64,000 bases of DNA, taken from the NCBI RefSeq assembly GCF_000376805.1, contig NZ_AQXT01000002.1:1488001-1552000 (forward strand), given 5' to 3'. Of the stretch, positions 1-64,000 are shown piece after piece. Position 1 is the first letter of the stretch; each line of letters begins with the position of its first letter. The position numbers were made by a program, and so were the translations under genes. The stretch is from Henriciella marina DSM 19595. GTDB lineage: Bacteria; Pseudomonadota; Alphaproteobacteria; Caulobacterales; Hyphomonadaceae. The notes below the pieces were generated by a model. It did not search any database and had not been told where the DNA came from. It saw nothing but the letters and a program-made list of their open reading frames with translations.

Positions 1-1
1 G

Positions 2-1024
2 AGGCCGGAGCATGACGCCGCGCGCCGCATCTGGACCGACAGACTGGCGCCAGAACTCTCCTCGATGGAGACGGCGCGAAAATCGGCGCTGAACCGTGCA
101 TTCATGTACACGATTGCAACTGTCGCTTTTATCGCGGCCCTCACCTTCTCGGCGATCATTGCGGTGGGCTTCGAGACCATTTTTCCATTCGGCATTTTTG
201 CAGCTGTGCTGGCCGCCTTCGTCGCGAGCGCCGCGGTCTGGATGCCTGTCTTCACGATGAAGTCGCAGACCAAGCAGCTCGTCGTTGGCGCGGCTTGCGA
301 GCCGTTTGGCTTCAAGTATCACACACTTCACCCGGACATGGATGGCGTCAGCGGGATGCGCAGCCTTGGAAGCTGGCTGAAGGTCAATCGCTCCGGCGTC
401 TTTTCGAACAACAACGAGCCGCCCACCCCGGCCTTTGACCGGTTGAAATCCGTTGGCCTGATGCCGTCCTATGACAGCCGGAAGTTTGAGGATCTGATCG
501 AAGGGCAGCGCGCCTCTGCCGCCTTTACCCTGGTCGAGTGCAAGCTCACCGAGCAGCAGGGTTCAGGCAAGAACCGGCGGACGGTCACGAAATTCCAGGG
601 CCTCTTGCTCAACATCGAATACCCTGACCGTTTCCTGGGCCGCACGCTTATCGCACGCGATGGCTGGTGGAGCTGGGGCCGCAAGAATGGCATGCAGAAG
701 GTCGATCTCGTCTCGAAGGAACTGGAAGACGCCTTCACCGTCTACTCGACCGACCAGGTCGAGGCGCGCAGCTTGTTGACGCCTGACCGGATGGAGCGGC
801 TGATCGCGCTGGAGCGCCACTTTAAAGGCGCCAAACTGCGCGGCGTCTTCGAAGACGGCCATTTGACGATTGCCCTCGAAGCCAAAGATCAGTTCGAGGC
901 GGGATCAATTTTCAAGCCCCTGATGGACCCGGATCGCTTCATCGAAACCCTGAACGAGATCGGCCTTGTCTGCGACCTCATCGACGGTTTCCTGACGCGC
1001 GAGTGGTACAAGGACAAGATCTGA
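2..1024 (+). CDS. DUF3137 family membrane protein, 5'-truncated by window edge
   Basis: Envelope protein of the DUF3137 family, for which I know no defined biochemical role. The frame is open from base 2 without a stop. The residues before the first ATG (base 65) read as a charged helix ending LAPELSSME, as expected for the family N-terminus, so the true start probably lies left of the window and the 319-residue ATG-65 version is a minimum. Two hydrophobic membrane segments lie near residues 13-35 and 41-60 of that version. A soluble domain follows, with the family block DQVEAR...LLTPDRMERL near residue 229. It precedes the hfs locus by about 175 bases and need not be related to it. The family call is from recognised motifs. 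Confidence 0.75.
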   Translation, partial: RPEHDAARRIWTDRLAPELSSMETARKSALNRAFMYTIATVAFIAALTFSAIIAVGFETIFPFGIFAAVLAAFVASAAVWMPVFTMKSQTKQLVVGAACEPFGFKYHTLHPDMDGVSGMRSLGSWLKVNRSGVFSNNNEPPTPAFDRLKSVGLMPSYDSRKFEDLIEGQRASAAFTLVECKLTEQQGSGKNRRTVTKFQGLLLNIEYPDRFLGRTLIARDGWWSWGRKNGMQKVDLVSKELEDAFTVYSTDQVEARSLLTPDRMERLIALERHFKGAKLRGVFEDGHLTIALEAKDQFEAGSIFKPLMDPDRFIETLNEIGLVCDLIDGFLTREWYKDKI

Positions 1025-1199
1025 CGCTCTGCAGCTCAGTGCAGGCTCGAATCTTGCACCGCCACGCTCTCTCTATCGCGCGAAACTTTACTGGAATCAG
1101 AACCATTTCGCCGATTTGCGTGAAATTTCATGCATCTTGCGAAGCCAATATTGATCCTGTTCTGGCACATGTGACGCCAAGTTGTACGAGACCGAGGCG

Positions 1200-2732
1200 A
1201 TGGCCGAAGGATTTTCCAGTTTGGCCAAACCGGCCAATAGCAATACGCCGCCCGAAGCAGCCCATCTTGTTTCCACGGCTATCAACTCGCCCGCCGATCT
1301 GTCGGCCGGGGCGCAGCGCATCCATCACAGAAACCATCCGATCAACCGGGGCCTCCTGCGCGCAACGCTGAAATCGATCGATATTGCCGCTGCCATTCTC
1401 GTTGCCTGGTTCACGCTATCACTGACCGGAAACAGCGTCCTGCACTCTTCCGTTAGCCTTGTCCTGCCGTTTGCGCTCATCCCTGCGGCAGTACGATGGG
1501 GCCTCAAGGCCAGCGAGTCCTATGCGCTGTCCTATGCCCGGCCCGTCACCGAACACATGATCCGCTCATGCATTGGTGCAGGTTACGGCCTTGCCGCGCT
1601 CTGCGCCCTGACGGCGATTTTCTATGACAGCACGCAGACGCGTTGGGTGATGGGCGCGTCCTATCTCACATTCTGCGTGATTATCGCGGTCCACGCCCAC
1701 TTTATCGTGCTGTTCAAAGTCTTCACCCGCAACGGCGTTCTGTCTGAGAATGTCGTGCTCGTCGGGGCGACGCCGAACGCCCAGCGGCTGCTCAGCCGCA
1801 ATGGTGAAACCCGCGAACTAAACGTTGTCGGGGTCTTTGACGACCGGCTCTCGCGTGCCCCGAAGACGATGGAGGGTGTACCTGTTCTGGGACGCCTTGA
1901 TGATCTGATGAACTGGGAACGCCTGCCGGAAATCGACCGGATCGTGGTAACAGTGACATCGGATGCGCGTCACCGCGTGCGTGAGCTGATCGACCGTCTA
2001 CGCGTCCTGCCGCAGCGTGTCGTCCTTTTGCTCGACCTTGAAGGTTTCGACCCGGAGACCGAAAGCCTGGCGGAAATTGCACGCTCACCTGCCGCCTATG
2101 TATCTGGCGCACCTGACGACACGCGCCGCGCGACAATGAAGCGGGCCTCCGACATTTTGTTTGCCAGCCTCATGCTGGTCGCTTTCAGCCCGGTCCTCCT
2201 TCTCACGGCGCTCGCTGTAAAACTCGACAGTCCGGGGCCGATCCTCTTTCGCCAGCGCCGGCAGGGCTTCAACAATCAGGTGATCCGTGTCTGGAAGTTC
2301 CGCTCCATGCGCCATGATCCGGTTGCCGCTGAACGCATGTCCCGCCAGACTGAAAGCGATGATGAGCGCGTGACGCGCGTCGGCAAATTCATCCGCGCCT
2401 GCTCACTGGATGAGCTGCCACAGCTGATCAATGTGCTGCGCGGCGAAATGTCGATCGTTGGCCCGCGCCCGCACGCGCTCGGCATGACCGCCGAGAATGA
2501 TGAGGTCCAGGCCATCGTCGGCGACTATGCGCACCGTCACCGTGTCAAACCTGGCATTACCGGCTGGGCGCAAGTGAACGGATCGCGCGGGCCAGTCCAT
2601 ACACGCGAAGAAGTGCGCGACCGCATCCGGCTCGATATGGAATATGTGAACCGCGCGTCTTTCTGGTTCGATCTGTTCATCATGCTGATCACTGCCCCCT
2701 GCCTGCTCGGCGATTTCAACCGTCAGCGTTAG
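1200..2732 (+). CDS. hfsE: Polyprenyl glycosylphosphotransferase (HfsE/WcaJ type)
   Basis: Initiates polysaccharide repeat-unit synthesis by moving a hexose-1-phosphate from a nucleotide sugar to undecaprenyl phosphate at the inner membrane. The N-terminal half has several membrane helices and a CoA-binding-like Rossmann segment (VVLVGATPNAQRLL). The C-terminal bacterial sugar transferase domain carries LDSPGPILFRQRR, KFRSM, DELPQLINVL and GPRPHAL. ATG 1200 is chosen over an upstream TTG at 1182, although its Shine-Dalgarno is weak and close. The next gene starts 11 bases after the stop. The name hfsE follows from the surrounding holdfast genes; PssY/PssZ-type paralogues look the same at this level. 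Confidence 0.85.
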   Translation: MAEGFSSLAKPANSNTPPEAAHLVSTAINSPADLSAGAQRIHHRNHPINRGLLRATLKSIDIAAAILVAWFTLSLTGNSVLHSSVSLVLPFALIPAAVRWGLKASESYALSYARPVTEHMIRSCIGAGYGLAALCALTAIFYDSTQTRWVMGASYLTFCVIIAVHAHFIVLFKVFTRNGVLSENVVLVGATPNAQRLLSRNGETRELNVVGVFDDRLSRAPKTMEGVPVLGRLDDLMNWERLPEIDRIVVTVTSDARHRVRELIDRLRVLPQRVVLLLDLEGFDPETESLAEIARSPAAYVSGAPDDTRRATMKRASDILFASLMLVAFSPVLLLTALAVKLDSPGPILFRQRRQGFNNQVIRVWKFRSMRHDPVAAERMSRQTESDDERVTRVGKFIRACSLDELPQLINVLRGEMSIVGPRPHALGMTAENDEVQAIVGDYAHRHRVKPGITGWAQVNGSRGPVHTREEVRDRIRLDMEYVNRASFWFDLFIMLITAPCLLGDFNRQR

Positions 2733-2743
2733 GGACAGATATC

Positions 2744-3733
2744 ATGTCCAACATCGCTGCCTCTTCTCTACAGCCCATCAGCGGTTCGGCGTCTGGCGAC
2801 CGGGACACTGGCGAGACGGTCTGGACCAATGGCAAGCCAGCCGCAGGCCAGATCGCCGTCTGCGTGCCTTTCTACCGCGATGATCCGGCCCATCTGGCCA
2901 AGGCGCTATCGGGCATGACGGGCGCGGAGACGACGTCGCTTATCTTCTATGATGATGGCAGCGGCGACGACGCCATCACGGTCGGCCTGAAAGAAGCGCT
3001 TTCGAGGCATCCCGGCGCAGCATGCCTTGTCACCGCCACGGTCAATTGCGGACGCGCCCATGCACGCAACCGACTGGCGGGCCTTGCCGCGCAGGACTGG
3101 ATCCTCTTCCTCGATGCCGACATGCAACCTGACGATGGCGCGTTCATCGACCGCTACATAAGCGCGATAGAGGCTTCGGGCGGTCCCGCCGTCATTTCTG
3201 GCGGCTTCAGCCTTCTCCACACGCGCCCAAGCCCTGAGACCCGCCTTCATGCCGCCCAATCGCGCCGCTCTGAATGCCTCGATGCCGAGACCCGCAACAA
3301 GGCGCCGGGCCTCTACCTCTTTACGTCGAACATTCTTGTGCACCGCACCGTACTGGAGACCGTCCCGTTCGATGATGGGTATGAAGGATGGGGCTGGGAA
3401 GATGTCGACTGGGGCCTCAGCGTCGTCGCGTCCTATCCATTGCGCCACATCGACAATCCGGCGACGCATCTCGGTCTAGATGAGACCGGCGCGCTGCTCG
3501 ACAAATTTGGCGGCTCTGGCCGAAACTTTGCCCGGCTCGCCCGCCGCCACCCGGACGCCATCAGCCAGATGCCACTCTACAGAATGGCCAAGCTTTTCAG
3601 CCGGTTTCCGGCCCGCAGTTTTCTCCAGCGTCTCGCGCGCGGCGGGGCTGCTTTCAGGCCTTTCCCGGTTGGTCTGCGGCTTGCATGCTTGAAGACATAC
3701 CGGGCGCTCGCATATTCGAAGGACATATCATGA
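2744..3733 (+). CDS. Family 2 glycosyltransferase of holdfast-type locus
   Basis: Cytoplasmic GT-A fold glycosyltransferase expected to add a sugar to the lipid-linked repeat unit. It shows the N-terminal IAVCVPFYRD strand, the DDGSGDDA loop, a DAD metal-binding motif in FLDADMQ, and GWGWEDVDWGL, which matches the acceptor-side ED motif of family 2. An AGGGACAG ribosome site precedes ATG 2744. The stop overlaps the next gene's start in an ATGA, so this is the second gene of a tightly coupled four-gene operon. Hirschia holdfast loci carry two such enzymes (HfsG and HfsL); this could be the HfsL counterpart, but I cannot decide from motifs. Confidence 0.8.
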   Translation: MSNIAASSLQPISGSASGDRDTGETVWTNGKPAAGQIAVCVPFYRDDPAHLAKALSGMTGAETTSLIFYDDGSGDDAITVGLKEALSRHPGAACLVTATVNCGRAHARNRLAGLAAQDWILFLDADMQPDDGAFIDRYISAIEASGGPAVISGGFSLLHTRPSPETRLHAAQSRRSECLDAETRNKAPGLYLFTSNILVHRTVLETVPFDDGYEGWGWEDVDWGLSVVASYPLRHIDNPATHLGLDETGALLDKFGGSGRNFARLARRHPDAISQMPLYRMAKLFSRFPARSFLQRLARGGAAFRPFPVGLRLACLKTYRALAYSKDIS

Positions 3734-4515
3734 CCGCAGCAGCGCTATCTGCCTATCAGCCTTCCGACTCGCTACTGGCGAAGTTCCGCCGCCGTGCGGC
3801 CCGCTGGCATACCGCGCGCCCGCTTGATGCCGCGCCGAAGCGTACGCGCATCTGTTTTACATTTGACGATTTTCCTAAGTCTGCCGCCGACACAGGCGCC
3901 GAAATCCTCGACGAGGTCGGTGCCAAGGGCTGCTATTATGCCTGCACTGGCATGGCGGGCACTGAGAACCACCTTGGCAAGCTGTTCGATGAGCGCGACC
4001 TGAAAGCGCTGACGGCGGCCGGCCACGAGATCGGCGCGCATACACAGACCCATCTCGATTGCAGTCAGGCGCCCGCCTCCATTGTTCTGTCCGATATCGA
4101 CGCGAACCTCCGCAACCTCGTGGCAATGGGACATGATGCCATCGTTCGCCAGTTTGCCTGGCCCTATGGTGAGACGCGCCGCGACCTGAAGCCGAGACTG
4201 GCGACGCGCTTTGACGCGGTGCGCGGCATTCATGCCGGCGTGAACCGCGAGCGCGCAGACCTGATGCAGCTGACAGCGCTTGAGCTCGACGCAAACGAGA
4301 GCAGTGTTGAGCGCGCTGCCGCCGCCATTGAAAACGCGGCGGGTGAGCCTGCGTGGATTTTCGTTTTCACCCATGATGTTCGTGACAATCACAGCAAGTG
4401 GGGCACGACTCCTGCGCATTTCCGCCGTCTGGTCCGGCTTGCGCGCGATACGGGCGCGGTGCTGGAAACGCCATCGGCTGCGCTGGACGCAATCATGGTA
4501 AAAGAGCGTGCATGA
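3730..4515 (+). CDS. hfsH: Polysaccharide deacetylase (HfsH type)
   Basis: NodB-family carbohydrate deacetylase, likely to remove acetyl groups from N-acetylglucosamine residues of holdfast polysaccharide, which in Caulobacter is needed for adhesion. Motif 1 is TFDDFP, motif 2 is GAHTQTHLD (metal-binding histidines), motif 3 is FAWPYGE, and a late FTHDV matches motif 5. No signal peptide is visible, consistent with a cytoplasmic enzyme acting on lipid-linked precursors. ATG 3730 sits in an ATGA overlap with the upstream glycosyltransferase, and its own TGA overlaps the next ATG. A longer in-frame start at 3685 would overlap the upstream gene and is less likely. Confidence 0.85.
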   Translation: MTAAALSAYQPSDSLLAKFRRRAARWHTARPLDAAPKRTRICFTFDDFPKSAADTGAEILDEVGAKGCYYACTGMAGTENHLGKLFDERDLKALTAAGHEIGAHTQTHLDCSQAPASIVLSDIDANLRNLVAMGHDAIVRQFAWPYGETRRDLKPRLATRFDAVRGIHAGVNRERADLMQLTALELDANESSVERAAAAIENAAGEPAWIFVFTHDVRDNHSKWGTTPAHFRRLVRLARDTGAVLETPSAALDAIMVKERA

Positions 4516-5516
4516 CGCACGAACCCCTCACCATTGTCATACCGACCTATAACAGACCGGACGGGCTTTATCGCGCCGTCGAGAGCCTGTTCTGGCAGAG
4601 CGCGGCGGCATCTGGCTTTCGGGTCATGGTCGTCGACAATTCGGCTGACGCCTCTGCCCGCCTGACATTCGACACCCTCAAAGACCGCGCGCCGCAGAAG
4701 CTCGAGCTGAGCTATTTGCATGTGCCAGAGGCCGGCGTCGCAAATGCGCGCAATTCCGCTGTCGCTGAGCTGAAGACGCCTTTGATTGCCTTCATAGACG
4801 ATGACCAGTCAGCGCCGCCCAGCTGGATCGAAGAGCTCCTGAAAGCCTACGAGACATTCAGGGCCGCCGTCACCTTCGGCCCGGTTGAGACGGTGCTGCC
4901 GGATACCGTAGTCAAGCATCGCGCCTATTATGAGGGTTTCTTTGCCAGAGAGCCTAACCTTCCCGCCGGCTATATCGACAAACCGTTTGGATGCGGCAAC
5001 TGCCTGATCGACGCGCGACAAGTGCCAAAGAACAGAATGTGGTTCGATGTTCGGATGAATGAGGTTGGCGGGGAAGATGACCTTCTGTTCGGACGTATCC
5101 GGGCCGCAAAGGGCAAATTCGCCTGGGCGCCCAAAGCAAGCGTGCAAGAGCACCCCCTGCCCCAGCGGATCAAGCTGACCTATACGCTGCGCCGTGCCTT
5201 TGCGTATGGTCAGGGGCCGTGCACGCTCGCGCGAAAGTCGGAGCCTTCGCGCTATGACAAGCTGCTGATGTGGGTCCTGTGGGGCGGTGCCAAGTTTGGC
5301 CTGCACGCATCGATCTGGGCAGCACTCCGCATCATCGGACACAGCAACCGAGCATTTGAGGCCGACAAGGCAATTCGCGGGCTTGGAAAGGTGCTGTTCT
5401 GGAAAAAACTTCGATTTTACGGGACATCCACCGTGACGCAGCTTTCAGAGCCGGTGTTGCTGAACTCTAACAAGCCCGGGCCTGCGGAAGAGACCCGTCT
5501 GCGCGCCTCCGGGTGA
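4512..5516 (+). CDS. Family 2 glycosyltransferase of holdfast-type locus
   Basis: Second GT-A glycosyltransferase of the operon. The N-terminus TIVIPTYNRPDGLYRAVESL is a textbook family 2 start. It is followed by VVDNSADAS, the AGVANARNSAV substrate segment, the metal site FIDDDQSAPPSW and VGGEDDLLFGRI. A hydrophobic stretch near residues 255-275 may associate with the membrane. ATG 4512 overlaps the deacetylase stop (ATGA); the frame extends upstream but only inside that gene. The last 72 bases overlap the 3' end of the convergent polymerase gene. This may be the HfsG counterpart, an N-acetylglucosaminyltransferase, but the donor sugar is not readable from sequence. Confidence 0.8.
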   Translation: MTHEPLTIVIPTYNRPDGLYRAVESLFWQSAAASGFRVMVVDNSADASARLTFDTLKDRAPQKLELSYLHVPEAGVANARNSAVAELKTPLIAFIDDDQSAPPSWIEELLKAYETFRAAVTFGPVETVLPDTVVKHRAYYEGFFAREPNLPAGYIDKPFGCGNCLIDARQVPKNRMWFDVRMNEVGGEDDLLFGRIRAAKGKFAWAPKASVQEHPLPQRIKLTYTLRRAFAYGQGPCTLARKSEPSRYDKLLMWVLWGGAKFGLHASIWAALRIIGHSNRAFEADKAIRGLGKVLFWKKLRFYGTSTVTQLSEPVLLNSNKPGPAEETRLRASG

Positions 5517-6812
5517 CGGCTGCTGGCGCTCCGGCGCTGTGTATTGCGGCTCCGGCTCGCGCGCGCCTTGCAGGCTAAGCGCCGTCTTTGCCGCGACGGC
5601 CACATAGGTCACCCAGACAATCGCATTCTGCTGAAGCGCAATACTCTCCGACAGGCTGAAAAGCAGGAACTGCCCGGCAACGCCAAGCGCGAAAATACCA
5701 AGCCAGCTATCGATCGAGAGCCAGGCGGCCCGCAGGACGAGAAGCGCGAAATTCAGGACGAGCAGCCCAAGTCCGGTCAGGCCGACCCCGAGGGCGGTCT
5801 CCAGCCAGCCATTGTGCGCTGTCGGCACTAGCCACTCTGTTGCGGCACGCACACGGTAGGCAGGCATGGACTCCAGTTGCCAGAACGCACCGTATCCATA
5901 CCCCAGCAATGGACGGTCCGCGATCGCGTCGATCAGAACGCTCCAGATATCGGTCCGGCCGGTCAGGGTCGCATCGCGCCCGAGAAGGTTGAAAATGAGG
6001 GCCGGGTTGATCGCCATGATCGCGGCAAATCCGGCGACAAGCACGATCCCTATCCAGAGTGATGAGATGGTCGTGGCTGCCCCGCGCCGGCTGACCCAAC
6101 CGGCAAAGAGGACGCCGAAGCCGAAAAGAAGGCCTAACAAAGCAGTCTTTGAGGTCGAGAAAACGACCAGAACGCAGCAGAGAAAAACGGCTGTGCCCCA
6201 TACCGGACGCCATGGCTTGTCGAGGACAAACAGGAACGCACAGATAAATGCCGCGCGGGCCATATGGCCGCCCATGGCGTTCTTTTCCCACCATAGCCCG
6301 CGCCAGGCGCCCGGATGCACCTCGGTCATGATGGCGAAGCCGGGCGAGACAAGAATAGACCCGAGCGAGACGAGCGCCATGAAGAGCCAGACCGCCCCCA
6401 GCAAGCGAAGGAGCGTGCGCCAGTCATAGCGCGCGGCGAGGAACAGGCCCGCAAGGCTGGTTGCGACAACGGCAATAGACCTGCGCTCAGTGAGCGCTGG
6501 ATCGAGGGACCAGAGAAAGGAGGACGCAGTGATGGCAAGCAGTCCGATCAAAAACGGCAACCTGATCGTCGCTGCGAAAAGTGGCCGGATCTTCCAAAGG
6601 CACCCAGCGATCACCAGGCCGTAAACCGGGAGCCAGAGCATGCGGAGGAATGCGCTGCTTTCGGTATCGTATTCGTCTGCGAAGAGACGTGGCAGCAGAC
6701 CCTCTGTGAAGAGGACAAGGCAGATGAAGGCGAGGCAAAGCTCAACCGCGAGGAAGACCCCCGCGCCAAGCGATCGCTGATTATCCGGCGAGCCGGTCTG
6801 CGAAGTGTGCAT
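5445..6812 (-). CDS. hfsC: O-antigen ligase/polymerase-like membrane protein (HfsC type)
   Basis: Inner-membrane polymerase-like protein of the Wzy/WaaL family that would join lipid-linked repeat units in the periplasm. About ten to twelve hydrophobic helices are visible. A periplasmic loop carries GRTDIWSVLIDAIADRPLLG followed by GYGYGAFW and TAHNGWLE, the block conserved in this family. Residues after about 420 are polar and proline-rich, and that tail is what overlaps the convergent glycosyltransferase by 72 bases. The ATG lies 32 bases inside the end of the upstream HfsB-like gene, so translation is probably coupled. Its neighbours support the name hfsC. Confidence 0.8.
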   Translation of the reverse strand: MHTSQTGSPDNQRSLGAGVFLAVELCLAFICLVLFTEGLLPRLFADEYDTESSAFLRMLWLPVYGLVIAGCLWKIRPLFAATIRLPFLIGLLAITASSFLWSLDPALTERRSIAVVATSLAGLFLAARYDWRTLLRLLGAVWLFMALVSLGSILVSPGFAIMTEVHPGAWRGLWWEKNAMGGHMARAAFICAFLFVLDKPWRPVWGTAVFLCCVLVVFSTSKTALLGLLFGFGVLFAGWVSRRGAATTISSLWIGIVLVAGFAAIMAINPALIFNLLGRDATLTGRTDIWSVLIDAIADRPLLGYGYGAFWQLESMPAYRVRAATEWLVPTAHNGWLETALGVGLTGLGLLVLNFALLVLRAAWLSIDSWLGIFALGVAGQFLLFSLSESIALQQNAIVWVTYVAVAAKTALSLQGAREPEPQYTAPERQQPSPGGAQTGLFRRPGLVRVQQHRL

Positions 6813-7482
6813 CGGACCCGATCCTGTTCATCACGACGCCGGCAACCTTGCCGCCATGCGCTTCGATCTCATCGCGCAGACCCATGACCTCATCGGCGCC
6901 GGTGGAATCAGCTTCAAGGACGAGAAAGATGCCATCCATCTGGGAGGCCATGGCAAGACCTGCTGGCGAGCGTGAGAGGGATGGCGCATCTACAACAACG
7001 GTGCTGGCAACCCGCCGCACCTGCTTCCACCATTCCGGACGCGTGCGAAGCTGAACACGCTGGCCTTTCTGAAGGGCTTCATTCCTGAAGCGTGTGACGA
7101 GAAGGCGGCTATTTTGAATCTGATGGACGGCGAGCAGCTTGCGCGCCCTGGCCGCCTCTTCCGGGCCGGTCAGGGCTGGCGTCACCGAATAGAATGGAAG
7201 TGTACGGAGCGATCCGTCAAAGGCGCGCCCAGGTTTGCCGACCTTCCTGGCGAACCCCTTCTGGAAACCCTTATAGACTGTGTTCTGGCGAAGCCCGAGA
7301 TCAACCAGCCATGTTGGCTGAGACGACCGTTTCGCAAAAAGCAGAGCGACGGAAGCAGCCACGCTGCTCGTCCCCTCACCTTCGCGGGCCGCGATGAACA
7401 TGATGCAGCGGGCACCACTCTCAGGGGTCAGCCGTGAGGCCGCCCTGCCGACTGGCTCCATTCTGTCGCGCAAATCTTTCAT
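6781..7482 (-). CDS. hfsB: HfsB-like CpsD/BY-kinase-fold protein with degenerate P-loop
   Basis: Cytoplasmic partner of the chain-length protein encoded just upstream, with the fold of bacterial tyrosine-kinase ATPases (CpsD/Wzc C-terminal half). Residues 29-42 read FIAAREGEGTSSVA: the P-loop lysine is replaced by threonine (Thr38). A Walker B-like VVVDAPSL and an A'-like WLVDLGLR are present, and no C-terminal tyrosine cluster is visible. ATG 7482 follows a GGAAAC-type ribosome site. The end overlaps hfsC by 32 bases. The missing lysine suggests weak or absent ATP hydrolysis and a structural role; that is inference. Confidence 0.75.
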   Translation of the reverse strand: MKDLRDRMEPVGRAASRLTPESGARCIMFIAAREGEGTSSVAASVALLFAKRSSQPTWLVDLGLRQNTVYKGFQKGFARKVGKPGRAFDGSLRTLPFYSVTPALTGPEEAARARKLLAVHQIQNSRLLVTRFRNEALQKGQRVQLRTRPEWWKQVRRVASTVVVDAPSLSRSPAGLAMASQMDGIFLVLEADSTGADEVMGLRDEIEAHGGKVAGVVMNRIGSDAHFADRLAG

Positions 7483-7565
7483 CAAGCCCGTTTCCTTTAC
7501 AGGTTCGGGCCTAGCATGCGGTTGGTTAACGATTTTCTTAACACGCCGGCTTCGTTTGCTTACCT

Positions 7566-9077
7566 TCAGGCAGCCTTCAGCGAGCCGACCACTTTCAGGC
7601 CGGTCGTGCGTTCAACCGAGCGCGCAGTTGCAAAGCCGCGCCGGGTGAAGGCCCGCAGAAGCCCGGCCATGAGCGCCGTGAACCCTGCAAACAGGAGAGC
7701 GAGTGCCGCGACGGGCATGCGCAGGCTCTTGCCCTTGATGGGCACCCTGGCTGGCTCAAGCACGCGGACACTGTCTGCCGTCTGACCTGAAATCTCCGAG
7801 AGCGCCCGTTCTTCAACTTCGCGTACCGAGAAATTCTCTACATTGCGCTCCAACAGGGCTTTGCGGCGTTGCAGCTCCTGCCATTCCGGCGCCAGATCAT
7901 TGAGCCGTCGTAAACGGGCGTCGATGCCGGCAAGCTGGCGATCGAGCTCTGCTTCCTGAAGGGCCAGAGATTGTTTCTCGGCCTGCAGGGTAGAGGCTGA
8001 CTGCTCAACCGTCTGGTAGACAGGGTTGGGGCCGCGGCGTGTGGTGCCTGCGAGGCCATCGCGTGAAGACAGATAGTTCTGGACCTGCGCAATACGCCGG
8101 TCGATCGCCTGCACTCGCTGGGAGTCTTCAGTATAGCGCGACAGGAGGTCCTCACGCTCGATCCGCAGCTCCATCAGGGATTGGGCCGAGTTGTCCTCGA
8201 CATAGAGGTCCTGCTGAGGTTCAAGCCGCGCCAGTTGCTGATTGTAGATATCAAGCTGGCCATCCACAGCGCTGGCGCGCGACTGTGTCGTTAGCAGTTC
8301 GCCAGACACGGTTGCAAAGAGTTGCTGGGCGGTTGCGCGCTCGCTCTCGAAATCGCCGATGCCATTTGCGCGCAGGAAATCGCGGATGTCTTCCTCCACG
8401 GCGAGGAGCTGCTGCTCGAACTTAACGCGCTGCTCCTGCAGGCTGGCAGAGCCATTGGTCGAGAAGACCTCATTCCGGTAGTCGAGATAGGTATTGATCC
8501 AGGAATTGAGCAGGGCGGCCGAGAGGGTCGCATCCTTGTGCTCCAGAGAAGTGCTGATCACCGGCGTTTTTGGCGCTGTGCCAGCACCGAATGCCTTGCG
8601 CAGGACAGCAACGCCTTTCTGGAAGGTTGCCTCTTCAATTCCGGCATGCGCCGAAGGCGGAGAGCTCGCAATCTTCTCGTCGCGTGCCTCTACAAGTTTC
8701 GGATAAACGCGCGCCAGATCGAAGCCTGCAAGCACACGCTCGGCGACAATGGGACTGCGCAGGACTTCAAGTTCGGCCTGGATAAGCAATTCTTCTTCCG
8801 GGGCGACGCCTTGGGTCTCAACGCCGACCCGTGGGCGGTAGACGTTCTCGTCGCCAATCCGCACAAAGAGACGCGACTGGGCCTCATACTTCTTGGGCAT
8901 CTGGAAGGCGACAAGGAGACCGATCAGGAAGATGGGGATGAAGACCGCAATCATCAGCCACTTGGCGCGCCACAGCTGGAGGATGAGTTCGGCCGGACCC
9001 ATCCGAGGGCGCGATCGTACTGGCATGGACTGCGTTTGCGTCCCGCGCCTTGATCCCCAGTCGGCTGAATTCGGCAT
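7566..9077 (-). CDS. hfsA: Wzz/Wzc-type chain-length co-polymerase (HfsA type)
   Basis: Inner-membrane polysaccharide co-polymerase that spans the periplasm and works with the HfsD export lipoprotein and HfsB. The first transmembrane helix is near residues 42-60 (WLMIAVFIPIFLIGLLVAF). A Wzz domain follows, then a long coiled-coil region rich in Q, E and R (residues about 200-400). The second membrane helix is near the C-terminus (MPVAALALLFAGFTALMAG) after the proline-rich PARVPIKGKSLRMP. An AGGAAAG ribosome site precedes ATG 9077. It is the first gene of an hfsA-hfsB-hfsC operon, divergent from hfsD across a 132-base spacer. Confidence 0.85.
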   Translation of the reverse strand: MPNSADWGSRRGTQTQSMPVRSRPRMGPAELILQLWRAKWLMIAVFIPIFLIGLLVAFQMPKKYEAQSRLFVRIGDENVYRPRVGVETQGVAPEEELLIQAELEVLRSPIVAERVLAGFDLARVYPKLVEARDEKIASSPPSAHAGIEEATFQKGVAVLRKAFGAGTAPKTPVISTSLEHKDATLSAALLNSWINTYLDYRNEVFSTNGSASLQEQRVKFEQQLLAVEEDIRDFLRANGIGDFESERATAQQLFATVSGELLTTQSRASAVDGQLDIYNQQLARLEPQQDLYVEDNSAQSLMELRIEREDLLSRYTEDSQRVQAIDRRIAQVQNYLSSRDGLAGTTRRGPNPVYQTVEQSASTLQAEKQSLALQEAELDRQLAGIDARLRRLNDLAPEWQELQRRKALLERNVENFSVREVEERALSEISGQTADSVRVLEPARVPIKGKSLRMPVAALALLFAGFTALMAGLLRAFTRRGFATARSVERTTGLKVVGSLKAA

Positions 9078-9209
9078 TTAGCGGTCTTTCCTGATCGTCA
9101 AACGAACGCGTTCAACTTTGTCTTCAGGCACGCGGCTTGATAATTCCTTAAACATTAACACTCAGCTTCAAGGTCTCAATATTCCGGAAAGAGATCGTCA
9201 GCCCATCCC

Positions 9210-9917
9210 ATGCGAAACCTTCTCATGACTTCCGCCCTCATTCTTGGCGCCTGCCAGAACGTGACCCCCGTCTCGTCCGAGTATTTCCCGGTCGCTCAGT
9301 GGCGTCATGAGGATGGACAGGACCAGCCATATCTGCTGGCGCCGGGCGATACGGTCGCTGTGGTCTTTCACACCGTGCCGGAGCTGAACCGCGATCTGCG
9401 AATCGCGCCGGATGGCTCCATCACCCTGCCCTATGTTGGCGCGGTGCAGGCGTCAGCGCGAACGCCAGATGAGGTCCAGTCCGAGCTTGTCCGGGCCTAT
9501 GCAGGCGAATTGCGAAATCCGCAGGTCGACGTCATTCCGGTCGCGTTCGACAGCCAGAAAATTTTCGTGGGGGGCGAAGTACAGACGCCAGGCATGATGG
9601 ACTTGCCGGGCCAGATCGATCCGCTTCAGGCGGTCATCATGGCGGGCGGCTTTACTGACCGGGCTCAGCCAAGGCAGGTCGCGCTCATGCGGCGCATGCC
9701 GGGCGGCGAACTTATGACCGCCGTGATCGACATCAATTCAGGTCTCAATGATCCGAGGCTGGCCGACTTCACACCGCTTCGCCGGTTTGACGTCATCTAT
9801 GTGCCACGCTCTGCGATCGCCGAGGAGAACCTGTTCATGGAGCAGTGGTTCCGCTCCTCCCTGCCGATCGACTTTTCACTCTACTATGATCTTTCAGGCG
9901 ATATTCGCGGGCGATAG
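9210..9917 (+). CDS. hfsD: Polysaccharide export outer-membrane lipoprotein (HfsD/Wza type)
   Basis: Outer-membrane export protein that should anchor the secretion channel for the polysaccharide. The N-terminus is a lipoprotein signal with lipobox LGAC (cysteine 15). A Poly_export domain follows (YLLAPGDTVAVVFHTVPEL, then GSITLPYVGAV) and a SLBB-like domain (KIFVGGEVQTPGMMDL, QAVIMAGGFT). At 235 residues it is shorter than Wza (about 380), as for HfsD-like members. It is divergent from hfsA, so the 132-base spacer (9078-9209), which contains AT-rich TTAAACATTAAC, probably holds both promoters. The Shine-Dalgarno is weak; ATG 9225 is a possible alternative start that keeps the lipobox. Confidence 0.85.
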   Translation: MRNLLMTSALILGACQNVTPVSSEYFPVAQWRHEDGQDQPYLLAPGDTVAVVFHTVPELNRDLRIAPDGSITLPYVGAVQASARTPDEVQSELVRAYAGELRNPQVDVIPVAFDSQKIFVGGEVQTPGMMDLPGQIDPLQAVIMAGGFTDRAQPRQVALMRRMPGGELMTAVIDINSGLNDPRLADFTPLRRFDVIYVPRSAIAEENLFMEQWFRSSLPIDFSLYYDLSGDIRGR

Positions 9918-9939
9918 GCCCGGCTCCCGCCTCGCAAGA

Positions 9940-10215
9940 TCAGTTCATCAGGCTCAGCCAGTCGCGGGCAGATTTCAGCGCTTGCTTGATCTCGTCGCTG
10001 GAAAGCAGGTCAGCCATTTGCTGGCGATATTCCTTGGCTTCTTCGGAGCCTTTGAGCACGGCCAGATTGAACCATTTGTGCGCGGCTACCATGTCGGCAT
10101 CGACACCGACACCCGTGCAGTAGGCGAGGCCCACCTTGCACAGCTCGTCGGCTGTTGCAGCTTCGGTGATACCTGTTTCTGGGGCGACATCCATCGCCAT
10201 TTCTGAATACGGCAT
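9940..10215 (-). CDS. Small Sel1-repeat protein
   Basis: Protein of 91 residues with one recognisable Sel1/TPR-like repeat: ELCKVGLAYCTGVGVDADMV, then AAHKWFNLAVLKGSEEAKEY. Such repeats mediate protein contacts. The C-terminal helix (SSDEIKQALKSARDWL) resembles those of small Sel1 proteins common in Hyphomonadaceae. There is no signal peptide, so it is probably cytoplasmic. An AAAGGAAGAAG ribosome site precedes ATG 10215. It converges on hfsD with 22 bases between the stops, and no strong terminator hairpin is visible there. A role in polysaccharide synthesis is not implied by position alone. Confidence 0.75.
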   Translation of the reverse strand: MPYSEMAMDVAPETGITEAATADELCKVGLAYCTGVGVDADMVAAHKWFNLAVLKGSEEAKEYRQQMADLLSSDEIKQALKSARDWLSLMN

Positions 10216-10534
10216 TGTCTTCTTCCTTTAACCCAATGCCCGTCGGTTTGCGGCTGTCTTTGTGTCCGCTTGGCCGATGGGCGTTTGTCCATCCGTCACG
10301 TCTTGTGACAGGGATGAGGTTGCGCTCAGGAATTTGCCACATGGTTAACAGGAAAGGCCGCCAAGCCCGTCTGTGTTAACCACGGGGCCTGCGCCGTTAA
10401 CCAAAGCCTGATTTTGCTCGTTTTGGCCTCGCACTGTGATCCGACTGCCGCGGCGGCTTTGCGAGAGAGGCCGCCTCCGCTAATGCCCGTCACGACAAAA
10501 ACCCGCATTCCGTTTGGCAGCTTAAAAGGCTAGG
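10216..10534. promoter_or_regulatory. Divergent intergenic region with three GTTAAC sites
   Basis: This 319-base gap separates the divergent Sel1 gene and the oxygenase at 10535, so it should contain two promoters. No convincing open frame is present. Three exact copies of GTTAAC lie at 10344-10349, 10375-10380 and 10396-10401, spaced 31 and 21 bases, close to three and two helical turns. TTAAC is a CtrA half-site in Caulobacterales, but the canonical TTAA-N7-TTAA spacing is not met, so no regulator is assigned. Confidence 0.4.
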
Positions 10535-11488
10535 ATGTCCGATATGAGCAATCTGTTCGAACCAATCCCGTACGGCCTCTGGAAAGAGGATAAGCAGGCC
10601 TTCGCCCGCCAGCTTGGCAATTCCTTCCGCGAGACCGGCTTTGCCGTCATCACCGGCCACCCTGTCGACCAGTCTGTTATCGACAAGGCGAATGAGGCGG
10701 CAAAGTCATTCTTTGCCCTCCCGGCAGCGGCCAAGGAAAAGTATCATGACGCCGCTGGCGGACGGCAGCGCGGCTATACGCCGTTTGCCACCGAAAACGC
10801 CAAAGGCCAGAAAGCCGCCGACCTGAAGGAATTCTGGCATACGGGCCGCAAGCTGCCGGAAGTCTCGAAATACCGCGAGACGATGAAGGACACCCCCGCT
10901 GTCGATGAGGTGCCAGACTTCGATGCAGCGACCTATGCCTTCTATGAGGAGATGGACGCTTTCGGCCGCGACCTCCTGCGCGCCATCGCCCTTCACCTTG
11001 AGCTTCCCGAAGACTGGTTCGAGGACAAGGTGGAAAGCGGCAACTCGATCCTCCGCCTGCTTCATTATCCGCCGCAGGAAAACCCGCCGCCAAAAGGGAC
11101 CGTGCGCGCCGGTGCGCATGAAGACATCAATGTCATCACGCTTCTGCTTGGCGCCGAAGAGGCCGGGCTGGAAGTCCAACACAGCTCCGGTGAATGGCTG
11201 GGCGTCAACCCGCCGCGCGACGCGCTCGTCATCAATTGCGGCGACATGCTGCAGCGCCTGACAGGCGGCGTCCTGCCATCGACCACGCACCGCGTCGTCA
11301 ATCCGGGGCCAGAGCGCGCGAAGTTTCCGCGCTATTCGACGCCCTTCTTCCTGCACTTCAATCAGGATTTCCTGATCGAGCAGCTGCCGCAAAGCCTCGC
11401 AGAAGGCGGCAAGGCGCAGCCTCCTATCACGGCGCAGGATTATCTGATGGAACGCTTGCGCGAAATCGGACTTGTAAAGGCCGAGTGA
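10535..11488 (+). CDS. Isopenicillin-N-synthase-like Fe(II)/2-oxoglutarate oxygenase
   Basis: Non-haem iron dioxygenase with the DIOX_N domain at the N-terminus (FRETGFAVITGHPVD) and the catalytic jelly-roll after residue 150. Metal ligands are visible as AHEDINVI (H and D) and STTHRVVNP (distal H), with the 2-oxoglutarate-binding RYSTPFF (R-x-S). The length of 317 residues is normal for the bacterial subfamily. ATG 10535 follows AAAAGGCTAGG; a second in-frame ATG lies nine bases on. The substrate cannot be predicted. The gene stands alone, with about 300 bases before the next transporter. Confidence 0.85.
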   Translation: MSDMSNLFEPIPYGLWKEDKQAFARQLGNSFRETGFAVITGHPVDQSVIDKANEAAKSFFALPAAAKEKYHDAAGGRQRGYTPFATENAKGQKAADLKEFWHTGRKLPEVSKYRETMKDTPAVDEVPDFDAATYAFYEEMDAFGRDLLRAIALHLELPEDWFEDKVESGNSILRLLHYPPQENPPPKGTVRAGAHEDINVITLLLGAEEAGLEVQHSSGEWLGVNPPRDALVINCGDMLQRLTGGVLPSTTHRVVNPGPERAKFPRYSTPFFLHFNQDFLIEQLPQSLAEGGKAQPPITAQDYLMERLREIGLVKAE

Positions 11489-11557
11489 GCGCTGTCATCC
11501 GGCTGGCATGCTCGGTTCTGTGCCCTGAGAACTTTAACCTCCGATGAGGTCGGCACA

Positions 11558-11740
11558 ATGCAGGTGGCCATCGATATGGTCCGCGAAGCGGCGCGCTCTG
11601 CGGGGCCGGCCGTCACCTATGATGCCCTGTCGGCCAGCGAGACACACGCGACCGTGTTTCAGCGCGCTGTCCTGAATGTCTTTCGTCGGTTCTGCCTGCA
11701 GGCCACCTGGCTTTCACACGCCATCCCGACCAGGTTTTAA
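11558..11740 (+). CDS. Possible small hypothetical protein (60 aa)
   Basis: Short open frame in the 298-base gap (11489-11786) between the oxygenase and the MFS gene. GAGG lies eight bases before the ATG, and the codons favour G or C in third position like neighbouring genes. The protein is MQVAIDMVREAARSAGP at its start, then amphipathic, with no recognised domain and no signal or membrane segment. No other feature is visible in the gap. It may be real or a chance open frame. Confidence 0.35.
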   Translation: MQVAIDMVREAARSAGPAVTYDALSASETHATVFQRAVLNVFRRFCLQATWLSHAIPTRF

Positions 11741-11786
11741 GCGAAGTTATTGAGCCGCAACGGCACGCTGTCTATTTGATACGGGG

Positions 11787-12956
11787 ATGACCTGGACAAA
11801 GCAGATCGCGCTGGCTGGCTTTGCCGCAACTGCGGTTGCCTTTGGCCCCGCGCGTATCGGATTTGGCCTCTTCCTGCCTCAGTTCCGCAACGCCTTCGAC
11901 CTGTCGACGACGCTTGCCGGCATCATTGCCAGTACCGGGTTTATCTCTTTCTTTCTGGCCCTGCCGCTTACGGCGATGCTGGTGCGGCGCGCCGGACCCA
12001 GACTGCCAGTGCTTCTGGGGGCTGTCTCGGCAGCGCTTGGTTTTGTGGCTATCGCGACCGCAAGTGGCCCCCTCCAGCTGCTCACCGGTGTCCTGTTCGC
12101 AAGCGCCAGCGCGGGCCTCTGCTGGGCGCCTTTCAATGATGCAGCAGAGCGGTTCGTCGCCGCCCGGTCTCGGCCCGGCATACTGGCTGTCATTGCATCG
12201 GGCACCAGTATTGGAATTGTCCTTGCCGCAGGTCTCTCGCTCGGCGTTGCATTCAATCTCGTCACCTGGCGGGCGGCGTGGTTTGCGTTTGCCATTGGCG
12301 CAGGCGTGACGGCGCTCGGCGTCCTCATCGAGATGCCACGGTCTGAGACCGAGGTTCGGCGAGGCAAGCTGCCGCGCTTGCCGAACTTTGCCACGCATGG
12401 GGCCGCGCCGCTTTATATTGCGGCCTTCGTCTTTGGCGCGACCAATGCGGTCTATTTTTCATTCTCCGCCGATCATGTCGTCAATTCCGGTGGTCTTGCG
12501 GGGCTGCCAGCAAACGCTTCGGCGGCAATGATCTTCTTCGCCTATGGCGTCTGCGGGCTGCTCGGCGTCATGACCGGCGCGGCAGAAGCAAGGGCCGGCA
12601 TAGGCTGGCTGCTGAGGAGTGTCTTCGCGGCGGCGGGCCTCTCTCACATTCTGATCGCCCTAGCGCCGCAATCCTGGCCGGCGGTGCTGGCGTCTGCCGG
12701 CATACAGGGCGCCGTGCTGATGGCCGTCAGCGCGCTCATATCAATGTGGAGCCTGCGCCTTTTTCCCGGGCAGGCTACGACAGGGTTTGTGGCAGCGCTG
12801 ATGGCGCTGGCCCTGGGCAGCATAGCCGGGCCTGCGGCCGCCGGGCTGGTGGCCGACGCGTCTGGGCCGATGCTCATGTTCATGCTGGCGAGCCTGCCCC
12901 TCTTCATTATCACGCTCTGGCCGGGCAGATGGGTTTCCCGAGAAGCTTGCAATTGA
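11787..12956 (+). CDS. MFS transporter (YbfB/YjiJ-like)
   Basis: Inner-membrane major facilitator with about twelve hydrophobic helices in 389 residues. The N-terminal GPARIGFGLFLPQFRNAF resembles the YbfB/YjiJ group. MLVRRAGPRLPVLLG between helices 2 and 3 is the usual basic loop motif A position. A central polar loop (MPRSETEVRRGKLPRLP) divides the two six-helix halves. The start codon has only a weak ribosome site (CGGGG directly before ATG). The substrate is unknown. The amidohydrolase gene follows after 64 bases on the same strand, so the transporter may import a compound degraded by the next two enzymes; that is inference. Confidence 0.8.
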   Translation: MTWTKQIALAGFAATAVAFGPARIGFGLFLPQFRNAFDLSTTLAGIIASTGFISFFLALPLTAMLVRRAGPRLPVLLGAVSAALGFVAIATASGPLQLLTGVLFASASAGLCWAPFNDAAERFVAARSRPGILAVIASGTSIGIVLAAGLSLGVAFNLVTWRAAWFAFAIGAGVTALGVLIEMPRSETEVRRGKLPRLPNFATHGAAPLYIAAFVFGATNAVYFSFSADHVVNSGGLAGLPANASAAMIFFAYGVCGLLGVMTGAAEARAGIGWLLRSVFAAAGLSHILIALAPQSWPAVLASAGIQGAVLMAVSALISMWSLRLFPGQATTGFVAALMALALGSIAGPAAAGLVADASGPMLMFMLASLPLFIITLWPGRWVSREACN

Positions 12957-13020
12957 GCGTCATAGCCCTTGAAGTGCGCCGAGAGCCCGCCAAGAGGCTG
13001 ACGCATTCAGGGAGAAGCGC

Positions 13021-14046
13021 ATGTTCGATAATGATGAATGGCTGAACCAGCACCGTGAGGATGTGGTCGATCCGGACCGCGAGATCGTCGACCCACACCA
13101 TCACCTCTGGCCAAGGTCTCATCCGGTCATCGTGTATGACCTCGAAGACCTCTGGCGTGACACAGTGGATGGCCACAAGGTGACCCAGACCATCTTCATG
13201 GAATGCGGATCATCCTATCGCACCGAGGGGCCAGAGCATCTGAAACCAGTTGGCGAAAGCGAGTTCATCGCAGAGGCCGCCCGCAAATCTGCTGCCGACC
13301 CAGCCAAGGCGACAATCGCTGCGCTGGTCGCGCACACGGACCTTCGCCTGCCGCTGGAAACGCTCGACGAAGTGCTGGACGCACATATCGAGGCAGCGGA
13401 CGGCCTGTTCAGGGGCATCCGCCATTCAGGCCCCTATGACCCGGCTGGCGCCAGTTTCCGTATCCCGCCACGCGCACCCGCAGGCCTCTACCGCGACGCT
13501 GATTTCCAGCGCGGCGTTGCGCATCTTGGCAGCCGGGGGTTCACCTATGACACCTGGAATTATCACCACCAGATCCTCGATTTCCGCGATCTTGCCGCCG
13601 CCGTCCCGGACACGACCATGATCCTCGACCATTTCGGCACGCCGCTTGGCGTTGGCCCTTATGAGGGCAAGCGGGAAGAGGGTTTCGAGAAATGGAAAGA
13701 CGACATCGCTGCCGTTGCCGCGCAGAAGAATGTCTTCGCAAAGCTTGGCGGGCTCGCTATGCCGGACAATGGCTTTGGCTGGCATGACCGCGAAATGCCG
13801 CCGTCTTCGGATGAGTTCGTCGCAGCGCAGGCCAAATACTATCATCACGCCATCGCCTGTTTCGGCGCCGAGCGCTGCATGCTCGAAAGCAACTTCCCGG
13901 TTGACCGGCTATCGATCTCATTCCGCACGCTCTGGAACGGGCTGAAGAAGATCACCGCCGACTATTCCGAATACGAGAAGACGGCCCTCTTCAGTGGCAC
14001 GGCCCGCAAAGTCTACAGCGTCGACCCACCGGCGGCAGGAGCTTGA
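13021..14046 (+). CDS. Amidohydrolase-2 family metal hydrolase
   Basis: TIM-barrel metal-dependent hydrolase (Amidohydro_2, related to decarboxylating and lactone-hydrolysing members). The N-terminal strand REIVDPHHHLWPR carries the metal-binding H-x-H, and TTMILDHFGTPLG and ESNFPVDRLSI match the later conserved histidine and aspartate blocks. GGGAGAA precedes ATG 13021 with good spacing. Only three bases separate its stop from the crotonase ATG, so they form an operon. The substrate is unknown; in such pairs the hydrolase often opens a ring or lactone whose product enters CoA-dependent catabolism. Confidence 0.85.
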   Translation: MFDNDEWLNQHREDVVDPDREIVDPHHHLWPRSHPVIVYDLEDLWRDTVDGHKVTQTIFMECGSSYRTEGPEHLKPVGESEFIAEAARKSAADPAKATIAALVAHTDLRLPLETLDEVLDAHIEAADGLFRGIRHSGPYDPAGASFRIPPRAPAGLYRDADFQRGVAHLGSRGFTYDTWNYHHQILDFRDLAAAVPDTTMILDHFGTPLGVGPYEGKREEGFEKWKDDIAAVAAQKNVFAKLGGLAMPDNGFGWHDREMPPSSDEFVAAQAKYYHHAIACFGAERCMLESNFPVDRLSISFRTLWNGLKKITADYSEYEKTALFSGTARKVYSVDPPAAGA

Positions 14047-14049
14047 GCC

Positions 14050-14949
14050 ATGTTCGATGAGATCATCTATGAGGTCGAGAACGGCCGCGCGCGCATCACG
14101 CTCAACCGGCCAGACAAGCTGAACGCGCTGACGCTGAAGATGCAGGCAGAGATGTCCGAAGCGCTCTGGCAGGCCGATAATGACCGCGCCGTGCATTGCG
14201 TCATCATCAAAGGCGCAGGTCGCGGCTTTTCAGCGGGATACGATCTTGCCGGGTCCGACAGCGTACCTGTGTCTCGCCTCGACGCCGAGACCAGCAACAA
14301 GCGCGGCGGCCGGTCGGTCGATGACGATATCTGGCAGCTGGAACGCGCCCAGCGCTATCGCATGGCGATCTTTGACATGCACAAGCCCGTCATCGCGCAG
14401 GTCCACGGCCCTTGCGTCGCGGGCGGGACCGACATCGCGCTTCTCTGCGACATGGTCATCATCGCCGATGACGCGATGGTCTCCTTCCCGGCAGGGCGAA
14501 ACCTCGGCGCGCTGCCGAACCAGATGTGGCTTTACAATGTCGGTCCACAATGGACCAAACGGCTGATGCTGACCGGGGACTCTATCACCGGCACTGAAGC
14601 GGCCCAACTCGGCTTTGCCATGAAGTCAGTGCCCGCCGACAAGCTTGAAACAGAGGTCGAGGGACTGGCCGACCGGATGGCACATATCGACGCCGATATC
14701 CTTGCGGCAAACAAGCGGGCGGTGAACCTCGGCATGGAGCTGATGGGGGCCCGCACGATGCAGCGGCTGGCGGCCGAGAATGATGTGCGCGGCCATCAGG
14801 CGGCGTCGGCCCATGCATTCGTAAAACGTGTTGGAGAAGCAGGTCTGCGCGATGCCCTTCGTGAACGCGATGCACCATTTGGCGATGGCCGGGCGCGTGT
14901 GAACGGGCCAGAGACAAGGGACACCGACGGCAATCTGATTGAGGACTGA
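14050..14949 (+). CDS. Enoyl-CoA hydratase/isomerase (crotonase family)
   Basis: Crotonase-fold acyl-CoA enzyme of 299 residues. ITLNRPDKLNALTLKMQAEM is the standard N-terminal strand-helix. GRGFSAGYDLAG gives the first oxyanion-hole segment and GPCVAGGTDIALLCD the second. The catalytic glutamates of classical hydratases are not clearly both conserved around FPAGRNLGALPNQMW, so isomerase or hydrolase activity is possible. A polar extension (VSRLDAETSNKRGGRS) lies after the first block. AGGAG lies 10 bases before the ATG. It is co-transcribed with the upstream amidohydrolase. Confidence 0.85.
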   Translation: MFDEIIYEVENGRARITLNRPDKLNALTLKMQAEMSEALWQADNDRAVHCVIIKGAGRGFSAGYDLAGSDSVPVSRLDAETSNKRGGRSVDDDIWQLERAQRYRMAIFDMHKPVIAQVHGPCVAGGTDIALLCDMVIIADDAMVSFPAGRNLGALPNQMWLYNVGPQWTKRLMLTGDSITGTEAAQLGFAMKSVPADKLETEVEGLADRMAHIDADILAANKRAVNLGMELMGARTMQRLAAENDVRGHQAASAHAFVKRVGEAGLRDALRERDAPFGDGRARVNGPETRDTDGNLIED

Positions 14950-14977
14950 GAACCTCCGGCGAGCACCTAACAGGCCG

Positions 14978-15001
14978 CATGGTGAGCGAAGTCGAACCAC
15001 G
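14978..15001. repeat. REP-like short intergenic repeat candidate
   Basis: The 73-base gap between two convergent genes contains CATGGTGAGCGAAGTCGAACCACG with imperfect dyad symmetry (TGGT...ACCA ends). It resembles the GTTCGACAAGCTCACCAT-type short intergenic elements I recall from many alphaproteobacterial genomes. Only one copy is seen in this window, so calling it a repeat is inference from memory. Confidence 0.4.
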
Positions 15002-15022
15002 CAGCCGCGCGGTGCCAAGCAA

Positions 15023-15643
15023 CTATCTGCCCGCCATCCGCGCCATCCAGTCTTCGCGCATGACTTCCCAGACCTGCGATGCTCGCGTGCTACCGTCAGG
15101 GCGGCGGCTTTCCATATCGCCGCGATAGACAAACCCCGTCCGCTCGAACAGTTTCTGTATGCGGACATTATCAGGCGCAGTCGTGTTGCAGATGAGGTCG
15201 AGGTCCAGCGCCTCGAACATCCATGTAAACGTCGCCGCCATTCCGGCCCCGCCCTGTCCTTTGCTCTGCAGGTCCGGTCGCATTCCGCCGGCAAGCTCAC
15301 CTGCGGCCCATTGCGGCCAGACGCGAAGTTCCGAGAAGCCTGATAGCTGGCCCGCCTCATCGAAGTTGAGCGACAAAAGCCCTTCTCCGCGCAGACGCGC
15401 GGCCTCCACTTGCTCAATATAGGCAAGGACCGAGGCCTCGGTAAGCGGGCGCGGCAGGCTGTAGATCCAGCGATTGACCTCTGGAAAAGCGAAGAGTTCT
15501 TTCAGCTTCGCGGCATCATTCGGTTCGGCAAGGCGGCTCGTCGCTGCTGTGCTCGGAAGCGCGGTCGTGCCCCTGACAGCGCTACGGATCGCGTCTTCGC
15601 GGAGGGGACCGGCCGCAGTGCGTGTCCAGGGAAGCGTGCCCAT
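15023..15643 (-). CDS. RimJ/RimL-type GNAT acetyltransferase
   Basis: GNAT-fold N-acetyltransferase. The N-terminal LAEPNDAAKLKELFAFPEV is the usual first strand and helix. GMRPDLQSKGQGGAGMAATF is the acetyl-CoA pyrophosphate loop, slightly divergent from Q/RxxGxG/A, and ICNTTAPDNVRIQKLFERTG gives the conserved strand 6-7 block with the N and R of RimL-like members. The first 35 residues look unstructured and may be over-extended. The gene follows the ribokinase by ten bases, so it is third in an operon with nucleoside hydrolase and ribokinase. Its substrate is unknown. Confidence 0.8.
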   Translation of the reverse strand: MGTLPWTRTAAGPLREDAIRSAVRGTTALPSTAATSRLAEPNDAAKLKELFAFPEVNRWIYSLPRPLTEASVLAYIEQVEAARLRGEGLLSLNFDEAGQLSGFSELRVWPQWAAGELAGGMRPDLQSKGQGGAGMAATFTWMFEALDLDLICNTTAPDNVRIQKLFERTGFVYRGDMESRRPDGSTRASQVWEVMREDWMARMAGR

Positions 15644-15653
15644 ACCCCGATAC

Positions 15654-16517
15654 TCAGTCCTGGGCTTTCAGAAAGGCGTCGACCTCATCGCGCCATGGCA
15701 GACTTGGCTGCGCGCCCGGCTTTGTCACAGCCAGCGCTGAGGCGGCCGAGGCGAAACGCAGCGCGTCGCCTTCCTCCAGGCCCTCGCACAAGGCCAGCAC
15801 CAGCGCTGCGCAGAACGTGTCGCCTGCGCCGGTCGTGTCGATCACTGGTACGGTGAAGGCCGGAGCGCGCGCGATTTCCTTGCCCGCGCGATAAAGCACC
15901 GCGCCCTGCCCGCCGAGCGTCAGCGCGACCATGCCCGGGCCGCGATGGATGCCGTCGCCGTAAAACTCCGCTTCGCCTTCATTCACAATGAGCAAGTCTG
16001 CAGTTTCCAGAAGGCTGACCGGCACCGGTCCGGCTGGCGCCAGATTGACGGCAAAGAGCCCGCACGGGGTGCGTGAGGCGGCCATGACGCAGGCCGCCGG
16101 AACCTCCAGCTGGCAGAGGATTGCATCCGGCCGGCCCGGCACTTTCACATCGCCCGGTGACAGGTCTCCGTTCGCGCCGCTGGCGACGACAATCTGGTTT
16201 TCGCCTGCTGCATCGACCGCGATGAGCGCGACGCCGGTCTGCTGGTCCGGGTCGCTGACAATGCCGGAGAGGTCTATGCCGTCCTCTTTGAGTAGCGCGA
16301 GCGCCGCGTCGCGATTGGGCCCCTCACCCGTGCGCGCAATCATGGCCACGTCTGCGCCAAGGCGGCGGGCGGCAAGCGCCTGGTTCGCACCTTTTCCGCC
16401 GGGATGCTGGGTAAAGCTTGCACCCGTCACGGTTTCTCCGGGCGCTGGCAGCTTCTCGGCAGACGCGACCAGGTCGAGGTTGACCGACCCTACTACCGTG
16501 ATGGATGGCGCGCTCAT
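15654..16517 (-). CDS. Ribokinase-like PfkB sugar kinase
   Basis: PfkB-family kinase that most likely phosphorylates ribose released by the upstream nucleoside hydrolase. The N-terminal VVGSVNLDLVASAEKLPAPG and HPGGKGANQALAARRLG match PfkB signature 1, and DTTGAGDTFCAALVLAL is signature 2 with the catalytic aspartate. The length of 287 residues is close to the usual 300. ATG 16517 overlaps the upstream stop in an ATGA. The pairing strongly supports a nucleoside salvage pathway (nucleoside to base plus ribose, then ribose-5-phosphate). Confidence 0.88.
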   Translation of the reverse strand: MSAPSITVVGSVNLDLVASAEKLPAPGETVTGASFTQHPGGKGANQALAARRLGADVAMIARTGEGPNRDAALALLKEDGIDLSGIVSDPDQQTGVALIAVDAAGENQIVVASGANGDLSPGDVKVPGRPDAILCQLEVPAACVMAASRTPCGLFAVNLAPAGPVPVSLLETADLLIVNEGEAEFYGDGIHRGPGMVALTLGGQGAVLYRAGKEIARAPAFTVPVIDTTGAGDTFCAALVLALCEGLEEGDALRFASAASALAVTKPGAQPSLPWRDEVDAFLKAQD

Positions 16518-17449
16518 ATTGGATACCGCCCAAGTTGACCGATCAGTTCAGAGAAGACGCTCTCGGCATCGACTTTTATGTACCATTCGACATGACCATC
16601 TTCGCGAAACTCGGGTATCGTCTTGCCGAACCGGTCCCCGGTCTCGGTCACGACAGAGACGCGCGCCTTGCGCCCTTCAAAAAGATCGGGACGGAGCAAA
16701 GCCAGCACAGTCGAGGGATCGTGCAGCGGGGCGTGACGGGCCTTTGCCGACTCTTCAAGCCGGTTGGACGCCGCCAGCAAATCAGCGGCAATGATGGCTT
16801 GGCGCGAGCCAAGCGCACGCACCCGGTCGACCATCTCATCGCTGGTGAGCAGCTGATGGGTCACATCAAGGCTCAGCACACGCATCGGAATGCCGGACTG
16901 AAAAACCGCCTGCGCGGCATGCGGATCGGCGAACACATTGAACTCTGCATGCGGGGTAATGTTGCCGCCTTCGGTGTCGGCCCCGCCCATTACAACGATC
17001 TCTGACAAGCCGCGCGCAATGTCCGGCGCCATGCTGAGCGCCAGCGCGATATTTGTCATCGGCCCCGTCACGACGAGTGTCGCCGGAAAGCCCTTCGTGG
17101 CGCGGAGCGTCTGTATCAGGAAGTTCACACCATGCTGGCGCGAGGCACGGCCCGTAGGCAGTGGCAGGTCGAGACCGCCCAGCCCCGTCGTGCCGTGGAA
17201 GTCTTCAGCGGTGACCGGGTCGCGCACAAGCGGGCGCGGCGCGCCGGCGCGTACGGGCAGGTCAGCGCTGACGCCAGCGACATCCCGGATGATGCGTGCA
17301 TTCCGAAAGGTAAGCTCACCGCGGACATTGCCCGCAACCGTTGTAATCCCGAGCAGGTTCAGGCGATCGGTTGCCGCAAAGGCAACCAGCAAGGCGACGG
17401 CATCATCGAGCCCCGGGTCGCAGTCTATTATGATCTGGCGTTTCCTCAT
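16514..17449 (-). CDS. Inosine/uridine-preferring nucleoside hydrolase
   Basis: Hydrolyses the N-glycosidic bond of ribonucleosides to base and ribose. The N-terminal IIIDCDPGLDDAVALL carries the signature DxDxxxDD calcium site. VVTGPMTNIALAL and EIVVMGGADTEGGNITPHAE, followed by FNVFADPHAA, are the other active-site segments. The start is placed at ATG 17449 after AGGGGG; an in-frame TTG at 17485 would add 12 unconserved residues. It leads an operon with ribokinase and GNAT and is divergent from the dienelactone hydrolase gene, with a short dyad (17489-17514) in the spacer. Confidence 0.9.
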   Translation of the reverse strand: MRKRQIIIDCDPGLDDAVALLVAFAATDRLNLLGITTVAGNVRGELTFRNARIIRDVAGVSADLPVRAGAPRPLVRDPVTAEDFHGTTGLGGLDLPLPTGRASRQHGVNFLIQTLRATKGFPATLVVTGPMTNIALALSMAPDIARGLSEIVVMGGADTEGGNITPHAEFNVFADPHAAQAVFQSGIPMRVLSLDVTHQLLTSDEMVDRVRALGSRQAIIAADLLAASNRLEESAKARHAPLHDPSTVLALLRPDLFEGRKARVSVVTETGDRFGKTIPEFREDGHVEWYIKVDAESVFSELIGQLGRYPI

Positions 17450-17488
17450 GCCCCCTATTTGCGACTGTTCTGATCGTCCGGACAAGGC

Positions 17489-17514
17489 CTAGCCATCACT
17501 TTCAGATGGGCTAA
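17489..17514. promoter_or_regulatory. Short dyad in divergent promoter region
   Basis: CTAGCCATC, a seven-base loop, then GATGGGCTA form an eight-base stem with one bulged base. It lies between the divergent nucleoside hydrolase and dienelactone hydrolase genes, where an operator would be expected. No cognate regulator gene is adjacent. Confidence 0.3.
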
Positions 17515-17554
17515 GTGTGACGGGCAAGAGATACTCAAAAAAGGAATGATGCTG

Positions 17555-18262
17555 ATGGCGATATCGACCAAATCCCTCGACTATGAACAGGGTGGACAGA
17601 TCTATGAAGGCTTCCTGGCCATGCCGGAAGGCGAGCCAAAGGCCGTCGTCCTGGTGTCCCATGCCTGGGGCGGACAGGATGATTTCGATCATGAAAAAGC
17701 AAAGATGCTGGCCGAATGGGGCTATGCCGGTTTCGCGCTGGACGTCTATGGCAAGGGCAAGCGCGGCTCCACCAAGGAAGAGAGCCAGGCCCTTATGGAG
17801 CCGCTGGCGTCAAACCGCGATGAGCTTCAGAACCGCCTGAAATACAGCCTGGAAACCGCCAAGAAAGAGTCCGGCTGCGACAAGGCTGCGGCCATCGGCT
17901 TCTGCTTTGGTGGTCTCTGCGTGCTGGACATGGCGCGGGCCGGTATGGACGTGGAGGGCGTTGCTTCCTTCCACGGGATTCTCGGCGCGCCGGGCAATAC
18001 GGACGGCCACAAGACCAAGTCGAAAGTCATCGCCCTGCATGGCTGGGACGACCCGATGGCCAAGCCTGAGGACGTCATGGCCTTCGCCAGGGAAATGACC
18101 GACGCTGGCGCCGACTGGCAGCTTCACGCTTTTGGCGGCACGATGCACGCCTTCACCAATCCACAGGCGAATGACCCCGACTTCGGCACCGTCTACAACC
18201 CGGCCGCTGAGCGGCGTAGCTTTGCAATCCTGAAGGACTTCCTCGAAGAGATCTTCGGCTAG
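17555..18262 (+). CDS. Dienelactone hydrolase family protein
   Basis: Alpha/beta hydrolase of the dienelactone hydrolase family, cytoplasmic. The nucleophile motif is GFCFGG (cysteine in place of serine, as in true dienelactone hydrolases), with HGWDDPM supplying the acid and GTMHAFTNP the histidine. VVLVSHAWGGQDDF gives the oxyanion strand. AAGGA lies nine bases before ATG 17555; ATGs at 17546 and 17549 are also in frame but sit too close to that site. The last codon shares a palindromic CTAG with the stop of the convergent acylase. Whether the substrate is a dienelactone is not readable. Confidence 0.85.
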   Translation: MAISTKSLDYEQGGQIYEGFLAMPEGEPKAVVLVSHAWGGQDDFDHEKAKMLAEWGYAGFALDVYGKGKRGSTKEESQALMEPLASNRDELQNRLKYSLETAKKESGCDKAAAIGFCFGGLCVLDMARAGMDVEGVASFHGILGAPGNTDGHKTKSKVIALHGWDDPMAKPEDVMAFAREMTDAGADWQLHAFGGTMHAFTNPQANDPDFGTVYNPAAERRSFAILKDFLEEIFG

Positions 18263-20412
18263 TCGGTCCAGCGCGGACGGTAGGTCCGCTCGGCATTTTC
18301 TTCTACGGCGGCGCGTTCGATCAGGGCGCGCCGCCATTTCATATCGGCAAAGAGCGGAGCCTGGTCGTCATAATGCGGCGAGGTTTCATCCAGCGTGGCA
18401 GCGCCAAACTGGTGAATGACCTCAGCCGTCTGCTCGCCATCCTCATCCCACTCCACCAGCGCAATCCAAGTGTCGCCAGCCGCGGCATGCAGCTCACCAT
18501 CATCGCGGATCTCAGCTGGATAGATTGCGCGCAGCGTATCCGGCCCACCATCGAGCGGCACATCCGTGTCACCGCGCACCAGCCGGTTCACCTTGCCCCA
18601 TTCAGGGTCGATGCGGCCGTGATGCGTCATCAGCCATTCAACCGCGTCACGGAAGGCCTTTTCCGGTGGCGGCGGCGAACTGCCATCAAAGGATGAGCGT
18701 ACTTCCTGCACGACGGTCAGCACACCGAGCGCCGCATGCCGGTTCGCCCGGTCCGTTGACCGGTCCCACTCGGCCAGATGCAAGGCTGCCGCTGCGAGCG
18801 TTTCATCCTCGCTCCAGTCTTCCTCCACCACGGCAGCGATGACCGCTTCGGTCTGCGAACCTTCAGCGTAGGAAAGATCGAACTTGATATCGAGCAGGCG
18901 CTCCCGGCCGATCGGTTCGCCGTCACCGGTCAGCTCGATGATACGAAGAGAGCGGTTGGTCTGGTTTTCCTGAAGGCCGATGGCGGCGGGAAAATCATCC
19001 GATGACAGATTGTCCGCGCCATCGGTGGCTGAATAAGGCGTGTTGTTCGCATTGAAGATAAGACCGCTCTCCGGATTTATCAGCATCGGCACCTCATCGA
19101 AGGGAAGATAATCTTCCCAGACAAGGTCTGTCCGGTCGCCGGGCAGATCCTTGCGCCAGTCCCAGCCGGGCATCCTGTCAGGATATTGGGCGTTGTGGAC
19201 AAAGGCGATATTCCCTGCCCGGTCGGCATAAATGTAGTTGATGCTGGGCAACGCATTCATCGCCATCGCCGCCATGAAATCATCCAGCGACCGCGCCTTG
19301 TTGAGGCGATAATACTGCTCCAGCTGGCCGATCTCGCCGCGCCCGGCATAGCGGATGGCGTAGGTGCCGTGCTCGGCCTCGATCACCGGACCGTGGACGG
19401 TGCTCTTGAGCGCGCGCTTTGCCTTGAAGGCAAACGGTCCGAACAGACCCACGCGGATCTTGACGGTCTCTTCCTCGAAGTCACGCCACGCCCCATCAAG
19501 CCTGTATTGGTCGCCAGTCTCATTGACCTCCAGCCGGTAGACATCGGCAAGATCCGGCTTGTTGACCGTATTGGCCCAGCCAAGGTCGGCGTTGAAGCCA
19601 TGCAGGATAAGCGGTGTGCCGGGAAAGAGCCCGCCCGTCATGTTGAGGCCTTCCTCAGAAACAAGCTGGGCTTCCCACCAGGCCACCGGTCCGGTCATGG
19701 GCTGGTGCGAGTTGATGACGAGACGGGTCACGCCATCCCCGGAGCGTTCGGGCGAGACGGCGAAGGCGTTGGAGCCGCGCTCTGGCTGGCCTTTCGGCAC
19801 AGCGTGAAACGCTTCGCGTCCGCCGCTTGGATCAAGCGCGATCGCGGCCTCGCGCTCATCGCCGAAGAGGCCCATCAGCGTGCTGTCGAGGCCATAGAAG
19901 AACGGTGTCTTGAAGACAAAACCGGCCACGACATCCTCTGCCGTAAAGGGTGCAAGACCGGCCCAGGTCGCATCCGGATGCTCAGCGGCATAGAGGTTCA
20001 GCCCAGCCGCATAGGCCTCGGCGATTGCTTTGACGCTGGCTGGCACGTCGCTCTCATAGCGGCTCTCCATCGTGTCCCAGACACCGAGCAGCGCGACGAT
20101 ATAATCTGTCGGCGCAGCCCCTGCCCCGTCATAGCGGGCGAGCACACCGCGTCCTGCCGCGACGACGTTCTGGATGGTCTCATAATCATCTTCTGCATGC
20201 GCATAGGCGACCCCGAACACCACATCGGCGTCCCGCGCGCCATAGATATGCGGCACGCCCCAATTGTCGCGGATGATCTCGACATCGTAGGCCGCCGACG
20301 CCGCCGCGAGGTCGTCTGGCGGCGGATTTGAGCCGACAGGGTCCCACAGCCAGACGGCCAGACCGATCAGCACCAGAACGACGAGTGCCAGCCCCCATTT
20401 CAGGATCCGCAT
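18259..20412 (-). CDS. Penicillin acylase family N-acyl amide hydrolase
   Basis: Ntn-hydrolase precursor of 717 residues, exported to the periplasm and autocleaved to alpha and beta chains. An N-terminal membrane/signal helix (WGLALVVLVLIGLAVWL) precedes the alpha chain (DVEIIRDNWGVPHIYG). The cleavage and catalytic site is RGSNAFAV, with Ser214 predicted as the beta-chain nucleophile. Later GWANTVNKPDLADVY and SINYIYADRAGNIAF match the family. Homologues cleave penicillins, acyl-homoserine lactones or other N-acyl amides. GGGAGG precedes the ATG. It is third in an operon with a membrane dipeptidase and an NhaC-type antiporter, suggesting amide or peptide catabolism. Confidence 0.87.
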   Translation of the reverse strand: MRILKWGLALVVLVLIGLAVWLWDPVGSNPPPDDLAAASAAYDVEIIRDNWGVPHIYGARDADVVFGVAYAHAEDDYETIQNVVAAGRGVLARYDGAGAAPTDYIVALLGVWDTMESRYESDVPASVKAIAEAYAAGLNLYAAEHPDATWAGLAPFTAEDVVAGFVFKTPFFYGLDSTLMGLFGDEREAAIALDPSGGREAFHAVPKGQPERGSNAFAVSPERSGDGVTRLVINSHQPMTGPVAWWEAQLVSEEGLNMTGGLFPGTPLILHGFNADLGWANTVNKPDLADVYRLEVNETGDQYRLDGAWRDFEEETVKIRVGLFGPFAFKAKRALKSTVHGPVIEAEHGTYAIRYAGRGEIGQLEQYYRLNKARSLDDFMAAMAMNALPSINYIYADRAGNIAFVHNAQYPDRMPGWDWRKDLPGDRTDLVWEDYLPFDEVPMLINPESGLIFNANNTPYSATDGADNLSSDDFPAAIGLQENQTNRSLRIIELTGDGEPIGRERLLDIKFDLSYAEGSQTEAVIAAVVEEDWSEDETLAAAALHLAEWDRSTDRANRHAALGVLTVVQEVRSSFDGSSPPPPEKAFRDAVEWLMTHHGRIDPEWGKVNRLVRGDTDVPLDGGPDTLRAIYPAEIRDDGELHAAAGDTWIALVEWDEDGEQTAEVIHQFGAATLDETSPHYDDQAPLFADMKWRRALIERAAVEENAERTYRPRWTD

Positions 20413-20478
20413 GACGAAGCCTCCCTCTTGCTTCTTCTTATATTTTTTGAATGCCCCTCGGCACTTTCCGTCAGGCTA

Positions 20479-21855
20479 TCAGAGTGTCACGGCGATGCCA
20501 GCCGCGAGATAACCGATCACCGCCAGCAGGCCTGTCACCAGCGCATAGGGCAGCTGCGTGCGCACATGATCGATATGGTCACATTCGGCCGCGAGGCTGG
20601 CGATGATAGATGTATCGGAAATGGGCGAGCAGTGGTCGCCGAAAACGCCGCCGCCGAGCACCGCAGCAAGCGCCAGCGATGGCGGCACGCCGCTGCCAAG
20701 CGCCAGCGGGATGGCGACTGGCACCAGAATGCCATAGGTGCCCCAGCTCGTCCCCGTCGTGAACGACGTGATGCCCGCCACGATGAAGACGATTGCCGGA
20801 AGTGTCCAGGCAAAGGGAATACCTGCTGCAAGGCTGCCCAGAACTTCGCCTGTGCCCAGTGCCTTCAGACTGGCGCCAAGGACGAGCGCGAGAAAGATCA
20901 CCGTCACGGCGGGCAGAAGATCGCCCATCCCCTTGAAGCCGATCTCGATGAGGCTGCCTTTTTTCTCCTTGCCGGAGCGGGCGAGCAGGATGAAGGCAAG
21001 CGCCGTCGCAAGGCAGACCGCCCAGAGGATCGACTGTGATCCTGACCCTTCGAGCATATTGCCATTGCCGGTCCACAGCATGAAGCCAAGCGCGCCGCCA
21101 ACCAGCACCAGCAGAGGCAGGCCCATATTGAGCGCACTGCCGCTGCCCGTTTCCTCTTCGGGGCCATCGTCATTTGCCGCCATCATGAGGGTTTCGCGCG
21201 TTCGCATTGGCCCAAACGTACGGTCCCCAAGTACGGTGATCCAGACCCCGGCGACCGTCAGCAGCGCATAGAAATTTAGCGGGATCGTCGCGACCAGAAC
21301 GGCCAGAGGATTGCCAAGGTCATATTCGGAAATAAGGCCCAGCACGAAAGCGCCCCAGCCGTTGAGCAGGATAAGAATGCTGACAGGCGCGGACGTGGAA
21401 TCGATGATATAGGCCAGCCGCGCGCGGCTCATCTTGAGCCGGTCAAATAGCGGCCGACCCATGATGCCGGTCGTCAGCAGGCTGATATTGGTCTCCACGA
21501 AGATGAGCGTACCCGTCAGCGCCGTGACCGCGCCAGCCCGGCGCCTTGTGCCAGCCGCACCTGTGCGTTCCAGCCAGTTGACCATGCCCGCAATGCCGCC
21601 CGAGCGGCGCATATATTCGATCAGCGCCCCGATGATCAGGCAGAAGAGCAGGATGCGCGTATTGCCTTCATTGCCGAATATGGAAACGGCCCGCTCAACG
21701 CTCGCCAGCAAGCCGAGCGCCGGATTGAAATCGGCGTTCAGCGTTTCGGATGTCCAGATAGCAAGGCCAAGCGCCCAGTAGACATTGCGGCTCCAGACCG
21801 CGATCGCCAGCGCAAGCAAAGGCGGGAGAAGCGTTAGCCAGTCTGCCAAGAGCAC
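20479..21855 (-). CDS. NhaC-family Na+/H+ antiporter-like transporter
   Basis: Inner-membrane secondary transporter with about eleven to twelve helices. GGGVFGDHCSPISDTSI near residue 410 is the NhaC-family signature, and FVETNISLLTTGIMG is the matching internal repeat element of the first half. The frame begins with GTG 21855, but GGGAGGA is only a few bases before it; TTG 21849 would have better spacing, so the start is uncertain by two codons. It lies between dipeptidase and acylase genes (24 and 66 bases apart), so uptake of peptides or amino acids is as plausible as sodium export. Confidence 0.85.
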   Translation of the reverse strand: MLLADWLTLLPPLLALAIAVWSRNVYWALGLAIWTSETLNADFNPALGLLASVERAVSIFGNEGNTRILLFCLIIGALIEYMRRSGGIAGMVNWLERTGAAGTRRRAGAVTALTGTLIFVETNISLLTTGIMGRPLFDRLKMSRARLAYIIDSTSAPVSILILLNGWGAFVLGLISEYDLGNPLAVLVATIPLNFYALLTVAGVWITVLGDRTFGPMRTRETLMMAANDDGPEEETGSGSALNMGLPLLVLVGGALGFMLWTGNGNMLEGSGSQSILWAVCLATALAFILLARSGKEKKGSLIEIGFKGMGDLLPAVTVIFLALVLGASLKALGTGEVLGSLAAGIPFAWTLPAIVFIVAGITSFTTGTSWGTYGILVPVAIPLALGSGVPPSLALAAVLGGGVFGDHCSPISDTSIIASLAAECDHIDHVRTQLPYALVTGLLAVIGYLAAGIAVTL

Positions 21856-21879
21856 TCCTCCCTCTTGTGCCTGTTTCGC

Positions 21880-23208
21880 CTAGTTCAGGACGTTCGGCGA
21901 TCCGAGTGAAGACGTCCGCGCCTCTTCGGCCTGACGCAGAAGGCGCAGCATGTTGCCGCTCCAGAACTGCTCGATTTCGGCCTCGCTATAGCCAGCCTCA
22001 AGTAGAGCTGCGGTGACCTTTGGCAGGAAGGTGATGTCGCTCATTCCCTCGACGCCGCCGCCGCCATCCCAGTCGGCGCCCATGCCGACGTGGTCAGGAC
22101 CGACAAGATCCAGTGCGTAGAGCAGGTGTTCCATGAACTTCTCGAAGCTGGAACGCGGTGCCGGGTACTGCGCATCGACCTCATCGCGTGCGGTCCTGTA
22201 TTCCTCGCGCGTTTCATCGTCGACATCGTAATAGCCGCCGCCAAATCTCTCTTCCAGCGCGGCCATGGCTTCCTGGCGCTCGGCCGATGGCTCCAGCGCT
22301 TCAAGATAGCCGCCATAGGCATTGATCTGGATAACACCGCCATCGTCAGCGACGGCCGTCAGAAGTTCATCCGGAATGTTGCGGAAATGGTCATAAACGC
22401 CATCAACGCCAGTGTGCGACAGGATGATCGGCGTCGTCGACAGCTCGATCATGTCGTAGACCGTCTCATCGGCCGCATGCGAGCCATCAAGCACCATGCC
22501 GAGCTCATTGGCCTTGCGAATGAGATCCTCGCCAAGCGGGGAAAGTCCGCCGAATGAGGCTTCGGAGACATCGGTCGCACTGTCAGCAAACTGATTGTCG
22601 CGGAAGTGGACAGGCGCCACCATGCGGAGGCCGCCAATGTAAAACGTCTCCAGCAGGGAAATATCCGTGCCTAGAGGATAGGCATTTTCCATACTCTGAT
22701 AGACCACCCGCTTGCCGTCATCAGCGATACGCTTTGCGTCATCTGCCCTGAAGGCCAGCTCGACCTCGTCGCCATATTTGGCGGCAAGTTCGCGGATCGA
22801 CATCTGGCGCAGCATGGCCGCATTACGGGCCGCGTCATAGGACGCCTCATCCAGCGGCCCCTGCGCGGTGAAGATGACCCAGAACCCGCCATCGAGCCCG
22901 CCTTCTTTCATGCGCGGCAGATCGACATGGGTGCCGTCTTCTTCAAAAGTCTGGCGCACCGAGAAATCGTATTCATTATTATGGAAATAGGCTGGCGTAT
23001 CGAGGTGGGTGTCCATGACCAGCATGCCCTGATGGATGGCATCGACGTTCTGCGACACGCTACTCGTCGCTGGCGTGTCGGCCGGGCTCTGCGCCTCTGC
23101 TGCCGGGATGATCTCGCTGCCGCTTGGCTCTGCGTCCGGATTACATGCGGCCAGAACCGTAACTGCGGCGGCCACCATCAGACCATTGCGAAAGCTGAAA
23201 CCCATCAT
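21880..23208 (-). CDS. Membrane dipeptidase (peptidase M19) lipoprotein
   Basis: Zinc-dependent renal-dipeptidase family enzyme that would hydrolyse dipeptides, some with D-residues, in the periplasm. The signal ends in lipobox LAAC (about residue 22), followed by a low-complexity linker. VMDTHLDTPAYF carries the metal-binding HxD, LDGSHAADETVYDMI and PIILSHTGVDGV supply later histidines, and HVGMGADWDGGG is the conserved C-terminal block. At 442 residues it is long for M19 because of an inserted charged segment around EERFGGGYYDVDDETREEYR. It is first in the operon with the antiporter and acylase. Confidence 0.9.
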   Translation of the reverse strand: MMGFSFRNGLMVAAAVTVLAACNPDAEPSGSEIIPAAEAQSPADTPATSSVSQNVDAIHQGMLVMDTHLDTPAYFHNNEYDFSVRQTFEEDGTHVDLPRMKEGGLDGGFWVIFTAQGPLDEASYDAARNAAMLRQMSIRELAAKYGDEVELAFRADDAKRIADDGKRVVYQSMENAYPLGTDISLLETFYIGGLRMVAPVHFRDNQFADSATDVSEASFGGLSPLGEDLIRKANELGMVLDGSHAADETVYDMIELSTTPIILSHTGVDGVYDHFRNIPDELLTAVADDGGVIQINAYGGYLEALEPSAERQEAMAALEERFGGGYYDVDDETREEYRTARDEVDAQYPAPRSSFEKFMEHLLYALDLVGPDHVGMGADWDGGGGVEGMSDITFLPKVTAALLEAGYSEAEIEQFWSGNMLRLLRQAEEARTSSLGSPNVLN

Positions 23209-23278
23209 CGTCGATACCCTTCTTGTTCAATCTTGCCCATTACCATCAGAAGCCGGCCCGTCCTGCAATCAGCGAGTT

Positions 23279-24586
23279 TCATTCGCTCCGCGTTTTGCGA
23301 AGCTCTGCCCAGCGCTTCAGCCGTTCGGCAATCGGGCCTTCGCGGCCCTCACCCTTTGGCTGATAGAAGCTCTCGCGCTTCATGCCATCGGGAAAATAAT
23401 TCTGACCTGAGAAGCCCTCTTCGGCGTCATGGTCATAGGCATAGCCCTTGCCATAGCCTTCGCCCTTCATGAATGCGGTCGGCGCGTTCAGAATGTGCTT
23501 TGGCGGCATCAAAGAGCCGGTTTCCTTGGCAGAGCGCTGCGCCGCTTTCCAGGCCGAATAGACCGCATTGGACTTTGGCGCGGTCGCGAGATGCACGACA
23601 GCATGCGCCAGCGCCAGTTCGCCTTCAGGGCTGCCAAGGCGCTCATAGGTGCGGGCCGCTTCAGCACAGACCATCAGCGCGGTCGGATCAGCCAGGCCGA
23701 TATCCTCGCTGGCCATACGGACAATACGCCGTGCCAGATAGAGCGGGTCCTCGCCGCCGGTGATCATCCGCGCGAACCAGTAGAGCGCCGCATCCGGGTC
23801 AGACCCGCGCACCGATTTGTGCAGGGCCGAGATGAGATTGTAATGCTCCTCGCGGTCCTTGTCATAGGCTGGCGCGCGTTTCTGGAGCGCCTGGCTCAGC
23901 GCTTCGGCGCTCAGCGTCTTGCCCTCATCGGCCAGCGTGAAGGCCTGCTCGGCAAGGTTCAGCATGTAGCGCCCATCGCCATCGGCCATGTCGATCAGCG
24001 CTTCGCGGGCGCGGGCCTCCAGCGGCAGTTTGCGGCCTTCAAGCTTTTCTGCCCGCGCCAGCAACTCTTCGAGCGCGTCCGGTCCTAGCCGCTTCAGCGT
24101 CAAGACAGCGCAGCGAGAGAGAAGCGCACCATTGATCTCGAAGCTCGGATTCTCCGTCGTCGCGCCAACAAGCGTGACGACGCCCGCCTCAACGAAAGGC
24201 AGAAAGCCATCCTGCTGGGCACGGTTGAAGCGGTGGATCTCATCCACAAACAGCAGCGTGCCCTTGCCCGTATTGCGGCGGTTCTCCGCCCGGTCGAACG
24301 CCGCGCGAAGATCTTTGACGCCCGAAAAGACTGCGCTGATCGCCTCAAACTCGAGATCGGTTTCCTTGGCCAGCAGGCGCGCAATCGTCGTCTTGCCGAC
24401 ACCGGGCGGCCCCCAGAAGATGATCGAGCCAAGCCGGCTCGTCTTCAGCATCCGTCCGAGCGCTCCATCGGGGCCGAGCAGATGGTACTGGCCGACAACC
24501 TCCGACAGGGTCTGCGGGCGCAGACGGTCGGCCAGCGGCCGCGGCGCGTCGTCTTTCATGCCTGAGGCTGCGAAGAGATCACTCAT
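23279..24586 (-). CDS. rarA: RarA/MgsA replication-associated AAA+ ATPase
   Basis: Clamp-loader-like AAA+ ATPase that acts at stalled replication forks with SSB. PLADRLRPQTLSEVVGQYHL is the RarA start. Walker A is GPPGVGKTT, Walker B FVDEIHRFN, sensor 1 LVGATTENPSFEIN, and arginine finger region SRCAVLTL. The C-terminal tetramerisation domain has YNLISALHKSVRGSDPDAAL and PKHILNAPTAFMK. The start is placed at ATG 24586 with a TAGGTG site upstream; an in-frame GTG at 24595 is less likely. It is divergent from the TauD-like gene with 55 bases between starts. Confidence 0.93.
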   Translation of the reverse strand: MSDLFAASGMKDDAPRPLADRLRPQTLSEVVGQYHLLGPDGALGRMLKTSRLGSIIFWGPPGVGKTTIARLLAKETDLEFEAISAVFSGVKDLRAAFDRAENRRNTGKGTLLFVDEIHRFNRAQQDGFLPFVEAGVVTLVGATTENPSFEINGALLSRCAVLTLKRLGPDALEELLARAEKLEGRKLPLEARAREALIDMADGDGRYMLNLAEQAFTLADEGKTLSAEALSQALQKRAPAYDKDREEHYNLISALHKSVRGSDPDAALYWFARMITGGEDPLYLARRIVRMASEDIGLADPTALMVCAEAARTYERLGSPEGELALAHAVVHLATAPKSNAVYSAWKAAQRSAKETGSLMPPKHILNAPTAFMKGEGYGKGYAYDHDAEEGFSGQNYFPDGMKRESFYQPKGEGREGPIAERLKRWAELRKTRSE

Positions 24587-24641
24587 GATGAACACCTAGC
24601 CCGCCTCGTCCCTCGTGATAAGGTGGCAGGTGGAGGAAACC

Positions 24642-25499
24642 ATGACACTGACCATCACCAAAAGCGGTGAGGCGTGCGGGGCGACTGTTACAGGCGCAGA
24701 CCTGAGCCGCCCGCTGGATGAGAGGACCGTCGCCGAGATCCGGGGCGCCTGGCTCACCCATCACGTTCTCGCCTTTCCTGAGCAAAACTTGAGCGACGAT
24801 GACCTGGAGCGCTTCACCCAGTATTTCGGGCCGTTCGGCGATGATCCATTCATCGCCCCCATCCCCGGGCGTGAGCACATCATCGCTGTGAAAAGGGATG
24901 CAGCCGAGACCGGGCCGGTTTTCGCCGAAACCTGGCATTCCGACTGGAGCTTTCAGGCACATCCGCCCGCGGGGACCTGCCTTTATGGCATCACCATCCC
25001 GCCGGTTGGCGGCGATACACTGTTCACCAATCAGCACAAGGCGCTGGCCGAGATGCCAGACGAGCTGCGCGCCAAGCTGGAAGGCAAGATGGCGATCCAT
25101 TCAGCCCGCAATGGCTATGGCAAGGCAGGCCTCTACGGCGCCAGGGATGAAGGCCGCAGTATGGATATCCGCTCGTCCGACGAGGCGATGGCGACGCAGC
25201 TTCACCCGATCATTCGCAAACACCCCGAAACCGGGGAGGAAGGCCTCTTCGGTTGTGCCGGCTACATTATCGGCATTGAGGGCATGGACGAGGAGGAAAG
25301 CTTTGCCCTCCTCACCGAGCTATACCGCTGGCAGACACGGCCTGAGTTTCAGTACCGCCACAAATGGCAATCAGGCATGCTGGTCATGTGGGATAACCGC
25401 TCATGTCTCCACATGGCCACCGGCGGCTATCAAGGCCATGACCGTCTGCTCCACCGCACGACAATCGGTGCGCGCAAAGCGGTCTCCGCCTCAGCCTAG
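24642..25499 (+). CDS. TauD/TfdA-family Fe(II)/2-oxoglutarate dioxygenase
   Basis: Non-haem iron dioxygenase of the taurine dioxygenase family. AETWHSDWSF provides the H-x-D metal ligands, and HRTTIGA near the C-terminus provides the distal histidine with the 2-oxoglutarate arginine a few residues later. GGDTLFTNQHKALAEMP is the conserved strand following the first ligands. ATG 24642 has GGAGGA at good spacing; the longer frame from 24615 lacks a site. Family members cleave sulfonates, aryloxyalkanoates or other acids, and the substrate here is unknown. No transporter for sulfonates is adjacent. Confidence 0.88.
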   Translation: MTLTITKSGEACGATVTGADLSRPLDERTVAEIRGAWLTHHVLAFPEQNLSDDDLERFTQYFGPFGDDPFIAPIPGREHIIAVKRDAAETGPVFAETWHSDWSFQAHPPAGTCLYGITIPPVGGDTLFTNQHKALAEMPDELRAKLEGKMAIHSARNGYGKAGLYGARDEGRSMDIRSSDEAMATQLHPIIRKHPETGEEGLFGCAGYIIGIEGMDEEESFALLTELYRWQTRPEFQYRHKWQSGMLVMWDNRSCLHMATGGYQGHDRLLHRTTIGARKAVSASA

Positions 25500-25580
25500 A
25501 ACTTCGTCCAGACTGGCGCCCGATGCGACCCGTACCCACTATGGGACGGCATGAACGAAGGCGAATTGAAAGTCTGAAGG

Positions 25581-27590
25581 CTAGTCACCTGAACTGGCTG
25601 GCGAGATATCTGCGACTTCGGCAGGTGTTTCGCCTTTCAGATACTGGTTGAGGAAATCGACATAGGCTTCAGACGCGGTGATACGGTTCTCGCGCTTCTG
25701 GAAGCCATGGCCCTCGTCCGGGAAAAGCACGTATTCAACCGTTGCCCCATTCGCACGGGCCGCCTCGACAAGCTCATCGCTTTCGACCTGCAGCACGCGC
25801 GGATCATTCGCGCCCTGAATAACCAGAAGCGGCTTGGTGATCTGGTCGGCATGGAAGAGCGGGGAAATCCGGCGCAGGCGTTCTTCGTCCTCGGCCGGGT
25901 CCCCCATTTCGTCATAGAGCGCATCGCGGAAAGAGCCCCACCATGGCGGGATGCTCTCAAGCGTGCGCAGCCAGTTGGTGACACCAAAGATGTTCACCCC
26001 AACATCGAAGACTTCAGGCTCAAAGGCGAGCGCAGCGGCCACCATGAAGCCGCCATATGAGCCGCCGATAATGCCAATCTTGTCAGGGTCGATACCCTCG
26101 ACGCCTTCGAGATATTCGCGGCCATAGACGATGTCCTGCAGGTCGCTCTCTCCATGGTTCTGGTCGTCCATATGGAAGAACGTCTTGCCATAGCCGGATG
26201 AGCCTCGATTGTTTGCGCCAAGGACGGCGTAGCCGTGATTGACCAGATGCTGGATCGTCGCCGAGTAGCCGCGCGTGGTCTGACCGCCTGGCCCGCCATG
26301 CACCCAGACAAGCGCCGGGACCGGGTTCTCGGCCGACGCCTGCTTCGGCATGTAGAAGACCGACGGAATTTTCACCCCGTCAAAGCTCTCATAACGAACA
26401 ATTTCGGCCGTTACGAGATCGCTCTCGTCGATGTCGGTGGGCAGCGCTGAGGTCAGCCGCGTCGCCGCGCCTGTCTCCAGATCGGCAAGATAGAGATTGA
26501 AGGGCGAGGTATCGGTGTTCACGCCAAAGGCAATCTGGCTTTCGTCGCGATTGAACCGGACCTGACCAACCTCGCCATCGGGTATGTTGCTGAGCGCAAC
26601 CGTCTCACCCGTCTGATTGTCCAGAATGCTCAGCTCGGTCAGCGCATCATTATTGATGGCCGAAACGAGATAGCGCCCCGTTGGACTGTCGAACACGTAG
26701 GAGACGTCCCAGTCGGCCTCGATCAATGAACTGCGCTGACCGCTCGCCAAATGATAGGTCCAGGCCTGATTGAACTCGCCATACTCGTTGGTGGCATAGA
26801 TCAGCGTTTCGCTATCGGCGGTGAAGTCATAGACGCCATAGGCGATATCGCCCTCATGCTCTGTGACGAGCTGCTCTTGCGGACTGTCAGCGAAGAGGTC
26901 GACCAGGAAAATGTTGGAGTCGGCATTGGTGCGCTCTTTCATGAGCGCCAGCCAGCGGCCGTTTGGCGAGATGGCGGCGATGTCCTTGCCGTCATTCTGG
27001 AATATCATCTCGCGCGAATAATCATCCGTTTGATAGGCATAAAGGTCGTTGGTCTGCGCATCGCGCTCATTGGTCTGGACATAGAAGACCTCGCCATCCC
27101 CGCGCCAGCCGACAACGCTCGCGCGGACTTCGTCGCCGGGCGTGAGGTCTCGAAGCGTGCCGTCTTCCTCGCGCACATAGACGTGGAAGATCTCGTCGCC
27201 GCCCCCATCGGAGGTCAGCAGCACCCGGTCATCATTCGGGAAAAAGGATTGCGCATATATCGCGTCCTCATTCGAATGGGTAAGAGGCGTCACCGCGCCA
27301 GTGTCGCTCAGCGTGACCGCATTGTAGATACCGCTCGCATCGGTCGAGGCGAGAATATCGCCATCGTCGGCAGAAAACACATAACCGCTGGAGGACCCGA
27401 GCCCATAGCTGGTCGTCTGATGGAAGAGCGCCGCTGGATAGGTCTCGATATCGACAGGCGCGGCATCGGTCTCAGCGGTCTGCGAGGTGTCCTCAATCGG
27501 CGTCGCCGATGAAGTGTCTGTGTCGGGGGTCTGCGCGCAACCGAGAGCCAGCATGGACGCGCCAAGCGCCAGAACAGTTCTGAATGTCAT
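25581..27590 (-). CDS. S9 prolyl-oligopeptidase family lipoprotein
   Basis: Serine peptidase of the acylaminoacyl-peptidase/dipeptidyl-peptidase type, anchored as a lipoprotein (lipobox LALGC near residue 18). A beta-propeller region spans about residues 60-400, with repeated blade sequences such as PNGRWLALM. The alpha/beta hydrolase domain follows with PALVWVHGGPGGQT, NRGSSGYG and the nucleophile GGSYGGFM. VIQGANDPRVL gives the aspartate and PDEGHGFQKREN the histidine. It probably degrades peptides in the periplasm. The Deg protease gene lies 90 bases upstream on the same strand. Confidence 0.9.
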   Translation of the reverse strand: MTFRTVLALGASMLALGCAQTPDTDTSSATPIEDTSQTAETDAAPVDIETYPAALFHQTTSYGLGSSSGYVFSADDGDILASTDASGIYNAVTLSDTGAVTPLTHSNEDAIYAQSFFPNDDRVLLTSDGGGDEIFHVYVREEDGTLRDLTPGDEVRASVVGWRGDGEVFYVQTNERDAQTNDLYAYQTDDYSREMIFQNDGKDIAAISPNGRWLALMKERTNADSNIFLVDLFADSPQEQLVTEHEGDIAYGVYDFTADSETLIYATNEYGEFNQAWTYHLASGQRSSLIEADWDVSYVFDSPTGRYLVSAINNDALTELSILDNQTGETVALSNIPDGEVGQVRFNRDESQIAFGVNTDTSPFNLYLADLETGAATRLTSALPTDIDESDLVTAEIVRYESFDGVKIPSVFYMPKQASAENPVPALVWVHGGPGGQTTRGYSATIQHLVNHGYAVLGANNRGSSGYGKTFFHMDDQNHGESDLQDIVYGREYLEGVEGIDPDKIGIIGGSYGGFMVAAALAFEPEVFDVGVNIFGVTNWLRTLESIPPWWGSFRDALYDEMGDPAEDEERLRRISPLFHADQITKPLLVIQGANDPRVLQVESDELVEAARANGATVEYVLFPDEGHGFQKRENRITASEAYVDFLNQYLKGETPAEVADISPASSGD

Positions 27591-27680
27591 GTCTCGAAAA
27601 CCCTTCGCATCGACTATGAGGCGAACGCTAGCACTGCCGCTAGCGGAGGGCGAGGCTCGGTTTAACGAATTTTTCGAAGC

Positions 27681-29192
27681 CTAAAGGCGCAGGGTTCCGC
27701 TGATCCGGCGGCCATTGCGGTCGAGTTCAATGGCCCAGGTGGACGTATCCGCGCCGAGCGCATCGTCGAGATCGCTGATGCCCTCGATCTGCTTTTCATT
27801 GATCGACACAATCAGGTCGCCGGGACGGACCACGCGCCAGGCATAGGCACCGCGCAGAATCCTCGTCACCAGCACGCCGGTTTCGAACGGGTCGCGCCCA
27901 AGCTCTTCAGCAAGACGCGGCGACAGCTCGGCAACTTCCGCGCCAGAGAACGGGTGGCGGCCTTCAAGCAGCTCAAGCTCAGCCTCGGTGGCACCGGGCG
28001 GCGGCGCGAGCTCGACATCCAGGGTCTCGAAACTTCCGCCGCGCAGAACGGTCAGCTCGGCGGTCTCTCCGGGCGAGCGTGTCGCAGCGAGGAATTTAAG
28101 CCCCCGCTCATCAAAGACTTCGCGGCCATCGATCATCGTGACGAGATCGCCGCGCGATAGGCCCGCTTCGTCGGCCGGGCCATCCTTGAAGACCTCGGTC
28201 ACCATCACGCCAAGCGGCCTGTCGAGCCCTTGCGCCTGGGCGATATCATAGCTCACGGACTGTGCTTTCAGCCCAAGCCATGGGCGAACGATCATGCCCT
28301 CATTGACGGCCGCATCGACAACCCGGCGCACCATCTCTGCCGGAATGGCAAAGCCGATCCCGTTGGAACCACCCGAACGGGAGAAAATTGCTGTGTTTAT
28401 GCCAACCAGCTCAGCCTTCGTATTGATCAGCGCGCCGCCGGAATTACCGGGGTTCACCGCGGCATCGGTCTGCAGAAAGAAGGAATAGTCCGATACGCCC
28501 ACATCCGTCCGCGCCGTGGCTGAAATGATCCCAGAGGTCACCGTCTGACCGACGCCGAACGGGTTACCAATGGCAAGCACGATGTCGCCGACCTGCGTGT
28601 CGCGCGTATCGGCATATTTAACTGTCGGCAGCGGATCGCCCTCTGTATCGATGCGAAGCACAGCCAGGTCGGTGCGCTCATCTGACAGCACCAGTTCGGC
28701 TTTATATTCGCGCCGGTCGGACAGCACGACCAGGAACTGGTCGGCATCCTTCACCACATGGCTGTTCGTCACGATCACGCCGTCATCAGAGACGATCACA
28801 CCAGAGCCGAGCGAGTTCTGCACCCGCTCCCGCGCCCGCGGCGTCGCGCCGAAGAACTGCCGGAAGATGGGGTCATTGGCGAAAGGGGATGCACTTTCGC
28901 GCACCACACGGCTGGTAAATACGTTCACCACAGCTGGTGAGACCTGCCGCACGAGCGGGGCATAGGAAAGCTGAACTTCCGCCTGCGTCTGCGGCACGCG
29001 CCGCTCTGGCATGAAGAAATTATCGCTCGCCTGCTCACTCATCTGCTCACTGGCGGACGCTGGCGCTGGCTCGGCCTGCTGGCCAATCGCGAATAGCGGG
29101 CTCACCACGACGGCGAGAAGCGCAAGCACGGCAAACACCGCAACGAAGAGCAGTTTGGATACATGCCGGGTCATGAGTTTGTTCTGCATCAT
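27681..29192 (-). CDS. DegP/HtrA-type periplasmic serine protease with two PDZ domains
   Basis: Envelope quality-control protease. An N-terminal membrane/signal segment (LLFVAVFAVLALLAVVVSPL) leads to a trypsin-like domain with the triad in VTNSHVV, ERTDLAVL and NPGNSGGALI. PDZ1 follows (LGVMVTEVFKDGPADEAGL) and PDZ2 lies at the C-terminus (VVRPGDLIVSINEK). Start ATG 29192 is preferred; the frame is open to 29246 but those residues overlap a strong hairpin and look non-coding. Whether it is DegP-, DegQ- or MucD-like is not resolved. No sigma-E or Cpx gene is adjacent. Confidence 0.9.
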   Translation of the reverse strand: MMQNKLMTRHVSKLLFVAVFAVLALLAVVVSPLFAIGQQAEPAPASASEQMSEQASDNFFMPERRVPQTQAEVQLSYAPLVRQVSPAVVNVFTSRVVRESASPFANDPIFRQFFGATPRARERVQNSLGSGVIVSDDGVIVTNSHVVKDADQFLVVLSDRREYKAELVLSDERTDLAVLRIDTEGDPLPTVKYADTRDTQVGDIVLAIGNPFGVGQTVTSGIISATARTDVGVSDYSFFLQTDAAVNPGNSGGALINTKAELVGINTAIFSRSGGSNGIGFAIPAEMVRRVVDAAVNEGMIVRPWLGLKAQSVSYDIAQAQGLDRPLGVMVTEVFKDGPADEAGLSRGDLVTMIDGREVFDERGLKFLAATRSPGETAELTVLRGGSFETLDVELAPPPGATEAELELLEGRHPFSGAEVAELSPRLAEELGRDPFETGVLVTRILRGAYAWRVVRPGDLIVSINEKQIEGISDLDDALGADTSTWAIELDRNGRRISGTLRL

Positions 29193-29230
29193 GAAAATGG
29201 CTCTATTGCGGCCATCCGGCGGACGCAATC

Positions 29231-29264
29231 TGGCGCTGCATGACAAATCTGTCAGGCAGCGCCA
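29231..29264 (-). terminator. Strong stem-loop after GPH symporter gene
   Basis: TGGCGCTGC and GCAGCGCCA form a perfect nine-base stem, extended after one mismatch by TGACA/TGTCA around an AATC tetraloop. It begins seven bases after the symporter stop and about 40 bases before the Deg protease start, both on the minus strand. No T tract follows, so it may be a transcript-end stabiliser, a weak terminator or a leader hairpin of the protease gene. Confidence 0.55.
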
Positions 29265-29270
29265 GAATCG

Positions 29271-30719
29271 CTAGCTCTTTTCGAAGCGTGGCGGCGTCGT
29301 TGCACCCGTCCTCAAGGCCTCCAGATTCGCCTCGTGATCTTCGCGGCTGATCTTGTAGAAGCTGATGCAGATCATCATGATCGTCCACAGCGTCAGCAGG
29401 CTGAGCGCATAGCCCCAACCAAGGATACGAACCGCCTCATCGCTGGCTTCAGATGAGCGCATACCCGGCGTGATGGATGCCACGGCAAGGACACCAGAGG
29501 CCGTCAGAACCCCCATGCCCTGTGCCAGTTTACGCATGAAGCTGATGCCTGCGAAATAGATTCCTTCCGAGCGCCGTCCGGTTGCAAGCTCATTCTGCTC
29601 GACAATGTCTGCCACCATCGAAGCCGCCAGCATCTGGTATGCGATAATCAGGGCGAGATCGACGATCGTGACGCCGATCACGATCATATAGAGAAGATCG
29701 GTGCCGTTTGGCGGCAGCAGGCCGAACTGGCGCAGAATGACCGGCATGGGCGCAATCGTGAACGCCAGAAAGCCGATAATGATCGCCGCCCGCTTCTTCC
29801 CGAAGATTTTCCCGACCGGCGGCGCAATCACCAGCGCGAGGATGGCCGAGATATAGACCGCGACCGTCAGGCCACCGATCTGGTCGTTCGTGAACTCCCA
29901 GAAGAAGCCGTTGATGTACTGGTTCAGGGTCGCAGAGATGCCGCTCGCCAGAAGGCCGAAAAGCGTCGCAATGAAGAGCGCCCGGAAGGACGGGTTCGAC
30001 ACGGTTTCCCATATCTCGCCAAGGATCTTCATCGGCGTCAGCTTGCGCGCGGCAGGCGGAGCCTTGAGGTGCGGAATATGTCTGTGCGTACCAAGCGATG
30101 TGATGGCGATGGAGGCAAGGATACAGCTTGCGCCAATCAGGCCGTAAGTATTCCAGCCCGGGATATGGAAGAAGCCGGACGGGTCGCCTTCACTCGGTTG
30201 CAGCAGGAAGAAGAACAGGATGATCTGTACGGTGAGACCGCCCACCCATGCGAAGAAGTAGCGGAAGGACATGAGCGACGTGCGCTCGTCATAATCCTGT
30301 GTCAGCTCTGCCGCGAGCGCCGTACTTGGCACCTCGAAGAAAGTGTACATCAGCCGCACGATCACCGTGAAGCCGAGCAACCAGGCGAACAGGTTAAGGC
30401 CCGAAAGCTCTGTTGGTGGGTTCCACACAAAGAAATAGGCAATCGCAACCGGCAGCATCGCGATATACATGAGTGGATGCCGCCGGCCCCATTTCGTCCG
30501 CATATTGTCGGACCAGTAGCCGACAACAGGGTCAGAAAACGCGTCGATCAGCAGGGCAATCCAGAGTGCCGCGGCGACGAGGACGGCCGATAGTCCCATG
30601 ATCTGGCTGTAAAACAGCAAGAGGACGTATTCGAAGCCATTATTCTTGATGCCGCCAGCCGCGCCGCCAATGCCGTAGGCAAGGCGTGTCGCGAGGCTCG
30701 GCTTACCGGTCTCAACCAT
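29271..30719 (-). CDS. GPH-family sugar:cation symporter (MelB-like)
   Basis: Twelve-helix major-facilitator-related symporter of the glycoside-pentoside-hexuronide family. IALLIDAFSDPVVGYWSDN carries the aspartates of the MelB cation site, and MRTKWGRRHPLMYIAMLPV is the conserved cytoplasmic loop motif. The polar mid-loop (HLKAPPAARKLTPMK) separates the halves. GAGGAGGG precedes ATG 30719. The length of 482 residues is typical. No glycosidase lies nearby, so the substrate is open. It follows the ABM protein by 36 bases on the same strand. Confidence 0.88.
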   Translation of the reverse strand: MVETGKPSLATRLAYGIGGAAGGIKNNGFEYVLLLFYSQIMGLSAVLVAAALWIALLIDAFSDPVVGYWSDNMRTKWGRRHPLMYIAMLPVAIAYFFVWNPPTELSGLNLFAWLLGFTVIVRLMYTFFEVPSTALAAELTQDYDERTSLMSFRYFFAWVGGLTVQIILFFFLLQPSEGDPSGFFHIPGWNTYGLIGASCILASIAITSLGTHRHIPHLKAPPAARKLTPMKILGEIWETVSNPSFRALFIATLFGLLASGISATLNQYINGFFWEFTNDQIGGLTVAVYISAILALVIAPPVGKIFGKKRAAIIIGFLAFTIAPMPVILRQFGLLPPNGTDLLYMIVIGVTIVDLALIIAYQMLAASMVADIVEQNELATGRRSEGIYFAGISFMRKLAQGMGVLTASGVLAVASITPGMRSSEASDEAVRILGWGYALSLLTLWTIMMICISFYKISREDHEANLEALRTGATTPPRFEKS

Positions 30720-30755
30720 ATCGGGCCCTCCTCGGGGACGACGCGTCAGAGGGTT

Positions 30756-31046
30756 TTATTCAACGATATCGTAGCGTTCGATTTCCGGTTTTCCGCCGAG
30801 ACAGCCTGCCATTTTTGGACCGGCCGCCTTGAAGTATTCGGTCTGACCATGCGCCTTCAGCGCCTCATCGTCTGAATACTGTTCCATGAAGATATAGGTC
30901 TGCGGATCGGACTGCGAGCGATAGAGCTGATAGGTGAGACAGCCAGGCTCATTTGCTTTGACCTTGGCCATCAAATCCTTGCCGACCTGTTCAAACTCAT
31001 CGGTCTTGCCTTCGGCGATTTGCAGCTTCGCTACGATTCCAATCAT
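30756..31046 (-). CDS. ABM-domain putative quinol monooxygenase
   Basis: Small dimeric ferredoxin-fold protein of the antibiotic biosynthesis monooxygenase superfamily (YgiN-like), 96 residues. The start MIGIVAKLQIAEGKTDEFEQ, the middle CLTYQLYRSQSDPQTYIFME and EALKAHGQTEYF are typical. No cofactor-binding motif is expected in this family. GGGAGG precedes the ATG. Members oxidise quinols or simply bind small aromatic molecules. The position between RidA and a symporter suggests a mixed catabolic operon. Confidence 0.85.
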   Translation of the reverse strand: MIGIVAKLQIAEGKTDEFEQVGKDLMAKVKANEPGCLTYQLYRSQSDPQTYIFMEQYSDDEALKAHGQTEYFKAAGPKMAGCLGGKPEIERYDIVE

Positions 31047-31134
31047 GCAGTCCTCCCTTGGGGCGTTTTTCGCCTCTATCGACTAATAGCTTATCGACTA
31101 GCGGAAAGCAGACAAGGTATGACGTGGCGGAGGG

Positions 31135-31527
31135 CTAGGCCCTAGCGCGAAACGCGGTCACTTCGATTTCGATCTTCATTTCAGGCGAAATCAGGCCGGC
31201 GACCACCATCGTCGCTGCAGGCCGGATGTCGCCCATATGCCTGCCGAGAACGGGCGCGACCTCGTCGACCAGCGCCCGGTCGGTCAGCGTGTACTGGACG
31301 CGTACAATGTCCGACATGGCGAAGCCCGCTTCATCAAGCACACGCCCAATCGTGGCAAAGCACGCCTCTGCCTGTGCCGCCACATCTTCCGGCATCGTCA
31401 TCGCGGCATAGTCGTAGCCTGTCACACCAGCGACGAAACACCAGTCGCCCTGCACGACAGCGCGCGAATAGCCGAACGCCTTCTCGAAGGGCGACCCGGT
31501 GGAGATCAATCGGCGTCCGCTTGCCAT
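31135..31527 (-). CDS. RidA/YjgF-family protein
   Basis: Trimeric RidA-superfamily protein of 130 residues. Canonical RidA proteins hydrolyse reactive enamine/imine intermediates. GYSRAVVQGDWCFVAGVTGY is the conserved N-terminal strand pair. The C-terminal block IRPAATMVVAGLISPEMKIE carries the expected arginine, and the final EIEVTAFRA matches the family C-terminus. The gene follows the crotonase by seven bases, so they are co-transcribed. The subfamily is not the housekeeping RidA but a catabolic paralogue; that is inference from context. Confidence 0.85.
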   Translation of the reverse strand: MASGRRLISTGSPFEKAFGYSRAVVQGDWCFVAGVTGYDYAAMTMPEDVAAQAEACFATIGRVLDEAGFAMSDIVRVQYTLTDRALVDEVAPVLGRHMGDIRPAATMVVAGLISPEMKIEIEVTAFRARA

Positions 31528-31534
31528 TTAGGTC

Positions 31535-32332
31535 CTATTTGCCTTCAAATTTCGGCGCGCGTTTTTCCAGGATGGCGTGAACGCCTTCCATATGGTCCTC
31601 GGTTTCGTGCATCAGGGCCTGCGACGCGGCTGAAAGCTCCATGATCGTATCATAAGAGGCAGACTGCCCATGGCGCAGCAGGGTCTTTGCCAGGCGCAGG
31701 GCCTGCGGCGGCTGAACGGCCATCCGCTCTGCCAGTGACATCGCCGCGTCCATCAGCGCTTCTGGCGTGTGGACTTCAGAGATCAGCCCCCAATCGAGCG
31801 CGGTCTCAGCATCAATCACATCGCCGGTGAAGAGAAGCTGCGCGGCGCGGGCGTTGCCGACAATCCGTGGCAGAAGCCATGCGCCGCCATCGCCCGGAAT
31901 GAGACCAAGTTTCAGGAAGGTCACACCAAACTTCGCCTTGTCTGATGCGATCCGCACATCGGCCATGCAGGCCACATCACAGCCAAGTCCGATCGCTGCG
32001 CCGTTCACCGCAGAAATCAGCGGGACTTCCAGATTATAAAGCGATTTCACGACCATATGGATATTGCGGCGATAGCCATTGCGGATCTGGTTCGGGCTGC
32101 CGCCAAATGCGCCGGTCTTGTCGCGCATGGCTTTCACGTCGCCGCCAGCAGAGAACGCCCGGCCTTCACCCGTCAGGATTGCGACGCGGATATCGGGATC
32201 GGCTTCGATCTCTGCGCAGGCCGCAGCGACCGCAGGGCCGTCGCCCTCTTGGCCAAGGGCGTTCATCATCTCAGGCCGCGTCAGCGTCAGCGTGGCGATG
32301 GATCCGGATTTTTCGAGCTTGATGACGGACAT
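31535..32332 (-). CDS. Enoyl-CoA hydratase/isomerase
   Basis: Crotonase-family enzyme, 265 residues, cytoplasmic. TLTLTRPEMMNALGQEGDGP, GEGRAFSAGGDVKAM (oxyanion segment 1) and NGAAIGLGCDVACMADVRIA (segment 2) are clear. KFGVTFLKLGLIPGDGGAW provides one position of the usual catalytic glutamates as glycine/aspartate, so hydratase activity is likely but not certain. GGGAGA precedes the ATG. It leads a run with RidA and the ABM protein and is separated from the acyl-CoA dehydrogenases upstream by a strong terminator. Confidence 0.88.
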   Translation of the reverse strand: MSVIKLEKSGSIATLTLTRPEMMNALGQEGDGPAVAAACAEIEADPDIRVAILTGEGRAFSAGGDVKAMRDKTGAFGGSPNQIRNGYRRNIHMVVKSLYNLEVPLISAVNGAAIGLGCDVACMADVRIASDKAKFGVTFLKLGLIPGDGGAWLLPRIVGNARAAQLLFTGDVIDAETALDWGLISEVHTPEALMDAAMSLAERMAVQPPQALRLAKTLLRHGQSASYDTIMELSAASQALMHETEDHMEGVHAILEKRAPKFEGK

Positions 32333-32462
32333 GATGTCTCCCGCGATTTATGTGATTTATCCCGACCGGACCTATGGCAGCACGCCGGGCCTGTCGAGAG
32401 GCTTCAGAAGGCTAATCGCTCCCGCCGGTGGCGAAAGTCGGTGAACTTAAGGGGCTGAAACG

Positions 32463-32494
32463 AAAAACCCGGCCTGCAGGGTCGCAGGCCGGGT
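32463..32494 (-). terminator. Rho-independent terminator of acyl-CoA dehydrogenase operon
   Basis: ACCCGGCCTGC (32467-32477) and GCAGGCCGGGT (32484-32494) form a perfect 11-base stem with the loop AGGGTC. On the minus strand the stem runs into TTTTT (32467-32463). It begins 26 bases after the stop of the minus-strand acyl-CoA dehydrogenase. Confidence 0.88.
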
Positions 32495-32520
32495 CAAATC
32501 GTCTTCAGGATCAAGCGCGC

Positions 32521-33678
32521 CTATTCGGCGGCCATCGCCTGGTCTTCGCCGGTGAGGCGGGAATAGCGGCGCATGTGGAAGTCCACATTGCCGAACTCGC
32601 TGTCGATCATGGTGAGGCGCTTGAAATAGTGGCCAACGGCCAGCTCGTCGGTCATGCCCATGCCGCCATGGATCTGGATGGCTTCCTGGCCGACAAAACG
32701 TCCGCCCTGGCCGATGCGGACCTTGGCTGCAGAGACCGCCTTCTTGCGGGTCACTGCGTCTTCGTCGAGCTTCAACGTCGCCATATAGGTCATGGAAATC
32801 GACTGCTCATGTTCCATGAACATGTCGACCATGCGGTGCTGGAGCACCTGGAACTTGCCGATCGCAACGCCAAACTGCTTGCGCTGCTTGGAGTACTCTA
32901 CCGTCTGCTTGTGCGCGACGCCCATGGCGCCCATTGCTTCGGCGCAGACCGCAACCGTTGCCTCGTCCACAATACGCTCGATCAGCGGCAGGGCCTTGCC
33001 TTCCTCGCCGATGAGGTTGCCGGCAGGCACGGAGACGTTCTCGAAATAGACTTCAGAAGCACGGCGGCCGTCCACAGTCGGATAGTCGCGCGTGGTGATG
33101 CCCTCGGCGTCCTTCTTCACGATGAAGACAGAGATGCCCTCCTTGTCGCGGCGGTCGCCGGAGGTGCGGGCGGTGACGACCAGATGGTCAGCCCATGGCG
33201 CGCCGATCACGACAGCCTTATGGCCGTTCAGCGTGTAGACGTCGCCGTCTTTCTTGGCGGTCGTCTCGATGTCGTTGAGGTCATAGCGCCCGCGCGGCTC
33301 TGCATAGGCAAAGGCAAAGACACGCTCGCCGCCAATGATGGCTTCAAGGTGCTCAGACTTCTGTTCTGGCGTACCGGCATGCTTCAGGAAGCCGCCTGCA
33401 CAGACAATCGTCGGCACATAAGGCTCAACGACCAGCGCCTTGCCGAACTCTTCCATGATGACCATCGAGTCGATCGATCCGCCGCCAAGGCCGCCATCTT
33501 CTTCAGAGAAAGGCGCCGCCAGCAGGCCAAGCTCTGCAAACTGCTGCCACATCTCCGGGCGCCAGCCGGCTTCGCTGCCGGTCACCTTGCGGCGTGTGTC
33601 GAAATCATACTGATCGCGCAGCAGCCTTGCGAGGCTGTCGCGGATCATTGTCTGTTCGTCTGAGAAATTGAAATCCAT
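32521..33678 (-). CDS. Acyl-CoA dehydrogenase
   Basis: FAD-dependent flavoenzyme that oxidises acyl-CoA to 2-enoyl-CoA. MDFNFSDEQTMIRDSLARLL is the usual N-terminal helix, FAYAEPRGRYDLNDI lies at the FAD loop, and QIHGGMGMTDELAVGHYFKR is the C-terminal signature. The start is ATG 33678 after GGAGGA; the frame extends upstream but lacks a site. At 385 residues it is of standard length. The second dehydrogenase gene upstream makes a pair, which often forms a heteromeric enzyme for bulky (steroid or branched) acyl-CoAs; that is an inference. Confidence 0.88.
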   Translation of the reverse strand: MDFNFSDEQTMIRDSLARLLRDQYDFDTRRKVTGSEAGWRPEMWQQFAELGLLAAPFSEEDGGLGGGSIDSMVIMEEFGKALVVEPYVPTIVCAGGFLKHAGTPEQKSEHLEAIIGGERVFAFAYAEPRGRYDLNDIETTAKKDGDVYTLNGHKAVVIGAPWADHLVVTARTSGDRRDKEGISVFIVKKDAEGITTRDYPTVDGRRASEVYFENVSVPAGNLIGEEGKALPLIERIVDEATVAVCAEAMGAMGVAHKQTVEYSKQRKQFGVAIGKFQVLQHRMVDMFMEHEQSISMTYMATLKLDEDAVTRKKAVSAAKVRIGQGGRFVGQEAIQIHGGMGMTDELAVGHYFKRLTMIDSEFGNVDFHMRRYSRLTGEDQAMAAE

Positions 33679-33735
33679 GGTTTGTCCTCCCCGGTCGTCC
33701 GGGCCCTTGTCTTGTTTTAGGTCTGTCACGTGAAA

Positions 33736-33763
33736 TGAAGCGGCAGACCAGGCCGCCGCTTCA
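33736..33763 (-). terminator. Intercistronic stem-loop between two acyl-CoA dehydrogenase genes
   Basis: TGAAGCGGC and GCCGCTTCA form a perfect nine-base stem around a ten-base loop, 26 bases after the stop of the upstream minus-strand gene. Only TTT follows on that strand. It may attenuate or stabilise the upstream transcript rather than stop it. Confidence 0.5.
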
Positions 33764-33788
33764 CTATCTGTCTTGTCTGCCCGTTCGC

Positions 33789-34985
33789 CTAGAGCCCCAG
33801 GATCATCTTTGTGATGATGTTGCGCTGGATCTCGTTGGACCCGCCATAGATCGAGGTCTTGCGCATGTTGAAATAGGTCGGCGCTGCCTGATGGGCATAG
33901 TCCGGGCCGATCGGAAACTCATTGGAGCCATCTTCCGGGAAGCCGCGGAAATATGGATGCCCGTAATGACCGACAGCTTCAAGCGTGAGCTCGGTGAGGC
34001 GCTGCTGGATTTCGGTGCCCTTCACCTTCAGGATCGAGCTTTCAGGGCCCGGGCCCTTGCCTTGCGCTTCGCCGGCCAGCGTCCGCAGTTCAGTGAACTC
34101 CAGTGCAGTGAGGTCGATTTCAAGTTGCGAGATCTTGCGCAGGAAATCATCGTCCTTGATCAGCGGCGCACCTTCAAGAAGCTCGGTCGACGCGATCTGG
34201 CGCAGCTTTTCAACGCCGCGCTTGGAGCGGGCGACGCCAGCAATGCCGGACCGCTCATGCGCCAGCAGGAACTTGGCATAGGTCCAGCCTTCGTTTTCCT
34301 TGCCGACGAGGTTCTCGACCGGCACGCGAACATCAGTCAGCCAGGTCTCGTTGACCTCAACACCGCCATCGATCGTCTTGATTGGCTTCACTTCGATGCC
34401 TGGTGTGTTCATGTCCGCCAGGATGAAGGAAATCCCTTCCTGCGGCTTGGCGGCGTTCGGGTCCGTGCGGCAGAGGAAGAAGCCCCAGTCGGCGTTCTGG
34501 GCCAGCGTGGTCCAGGTTTTCTGGCCGTTGATGACGTAATGGTCGCCATCGCGGACGGCCGTGGTCTTCAGTGAGGCAAGGTCGGACCCAGCGCCCGGCT
34601 CGGAATAGCCCTGACACCACCAAACCTTGCCTTCGCGAATGCCAGGCAGGTGTTTGGCTTTCATTTCCTCGGACCCGAATGTGTAGATCACCGGGCCAAC
34701 CATGGAGACGCCAAATGGAAGCGGCATGATCGTGTCCATGCGCGCATTCTCTTCGGACCAGATGTATTTCTGCGTCGGGGTCCAGCCGGTGCCGCCATAC
34801 TTTTCGGGCCATGCAGGCACCGACCAGCCTTTTTCACCAAGGATCTGGTGCCAGGCCAGCATGTCCTGAGGGCTGAGGTCCTCACGCGCGCCAACGCCGC
34901 GCAATTTCTGAGGGTAATTTTTCTCGATGAATTCGCGGACTTCCTTGCGGAAGGCCACTTCTTCGGGCGTGAATTCCAGATTCAT
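33789..34985 (-). CDS. Acyl-CoA dehydrogenase
   Basis: Flavoenzyme of the acyl-CoA dehydrogenase family, 398 residues. MNLEFTPEEVAFRKEVREFI is the N-terminal helix, WCQGYSEPGAGSDLASLKTT is signature 1 (FAD/substrate loop), and SIYGGSNEIQRNIITKMILG is the C-terminal signature. ATG 34985 follows GGAG; the 28 extra upstream codons have no ribosome site. It is first in the two-gene dehydrogenase operon. Together with the second gene it may encode the two unlike subunits of a heterotetramer. Confidence 0.9.
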   Translation of the reverse strand: MNLEFTPEEVAFRKEVREFIEKNYPQKLRGVGAREDLSPQDMLAWHQILGEKGWSVPAWPEKYGGTGWTPTQKYIWSEENARMDTIMPLPFGVSMVGPVIYTFGSEEMKAKHLPGIREGKVWWCQGYSEPGAGSDLASLKTTAVRDGDHYVINGQKTWTTLAQNADWGFFLCRTDPNAAKPQEGISFILADMNTPGIEVKPIKTIDGGVEVNETWLTDVRVPVENLVGKENEGWTYAKFLLAHERSGIAGVARSKRGVEKLRQIASTELLEGAPLIKDDDFLRKISQLEIDLTALEFTELRTLAGEAQGKGPGPESSILKVKGTEIQQRLTELTLEAVGHYGHPYFRGFPEDGSNEFPIGPDYAHQAAPTYFNMRKTSIYGGSNEIQRNIITKMILGL

Positions 34986-35101
34986 GTGCGCGCTCCTCGG
35001 TGTGTTTTTTGTCTTAAGAACGTCTTCTGCCTGCCACCTGCGACGAAAGCAAGGTGACGCGAACGTCAACGTAAATCATGTCGCACCCTGAATAGCAGTG
35101 C

Positions 35102-36115
35102 CTAGCTTTTGGCCGAAGCAGGCTCAGCCAGGAAAGGTGCGCAGGCCGTCCGCAGCAAGCCGATCGCCGCGACGGATCCCATGCCACCGCCCGTATTGAA
35201 TTCCAGCGGCAGGAGCGGGTTGAGGTCGAGACGGTCGAGCGCAGCCTGATGGGCCGGACGCCGCGTGACATGTGCGGCCAGAATGTGGTCAACCGCATGC
35301 GGGTTCAGTGCGTGCGCAATGCCGGCTGCAATCGTCGTCGCAAAGCCGTCCAGCACGACAGGCACAGACTGTATACGAGCGGCCAGAATGGCCCCCACGC
35401 AGGCGGCAAGTTCACGCCCGCCAAGACACCGCAGTGCTTCGAGCGGGTCTTCCAGATGCCCGCGATGACGCGTCAGGCCGGCATTCACCGCGTCGATGCG
35501 CGCGGCGCTGATATCTTTTGGCGTCGATGGGCCGGGCCGCACCCAGTATTCTGGCGTCCCGCCATAAAGCGCGCAGGCGACAGCCGCCGCCGCGGTGCCG
35601 ATCCCCGCACCAAGCACGCCAAGCGCCAGGAGGTCCGGCTTTCCTTCAAGGGCTTCAAACCCATAGGCGATTGTCGCGGCGCATTCGCGCTCACTCATCG
35701 CAGCCCCGCCGGTAAAATCGGTGGTCGGCTTCTCGAGTGCCAGTTCGAAGACTCGAATGTTCGCCTCATTGGCAGTCGCGATTGCCGACAACGGGGCTCT
35801 CCCGGCCCGCAGGTCTTCGACACGGGTCTTGGTGTTTTCATCGGACGAGAGCGAAACCGAGCCCTCACCGGATGTCACGCCATGCGAGCCTGCAAAGATC
35901 GCCAGCGTGGCGTTTTCGATACGTGGGGGATAGCGCTTTTGCCATCCAGCCAGCCATCCCGCTGCCTCGCCAAGCTTGCCGAAATCGCCCTCGCGTCCCA
36001 TTCCAAGCAGGGCCTGATGAACTTTTTCGCGGCATGCCTCATCGGGCGCAGCCTCGCGCAGCGCCAGCTCGCGGACGTCATCGAAAGGTGTAGAAGATTC
36101 AATTGCGTCGCTCAC
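35102..36115 (-). CDS. cobT: CobT-like nicotinate-nucleotide:dimethylbenzimidazole phosphoribosyltransferase
   Basis: CobT-family enzyme, which makes alpha-ribazole phosphate for the lower ligand of cobalamin. TLAIFAGSHGVTSGEGSVS, FTGGAAMSERECAATIAYG and ELAACVGAILAARIQSVPVV align with alphaproteobacterial CobT. The C-terminal block reads TGGGMGSVAAI where the family has LGEGTGA, so the catalytic base (Glu317 of the Salmonella enzyme) appears as Gly310. GTG 36115 after AAGGGA is preferred; ATG 36163 has no site. No cobalamin biosynthesis gene or riboswitch is nearby. It may be inactive, altered or compensated. Confidence 0.8.
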   Translation of the reverse strand: MSDAIESSTPFDDVRELALREAAPDEACREKVHQALLGMGREGDFGKLGEAAGWLAGWQKRYPPRIENATLAIFAGSHGVTSGEGSVSLSSDENTKTRVEDLRAGRAPLSAIATANEANIRVFELALEKPTTDFTGGAAMSERECAATIAYGFEALEGKPDLLALGVLGAGIGTAAAAVACALYGGTPEYWVRPGPSTPKDISAARIDAVNAGLTRHRGHLEDPLEALRCLGGRELAACVGAILAARIQSVPVVLDGFATTIAAGIAHALNPHAVDHILAAHVTRRPAHQAALDRLDLNPLLPLEFNTGGGMGSVAAIGLLRTACAPFLAEPASAKS

Positions 36116-36172
36116 ACGATTCCCTTCGCCGTCATTCAGTCGGGAAACCGCCTGATCCGGCATATGAAGTCA

Positions 36173-36185
36173 ACGAAACTTTCGT
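36173..36185. promoter_or_regulatory. 13-base palindrome in cobT/DUF1289 divergent spacer
   Basis: ACGAAA-C-TTTCGT is a perfect palindrome in the spacer between the divergent CobT-like and DUF1289 genes, just upstream of a TTGACA-like hexamer. An operator is possible, but no regulator is adjacent and no matching consensus comes to mind. Confidence 0.3.
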
Positions 36186-36229
36186 GAATTTTTGACATAG
36201 GCTATCTGTTACTGAAGAACAGGCCCCTG

Positions 36230-36436
36230 ATGACAACGTCTTACGCCTCCCCGATTGTGTCCCCGTGCAAGAAAGTCTGTGCTGTCGATGGACAGACAGG
36301 CCTGTGTCTTGGCTGTGGGCGTACCTTACGCGAAATCGGCGGCTGGTCGACCTTTACCCCCGATATGCGCGATGACGTTATCGCCGAACTTGATGCGCGC
36401 ATGGAACGCCTCAAGGCCCTCGGAAAGCTCGGCTAA
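36230..36436 (+). CDS. DUF1289 cysteine-rich small protein
   Basis: Small protein of 68 residues with the DUF1289 pattern: SPCKKVCAVDGQTGLCLGCG followed by RTLREIGGWSTF. Its four cysteines (in SPCKKVC and CLGCG) look like a metal or Fe-S site. The C-terminus is a basic/acidic helix. The family is widespread in proteobacteria and its function is not established. The ATG follows GCCCCTG with no strong ribosome site. The aspartic protease gene follows after 18 bases on the same strand. Confidence 0.88.
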   Translation: MTTSYASPIVSPCKKVCAVDGQTGLCLGCGRTLREIGGWSTFTPDMRDDVIAELDARMERLKALGKLG

Positions 36437-36454
36437 GCGCCGCGAAAGCCCTGA

Positions 36455-36985
36455 ATGACCAGCAAGTTTCTCAGCCTCATGCTCTGCTCTGGCGCGATCG
36501 CCGCCGCGATTGTCCTTATTCTCGTGCCGAAGATCGAGGAGACCGAGGACAGGTCCGGGGAAGGCGCACCGGAGACCGTCAACGTGGTCGATACCGAAGA
36601 CGCCGCGACCATGCGCAAGACCGCCGTCATGCTGATCAAGTCTGATGGACACTATTGGGCGCGCACCCTAGTCAACCGAAAAGCCAGCGTAGACTTCATG
36701 GTCGATACCGGCGCCAGTACCGTCGCTCTGACGCAGGATGACGCCCAGAAGATGGGGCTTCGCCCGCGCAGCCTGACCTATGACATCCAGATCCGCACCG
36801 CAGGCGGCATCACCTATGGCGCTGACGTCATGATCGAGTCCATCCGGATCGGCGAAGTTGAGGTCCGCGATGTGCGCGGCGTGGTCATGCAGGATGTGCT
36901 GACCCAGTCCCTGCTCGGCATGAGCTTCCTGCGCGAGCTTTATTCCTACGAATTTCGCAGCGACCGCCTGATCATCAAGCAATAG
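36455..36985 (+). CDS. Membrane-anchored retropepsin-like aspartic protease (TIGR02281 type)
   Basis: Clan AA aspartic protease of 176 residues. An N-terminal membrane helix (LMLCSGAIAAAIVLILVP) and a charged linker lead to the catalytic domain. FMVDTGASTVALT is the catalytic D-T-G-A motif; such proteins act as dimers. LTQSLLGMSFLREL is the conserved C-terminal block. It probably acts at the inner membrane facing the periplasm. The last 11 bases overlap the convergent exporter gene. Its substrate is unknown. Confidence 0.87.
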   Translation: MTSKFLSLMLCSGAIAAAIVLILVPKIEETEDRSGEGAPETVNVVDTEDAATMRKTAVMLIKSDGHYWARTLVNRKASVDFMVDTGASTVALTQDDAQKMGLRPRSLTYDIQIRTAGGITYGADVMIESIRIGEVEVRDVRGVVMQDVLTQSLLGMSFLRELYSYEFRSDRLIIKQ

Positions 36986-37795
36986 TCTTCCAGATCATCC
37001 GCACAGAGACGAGCACCAGCAGAACCCCGAACAGCTTGCGAAGCAGCGCCGCATCCAGCTTGTGCGCCAGCGCCGCCCCGATGGGCGCCATGGTCACCGT
37101 ACAGATCGAGATCAGGACAAAGGCCGGCAGGTTCACATGGCCCAGCGAGAATGGCGGCAATCCATCACGGCCGATCCCGTTGAGGATCGCGACGATGGCC
37201 CCCGGAAAGCCGATCGCAACACCAAAACCCGCGGCCGTGCCGACCGCCTGATGGATCGGCCGGTTGCAGATCGTCATCAGGCTGACCCCGAATGTCCCCC
37301 CGCCAATCCCCATGATTGCAGAGAGCGCGCCCAGCCCGCTCCCAAGCCCCGCACGCGGCACGCCCGTGGGCATATCCTCGGCAAGGGTCCAGCTTGGACG
37401 CCCGAAATAAAGCTGAAGCGCGAGGATCAAAAGCAGCAAGCCGAACGTCATGGTCAGCGCGTCCTTGGACACGAACCCTGCCACCAGCTGGCCAAGGCAG
37501 GCGCCGATCACGATCCACGGCGCCCAGCCTTTCAGCACGCCCCAGTCGACGGCACCGCGTTTATCGTGCGCCATGACCGACCGGATCGAGGTCAGGATGA
37601 TCGTCGCGAGAGATGTGGCCACCGCGACATGCATGGCGGTCTCTTCATAGCCAAGCGCGGTCAGCAGGAAATAGAGCACCGGTACAATGACGGCGCCGCC
37701 GCCAATGCCGAAGAGGCCCGCCGCCAATCCGGCTGCAATCCCGGCGACAATCAGCGAAATGATCAGGACGCCATACTCGGCGATAAAGCTTTCCA

Positions 37796-37796
<1 letters not shown>
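36975..37796 (-). CDS. TauE/SafE-family anion exporter
   Basis: Inner-membrane protein with about eight helices, of the sulfite/organosulfur exporter family. GIAAGLAAGLFGIGGGAVIV and the internal repeat GSGLGALSAIMGIGGGTFGV are the paired family motifs. The length of 273 residues is normal. Its ATG overlaps the DusA stop by one base (TGATG), so it is third in an operon with acyl-CoA dehydrogenase and DusA. It converges with, and overlaps by 11 bases, the aspartic protease gene. The transported anion is not predictable. Confidence 0.88.
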
Positions 37797-38794
<998 letters not shown>

Positions 38795-38797
38795 AAT

Positions 38798-39982
38798 TTA
38801 CTCCTGGCGTTCGGCCTGACGGGTGAGTTCGGCTTTCTTGATCTTCTTTGCAAGCGACCATTTGTGCACTTCGGTCGGTCCGTCATAGATGCGGAAGGCG
38901 CGAACCTCGCGGAAAAGCTGCTCGACAATCGTGTCGCGGCTGACGCCCATGCCGCCCATTACCTGGACGCAGCGATCAGCAACCCGGAACAGCGCCTCTG
39001 ACACTGCCACCTTCGCCATAGAGCTTTCGACATTGCCGGGCTCGCCCCGATCCAGCGCATCGGCGCACCAGTCAATCATCAGCGACGATTGCTGCAGGTC
39101 GATCTGGTTCTCTGCCAGCATGAAGCCAACACCTTCATGGTCGACCAGCAGCTTGCCAAAGGCCTGGCGCTTGCACGCATATTCGGTCGCGATTTCCTGC
39201 GCCCGTGTGGCAACGCCGTGCCAGCGCATACAGTGCGAGAGGCGCGCGGGCGCCAGCCGGATCTGCGCATAGCGAAAGCCCTCGCCGGGATTACCCAGCA
39301 TGTCAGAGGCTGGCACGCGGAGATTGTCGATCACAACCTCGGAATGGCCACCCGGCATGGAATTGTCGATCGTGTCCAGCACGCGCTCGATCCGGATGGC
39401 CGGGTCCGGCAGGTCGACGAGGAACATGCACGCGCCCTCCTCAGACTTGCCCATGATGATCCCGACCTTTGCGCCCTCAGCGCCGGTAATGAAGGTCTTG
39501 CGGCCATTGATGACCCAGTGATTGCCATCCTGGACGCAGGTCGTCTGCATCATGGAGGGGTCAGAGCCTGCCCCGCCATCGGCGGCTGGCTCGGTCATGA
39601 AAAAGGCAGAGCGCGCCTCACCCGACACCAGCGGCTTAAGAAAGCGCTCATGCTGTTCGGGTGTCGCGACCTTGCCCAGCAGGAACATGTTGCCCTCATC
39701 CGGCGCGCCCGTATTGCAGGCAACGGGCCCAAGCGGCGAAAGTCCGGTCTTCTGGAGTACATAGGCGGTGCCACGCTGTGACAGGTGCCCGCCATCTTTC
39801 AGAATGTGCGGCGTCATCACCCCGGCTGCGCGGGCCTTGTCGCGCATCTCGACAACCAGCTCCTCGGACGGCCCGTGATCGCCCAGCCGACTGTCGCGCT
39901 CATAGCCTGCAACAACATCGCGGACGAAGGCTTCAACACGCGCGCCGATTTCCTCGGCAAGTTTCTGATCTGGGTAGGTCAT
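38798..39982 (-). CDS. Acyl-CoA dehydrogenase
   Basis: Third acyl-CoA dehydrogenase of the window, 394 residues. SAFFMTEPAADGGAGSDPSM is the FAD/substrate loop signature, VINGRKTFITGAEGAKVGI follows, and QVMGGMGVSRDTIVEQLFRE is the C-terminal helix. It ends with a basic helix (SLAKKIKKAELTRQAERQ). AGGAGA precedes ATG 39982. It differs from the dehydrogenase pair at 32521-34985 and resembles the FadE-like/ACAD10-11 type. Chain-length specificity is not readable. It is first in an operon with dusA and the TauE/SafE gene. Confidence 0.88.
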   Translation of the reverse strand: MTYPDQKLAEEIGARVEAFVRDVVAGYERDSRLGDHGPSEELVVEMRDKARAAGVMTPHILKDGGHLSQRGTAYVLQKTGLSPLGPVACNTGAPDEGNMFLLGKVATPEQHERFLKPLVSGEARSAFFMTEPAADGGAGSDPSMMQTTCVQDGNHWVINGRKTFITGAEGAKVGIIMGKSEEGACMFLVDLPDPAIRIERVLDTIDNSMPGGHSEVVIDNLRVPASDMLGNPGEGFRYAQIRLAPARLSHCMRWHGVATRAQEIATEYACKRQAFGKLLVDHEGVGFMLAENQIDLQQSSLMIDWCADALDRGEPGNVESSMAKVAVSEALFRVADRCVQVMGGMGVSRDTIVEQLFREVRAFRIYDGPTEVHKWSLAKKIKKAELTRQAERQE

Positions 39983-40074
39983 CGGTTCTGGTCTCCTTAT
40001 CGGCCAGAGACCTATCCATTGCGCCCGCGCCTGCCTAGTCTGGCAGGTCTGATAGGGAGCAGTCAGAAACAGAA

Positions 40075-40959
40075 ATGACAGACGGCAAAAGCCATGGCGG
40101 TATCGATGCAGGTGGCACCACCTTCAAATGCGGGCTCGCCGATGAGGACGGCACGCTGGTCGAGACGCGCCGTATCCCAGTCACGACACTAGAAGAAACC
40201 ATCACGGCGTGCCTCGACTGGTTCACGCCGCACGCCAGATCGGGCGGGCTGGCAACCTTCGGCATCGCAAGCTTTGGCCCAATCGACATCGACCCGTCCT
40301 CTCCGGCTTACGGCACCATCATTGGCTCCGCCAAAAGCGGTTGGTCCGGCACGAATTTACACGCCCGGTTCGGTGATGCGTTCGGCTTGCCGGTCGCCAT
40401 AGACACAGACGTCAACGGCGCCCTCCTCGCCGAGATGACACGAGGCGCAGCAAGAGGCTGCACCTCTGCCGCCTATGTCACGATCGGCACCGGCATCGGC
40501 GCTGGCCTCTTTGCCAATGGCGGCTTCCTCGGTCGTCCCTCGCACCCCGAATTCGGCCACATCGCCCTTCGCCGTCACCCTGCCGATCATGATTTTGAAA
40601 GCGTCTGCCCATTTCATCCAGACTGTCTCGAAGGCCTCGCCTCCGTGCGCGCGCTTCGGGCCCGGGCGGGCGACCCGGAACATCTCTCAGCTGAGCACCC
40701 CGTCTGGGACATCGCCGCCGATTACCTGGCGCAGGCTGCCCGCACCCTCACCCTGACGCTTCGGCCCCAGCGGATCGTCCTTGGCGGCGGGTTGATGCTG
40801 GCCCCGCACCTCATTGCCCGCGTCCGCGCCGCCTATGACCAGCAAATGGGCGACTATCTCGACTCGGCCCCATCCGGTGACCTCATCACGACGCCCGGTC
40901 TCGGTGATGATGCAGGGCTTTTCGGGGCCATCCTACTCGGTCAGCAAAACGCGCGCTGA
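40075..40959 (+). CDS. ROK-family fructokinase-like sugar kinase
   Basis: ROK-family kinase of 294 residues, probably fructokinase or a related hexokinase. GGIDAGGTTFKCGLADEDG is the phosphate-binding loop, VAIDTDVNGALLAEM carries the catalytic aspartate, and YVTIGTGIGAGLFANGGFLG follows. HPEFGHIALRRHP plus CPFHPDCLEG form the ROK zinc site (H and C-x-H-x-C ligands), as in fructokinases of the GmuE/ScrK kind. No sugar transporter is adjacent. A CCGGAC/GTCCGG hairpin (40960-40984) follows the stop. Confidence 0.87.
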   Translation: MTDGKSHGGIDAGGTTFKCGLADEDGTLVETRRIPVTTLEETITACLDWFTPHARSGGLATFGIASFGPIDIDPSSPAYGTIIGSAKSGWSGTNLHARFGDAFGLPVAIDTDVNGALLAEMTRGAARGCTSAAYVTIGTGIGAGLFANGGFLGRPSHPEFGHIALRRHPADHDFESVCPFHPDCLEGLASVRALRARAGDPEHLSAEHPVWDIAADYLAQAARTLTLTLRPQRIVLGGGLMLAPHLIARVRAAYDQQMGDYLDSAPSGDLITTPGLGDDAGLFGAILLGQQNAR

Positions 40960-41047
40960 CCGGACGCAAGGTCAGCCTGTCCGGAGCTGCCATGGCGTTC
41001 TACAAATGCGCCAACAAGACAAAGACCAGCAGGGAGCCACGCGCATC

Positions 41048-42223
41048 ATGGACATAAAGGGATTTCCACTCGAAGGGCTGAAAGTCCTTGATCTTTCACG
41101 CGTTCTTGCAGGCCCTTTCGCGACCCGCATGCTGTCGGACCTTGGCGCAGACGTCATCAAGATCGAACCGCCGGAAGGCGATGTCACGCGCCATTTCGGC
41201 AAGTCAGATAACGGCGTCGCAGGCTTCTACCTTCAGCAGAATATCGGCAAGCGGAACATCTGCATCGACCTCAAGGCCGACGGCGCGCGTGAGCTGGTGC
41301 TCGACCTCTGCCGCGAAGCTGACATGCTGGTGGAGAACTTCCGCCCCGGCGTGATGAAACGCTTCGGCCTCGACTGGGAGAGCGTCCACGCGGTCAACCC
41401 AAAGCTGGTCATGCTATCGATTTCCGGCTTTGGTCAGACAGGTCCAGAGAGCAAGCGCGCGGCCTATGCGCCGGTCGTCCATGCCGAAACCGGCCTCATC
41501 GCCCGGCAGGCCGAGATCAGCGGCGGACCGGCAACCGACCTGCAATATTCACTGGCCGACTCCTACAGCTCACTGCACGGCCTTGTCGGCCTTCTTGCCG
41601 CCCTGCGCGTCGCCGAAAAGACCGGCGAAGGCCAGCATGTCGATATCGCCATGATCAATGTCGTGCATGCGACCGACGACTACGCCCACTGGGCGCTGGA
41701 TAGTGTCTGGCCAAAGCCGAAGGAAAACCTCGTCTGGGACGCGCCTGAGGACAAGAAAATTCTCATCTCCTCGGACATGAAATGGATGTGGATCGTCTTC
41801 TCGAAACGGGCGGGCCTTGTTGACCCGACACCAGAGGGCGCTGACCTCAACACCAAGGTGGCGCTACGCCAGAAAGCGATCAAGGATCACATCCTCTCCT
41901 ATCCGACCTTCAACGCCCTCACAGACGCGCTGAACAGCATGAACCTTGCCTGGGGTCTGGTGCGCAAGTTCGGCGAAGAATCCTACGCCCAGACCAGCGT
42001 CGGCCCGAATGGCATTCTGGTTGATGTTGAGGATGACAAGGGTAATGCCCGCCGCACCGTCCAGTCGCCCTATCGCTTCTCAAGCTCCCAGAGCGGGATC
42101 AAATCGGGCATGCGGCCGCCGCGCCGCGGCGAGCACAATGAGGAAGCGCTGAAAGACTGGATTGGCGCAGACGCGGCGCGCGTCGCAAGCCTCAAAGAAA
42201 AAGGCATCCTGCTCAGCGAGTGA
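41048..42223 (+). CDS. CaiB/BaiF-type CoA transferase
   Basis: Class III CoA transferase that moves CoA between carboxylic acids, often to activate a substrate for acyl-CoA dehydrogenation. GLKVLDLSRVLAGPFATRML and DLGADVIKIEPPEGD are the N-terminal signature, NIGKRNICIDLKADGARELV is the next block, and VENFRPGVMKRFGLDWE is diagnostic. The catalytic aspartate is expected near DLQYSLADSYSSLHGLVG. The start is ATG 41048 after AGGGAG; the longer frame to 40814 overlaps the ROK gene. It ends in a hairpin terminator shared with the convergent gene. Confidence 0.9.
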   Translation: MDIKGFPLEGLKVLDLSRVLAGPFATRMLSDLGADVIKIEPPEGDVTRHFGKSDNGVAGFYLQQNIGKRNICIDLKADGARELVLDLCREADMLVENFRPGVMKRFGLDWESVHAVNPKLVMLSISGFGQTGPESKRAAYAPVVHAETGLIARQAEISGGPATDLQYSLADSYSSLHGLVGLLAALRVAEKTGEGQHVDIAMINVVHATDDYAHWALDSVWPKPKENLVWDAPEDKKILISSDMKWMWIVFSKRAGLVDPTPEGADLNTKVALRQKAIKDHILSYPTFNALTDALNSMNLAWGLVRKFGEESYAQTSVGPNGILVDVEDDKGNARRTVQSPYRFSSSQSGIKSGMRPPRRGEHNEEALKDWIGADAARVASLKEKGILLSE

Positions 42224-42238
42224 ACAGGATGCTTCTTT
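42203..42238 (+). terminator. Bidirectional terminator between CoA transferase and nitronate monooxygenase
   Basis: GCATCCTG (42204-42211) and CAGGATGC (42225-42232) form an eight-base stem around a 13-base loop that contains the CoA-transferase stop. It is followed by TTCTTTG on the plus strand and preceded by AAAGAAAAAG, which gives a T-rich tail on the minus strand. It fits termination of both convergent genes. Confidence 0.7.
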
Positions 42239-42255
42239 GACTGGCGACTGCCCGA

Positions 42256-43245
<990 letters not shown>

Positions 43246-43254
43246 TCAAAATTC

Positions 43255-43304
43255 CTTATCGCCGCCCCTGATAAGGCAATCCTCCAGCTCTGCGAAGGAT
43301 TGCC
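43255..43304. promoter_or_regulatory. Two adjacent dyads in divergent promoter region
   Basis: CTTATC (43255-43260) and GATAAG (43270-43275) form one dyad. GGCAATCCT (43275-43283) and AGGATTGCC (43296-43304) form a second, perfect nine-base one. Both lie in the 154-base spacer between the divergent nitronate monooxygenase and DUF2855 genes. They look like operators or leader hairpins; no regulator gene is adjacent. Confidence 0.4.
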
Positions 43305-43390
43305 CTCGCGGCAGCAAATGCGACGTCCCTTGCAACTGGCGCGCGGCGGGTCATGCTTACGCATAGAGAACCACAAGGGAGGTCACAGCC

Positions 43391-44473
43391 ATGAGCGACG
43401 TCAGAGAGCTTTGGGTAAACCGCAGCGATTACCGCAAGACGAAACCGGTCACATCGGCGCGCGCGCCGCTCAAACCGGGAGAGGTCCGCGTCGCCATCGA
43501 CAAGTTCGCGATCACCTCGAACAATGTGAGCTACGCGATCTCCGGCGACGCGATTGGATACTGGCGCTTTTTCCCGGCTGAGGAAGGGTGGGGCAAGGTC
43601 ACCGTCTGGGGCTTCGGCGATGTGATCGAGTCTCAGTCTGATGACATCGCCGTCGGCGAACGCCTCTATGGCTTCTTCCCCATGGCGAGCGAGGCCGTTC
43701 TGACGGTCGGGCGCGTGAAGGATGACTTCTTCATGGATGCCTCGCCGCACCGCGCAGACCTCGCCGCGGTGTATAACCAGTATCGCCGGCTCGCCGGAGA
43801 ACCGGACGCCATGCGCAAACTGGAAGATGAGCGCAGCCTCTATTTTCCGCTCTTCATCACGTCTTTCGTGCTCTACGATTATCTGACCGACAACGGCTAT
43901 TTCGGGGCCAGCCAGGTGGTCATCGGGTCTGTTTCTTCCAAGACGGCCTTCGGGCTTGCCCAGTTCATTCATGAAGATGAAAGCGCAGGCCAGCGTGTCA
44001 TCGGCCTTACTTCGCCGGGCAATCGCGCCTTCGTTGAAAGTCTCGGCTGCTGCGACGACATCCTTCTTTATGGTGAGGAAGCGAAGATCGATCCGGGCGT
44101 GAAGACTGCCTATGTCGACATGTCCGGCAACCGCGACCTCACCGTGACCCTGCACAATCACCTTCAGGAGAACATGGTCGAAAGCTGCATGGTCGGCGCG
44201 ACCCATTGGGAAAGCGCTGGCCGCGCCACCGGGCTTCCCGGCGCAGAGCCGAAATTCTTCTTCGCCCCGGCACAGATCGCCAAGCGCGACAAGGAATGGG
44301 GCCCCGGCGTACTTTATGGAAAAGCCAGCGAAGCGAGCGCCCGCCTTGCCCGGTCCGCCTCCAAGGAAATCGAGATCGAGCGCGTCAAAGGCCCAGGCGA
44401 AGTAGCAGCCATCTGGCGCGATTTTCTCGACAATAAGGTCGCTCCGAACCGGGGCATCATGGCATCGCTCTAA
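43391..44473 (+). CDS. DUF2855 family protein
   Basis: Protein of 360 residues matching the uncharacterised DUF2855 family, which has a distant medium-chain-reductase (quinone reductase) layout. The N-terminus contains REVRVAID-like LKPGEVRVAIDKFAITSNNV with the typical NNVSYAISG block. A Rossmann-like VVIGSVSSKTAFGLAQFI and VIGLTSPGNRAFVESLG follow. HESAGRATGLPGAEP-like residues near position 275 (THWESAGRATGLPG) are family specific. GGGAGG precedes the ATG. No catalytic role is established. It is divergent from the nitronate monooxygenase gene. Confidence 0.85.
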   Translation: MSDVRELWVNRSDYRKTKPVTSARAPLKPGEVRVAIDKFAITSNNVSYAISGDAIGYWRFFPAEEGWGKVTVWGFGDVIESQSDDIAVGERLYGFFPMASEAVLTVGRVKDDFFMDASPHRADLAAVYNQYRRLAGEPDAMRKLEDERSLYFPLFITSFVLYDYLTDNGYFGASQVVIGSVSSKTAFGLAQFIHEDESAGQRVIGLTSPGNRAFVESLGCCDDILLYGEEAKIDPGVKTAYVDMSGNRDLTVTLHNHLQENMVESCMVGATHWESAGRATGLPGAEPKFFFAPAQIAKRDKEWGPGVLYGKASEASARLARSASKEIEIERVKGPGEVAAIWRDFLDNKVAPNRGIMASL

Positions 44474-44613
44474 CGGCGCGTGCGCTGTCGTCAGGCATTC
44501 CGCTGATCGACAGCACTGTTTGGCGTCAGAAGTCTTGACCGAAATCGTTCGGACTCTCCTGCTGAACAAGATAAGCGTTGAAGCGCTATCTTGCTTTCAG
44601 GGAGAACGCCGAT

Positions 44614-47433
44614 ATGCCGACCCGTAAGACGCCGCTCGACCCGGCTCGCATCCGCAAATTCCTGCGCGATCACGCAGAAAGCATTGATCGCGATCCGCTG
44701 ACCAATTCGGTTTTCTCTTTTGCGCTGCAACTCTTCCAGGACCTTGAGGCGGGCCGCACCGACCTCTCCAGCGTCGCTGAAACGGTAGATGGCCTGCATT
44801 TCGACCTTCTCAAGGACCGCGCCGACCAGTTTCGGTCGCAGCATACCGAGATCGGCAAACCGAAGGATGCCTTTGCTGGGGTCAGCGCAAAGCTCGCGGC
44901 CCTCGCCAGGTCGGACCCGGAGCGTTTCCGGCACACCGTCACACGGCATGCTGGCGGCATCGTCTTTACCGCCCATCCCACCTTTGCGCTTTCACAGGAC
45001 CTGCGCCGTGCCTTCGCCGCCTATGCAAGCAAGCCGGGGAAAATCGAACTTGCCACGCTAAAAACGGTCGCCAGTGATCCGCAGCCGGACTGGCCGGACC
45101 AGATTACTCTGACCCACGAACATGAAGAAGCGCAGGACGCGATTACGAATGCGCAGGACGCGGCGGGCCACTATGCTGGTATCATGGTCGACGCGGCCAG
45201 AAAGTCCCTCGACGACTGGCGCAGCCTCCGCCCGGTCCTCCCCACGCTCGCAAGCTGGGTTGGCTATGACCTCGATGGACGCACCGACATTCACTGGTCG
45301 CAATCCATCACGCTGCGCCTTCGCGAGAAGGCCGCCCAGCTTGCCTATTATCGCGGCCGCCTCTCCAACTTCGCAGAGTTCGAAACGCTCACCAGCCTCG
45401 AAAAGCGACTCGCCGCCGCGGAGGCCCATACTGAAGCTGCTGCGGAAAAGTTCGGGCAGGACCTATCCGACCCTGATGCGCTGAGCGAAGCGGCCAACTT
45501 CCTGACGGCCGCGTCAGACGCGAAGATCACCGATGCAGCCACGCTGACTGATCCCCTCACAAAGCTGATCGAAGACCCGGAAACCCCGGACGAAACGGCT
45601 GCCGCCCTGATGGTCTTGCGCGCAGAGGTGGACGCGCTCCAGCTTGGCACCGCGCGCATCCATCTTCGCGTGAACGCTGCGCAGGTCCGCACCGTCCTCC
45701 AGCGCGATTTGGACCTTGAAACCGAAGACAGTGAGCTCGGCCGCCTTGCCCTCAGCAAGCTCTCTGAAATGGCAGGCAGCACCGAAGTGCGCCCGGTCAA
45801 TTTCGCCGACCTCTTCCTCGAACAGTCGACTGCCCGCCGCCAGTTCATGATGTGCGCGCAGATCCTCAAACATATCGATGCAGGCTCCCCCATCCGATTC
45901 CTCATTGCCGAGAGCGAGAACCCGGCAACCGTGATGGGCGCGCTTCACCTTGCCCGCCAGTACGGCGTGGATCATGCGCTCGACATCTCACCGCTCTTTG
46001 AAACACCGGAAGCCCTCGAAACCGGTGGGCGCTTTGTCGAACGCCTGCTCGAAGAAGAAAGCTTCTGCGCCTACATCAAGGCGCGCGGCTACCTCTCCAT
46101 CCAGCTGGGCTTCTCGGATTCTGGCCGCTTCATCGGGCAGGTCGCCGGCAATATGGCGATCGAACGGATCCACAGCCTGATCGGCCGCGCGCTCGGCGAC
46201 GTCCTGCCCGGCACAGGCCTGCTGGTTTTCAACACACATGGCGAGTCGATCGGGCGCGGCGCCTATCCCGGTACTTTTGAGCAGCGCCACGACCACCTTC
46301 TGACGCCATGGACCCGCAATGAGCTGCTCGCCCGAGACATCCAGCCGATCCACGAGGTAAGCTTTCAGGGCGGCGATGGCTTTCTTCACTTCGCGACGCC
46401 AGAGCTGTCGCGCGCAACCTACGCGGCTTTCTGCGAACACATCCTATCTGAGCCGGGCTCGACAGAAGACGACGCCTTCTACACCCAGACCGACTTTGTC
46501 TGGGACGCCTACCGAGCCCTTCGGGCATGGCATGAGGCGCTGTTCGTCGACGAGGACTATGGCGCCCTGCTCGGCGGCTTTACCGCTGGCTTTTTGGTCA
46601 AGGCGGGCTCGCGCCCAGTGAAACGCGCAGGCGGCCCAACCGGCCCGTCAGCCATCCGCGCCATCTCTCATAATGCGATGCTCCAGCAGCTGGGCGTGCC
46701 GCTCAATTCTGCCTGCGGGATCGGCTCTGCCATGCCGCGCGAGACAGACCGCATGCGCGCCATCATCAATGCCTCGCCGCGCCTGCATGCCCTCATCATG
46801 CTGGCCACAAAGGCGCGCATGCTGACCAGCCTGCCTGTGCTGCGCGGCTATGCCAGCGTCTTCGACCCGCATGTCTGGCTGGCGGTTTCGCGCCATGGCG
46901 AGATTGGTGAGACGGCCCCGCTCCGCCGTGTCGCAGACGTCCTCAGCGACCAGCATACCTCGACCAGCCTGCAGCGCATCGCCAACCGGCTCAGCGTGGA
47001 CCTTGTCGAGTTCGACACCCTGCTTGCCTCTCTCGATGATGCCCCCAGCGTTGAGAGGCGCCATGAGGACCGGCTGAATTTCCATGCGCTCCATGCCATT
47101 CGGCAGGCGCTGATGATGTATGCCCTCAGCCTCACGGGGCGTCTTCGCGGTGTGTCAGCCCGGCACGACACCAGCCGCGACGACATCATCGCGCTTGTCC
47201 TCGCCATGCGCATCGAAGAAGCCGCCGATCTGCTCGAGACGATCTACCCGCCGTCCCAGGGCGACGTTGACGTTTTCTCACAGATTGAAGAACCGGGTTT
47301 CGAAACGGGACACTCGGGGGCGGCTGGCTATGACAGATTGCATGAAGAACTGATCATGCCGCTCCGGCACTGCGGCGTGCTGATCTCGCGACTGTCCATC
47401 GCCACCAGCCATGCCTTCGGCGCCTGGGGCTGA
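44614..47433 (+). CDS. Divergent phosphoenolpyruvate carboxylase-like protein
   Basis: Large cytoplasmic protein (939 residues) of PEP carboxylase type, which would form oxaloacetate from PEP and bicarbonate. VFTAHPT (His121) matches the PEPC motif TAHPTE. GYDLDGRTDI is in place of GGDRDGNP, and LGFSDSGRFIG in place of LGYSDSxKDxG, so the lysine is Arg505. FNTHGESIGRGAYPG replaces FHGRGGxxGRGGxP: the first histidine and arginine are Asn540 and His542, while the second arginine (Arg548) and GSRPVKR are kept. AGGGAG precedes ATG 44614. Activity is doubtful. It sits 200 bases before the pfa-like locus and may or may not serve it. Confidence 0.72.
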   Translation: MPTRKTPLDPARIRKFLRDHAESIDRDPLTNSVFSFALQLFQDLEAGRTDLSSVAETVDGLHFDLLKDRADQFRSQHTEIGKPKDAFAGVSAKLAALARSDPERFRHTVTRHAGGIVFTAHPTFALSQDLRRAFAAYASKPGKIELATLKTVASDPQPDWPDQITLTHEHEEAQDAITNAQDAAGHYAGIMVDAARKSLDDWRSLRPVLPTLASWVGYDLDGRTDIHWSQSITLRLREKAAQLAYYRGRLSNFAEFETLTSLEKRLAAAEAHTEAAAEKFGQDLSDPDALSEAANFLTAASDAKITDAATLTDPLTKLIEDPETPDETAAALMVLRAEVDALQLGTARIHLRVNAAQVRTVLQRDLDLETEDSELGRLALSKLSEMAGSTEVRPVNFADLFLEQSTARRQFMMCAQILKHIDAGSPIRFLIAESENPATVMGALHLARQYGVDHALDISPLFETPEALETGGRFVERLLEEESFCAYIKARGYLSIQLGFSDSGRFIGQVAGNMAIERIHSLIGRALGDVLPGTGLLVFNTHGESIGRGAYPGTFEQRHDHLLTPWTRNELLARDIQPIHEVSFQGGDGFLHFATPELSRATYAAFCEHILSEPGSTEDDAFYTQTDFVWDAYRALRAWHEALFVDEDYGALLGGFTAGFLVKAGSRPVKRAGGPTGPSAIRAISHNAMLQQLGVPLNSACGIGSAMPRETDRMRAIINASPRLHALIMLATKARMLTSLPVLRGYASVFDPHVWLAVSRHGEIGETAPLRRVADVLSDQHTSTSLQRIANRLSVDLVEFDTLLASLDDAPSVERRHEDRLNFHALHAIRQALMMYALSLTGRLRGVSARHDTSRDDIIALVLAMRIEEAADLLETIYPPSQGDVDVFSQIEEPGFETGHSGAAGYDRLHEELIMPLRHCGVLISRLSIATSHAFGAWG

Positions 47434-47634
47434 GACGCGCCGCGCGATCCCTGCTTACATATAGGTCGAAGGACCGGCCTACTCTGTTGCATTTACAACG
47501 GTTTGCGGCGTTTCAATACATTTGTGCCTGACGTCATGGCAATGTATGCTGCACATGCGAAATAGGATGGCTGGATCATTGCATAAAGTCTCGAACAGAG
47601 CTCTAATCGCAACCTGAAGGGGAATTGCAGGCGG
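47434..47634 (+). promoter_or_regulatory. Likely promoter region of pfa-like operon with 32-base dyad
   Basis: This 201-base gap separates the PEPC-like and PfaD genes on the same strand. At 47516-47547 lies ATACATTTGTGCC, then the palindrome TGACGTCA, then TGGCAATGTAT. The arms ATACAT/ATGTAT and TGCC/GGCA are complementary, the left arm carrying three extra bases. GTTG...CAAC (47486-47499) is a smaller dyad upstream. These are good operator candidates. AAGGGG lies 14 bases before the pfaD ATG. Basal promoter elements could not be placed with confidence. Confidence 0.5.
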
Positions 47635-49140
47635 ATGAGGATTCATCACTGGGATACCAATACCCACACCGGCCCAGCCATGAAGGTTGAGACGCGCACC
47701 CCAGCTTTGAACCCGTCCTCCGCCCCGTCAGCTACCACTGTCTATCCAGACTGGCTCGGCGACCACGCTTTCACGAAAATTCATGGCAGCCGCTTTGCCT
47801 ATATCGTCGGCGAGATGGCGCGCGGTATCGCGAGCCCGCGCATGGTCATCGCCGCCGTTCAGGCAGGTCTTGTCGGCTTTTATGGCAGCGCGGGTCTCAA
47901 ACCTGAAACAATCGCCGCCGGTCTCGATGAGATCGAAGCCGCGCTTGGCAAGGACGCGCCCGCCTGGGGCGCCAATCTCATCCATACACCGCAGCAGCCC
48001 GGCTATGAGCGCGCGGTCGTTGATCTCTTCCTGTCGCGCGGCGTCGCCCGCGTGTCAGCCTCCGCATTCATGCAGCTCTCGCCGGAAATCGTACGCTACA
48101 GCGCCGCTGGCCTCTCGCGCGCCGCCGATGGCAGCATCACACGCACCACGCACGTTTTCGCCAAGGTCTCCCGCGCAGAGGTCGCCCGCCAGTTCATGGC
48201 ACCCGCCCCCGATGCCATCCTGAAACAGCTGGTGGCACGTGGTGATATCACGCCAGAGCAGGCAGAGATTGCCGCCAGCGTTCCTGTCGCCCTTGACATA
48301 ACCGCCGAAGCCGATAGCGGCGGACATACCGACAACCGCGCTGCCGGGCCGCTTTTCTCCTCGCTTGTTCAGGCCCGCCGGGAAGTCTGCGAAACCCACA
48401 GTCTCAATGCCGACGAGATCCGCATCGGCCTTGGCGGCGGCATTGGCACGCCCTGGGCGGCCGCTTCGGCGTTCCAGATGGGTGCCGCCTACATCATCAC
48501 TGGCTCGGTCAATCAGGCCGCGGTCGAGTCCGGCCTCTCGCTCGCTGGCCGCAAGCTCCTCGCAGAAGCAGGCCCCGCCGATATCGCCATGGCCCCGGCC
48601 GCCGACATGTTCGAGCAAGGGGTCGAGGTTCAGGTTCTGAAACGCGGCACCCTCTTTGCCATGCGCGGGCGCCGTATGCGCGAGATCTACAAGTCACGCG
48701 CCGGCTTTACAGATTGCACTCCGCAGGAGCAGGCTTTCATAGAGACCGCCCTCGGTGAGCCCTACGCGTCCGCCTGGGAAAAGACCCGAGCCTATATGGC
48801 TGGCACCAATCCAAAAGAGCTTGAAAAGGCAGAAGCAGACCTTCGCCACCAGCTCGCCCTTGTCTTTCGCAGGTATCTTTTCTTCGGGGCCCAATGGGCC
48901 CGTGAGGGCGAGGAAAGCCGCCTGCGCGACTTTCAGATCTGGTGCGGCCCGGCGATGGGCGCCTTCAATGAGTGGGTCAAGGGAAGCCCGCTCGAAGCGC
49001 TCGAAAACCGGAGCGTCAAACAGATTGCGCTGAACCTCATGGACGGGGCCGCGCATCTGACGGGGCTTCAGGCGCGCCGGGCGCGCGGGGAAAACATTCC
49101 ACAATCAGCTTTCGACTATCGGGCGGGGCTATTCGAGTAA
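47635..49140 (+). CDS. pfaD: PfaD-type FMN enoyl reductase of polyunsaturated fatty acid synthase
   Basis: Trans-acting enoyl reductase of Pfa/PUFA synthases, an FMN TIM-barrel related to nitronate monooxygenase. RFAYIVGEMARGIASPRMVI begins the barrel. VALDITAEADSGGHTDNRAA is the diagnostic PfaD motif, IRIGLGGGIGTPWAAASAF binds FMN phosphate, and EQGVEVQVLKRGTLFAMRG with FNEWVKGSPLEALENR is the PfaD-specific C-terminal part. ATG 47635 is used; ATG 47680 is a shorter option without a ribosome site. It is first in the operon, 27 bases before the PfaA-type gene, matching pfa1 of myxobacteria. Confidence 0.9.
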   Translation: MRIHHWDTNTHTGPAMKVETRTPALNPSSAPSATTVYPDWLGDHAFTKIHGSRFAYIVGEMARGIASPRMVIAAVQAGLVGFYGSAGLKPETIAAGLDEIEAALGKDAPAWGANLIHTPQQPGYERAVVDLFLSRGVARVSASAFMQLSPEIVRYSAAGLSRAADGSITRTTHVFAKVSRAEVARQFMAPAPDAILKQLVARGDITPEQAEIAASVPVALDITAEADSGGHTDNRAAGPLFSSLVQARREVCETHSLNADEIRIGLGGGIGTPWAAASAFQMGAAYIITGSVNQAAVESGLSLAGRKLLAEAGPADIAMAPAADMFEQGVEVQVLKRGTLFAMRGRRMREIYKSRAGFTDCTPQEQAFIETALGEPYASAWEKTRAYMAGTNPKELEKAEADLRHQLALVFRRYLFFGAQWAREGEESRLRDFQIWCGPAMGAFNEWVKGSPLEALENRSVKQIALNLMDGAAHLTGLQARRARGENIPQSAFDYRAGLFE

Positions 49141-49167
49141 ATCTCTGGCTGAGGGGCTGAGAACAAC

Positions 49168-52100
49168 ATGGCAGACGGAACGTCGGGACCAGCAGATATA
49201 GCCATCGTCGGATATGGCGCGATGTTTCCCGGCCGCGGCGACGCGGCGGGCTTCTGGCGCGATATTGCCGAAGGCGTCGATACGCTGGGCCCGGTCCCGC
49301 CGACACACTGGCTGATCGAGGATTATTACGACGCAGACCCGAAGGCACGGGACAAGACCTATGGCCAGCGCGGCGGCTTCCTCTCGCCTCAGGGCTTCGA
49401 CCCGCTTTCCTTCGGTATTCCGCCCAACCAGATAGACGCCACAGACAGCGCCCAGCTCCTCGCGCTCATGGTGGCACAGGCCGCGCTCGATGAGGCTGAG
49501 AAAGCCACGAATGGCACGATTGACCGCAAGCGCACCTCCTGCATTCTCGGCGTCGCGTCAGCGACAGAACTCGTCGGCCATATGTCTGGCCGTCTGCAGC
49601 GTCCTGCCTGGATAAAGGGCCTGCGGGACGCCGGCCTTCCCGAGACAGACGTCCAGGCGATCGCCGACCGCATCTCGGAAAACTTCTCCGAATGGAAGGA
49701 AAGCACCTTCCCCGGCCTTCTCGGCAATGTGGTTGCCGGGCGTATCGCCAACCGGATGGATCTTGGCGGATCGAACTATGTGACGGACGCAGCCTGCGCC
49801 TCGTCTCTCTCGGCTCTGCACGGCGCGATACATGAGCTGCGCGCGGGCGACAGCGACCTTGTCCTGACCGGCGGTGTCGACGCCCTCAACGACATCCTCA
49901 TGTATATGTGTTTCTCGAAGACACCGGCCCTCTCCCCGACAGAAGACTGCCGGCCATTCTCCGACAAGGCCGATGGGACGATGCTCGGCGAGGGTATCGG
50001 CATCCTCGCGCTCCGGCGTCTTGCCGATGCAGAGCGGGACGGCAATCGCATCCATGCCGTCATCAAAGGCATTGGCGCAGGCTCTGACGGGCGCGCCACC
50101 GCCATCTATGCGCCGCTACCTGATGGGCAGGCGCGCGCGCTTCACCGCGCCTATGAACAGGCCGGTTATGATCCGCGCTCGGTCGAACTGGTCGAAGCAC
50201 ATGGCACAGGTACCAAAGCTGGCGACGCAGCTGAAATTGCAGGGCTGAAACAGGTCTTCTGCGAGGAAGGTGAGATTGTCGATACGCCCTGGTGTGCCAT
50301 CGGATCGGTAAAGTCCCAGATCGGCCACACCAAGGCCGCCGCCGGATCAGCCAGCCTGATCAAGGCGACAATGTCGCTGTCCAGAAAAGCCCTGCCGCCA
50401 ACCATCAAAGTCGACCAGCCCGCCCCGGCACTTGCAGGCTCCCCCTTCTATGTGAACCGCGGACTTCGCCCATGGATCAGGGACAAGTCCCATAAACGGC
50501 GGGCGTCGGTCAGTTCGTTCGGCTTTGGGGGTTCGAACTTCCACGTCACGCTGGAAGAATACACCGGTCCTCAGGCGGCTCTGCCGGAACGCATCCTGCC
50601 AGCGGAACTCGTCATGGTTTCTGCCAGCTCTCCAGAGGCGCTCGCCACGGCGATCGAAGCGACGGCCCGCAAACTGGTGCAGGAAGAAGACCTCGCCATC
50701 GCCGCAAGCGAAAGCCATGCAGGTTTTGAAGCTGGCGATCTCTGCCGCGCAGCCATCACCGCCAGCAGCAATGACGACTTTAATGCAAAGGCCGTAAAGC
50801 TCGCCGCCCTTATCCGCGCAGGCAACGCCGAAACCGCGCCGCTGCCGAAGGGCAGCAGCGTCAGCCTGACCGCCTCCAAACCCGGCAAGCTCGCCTTCCT
50901 GATGCCGGGACAAGGCAGCCAGTATGTCGGCATGGGCCGCGACCTCGCCCTCGCCTTCCCTGAGGCGCGCGCCGCTTGGGATTATGCCGCAAGCCACAAA
51001 AAGGCTGGCAAGCTTGGCCTCCACAGGCTCGCCTTCCCGCCATCAGCTTTCAACGAAGAGCAGGCAAAGGCGCAGGCCGAGACGCTGACCGCGATGGAAA
51101 ACGCACAACCTGCGCTCGCCGCCGCGACGATGGCTGTCCTCGCCGTTCTGGAAAAGGCTGGCCTCAATGCCGACATGGCCGCCGGTCACAGCTTCGGTGA
51201 GATCATGGCGCTTAATGCGTCAGGCGTCCTGTCAGACAAGGATGCGCTAAGCACAGCCTGCAAACGTGCGAGACTGATGAGCCAGGCCGCCGCCGACAAT
51301 GAAGGCGCCATGCTGGCGACGCAGGCTTCAAGCGAGCAGCTCGCGCCGATCCTGAAAAATCATCCGGACGTAGTCATAGCTAATGACAATGCGCCAACTC
51401 AGACGGTGCTTTCCGGTCCGGTCGATGCCATCGAAGCCGCCCGAAAGGCGATTGAGGCTGCTGGGATCAAGGCCCGCCGTCTGCCGGTCGCATCGGCGTT
51501 CCATTCGCCTATCGTGGCTGGCGCTGTCGCACCTTTCCGCAAGGCGCTCGGCAAAACCGATTTCGCCAAGGGCGACTTTCCGGTCTTCGCGAACGCGTCG
51601 GCCAAGCGCTACCCGCTCGCTTATGACAAGCAGCGTGACCTGCTGGCGGGACAGATCGAAAGCCCCGTCCGCTTCCGCGAAATCATTGAGGCGATGCATG
51701 ATGCCGGCGTCACGACCTTTGTAGAGGCGGGCCCCGGAACCGTCCTCACCGCCCTTGTCGGACAGATCCTGCCAGGCAAGGCCGATGCCGTTGCGCTCGA
51801 TGACAAGAAGGGCAACGGCCTCGCCGCTTTCCTCGCAGGGCTCGGCAAACTCGCCGTCCTCGGTCATGAGATCGATTTCGAAGCCCTCTTCGCCAACATG
51901 CCAGCCCCAGAGGCACGCAAGCCACGCTCCAAGCATGCCATCGACCTCACCGGCGCAAACTATAACAAGCCCTACCCGCCAAAGGGCGGCGCTGCGGCGC
52001 TGCCTCAGCCGAAAGCGGAGGCGTCTATCCCCGCGGCTGTCAGCAAACCTGTACCTGCCGCCCCGCCAGATCCGACGCCGCCGCGCGCCCAAACCTCAAC

Positions 52101-53097
52101 CTCTTCTTCCCAGATTTCCCAGCCAGGACCTTCGCCCATGACTGAGCCCCGCCAGACCGCCCACGCCTCCACCACCGCGCAGATCCACGCCCAGATGACA
52201 GAGGCCCACACCGCCTACATGCAGGCGCTGCAGACGGCGCACGCCCAATACATGCAGACCACGCAGGCCATGCTCGCATCGGCAGGCTCATTAGCTACTC
52301 CAGCGCCTCAGCCGCAGGTCCAGCCCGCACCGCAACCGGCTCCAGCGCCCGTTGCGGCCGCACCCACTCAACAGCCAGTCCCTGCGCCGACACCAGTGAC
52401 ACCGCCACCAGCGCCAGCCCCGGCCGCAGCCGCGCCAGCCCCAACACCAGCGCCTCAACCGACACCTACTCCCGCTCCGGCGCCGGCGGCCGCACCTCCC
52501 CAGGACTTCACCGCCCTCGTCACCAGCCTCGTCGCCGAGAAGACCGGCTACCCAGCCGACATGCTCGAGCCCGATATGGACCTTGAGGGGGAGCTTGGCG
52601 TCGACTCCATCAAACAGGTCGAGATCCTCTCAGCCCTGCGTGAGAAGATGCCATCCCTGCCAGAGATCGAGCCTGAACAGATCGCTGAGCTGCGCACCAT
52701 TGCAAAGATCGCCGCATTCCTCAGCCCATCGGCTGGCAGCGCGCCCGCACCGAAACCAGCCCCTACCCCGGCAGCGCACGCAAATGGAAACGGTCATGCC
52801 AACGGCAACGGCCACCACATTGCCGCCGCCCCAGCTCCGGCACCTGCAGCTCCTTCGGCAGCCGCTGGCGTCGACATGAAAGAGCTTGTCCGCAACCTTA
52901 TCGCCGACAAGACGGGCTACCCACCGGAAATGCTCGAAGACGACATGGACCTTGAGGGCGAGCTTGGCGTCGACTCCATCAAACAGGTCGAGATCCTCTC
53001 CGCCCTGCGCGAGCAGATGCCGAACCTGCCAGAGGTCGAACCGGAACAGATCGCGGAGCTGCGCTCGATCCGGAAGATCGCTGATTTTTTTGGGTAA
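49168..53097 (+). CDS. pfaA: PfaA-type polyketide/PUFA synthase subunit: KS-AT-ACP-ACP
   Basis: Type I iterative synthase subunit, 1309 residues. The ketosynthase (about 8-460) has Cys210 in DAACASS, His345 in EAHGTGT and His387 in QIGHTKAA. The acyltransferase (about 565-890) has GQGSQYVGMG and Ser675 in GHSFGE. A helical Q/M/A segment (TTAQIHAQMTEAHTAYMQAL) and an A/P-rich linker lead to two acyl carrier domains with GVDSIKQ (Ser1147 and Ser1270). It ends at TAA right after the second ACP, without the ketoreductase that PfaA proteins carry next; that domain is encoded just downstream in the -1 frame behind a slippery T7. GAGGGG precedes the ATG. Confidence 0.9.
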   Translation: MADGTSGPADIAIVGYGAMFPGRGDAAGFWRDIAEGVDTLGPVPPTHWLIEDYYDADPKARDKTYGQRGGFLSPQGFDPLSFGIPPNQIDATDSAQLLALMVAQAALDEAEKATNGTIDRKRTSCILGVASATELVGHMSGRLQRPAWIKGLRDAGLPETDVQAIADRISENFSEWKESTFPGLLGNVVAGRIANRMDLGGSNYVTDAACASSLSALHGAIHELRAGDSDLVLTGGVDALNDILMYMCFSKTPALSPTEDCRPFSDKADGTMLGEGIGILALRRLADAERDGNRIHAVIKGIGAGSDGRATAIYAPLPDGQARALHRAYEQAGYDPRSVELVEAHGTGTKAGDAAEIAGLKQVFCEEGEIVDTPWCAIGSVKSQIGHTKAAAGSASLIKATMSLSRKALPPTIKVDQPAPALAGSPFYVNRGLRPWIRDKSHKRRASVSSFGFGGSNFHVTLEEYTGPQAALPERILPAELVMVSASSPEALATAIEATARKLVQEEDLAIAASESHAGFEAGDLCRAAITASSNDDFNAKAVKLAALIRAGNAETAPLPKGSSVSLTASKPGKLAFLMPGQGSQYVGMGRDLALAFPEARAAWDYAASHKKAGKLGLHRLAFPPSAFNEEQAKAQAETLTAMENAQPALAAATMAVLAVLEKAGLNADMAAGHSFGEIMALNASGVLSDKDALSTACKRARLMSQAAADNEGAMLATQASSEQLAPILKNHPDVVIANDNAPTQTVLSGPVDAIEAARKAIEAAGIKARRLPVASAFHSPIVAGAVAPFRKALGKTDFAKGDFPVFANASAKRYPLAYDKQRDLLAGQIESPVRFREIIEAMHDAGVTTFVEAGPGTVLTALVGQILPGKADAVALDDKKGNGLAAFLAGLGKLAVLGHEIDFEALFANMPAPEARKPRSKHAIDLTGANYNKPYPPKGGAAALPQPKAEASIPAAVSKPVPAAPPDPTPPRAQTSTSSSQISQPGPSPMTEPRQTAHASTTAQIHAQMTEAHTAYMQALQTAHAQYMQTTQAMLASAGSLATPAPQPQVQPAPQPAPAPVAAAPTQQPVPAPTPVTPPPAPAPAAAAPAPTPAPQPTPTPAPAPAAAPPQDFTALVTSLVAEKTGYPADMLEPDMDLEGELGVDSIKQVEILSALREKMPSLPEIEPEQIAELRTIAKIAAFLSPSAGSAPAPKPAPTPAAHANGNGHANGNGHHIAAAPAPAPAAPSAAAGVDMKELVRNLIADKTGYPPEMLEDDMDLEGELGVDSIKQVEILSALREQMPNLPEVEPEQIAELRSIRKIADFFG
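52576..53000 (+). repeat. Near-identical tandem ACP coding repeats
   Basis: A 56-base block at 52576-52631 recurs at 52945-53000 with a single mismatch. It encodes MDLEGELGVDSIKQVEILSA around the phosphopantetheine serine of each ACP. The 369-base spacing is exactly 123 codons, so recombination between copies would lose or gain one ACP without breaking the frame. Confidence 0.85.
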
Positions 53098-53132
53098 GGG
53101 GCGCGCCGGCGTCACCTGACGCTGCTCGCCCC
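53085..53132 (+). promoter_or_regulatory. Candidate programmed -1 ribosomal frameshift site (U-UUU-UUU plus stem-loop)
   Basis: At the end of the pfaA frame, GAT TTT TTT GGG TAA contains seven T (53085-53091), giving the zero-frame slippery heptamer T-TTT-TTT. After a six-base spacer (GGGTAA), GGGGCG (53098-53103) pairs with CGCCCC (53127-53132), and inside it GCGTCA (53109-53114) pairs with TGACGC (53117-53122). The -1 frame is closed by TGA at 53082 just before the run and is open from there to 54596. Slippage gives D-F-F-W-V-R and a 1809-residue KS-AT-ACP-ACP-KR. A T8 tract in the real genome, or slip-strand phase variation, would have the same effect. Confidence 0.6.
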
Positions 53133-53177
53133 GCTTCGCGCGATGCTGGACCCGTTTCCAGGCCTTCGCCGCTGGCC

Positions 53178-54596
53178 TTGAAAGCCGTGGCCTATGTCAG
53201 CCAGCCTGCCATCGGACGGGTCACGCCGGGCCTGCGCGAAGCATCGCTGATCGAATGGGTCACGCCAGACCTCGCCGCCGCTGAGCCTTTCATCGCTGCG
53301 CTTGGCGCATCAGGCTTTAAGGTCCGCGCGGTCACCGAACCAAGCGGGACCGCCAGCGCCTTAATCCTCGCCCACGGCCTTTCCAGTCCGCGTGAGACGC
53401 TGCACGCCGACGCCGTCGCGGCGCTGAAAAGCACTGCCCCACAGTTCGAAACCCAGGGCGGCGCCGTCATTCTGTTGCAGGACACAGGCGGGCTTTTTCA
53501 GCCGCAGGATCACCGCGCCTGGCGCGGCGGCCTTTCCGGCCTAGCCCGCACCGCCGCGCGCGAGTTTACGGTCGCCACCGTCCGGCTCATCGATATCGAC
53601 ATGGCTGGCTTCGGCACGTCGCTCGCCGCCAGCCACCTCGTCGAAGAACTCCTCACCGGCGGCACAGCGCCGACGACAGGCCTCAGCCCGGCAGGCCGCT
53701 ATGTGCCGCAGGACACAAACTTCACCCTGCCCCGCAACCAGCCCGGCCGCCTTGGGCCACAGGATGTGGTCCTCGTCACCGGCGGCGCACGCGGCGTGAC
53801 CGCAGATTGCGTCATAGAGCTCGCCCGCCGCACAGGTGCGCGCTTTGCGCTTCTTGGGCGCTCCCCCGTGACGCCATGGCCAGACGATTTGCCGACAACG
53901 ACCGACGAGAAGACCCTGCGCGGCGCCCTCGCCAAAGCAGCCAAGGCCGCAGGCGAAAAGATCACCCCCGCCGCCCTCAACACCCGCGCCCGCGCGCTGC
54001 TCTCAGGCGCTGAAATCCGCGAAACTCTCGCCGCAATCGGTCAGGCAGGCGGCGAAGCGCGCTACATCCCTGCAGACGTCTCAGCCCCCGCCGCGCTCAC
54101 CCAGGCCCTTGCCGATATCCGCGCCGACCTCGGCGAGATCACAGGCCTCGTCCACGGCGCAGGCGTCCTCGCCGACAAGCTCATCCGCGAGAAGACGCCA
54201 GAGCAGATTGCCCGCGTCTTCGGCCCCAAGATCGGTGGCCTAGATGCCCTGCTGACACAGCTCGACACCTCCAAGCTGAAGACCATCGCCTTCTTCTCAT
54301 CCGTCGCCGCCCGCTATGGCAATGCGGGTCAGGCCGACTACGCCATGGCGAACGAGATCCTGAACCGCATGGCCTGGTGGCTGAAATCGACCAATCCAGA
54401 TGCTGCCGTCACCTCGATAAACTGGGGCCCATGGGATGGCGGCATGGTGGATGATGGCCTCCGCGCAAAATTCGCCGAGCTTGGCGTCGCCCTCATCTCA
54501 AAACCTGCTGGCGCCAATGCCTTCGCCGACGCCGTGCTCGCAGGCCCCGCCTGCCCGGTCGAAATCGTTGCAGGCGCGGAGATCGCCCATGGCTAA
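53178..54596 (+). CDS. Ketoreductase domain of PfaA, encoded in the -1 frame
   Basis: NADPH-dependent polyketide-type ketoreductase. An N-terminal structural half-domain (SLIEWVTPDLAAAEPFIAAL) precedes the catalytic Rossmann domain with VVLVTGGARGVTADCVIELA, then GLVHGAGVLADKLI and FFSSVAARYGNAGQADYAMA. The catalytic tyrosine is Tyr388, with Asn nearby. The first start here is TTG 53178, followed by GTG 53187; neither has a visible ribosome site, and the A/P/S/R-rich codons open back to 53085 read like a domain linker. This favours synthesis as a frameshift extension of PfaA. Its stop overlaps the next gene in ATGGCTAA. Sequencing error in the T run is the main alternative. Confidence 0.85.
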   Translation: MKAVAYVSQPAIGRVTPGLREASLIEWVTPDLAAAEPFIAALGASGFKVRAVTEPSGTASALILAHGLSSPRETLHADAVAALKSTAPQFETQGGAVILLQDTGGLFQPQDHRAWRGGLSGLARTAAREFTVATVRLIDIDMAGFGTSLAASHLVEELLTGGTAPTTGLSPAGRYVPQDTNFTLPRNQPGRLGPQDVVLVTGGARGVTADCVIELARRTGARFALLGRSPVTPWPDDLPTTTDEKTLRGALAKAAKAAGEKITPAALNTRARALLSGAEIRETLAAIGQAGGEARYIPADVSAPAALTQALADIRADLGEITGLVHGAGVLADKLIREKTPEQIARVFGPKIGGLDALLTQLDTSKLKTIAFFSSVAARYGNAGQADYAMANEILNRMAWWLKSTNPDAAVTSINWGPWDGGMVDDGLRAKFAELGVALISKPAGANAFADAVLAGPACPVEIVAGAEIAHG

Positions 54597-57500
54597 GCCG
54601 ACGTTCGAACCTATCGCCATTATCGGCCGCGGCTGCGTCCTTCCGGGCGCGCTCTCCCCGGCTGAGCTCTGGCAGGCCGTGCTCGAGGAAAAGACCCTCA
54701 TCACCGACGCCCCGCCCGGCAAATGGGGCGTCACCGAAGCCGAGCAGCAGGCCCTCGGCTACAAGGGCGCCTTCGTCACCGGCTTCGACAAGGTCTTCGA
54801 CGCCGCCGCCCATGACCTCGGCGACACCGACGCCGTAGACCTCGACCCGGTCTTCCAGTGGCTGCTCCATGCAGGCCGCGAAGCCTGGCGCGAAGCTGGG
54901 CAGCCCAAGGCCCGCAAATCTCGTATCGGCGTCATCGCTGGCAATCTTGGCTATCCGAGCCGCGCTCTCTCTGATTTTGCCGCAGACATCTGGCTGGACG
55001 GCACCTCCGACATCCACCCCCAGAACCGTTTCAATACAGGCGGCCCCGCGCAGCTTCTCGCCCGCGCCCTTGGCGCCGCTGGCCCAGCCTTCGCCGTGGA
55101 TGCGGCCTGCGCCTCCTCGCTCTATGCCATCAAGCTCGCCTGCGACCGCCTGCGGGACCATAGCCTCGATGTCGTCATTGCAGCGGCCGTCAACGGCGCT
55201 GACAATCTTATCCTGCATCAAGGGTTTTCTGCGCTCAACGCGCTCTCGCCGACCGGCCGTTCTCGCCCCTTCGTGGATGGCGCAGACGGGCTTGTCCCTG
55301 CAGAAGGCGCCGCCGCCATTGTCCTGAAACGCCTCAGCGACTGCGATCTTGCAGACCGCGTCTTCGGCGTCATTCGCGGCATCGGCCTCTCCAATGATGG
55401 CCGCCGCAAGTCCCTCCTCGCCCCGGACGGCGACGGCCAGCGCGAAGCCATGGCTGCGGCCTGGGCCGGGTCCGGCCTCGACCCCGCCCGCGACATCGGT
55501 CTCCTCGAAGCCCACGCAACCGGCACGCGAACCGGCGACGCTGTCGAGCTTGCCGCCACCGCCGCGCACTTTGATGGTTTGGAAAACCTCCCCATTGGCT
55601 CGCTCAAAGGCAATCTCGGTCACCTCATTACCGCCGCCGGCATGGCGAGCCTCATCAAGCTGACCTTCGCGGTGAATGAGGGCGTCATTCCGCCGACACG
55701 GCTTGAAGGCGAAGCCATTTCCGGCTTCGACGGCAGCGGTCTGACAACCGCCCGGCAGGGCAAGTGGCCGGACGACCGTCCCCGCGTCGCCGCCCTCTCG
55801 AACTTCGGTTTTGGCGGCAATAATGCCCACCTCATCCTCGCTGCCGATGACGGCCAGCGCGCCCGCCGCAAAACCGCCACGCCAAATCGCAAGCCGCCGC
55901 ACATCGCCGTCACTGCAACTGGACTTTCGCTTGGACCAGACCGCGGTGTCGCCCGAGTGCTCCAGCGCCTGATGCGCCCGCACATGGTTGCGCGCGGCCC
56001 GATGCGCGAGACCCATGCCGACCCGAAAGCGCTACGCGCGCCACCATCTGATCTTTCGTCCGCGCAAGGCCAGCAGGTTGCGCTCTGGGACGCGGTCGAT
56101 GAGGCGCTCGCCCGCACCTCGCTTGCCGACGGTGCGCGGGTCGGCGTCTACACAGGCTTTTCCTGCTCGCCCGAAGCGACCCGCTGGATGCTCCGTGCAC
56201 GGATTGCGCAGCGCCTCGGTCTCGCACCAAACTCACCGGAGGCGGAGGAAGCCCGCAACGCCATCGCCGTCCCGTTAAAGGCAGGCGACGTGCTCGGCGC
56301 CATGCCGAACGTCTCTGCAAACCGGTTGAATGTTCGCGGCGACTGGCGCGCGCTTGGCTTTGCGGTGATGGAAGAGGAAGCATCCGGCCTGCGCGCCGCA
56401 GAGCTTGCCATCCGCGCGCTCCACGCTGGCGAAATTGACGCCGCCATCGTCGCCGCCGCTGATCTCTCCGCCGATATCGTGCACGCCGCCACCGGCAGCG
56501 AACATGCGGGTGACGCCGCCGCCGCGCTCATCCTCCAGCGCAGCGCCGACGCGCCGTCTGCGACCGAAATCCGCGCCCTCCGCATAGAGGAAGGTACACG
56601 CCCCAATGCCATGATTTCCCGTATCTATGGCCATGCCCATGCCGCAGGCGGCCTCGTCGAACTTGGCCTCCAGGCCGAAGCTGCCACCCGCGGGCTGGAG
56701 CTTGGCGAAACCGGTCTCGTGCCACGTCTGGGCAATACATCCCACCGGCCGGCGGTCGCAGGTGCCGCGGTCACACTGAAGACCCGGCCTCAGCCAACAC
56801 CCGACCTGCTGCGTCCGCCGCCGCGCCTGGAGACTTATGGCGCCGATTGCCGGGACGCGCTCATCACCTGCCTCGAGGCGCAGCGCCAGTCGAGCGACGG
56901 CAATCTTCGCGTCGCCTTGCTAGGCACACGACCTGAAGAGATGACGGCGCTCCGCCTTGAAGCAGCCTCACGCCTTCGCGCGGGGTCGCTTGAGAGTAGC
57001 GACGGCATCATTTTTGGCGAGGGCGCGCCAGAAGGTGACCTCGCCTTTGTCTTTACCGGGGCGGCGGCCGCCTATCCCGGCATGGGCCGCGATCTCTTTT
57101 CGGCTTTCCCATCTCTCGGCAAGCTCGTTACCCAGCGTTTCCCGACCGCTCAGTCGGTCGCCGATACGCTCGCCACGGGCCTCGAAAGCGCCTTCAGCCA
57201 GCTTCGCGCGACAACGCTTGTGTCGCAGGCCCAGCACCTCCTCCTGACGCAGATGCTTGGCCTCCAACCAACCGTCGCCATGGGGCTTTCATCCGGCGAA
57301 ACCAACTCGCTGATCGCCTTCGGCGCATGGGTCGATGCCGATGGCCTGATGGGTACGATTGGCGAAAGCGGCATGTATGACCGCTATCTGGCCGGCAGCT
57401 TCGACACCGCTCGCAAGGCATGGGGAGAGAAAGCCCCGATCGAGTGGGCAACATGGCGCCTGCGCACCAGCAAGGCCGCCGTCCGCGATGCCATCAAGCC

Positions 57501-60500
57501 CGAACCGCGATGCGACATCACCATCATCTATAGCGCCAGCGATGTCGTCATCTCAGGCGAGGCGACCGCCTGCCAGCGCGTCATCAAGCGGCTTGGCGCA
57601 GCGGCCATCCGCGTCCCGCACGACCTCACCGTCCACACCCCAGCCATGCTGCCTTATGAGAAGACCTGGCATCAGCTCCACTTTCGCAAGACCAAAGCGC
57701 CCAAGGTCGTGCGCTTTTACGCCAACGCCATCAACGGCGCTTATGAGGTCTCCGCCGACAGCGCCGCCAACATGCTCACCGGACAGGCGATCGCGCCGAT
57801 CGACTTCCCAGCGACACTCCACGCAGCGTATGCCGACGGCGTGCGGACCTTCATCGAGATCGGCCCGCGCGACACGCTCACCGGCGCAATCGAAGAAGCG
57901 CTTGGGCCGTCGGTCACGGCGCTGCCGGCAGACCGTTTCGGCAAGCCCGCCCTCGACAGTATCGCGATGCTGGCGGCGCGGCTTTTTGCTGGCGGTCACG
58001 CACTGAATCTGGACTGGCTGAAATCACAGCTGGACGAGGCCAGCGCGAACACCCTGCCTCTCCGCATCAAGGACAAGAGCGCCGTCACCTTCGACGCCCA
58101 TGCCGCGCCACCACGCACGCCTCAGCTTCCATCGCAATCAAGGCAGACGGCGCGTCGCCGCCTTACCCCACCGAAGCGGCCATCCTTCAATCCCGGGCCA
58201 CTTCCCTCTGCGAAACCCGCCCTCGCGCGCTCGCTTCCCCTGCCACCTGGCGCAAGCTGGGTGCCGCCCGTGGTGAAAACTGTCGGGACGGCTGTGCTGG
58301 AACGCAAGCGAACCGCAGTAGGCCAGACGCCCTCGCCAGCGCCAAATGCAGCTCCGGCCAGACGTATGTCACCTGCGCCTGCTCAAGCCCACAAATCCAT
58401 CTCGCCGCTGGAACGGAAAGCGCCCACAGGCCCGTCCTTTACGCGTGCACAGATCGAGCAAGCCGCCGTCGGCAATATCTCGGACATTTTCGGCAAGGCC
58501 TTCGCCGCACAGGATAAATACCGCCGGCAGGTGCGCATGCCGCGCGCGCCCATGCTGCTCTGTGACCGGATAACCGGTATGGATGCCGAAGCCCTCGTTC
58601 AGGGCAAGGGCACCATCTGGACAGAAACAGATGTGACGGCGGACCTCTGGGCAGTCAGCGACGGGATGCTACGCCCGGGTCCACTGATCGAAGCGGGGCA
58701 AGCCGATCTCGCGCTCATCTCATGGATGGGCGCGGACATGCTGAATTGTTCGGATCGCGTTTATCGCCTGCTCGGCTGTGAGCTCACCTTCCATGAAGGC
58801 GGATTGCCGCGTGTGAGTGAAACCCTGCGCTTCCAGATTTCCATCAAGGGCCATGCTGAGCTCTCTGGCGTGCGCATGTTCTTCTTTGAATATGACTGCT
58901 ACGCTGATGAGCGCCTGCTTCTCTCGGTCCGCAACGGTCAGGCGGGCTTCTTCACCGATGAAGAACTTGCCAATTCCAAGGGCGTTCTTTGGGACGCCGC
59001 TGAAGGCGCGCCGACAGCAGAGCCGCGCCTCGACAAGACGTCTTCATCAACCAAGCGAAGCTTCACCGCCGCCGACGTCGCCGCCTTCCGCGCAGGCGAC
59101 ACTTATCGCTGTTTCGGCGAAGGGTTTGAGCGCGCCGCGCCTCATACCCGCCCCGCTCGCATACCAGACGGAAAGCTCGCCCTCTTTGATGAGGTCCTGC
59201 AGTTTGACCCTGAAGGCGGGCCATGGAGACGCGGCTATCTGAAGGCGCGCCACCACGTCTCGAAAGACGCATGGTTCTATGACGGCCACTTCCATGAAGA
59301 CCCCTGCATGCCGGGCACGCTCATGGCTGAAGCAGCGGTGCAGGCGCTGGAGTTAACCGCCGCCGGGCTAGGCCTGACCATTGAGCGCGATAGCCATGTC
59401 TTCGAACCGGCACCTGGCGCGCCAGCAACCTTCTATTGCCGGGGACAGGTCACCCCGGACGCCGACCATGAGGTTACCTATGAAGTCTTTGTCGACGAAA
59501 TAGTCGATAGCGAAGAACCGATGGTCTTCGCCAGCCTCTTGGCCCGCTCCGATGGCCGCAAGGTCTTCTATTGTCCGCGCTTTGGCGTGCGCCTCCGCCG
59601 CCAATGGCCAAAGCCAGACAAGCTCGGGGCCACCCCGCATTATGTAAACCCAGGCTGCGATGTGCGCGGCGATGAGGCCGCCCTTATCGAATGCGGGTCC
59701 GGCGCGCCGAGCAACGCCTTTGGCAGCATGTATGCGCCCTTCGACACCAAGGGCGCTGTCCCCCGCTTGCCCCAGCCGCCCTATCACATGGTCAGCCGAG
59801 TTATTTCCGTCTCTGAACCAGCGGGCCAGCAGGGCGCTGGTCTCGAAGCGGTCGCCGAATACGATATTCCAGAAGACGCCTGGTATTTCGAAGATGGCGG
59901 CACGGGTACGATGCCCTTCTCGGTTCTGAGCGAAGTTATCCTCCAGCCGTGTGGCTGGCTTGCCTCCTACTCAGGCTTCGCACTGTCCGGTGAGACGCGC
60001 TTCCGAAATCTCGATGGAAAAGGCACGCTCCATCGCCAGGTGAGACCTGAAGACGGCATGGTCCGCACCACCACGACGCTCACCCGCTGTTCGCGTATCG
60101 GCCCAATGACGATCGTCTTCTTCGCGCTTGAAGCCACACTTGCCGATGGTACGCCCATCATCTCGCTGGAAACGAGCTTCGGCTTCTTCACCAAAGCCTC
60201 GCTCGCTGCGCAGGCCGGCCTCAAACCAACCGATGCCGACCGCGATTTTGTGAACGCGCCAGCAGACCCGCCGAGCGAAGCAGATACGCGTCTCAAGGCT
60301 TCACACAATCGCTTGGCCCTCTTCGATGTCATCGACCGGTTCGAACCGGAAGGCGGCGCGGCGGGCCTTGGCCTCATCCGCGCCCGGCAAGCCGTCGATC
60401 CCTATGCCTGGTACTTCAAGGCGCACTTCTTCTCCGACCCGGTCCAGCCAGGCTCCCTCGGTCTCGACATGCTGGTCCAGCTTCTTGCCCGGGCCGCAGA

Positions 60501-61896
60501 CCTTAATGGTCACGCCGACCGGTTCGAACATCCGGTCTGGGAACCGATTGCTGAAACCCATGAGGTCAACTGGACCTATCGCGGACAGGTCATGCCGACC
60601 GCGAAACAGGCGACCCCGATGGTGGAAATTCTTGGCGTCGAGGAGCGAGACGACGCGACCATCATCACCGGGCGCGGGGTCCTCTGGGTCGATGGATTGA
60701 AGATTTATGAGATGCGGGATCTGAGCGTCAAAATTTGCACCGCCCAGACACCGTCCAGACACCGTCGGGACACCGTGTTTTCGGCCAAAAATGCAGGCTG
60801 GCTGGACTCTCACAAACCGACCCACACCCTCCCTGCACTCCCTCTTCTCGCCCAAGCCGGAATGGCCATGCGCCAGGCCGCAGAGGCTGGATTTGAAGGT
60901 TATCCGATTGAATTAACTGCTTTTTCCCCAAAACGCTGGGGCAGCCTTACAGGCGGTGGCTTGAGCGTTGAAATCAAGGTCACCCCAGACGGGGAGGCCC
61001 GCCTTCGCGGTCGCGACGCCCTGTCGGGCGATGCGCCATGGTATGAAATTTCCCAAGGAAAGATCAGCAAACCGGTTCGCGGGCCGAAGCCAAAACTTGA
61101 ACAAGAAAAGCATGGAAAGAAGCGCGGCGATCCTTACGCGTCAGGTGATCTTTTCCACGGCGCGGCCATGCAGCCCGTCCTCTCGATGCGCTGGGACGCA
61201 AAGGGGTTCGAGGCTATTCTCGATCTCGCCGCTGCGATAAATCCGGGGGACCCGTTCGACCCCGTCATACTGGACGGGCTGGTGCATGGTCCGCCGCATG
61301 AAACCCCTGAAGACTGGTTCAAAGGCGCGGAAAACACCGCCATCTACCCCGTCCGCTTAGAGCGCCTGACCGTTCTGCAAGACCTCCCCGAAAGCGGAAA
61401 ACTCACCGTGAGAGGCAGGCCCCAAACCCGGCTTGAAGGCTCAGAAGACCTGCCTGTCCTCATCGAAGCCTATCTCGAAGATGGAAGCCTCTGGGCCCGG
61501 CTCGATCTGGTTGAGAAAGCCTATCCCAAAGGCAAACTCGGCGCGCTTAACCCTATGGCACGAAAAGCTTTTCTGACTGGCAGGAGCGATGACGTGGTTG
61601 CCCCACTAAGCTGGGAGCAAAGCGGAAGATCGCTTGTTTCACCCGCAGATGTCATGGCCTGCGACTGGCTCCCCGGTACGGTTGCCGCCGCCTGGGGTCT
61701 TGAAGGCTTGACTGGCGCAGATCTCATCAAGGGCGTCGCGGTGAAGGAATTCTTCGCCCGCAAATGGCAGGTCCATCCCCAGAAGCTGACGCTCGATCCG
61801 CCATTTGTGATCGGCCCGAATACCCGCAGCCGTTACGATCTACGCTTCGACAAGACCGCAAGGGCCTGGTCGGTTGGAGATGATCCCCATGGATAA
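54589..61896 (+). CDS. pfaC: PfaC-like synthase subunit: KS-CLF-AT-DH-DH plus PKS-type DH
   Basis: Giant subunit of 2435 residues. KS1 (about 5-420): Cys174 in DAACASS, His309, His345. Then a cysteine-less KS-like chain-length factor (about 425-770, with EEEASGLRA at the site). An acyltransferase (about 820-1130) has Ser901 in GLSSGE, as in PfaB. Two FabA-like dehydratases follow, each a double hot-dog: His1567 in DGHFHEDPCMPG and His1946 in AHFFSDPVQPG. A third, PKS-type dehydratase has LDSHKP (His2075), DLFHGAAMQ and FDPVILDG (Asp2229). The last 110 residues are unassigned. ATG 54589 has GGAG seven bases upstream and overlaps the KR stop by eight bases; longer starts lie inside the KR gene. 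Confidence 0.88.
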   Translation: MAKPTFEPIAIIGRGCVLPGALSPAELWQAVLEEKTLITDAPPGKWGVTEAEQQALGYKGAFVTGFDKVFDAAAHDLGDTDAVDLDPVFQWLLHAGREAWREAGQPKARKSRIGVIAGNLGYPSRALSDFAADIWLDGTSDIHPQNRFNTGGPAQLLARALGAAGPAFAVDAACASSLYAIKLACDRLRDHSLDVVIAAAVNGADNLILHQGFSALNALSPTGRSRPFVDGADGLVPAEGAAAIVLKRLSDCDLADRVFGVIRGIGLSNDGRRKSLLAPDGDGQREAMAAAWAGSGLDPARDIGLLEAHATGTRTGDAVELAATAAHFDGLENLPIGSLKGNLGHLITAAGMASLIKLTFAVNEGVIPPTRLEGEAISGFDGSGLTTARQGKWPDDRPRVAALSNFGFGGNNAHLILAADDGQRARRKTATPNRKPPHIAVTATGLSLGPDRGVARVLQRLMRPHMVARGPMRETHADPKALRAPPSDLSSAQGQQVALWDAVDEALARTSLADGARVGVYTGFSCSPEATRWMLRARIAQRLGLAPNSPEAEEARNAIAVPLKAGDVLGAMPNVSANRLNVRGDWRALGFAVMEEEASGLRAAELAIRALHAGEIDAAIVAAADLSADIVHAATGSEHAGDAAAALILQRSADAPSATEIRALRIEEGTRPNAMISRIYGHAHAAGGLVELGLQAEAATRGLELGETGLVPRLGNTSHRPAVAGAAVTLKTRPQPTPDLLRPPPRLETYGADCRDALITCLEAQRQSSDGNLRVALLGTRPEEMTALRLEAASRLRAGSLESSDGIIFGEGAPEGDLAFVFTGAAAAYPGMGRDLFSAFPSLGKLVTQRFPTAQSVADTLATGLESAFSQLRATTLVSQAQHLLLTQMLGLQPTVAMGLSSGETNSLIAFGAWVDADGLMGTIGESGMYDRYLAGSFDTARKAWGEKAPIEWATWRLRTSKAAVRDAIKPEPRCDITIIYSASDVVISGEATACQRVIKRLGAAAIRVPHDLTVHTPAMLPYEKTWHQLHFRKTKAPKVVRFYANAINGAYEVSADSAANMLTGQAIAPIDFPATLHAAYADGVRTFIEIGPRDTLTGAIEEALGPSVTALPADRFGKPALDSIAMLAARLFAGGHALNLDWLKSQLDEASANTLPLRIKDKSAVTFDAHAAPPRTPQLPSQSRQTARRRLTPPKRPSFNPGPLPSAKPALARSLPLPPGASWVPPVVKTVGTAVLERKRTAVGQTPSPAPNAAPARRMSPAPAQAHKSISPLERKAPTGPSFTRAQIEQAAVGNISDIFGKAFAAQDKYRRQVRMPRAPMLLCDRITGMDAEALVQGKGTIWTETDVTADLWAVSDGMLRPGPLIEAGQADLALISWMGADMLNCSDRVYRLLGCELTFHEGGLPRVSETLRFQISIKGHAELSGVRMFFFEYDCYADERLLLSVRNGQAGFFTDEELANSKGVLWDAAEGAPTAEPRLDKTSSSTKRSFTAADVAAFRAGDTYRCFGEGFERAAPHTRPARIPDGKLALFDEVLQFDPEGGPWRRGYLKARHHVSKDAWFYDGHFHEDPCMPGTLMAEAAVQALELTAAGLGLTIERDSHVFEPAPGAPATFYCRGQVTPDADHEVTYEVFVDEIVDSEEPMVFASLLARSDGRKVFYCPRFGVRLRRQWPKPDKLGATPHYVNPGCDVRGDEAALIECGSGAPSNAFGSMYAPFDTKGAVPRLPQPPYHMVSRVISVSEPAGQQGAGLEAVAEYDIPEDAWYFEDGGTGTMPFSVLSEVILQPCGWLASYSGFALSGETRFRNLDGKGTLHRQVRPEDGMVRTTTTLTRCSRIGPMTIVFFALEATLADGTPIISLETSFGFFTKASLAAQAGLKPTDADRDFVNAPADPPSEADTRLKASHNRLALFDVIDRFEPEGGAAGLGLIRARQAVDPYAWYFKAHFFSDPVQPGSLGLDMLVQLLARAADLNGHADRFEHPVWEPIAETHEVNWTYRGQVMPTAKQATPMVEILGVEERDDATIITGRGVLWVDGLKIYEMRDLSVKICTAQTPSRHRRDTVFSAKNAGWLDSHKPTHTLPALPLLAQAGMAMRQAAEAGFEGYPIELTAFSPKRWGSLTGGGLSVEIKVTPDGEARLRGRDALSGDAPWYEISQGKISKPVRGPKPKLEQEKHGKKRGDPYASGDLFHGAAMQPVLSMRWDAKGFEAILDLAAAINPGDPFDPVILDGLVHGPPHETPEDWFKGAENTAIYPVRLERLTVLQDLPESGKLTVRGRPQTRLEGSEDLPVLIEAYLEDGSLWARLDLVEKAYPKGKLGALNPMARKAFLTGRSDDVVAPLSWEQSGRSLVSPADVMACDWLPGTVAAAWGLEGLTGADLIKGVAVKEFFARKWQVHPQKLTLDPPFVIGPNTRSRYDLRFDKTARAWSVGDDPHG
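60744..60776 (+). repeat. Three tandem 11-base repeats inside pfaC
   Basis: CCAGACACCGT occurs twice in direct tandem (60744-60754, 60755-60765), followed by CGGGACACCGT (60766-60776). The array lies at the boundary between the second FabA-like and the PKS-type dehydratase and encodes an arginine-rich linker. Since 11 is not a multiple of three, gain or loss of one unit would shift the frame. Confidence 0.75.
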
Positions 61897-62470
61897 TTTC
61901 GAGATCATCCCCGTCACAGACGCAACGCTGCCACTCGTCCAGCATCTGCGCTACCGCGTCTATTGCGCCGAGAAACAATTCGCCATGGCAGGCGCCGACC
62001 ATGAGGCCCGCCTGCTGCGCGACGACTCCGACAGGCTTGGGGAAACTTTCGCGCTTTTTGACGGGGCTGACCTTGTCTCGAGCGCGCAGGTCATCCCGGT
62101 TTCCGCCGATGAAACTTCTGAAAAGTTTCGGGTTTTCGACCTGCCGAGCTTTCTTTCTTCGGGAGAGACCTGCGTCATCGTTTCCAAACTAGTGACGGCG
62201 CCGGAGCGGCGGGGGTCGAAGACGCTGGGCCCGGTCATGCGGGCCGTGCTGGAATATGTTTCCCGCAACAGGCACCGCTATATCGCCATCCTCGCCGAAC
62301 CGACCATGCGCGAATTCTACGGCTCGATGGGATTTGAAATCCGCAAGGAAGGCATCGACGCGGCCCCTTTCGGCAGCGTCACTCTCATGGTGTTCGATAT
62401 GCAGGATGAGCGTCACACCAGCGGGAAGTCTTTGGCCGGCTGGATGTTCAAATCTGTTTTTGCACGCTGA
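61889..62470 (+). CDS. LuxI-fold/GNAT acyltransferase at end of pfa-like operon
   Basis: Acyltransferase of 193 residues resembling N-acyl amino acid synthases, LuxI-type autoinducer synthases and PEP-CTERM-associated acyltransferases. LPLVQHLRYRVYCAEKQF is the N-terminal R-x-x-V-Y segment, HEARLLRDDSDRLGETFALF corresponds to the acidic LuxI block, VIVSKLVTAPERRG is the central strand, and MREFYGSMGFEIRKEGI is the GNAT C-terminal block. ATG 61889 overlaps the pfaC stop in ATGGATAA with GGAG nine bases upstream. The likely job is to take the finished chain from an ACP and pass it to an amine acceptor; that is inference. It takes the place of the terminal AGPAT of myxobacterial Pfa3. Confidence 0.72.
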   Translation: MDNFEIIPVTDATLPLVQHLRYRVYCAEKQFAMAGADHEARLLRDDSDRLGETFALFDGADLVSSAQVIPVSADETSEKFRVFDLPSFLSSGETCVIVSKLVTAPERRGSKTLGPVMRAVLEYVSRNRHRYIAILAEPTMREFYGSMGFEIRKEGIDAAPFGSVTLMVFDMQDERHTSGKSLAGWMFKSVFAR

Positions 62471-63113
62471 AGGCAATGGAGCAGCAGGCCTCAAGGCCCG
62501 CGTCCAGCCGCATCAGGCAGAGGTCTCCCACGCGCTCGTGAACAACCAGATTATCCGCGTCGCCAATTAGATATTCTGCTGGTATTTCAACGCTCTTTGC
62601 CCCGCCTCGAAGGCCTTCTCCCCTGCATTTCAGGATCGCTTCCTTGGCGGTCCAGAGCCGGTAGAAAGCCCAGAGGTGGGCCACGTTTTCATCAATTGCA
62701 TTGATGAGTTCAGCTTCCTGCGGCAGGGCGACCATCCCGAGGATGGCGGCTGTGTCGCGGTCTGCGATCTGTTCGATATCGATCCCGACCATACCATTCG
62801 GAAACAGCGCTGCGCACGCCAGCGGGCCAGACCGCGACCAGCTGATACCCATTTCAGGGTGGCCCTTGAGCCCCGGACGGGCGTCATCGAAACTTTCCAG
62901 CTCAATCACACCATCGTCCGGCAGGCGCCGCATCGCGAGTTCCCGCATCAGCCAGCGCGAATGAAGATAGTCCTGAGCGTCGGCTTGCCGCCGGAAACGG
63001 GCGGCGCGATCGGCTTCTGGCTGGTCGGCAGGCTCTAATTGACGGGGATCGTTTCGGCGGTCTGACAGGCTCCATTCCGGCATCCGGCGCGGGGGATTAT
63101 CCCGGCTCGTCAC
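62448..63113 (-). CDS. Sfp-type 4'-phosphopantetheinyl transferase
   Basis: Attaches phosphopantetheine from CoA to the serine of carrier proteins, here most likely the two ACPs of the neighbouring synthase. VGIDIEQIADRDTAAI holds the magnesium-binding D-x-E, and FYRLWTAKEAILKCRGEGLR is the W-x-x-KEA signature. MGISWSRSGPLACAAL matches the family's H/S-N-S block with a serine in place of histidine. The length of 221 residues is normal. GTG 63113 overlaps the sigma factor stop in GTGA. The last 23 bases overlap the convergent acyltransferase, so transcripts of the two units are antisense at their ends. Confidence 0.88.
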   Translation of the reverse strand: MTSRDNPPRRMPEWSLSDRRNDPRQLEPADQPEADRAARFRRQADAQDYLHSRWLMRELAMRRLPDDGVIELESFDDARPGLKGHPEMGISWSRSGPLACAALFPNGMVGIDIEQIADRDTAAILGMVALPQEAELINAIDENVAHLWAFYRLWTAKEAILKCRGEGLRGGAKSVEIPAEYLIGDADNLVVHERVGDLCLMRLDAGLEACCSIAFSVQKQI

Positions 63114-63718
63114 GCCGCATGGCGGCCTTGGACGGCCAGTTCGTCAAGGCGGTTGAGAAGCACCGGCAGCCCCAGCGGTTCGGGCTTTGCGCGAAGATAG
63201 GAAGAGCTTTCGCAAGATACAAAGCGCTGGCGGACGGTGTCGCGCGCCCGGCTGACCCGGCTCTTGATGGTCCCGGCAGAACAGCCGCACACTTCGCCCG
63301 CTTCCTCATATGTCATGCCGGCGGCAAGGATAAGGATCAGCGCGTCGCGCTGGCCGTCCGGCAATTCGCTGATGATGCCCTCCATACGGGCGAAATCCTT
63401 GGCCGTTTCTTGCTGTGCCTCAGCGACCAGCGCTGCAGCGATCACATCAGGTTCAAGGTTCACGGACCGCCAGTCGCGGCGCTTCTGCATGTAGAATTCG
63501 TTGCGCAGGATACGGAACAGCCATGGTCGCATGGACTGGGTCTCATCGAACATGTGCCGCGATGCCCAGGCCTTCAGGCAGGTATCCTGAACAAGGTCAT
63601 CGGCGATCGACCTGTCGCGGCAGAGGCTGACGGCGAAAGCGCGAAGTTCGGAAATGAGGTTTTCCAGCCGCGCAACAAAGGACAGCTCTGTATTTTCTAT
63701 CAAATTACCCAACTCCAC
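63110..63718 (-). CDS. ECF sigma factor resembling EcfG
   Basis: Extracytoplasmic-function sigma factor, 202 residues. ELRAFAVSLCRDRSIADDLV followed by QDTCLKAWA is region 2, with MRPWLFRILRNEFYMQKRR for -10 recognition. ISELPDGQRDALILILAAGM and CGCSAGTIKSRVSRARDTVR form region 4. The layout resembles EcfG/ECF15 sigma factors of the alphaproteobacterial general stress response, but no NepR or PhyR is visible in the window. The start is GTG 63718 with AGGGA upstream. It is co-transcribed with the PPTase (GTGA overlap). Its promoter region is flanked by a perfect ten-base inverted repeat. Confidence 0.82.
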   Translation of the reverse strand: MELGNLIENTELSFVARLENLISELRAFAVSLCRDRSIADDLVQDTCLKAWASRHMFDETQSMRPWLFRILRNEFYMQKRRDWRSVNLEPDVIAAALVAEAQQETAKDFARMEGIISELPDGQRDALILILAAGMTYEEAGEVCGCSAGTIKSRVSRARDTVRQRFVSCESSSYLRAKPEPLGLPVLLNRLDELAVQGRHAA

Positions 63719-63722
63719 TGTC

Positions 63723-63799
63723 CCTGGATGCGAACTAGCATCGATTTCCTAACCCCTCTCTAAATTAGTGTACAAACTTCGGGTGAAGACGCATCCAGG
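63723..63799. repeat. Perfect 10-base inverted repeat flanking sigma factor promoter region
   Basis: CCTGGATGCG (63723-63732) and CGCATCCAGG (63790-63799) are exact reverse complements separated by 57 bases that are AT-richer than the surroundings. They sit immediately upstream of the sigma factor start, where the promoter must lie. They could be paired operator half-sites or the arms of a long leader stem. Confidence 0.6.
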
Positions 63800-63881
63800 A
63801 ACGGCCCAGCAGAAGACCGCTGAGGGGTCAGGCGTTCGACCGACCTGTCTGAACTGTAAATTGCGCCATGAATGCAGAAAC

Positions 63882-64000
63882 TTAACAAGACGGCGGACGT
63901 TGAATTCTCTCGCGCGCGAAATACCGCTTAAGGGCAGCCTCGTCGATTTTCCGGCGGGTCAGCTGCTGGCAGAATTTGCTGCGCTTTGCCGAACTGGCCG
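63882..64000 (-). CDS. Possible 3' end of a gene running in from the right edge
   Basis: On the minus strand the frame is open from the window edge to TAA at 63882 and encodes a basic C-terminus (KRSKFCQQLTRRKIDEAALK and then RYFARERI). Third positions are about two-thirds G/C. On the opposite strand a frame from TTG 63900 (NSLAREIPLKGSLVDFPAG) is also open to the edge and protein-like. I cannot tell which strand is coding. The bases between 63800 and 63881 hold nothing I recognise. Confidence 0.35.
   Translation of the reverse strand, partial: ASSAKRSKFCQQLTRRKIDEAALKRYFARERIQRPPSC

Follow-up and report, generated by a model that had tools for sequence, protein, structure and literature searches.

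Among the cellular genes of bacteria, few families are known to use programmed frameshifting. One of the closest known systems is dnaX, in which one gene provides a long and a short product, tau and gamma, by means of an in-frame heptamer, an immediate stop in one of the two frames, a downstream stem and an upstream SD-like sequence; a shift making the long form has been reported for some dnaX genes (PMC3711429). In the -1 frameshifts of the insertion sequences IS3/IS911 and IS1 the shift gives a long fusion product, and the heptamers U_UUU_UUC, A_AAA_AAG and G_GGA_AAC are used there too, the first of these being among the more efficient (PMC4066793). As regards the synthases, canonical PfaA (Type A, Shewanella; TIGR02813) has the order KS-AT-ACPn-KR in one continuous frame as described in the literature. 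In Type D and Type H clusters pfaA has been described as split at the ACP-KR boundary into separate genes, pfaA1 (KS-AT-ACPn) and pfaA2 (KR), recoding not being mentioned (Shulse and Allen, 2011, PMC3098273; 2016 review, PMC4882568).

The pfaA junction analysed here shares with dnaX the in-frame heptamer, the immediate stop in one of two frames and the downstream stem, an upstream SD-like sequence in the pfaA lineages outside the Hyphomonadaceae, and the single gene with a long and a short product, which for pfaA are predicted only. Both arrangements, a shift to the short or to the long form, exist for dnaX and for pfaA; in Henriciella the shift would make the long form, as in the insertion sequences. 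The gene differs from dnaX in encoding a subunit of a type I fatty-acid/polyketide synthase, identified as PfaA by TIGR02813, and not a clamp loader, and pfaA heptamers are U- and C-rich besides A-rich, unlike those of dnaX. It differs from the insertion sequences in being a cellular biosynthetic gene which is vertically conserved in its family and is not a mobile element. With the Type D and H pairs it shares the domain boundary that falls between two reading frames, and after the shift it would have the domain order of canonical PfaA, which in Shewanella lies in a single frame.

The window, that is the whole stretch of 64,000 nt from Henriciella marina DSM 19595 that was analysed (G+C 62%), carries the following genes of the pfa cluster.

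47635 to 49140, plus strand: pfaD, enoyl reductase family (TIGR02814)
49168 to 53097, plus strand: pfaA zero frame, KS-AT-ACP-ACP, 1309 aa, the predicted product without a shift (TIGR02813)
53085 to 54596, plus strand: -1 frame with the ketoreductase (KR), C-terminal part of the predicted 1809-residue frameshift product
54589 to 61896, plus strand: fused pfaB/pfaC-like gene with KS-CLF, AT and three FabA-like dehydratase domains
62448 to 63113, minus strand: phosphopantetheinyl transferase, pfaE-like (PF01648)

The zero frame alone scores 1053.1 against TIGR02813 (omega_3_PfaA), above the cut-off of 1010.1, while the KR frame scores 288 bits against the KR portion of that model and contains a Pfam KR match at about 53769-54437 (E 6e-35). 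The order KS-AT-tandem ACP-KR, with pfaD, pfaC and the phosphopantetheinyl transferase adjoining, satisfies the criterion for PfaA, and this standard KS-AT-ACP2-KR order is complete only given a -1 shift. The start of the pfaB/pfaC-like gene at 54589 overlaps the KR stop, and its protein shows three FabA-like matches where two dehydratase domains are usual. The end of the pfaB/pfaC-like gene is overlapped by a gene of the GNAT fold at 61874-62470, which matches FeeM (N-acyl amino acid synthase, PF21926) and suggests that the acyl product of the synthase may be passed to an amino acid or amine.

The junction between the pfaA and KR frames reads GCT GAT TTT TTT GGG TAA GGGGCG and is composed of the following elements.

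53082 to 53084, plus strand: TGA closing the -1 frame upstream, immediately 5' of the slippery run
53085 to 53091, plus strand: slippery heptamer T_TTT_TTT (Phe-Phe codons), found as T_TTT_TTY in 57/57 distinct junctions of this type
53092 to 53097, plus strand: six-base spacer, made up of the last zero-frame codon GGG and the stop TAA
53098 to 53132, plus strand: stimulatory stem-loop, supported by the fold and by covariation over 47 sequences

A first-pass annotation made from sequence alone had described a T7 slippery heptamer, a six-base spacer, a nested GC-rich stem-loop and a 13-base overlap of the two frames, and these were confirmed to the base. The run at 53085-53091 is the sole T7 in the window and lies inside the 13 nt overlap; the pfaA frame reads it as T, TTT, TTT, followed by GGG (53092-53094) and TAA (53095-53097). 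As had also been claimed, the -1 frame is closed up to 53084 and then open through the KR, without stops from 53085 to 54593, and where the annotation gave the KR no ribosome site of its own we find near the junction only the weak starts TTG 53178 and GTG 53187. The outer arms of the stem are GGGGCG (53098-53103) and CGCCCC (53127-53132), with inner arms at about 53108-53113 and 53118-53123. An Rfam search of the junction gave no match. The stem-loop stands 6 nt downstream of the heptamer, and its minimum free energy is -27.9 kcal/mol (z -1.5), which alone is not exceptional; support for the stem therefore rests on covariation, since energy alone is weak evidence in GC-rich DNA. Three criteria of a -1 frameshift cassette are thus met, namely an overlap that contains a zero-frame X_XXY_YYZ heptamer, a downstream RNA structure at a spacing of 5-9 nt (here a 6-nt spacer before a covarying stem), and evolutionary conservation of the site and of the frame relation.

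We consider it very likely that this junction is a programmed -1 ribosomal frameshift cassette, as the first-pass annotation had proposed; the slippage itself is inferred, and no product of it has been measured. In the proposed mechanism the stem-loop, six bases further on, would detain a ribosome whose P and A sites are occupied by UUU codons; both Phe-tRNAs would re-pair one base back on U_UUU_UUU, and translation would enter the ketoreductase. Ribosomes that slip would read D-F-F-W-V-R across the junction and make KS-AT-ACP2-KR (1308+501 = 1809 residues), and those that do not slip would stop one codon later and release KS-AT-ACP2 (1309 residues), so that the proportion of PfaA with KR to PfaA without it would be fixed by a single mRNA, in the way that dnaX fixes that of tau to gamma. 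The arithmetic of the first-pass annotation, in which slippage restores the PfaA order in 1809 residues alongside a 1309-residue form, was correct; both products remain predictions and their stability is inferred.

The conservation of the junction was addressed across 105 Hyphomonadaceae species genomes, which include the own genus Henriciella and a second large genus, Hyphomonas. The KR is present in 57 of the 105, lies outside the KS-AT-ACP frame in all 57 and is fused in none, its own frame never exceeding 619 residues; the ACP end was found in 14 of the 29 Henriciella genomes. Outside the family, the KR is fused in five relatives of the order and three of the class, in frames of 1512-2836 residues. 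We collected 57 distinct junctions of the Hyphomonadaceae type, two of them from Granulosicoccus, and each consists of U_UUU_UUY followed by exactly one codon (3 nt) and a stop, the identity of which varies (TAG 21, TGA 21, TAA 15), with a GC-rich stem behind it. Among the 56 with the KR in -1, 35 read GAT-TTT-TTT and 19, about a third, are T6C variants reading GAT-TTT-TTC, the remaining two having GGT or AAT in the first position; TTT makes up just 26% of the upstream Phe codons of these genes. It should be noted that junctions of one lineage are not independent of each other. The elements of the cassette and their conservation are thus shown, and the comparison with relatives that the first-pass annotation had called for, to tell programming from error, favours programming. 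That annotation had raised as alternatives a true T8 missed in sequencing or assembly, or slip-strand phase variation between T7 and T8, and a homopolymer sitting at the frame break of one genome does invite such a reading. Against it, neither T8 nor a fused frame occurs in any of the 57 distinct junctions, which come from independent assemblies, and T6C variants and three different stops occur at the same place. Assembly error and phase variation are contradicted by the junctions of the relatives and can be all but excluded.

The KR is in -1 phase in 56/57 junctions over 19 linker lengths, a phase lock that is not expected of independent genes. Within 180 nt past the pfaA stop the -1 frame has a stop in none of 56 species, the +1 frame in 55 and the zero frame in 39. 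This bears on the possibility that there are simply two genes, with a stand-alone KR whose translation begins close to the pfaA stop through coupling or re-initiation, as would apply to Type D pfaA1/pfaA2. In its favour are the description of Type D and H clusters as split (PMC3098273, PMC4882568) and the availability of TTG 53178 and GTG 53187 in the KR frame. It is opposed by the phase lock and by the scarcity of starts: when 81 split junctions of all types were inspected up to 90 nt past the stop, 23 had no ATG, GTG or TTG in the -1 frame, 61 had no ATG, and just 2 had a start preceded by an SD. It would also leave the heptamer, the spacing and the stem unexplained. We regard separate genes as very unlikely and reject them for the Hyphomonadaceae on account of the phase lock and the lack of starts; coupling stays possible for single cases outside the family such as L227, where a GTG overlaps the pfaA stop behind GGGAGGT.

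In a single family member (locus L069 of the Hyphomonas-type genome G047) an internal deletion located 3' of the stem has severed the KR from the -1 connection, which may be a natural knock-out or an assembly fault. This loss counts against a programmed frameshift and is the point in favour of a decaying pseudogene or neutral split, in which the KR would no longer be needed. Such decay can be all but discounted, given that the KR motifs do not vary among the family members sampled, that the remaining members have long open KR frames and that the stem covaries.

The sequence of the stem differs between genera, its position being constant. Over 47 sequences 81.8% of the cells in the stem are paired, as compared with 74.4% when the 3' letters are shuffled, and there are 66 double changes against 28.6 in the shuffled set. 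The covariation score of 0.276 (0.176 shuffled) was reached by 0/500 shuffles, every slid version scores lower, and one outer-stem pair alternates between A-U, G-U and G-C. Covariation of the stem is thus shown. An upstream SD-like stimulator is an optional element in bacteria; at the Hyphomonadaceae sites it is weak (median rank 0.20 of the local null) and does not convince. Granulosicoccus (L094, L100, L208) carries a cassette of the Hyphomonadaceae type, and its KR groups with the Hyphomonadaceae type; the pfa cluster has therefore probably been transferred together with its frameshift signal.

A further alternative is transcriptional slippage, in which RNA polymerase adds one U at T7 and some mRNAs are fused without any slip of the ribosome. 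U_UUU_UUU can also support this process, the run is a homopolymer, and such slippage is known where the run is longer, the cited lengths being more than 8 for Tn and more than 7 for An (Antonov et al., 2013, PMC3711429). Against it, the T6C junctions (19/56) are short for polymerase slippage and are proper ribosomal heptamers, the stem covaries at a fixed 6-nt spacing, and the C_CCT_TTN and G_GGA_AAN sites of other lineages, described below, are implausible substrates because they are not homopolymers. Transcriptional slippage is very unlikely here and ribosomal frameshifting remains the preferred reading.

The occurrence of such signals beyond the family, which the first-pass annotation had missed, was determined from 189 distinct ACP-KR junctions, among them 105 fused cases and 80 -1 splits. 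An in-frame X_XXY_YYZ heptamer lies within 15 nt of the stop in 77 of the 80 -1 splits, the chance expectation from the same genes being 0.9% for the last four codon positions. The splits belong to the Pseudomonadota, Bacillota, Actinomycetota, Myxococcota, Verrucomicrobiota and Bacteroidota, and the heptamer beside the stop varies by lineage (A_AAA_AAG, C_CCU_UUN, G_GGA_AAN), as follows.

Paenibacillus species: A_AAA_AAG TAG
Acidimicrobiales: C_CCT_TTG NNN stop, followed with identical spacing by a GGCTGGT/ACCAGCC stem
Myxococcota-related class: either A_AAA_AAG TAA followed by a long stem or G_GGA_AAG stop
Pelagicoccus: A_AAA_AAC TCC TAA
Actinomadura: G_GGA_AAA
Persicobacter psychrovividus (L240, Bacteroidota): G_GGA_AAG 9 nt before the stop, KR in -1

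At most non-Hyphomonad sites an SD-like sequence ranks among the best few percent of local positions. The recurrence of the cassette in other lineages is thus shown, and to judge from the Persicobacter psychrovividus example at least some Type D/H pairs may be frameshift genes. The three -1 splits without a heptamer beside the stop are two mycobacterial ones (L192, L202), which break well inside the KR region and probably reflect errors or decay, and L260. In two loci (L110, at about 5864, and L244), which belong to a genome of the Elusimicrobia and to one that the Gammaproteobacteria search returned, the KR is in a +1 relation on A10/A12 runs, and here transcriptional slippage is the more probable cause; slippage or coupling also stays possible for the outside A-run cases L096, L101, L253 and L259. 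The +1 call at L178 was rejected, as it is produced by a further frame break downstream.

In many fused genes a mirror image of these sites occurs, also missed by the first-pass annotation, in the form of a heptamer at the domain boundary with an immediate stop in the -1 frame behind it; by analogy with E. coli dnaX, a shift here would yield a KR-less PfaA. With a fixed zone and a fixed heptamer definition, mirror-image sites were found in 27 of the 105 fused rows, where the remainder of these frames would predict 1.5. The other 78 rows have no such site, and two forms of PfaA are thus not universally needed. The KR tree requires many changes between arrangements, at least 11 per main label (three labels) on the starred branches alone, and sister species with a common heptamer show opposite arrangements: the two Persicobacter plasmids, Mycolicibacter nonchromogenicus and its relatives, a G_GGA_AAR clade of the Myxococcota, and the Acidimicrobiales. 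On the Persicobacter plasmids (L239, L240) the G_GGA_AAG is common to both and a different frame continues into the KR.

Since sister species flip the arrangement on a common heptamer, selection appears to keep the pair of products rather than one product. We infer that several lineages are under selection to make PfaA in both forms, with KR and without; selection on the ratio of the two forms has not been demonstrated. A bolder reading, which we think likely, is that bacterial Pfa synthases, which make secondary lipids, have repeatedly adopted a subunit produced in two forms, with KR and without, that cassettes of differing sequence originated at, or replaced one another at, the ACP-KR boundary in six phyla or more, and that the arrangement flips between a shift that makes the long form and one that makes the short form with the heptamer being kept, several of the "split pfaA" pairs of the literature being single recoded genes. 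If so, subunits with and without KR probably occur side by side in PUFA-type synthases, and neither structural models nor heterologous expression have considered such a stoichiometry; the two-gene annotation would be wrong here, synthetic fusions would lose the ratio, and the reason for making a megasynthase subunit that lacks one reducing domain would become a testable question. The first-pass annotation knew of no described frameshift in Pfa synthases, and none was found in the open-access literature searched: 2026 genome-mining papers do not mention frameshifting, the portion searched of a large recoding review mentions neither polyketides nor fatty acids, the main text of the GeneTack survey lists no such family, and full-text searches combining frameshifting with these synthases, which did not cover subscription papers, supplements or preprints, gave nothing relevant. 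The novelty of recoding in a type I fatty-acid/polyketide synthase is thus provisional.

Among the mirror-image sites, that of the mycobacterial fused pfaA genes is C_CCT_TTT GAN, conserved in 13 sequences and standing behind AGGTGATC or close variants, which match the 3' end of 16S rRNA. By analogy this site is dnaX-like and would make a KR-less PfaA. Loci with C_CCT_TTT GA(G/C/T) are L095, L107, L129, L179-L187, L144 and L153, and the site uses the less-used codons CCT and TTT in DNA of 64-72% GC.
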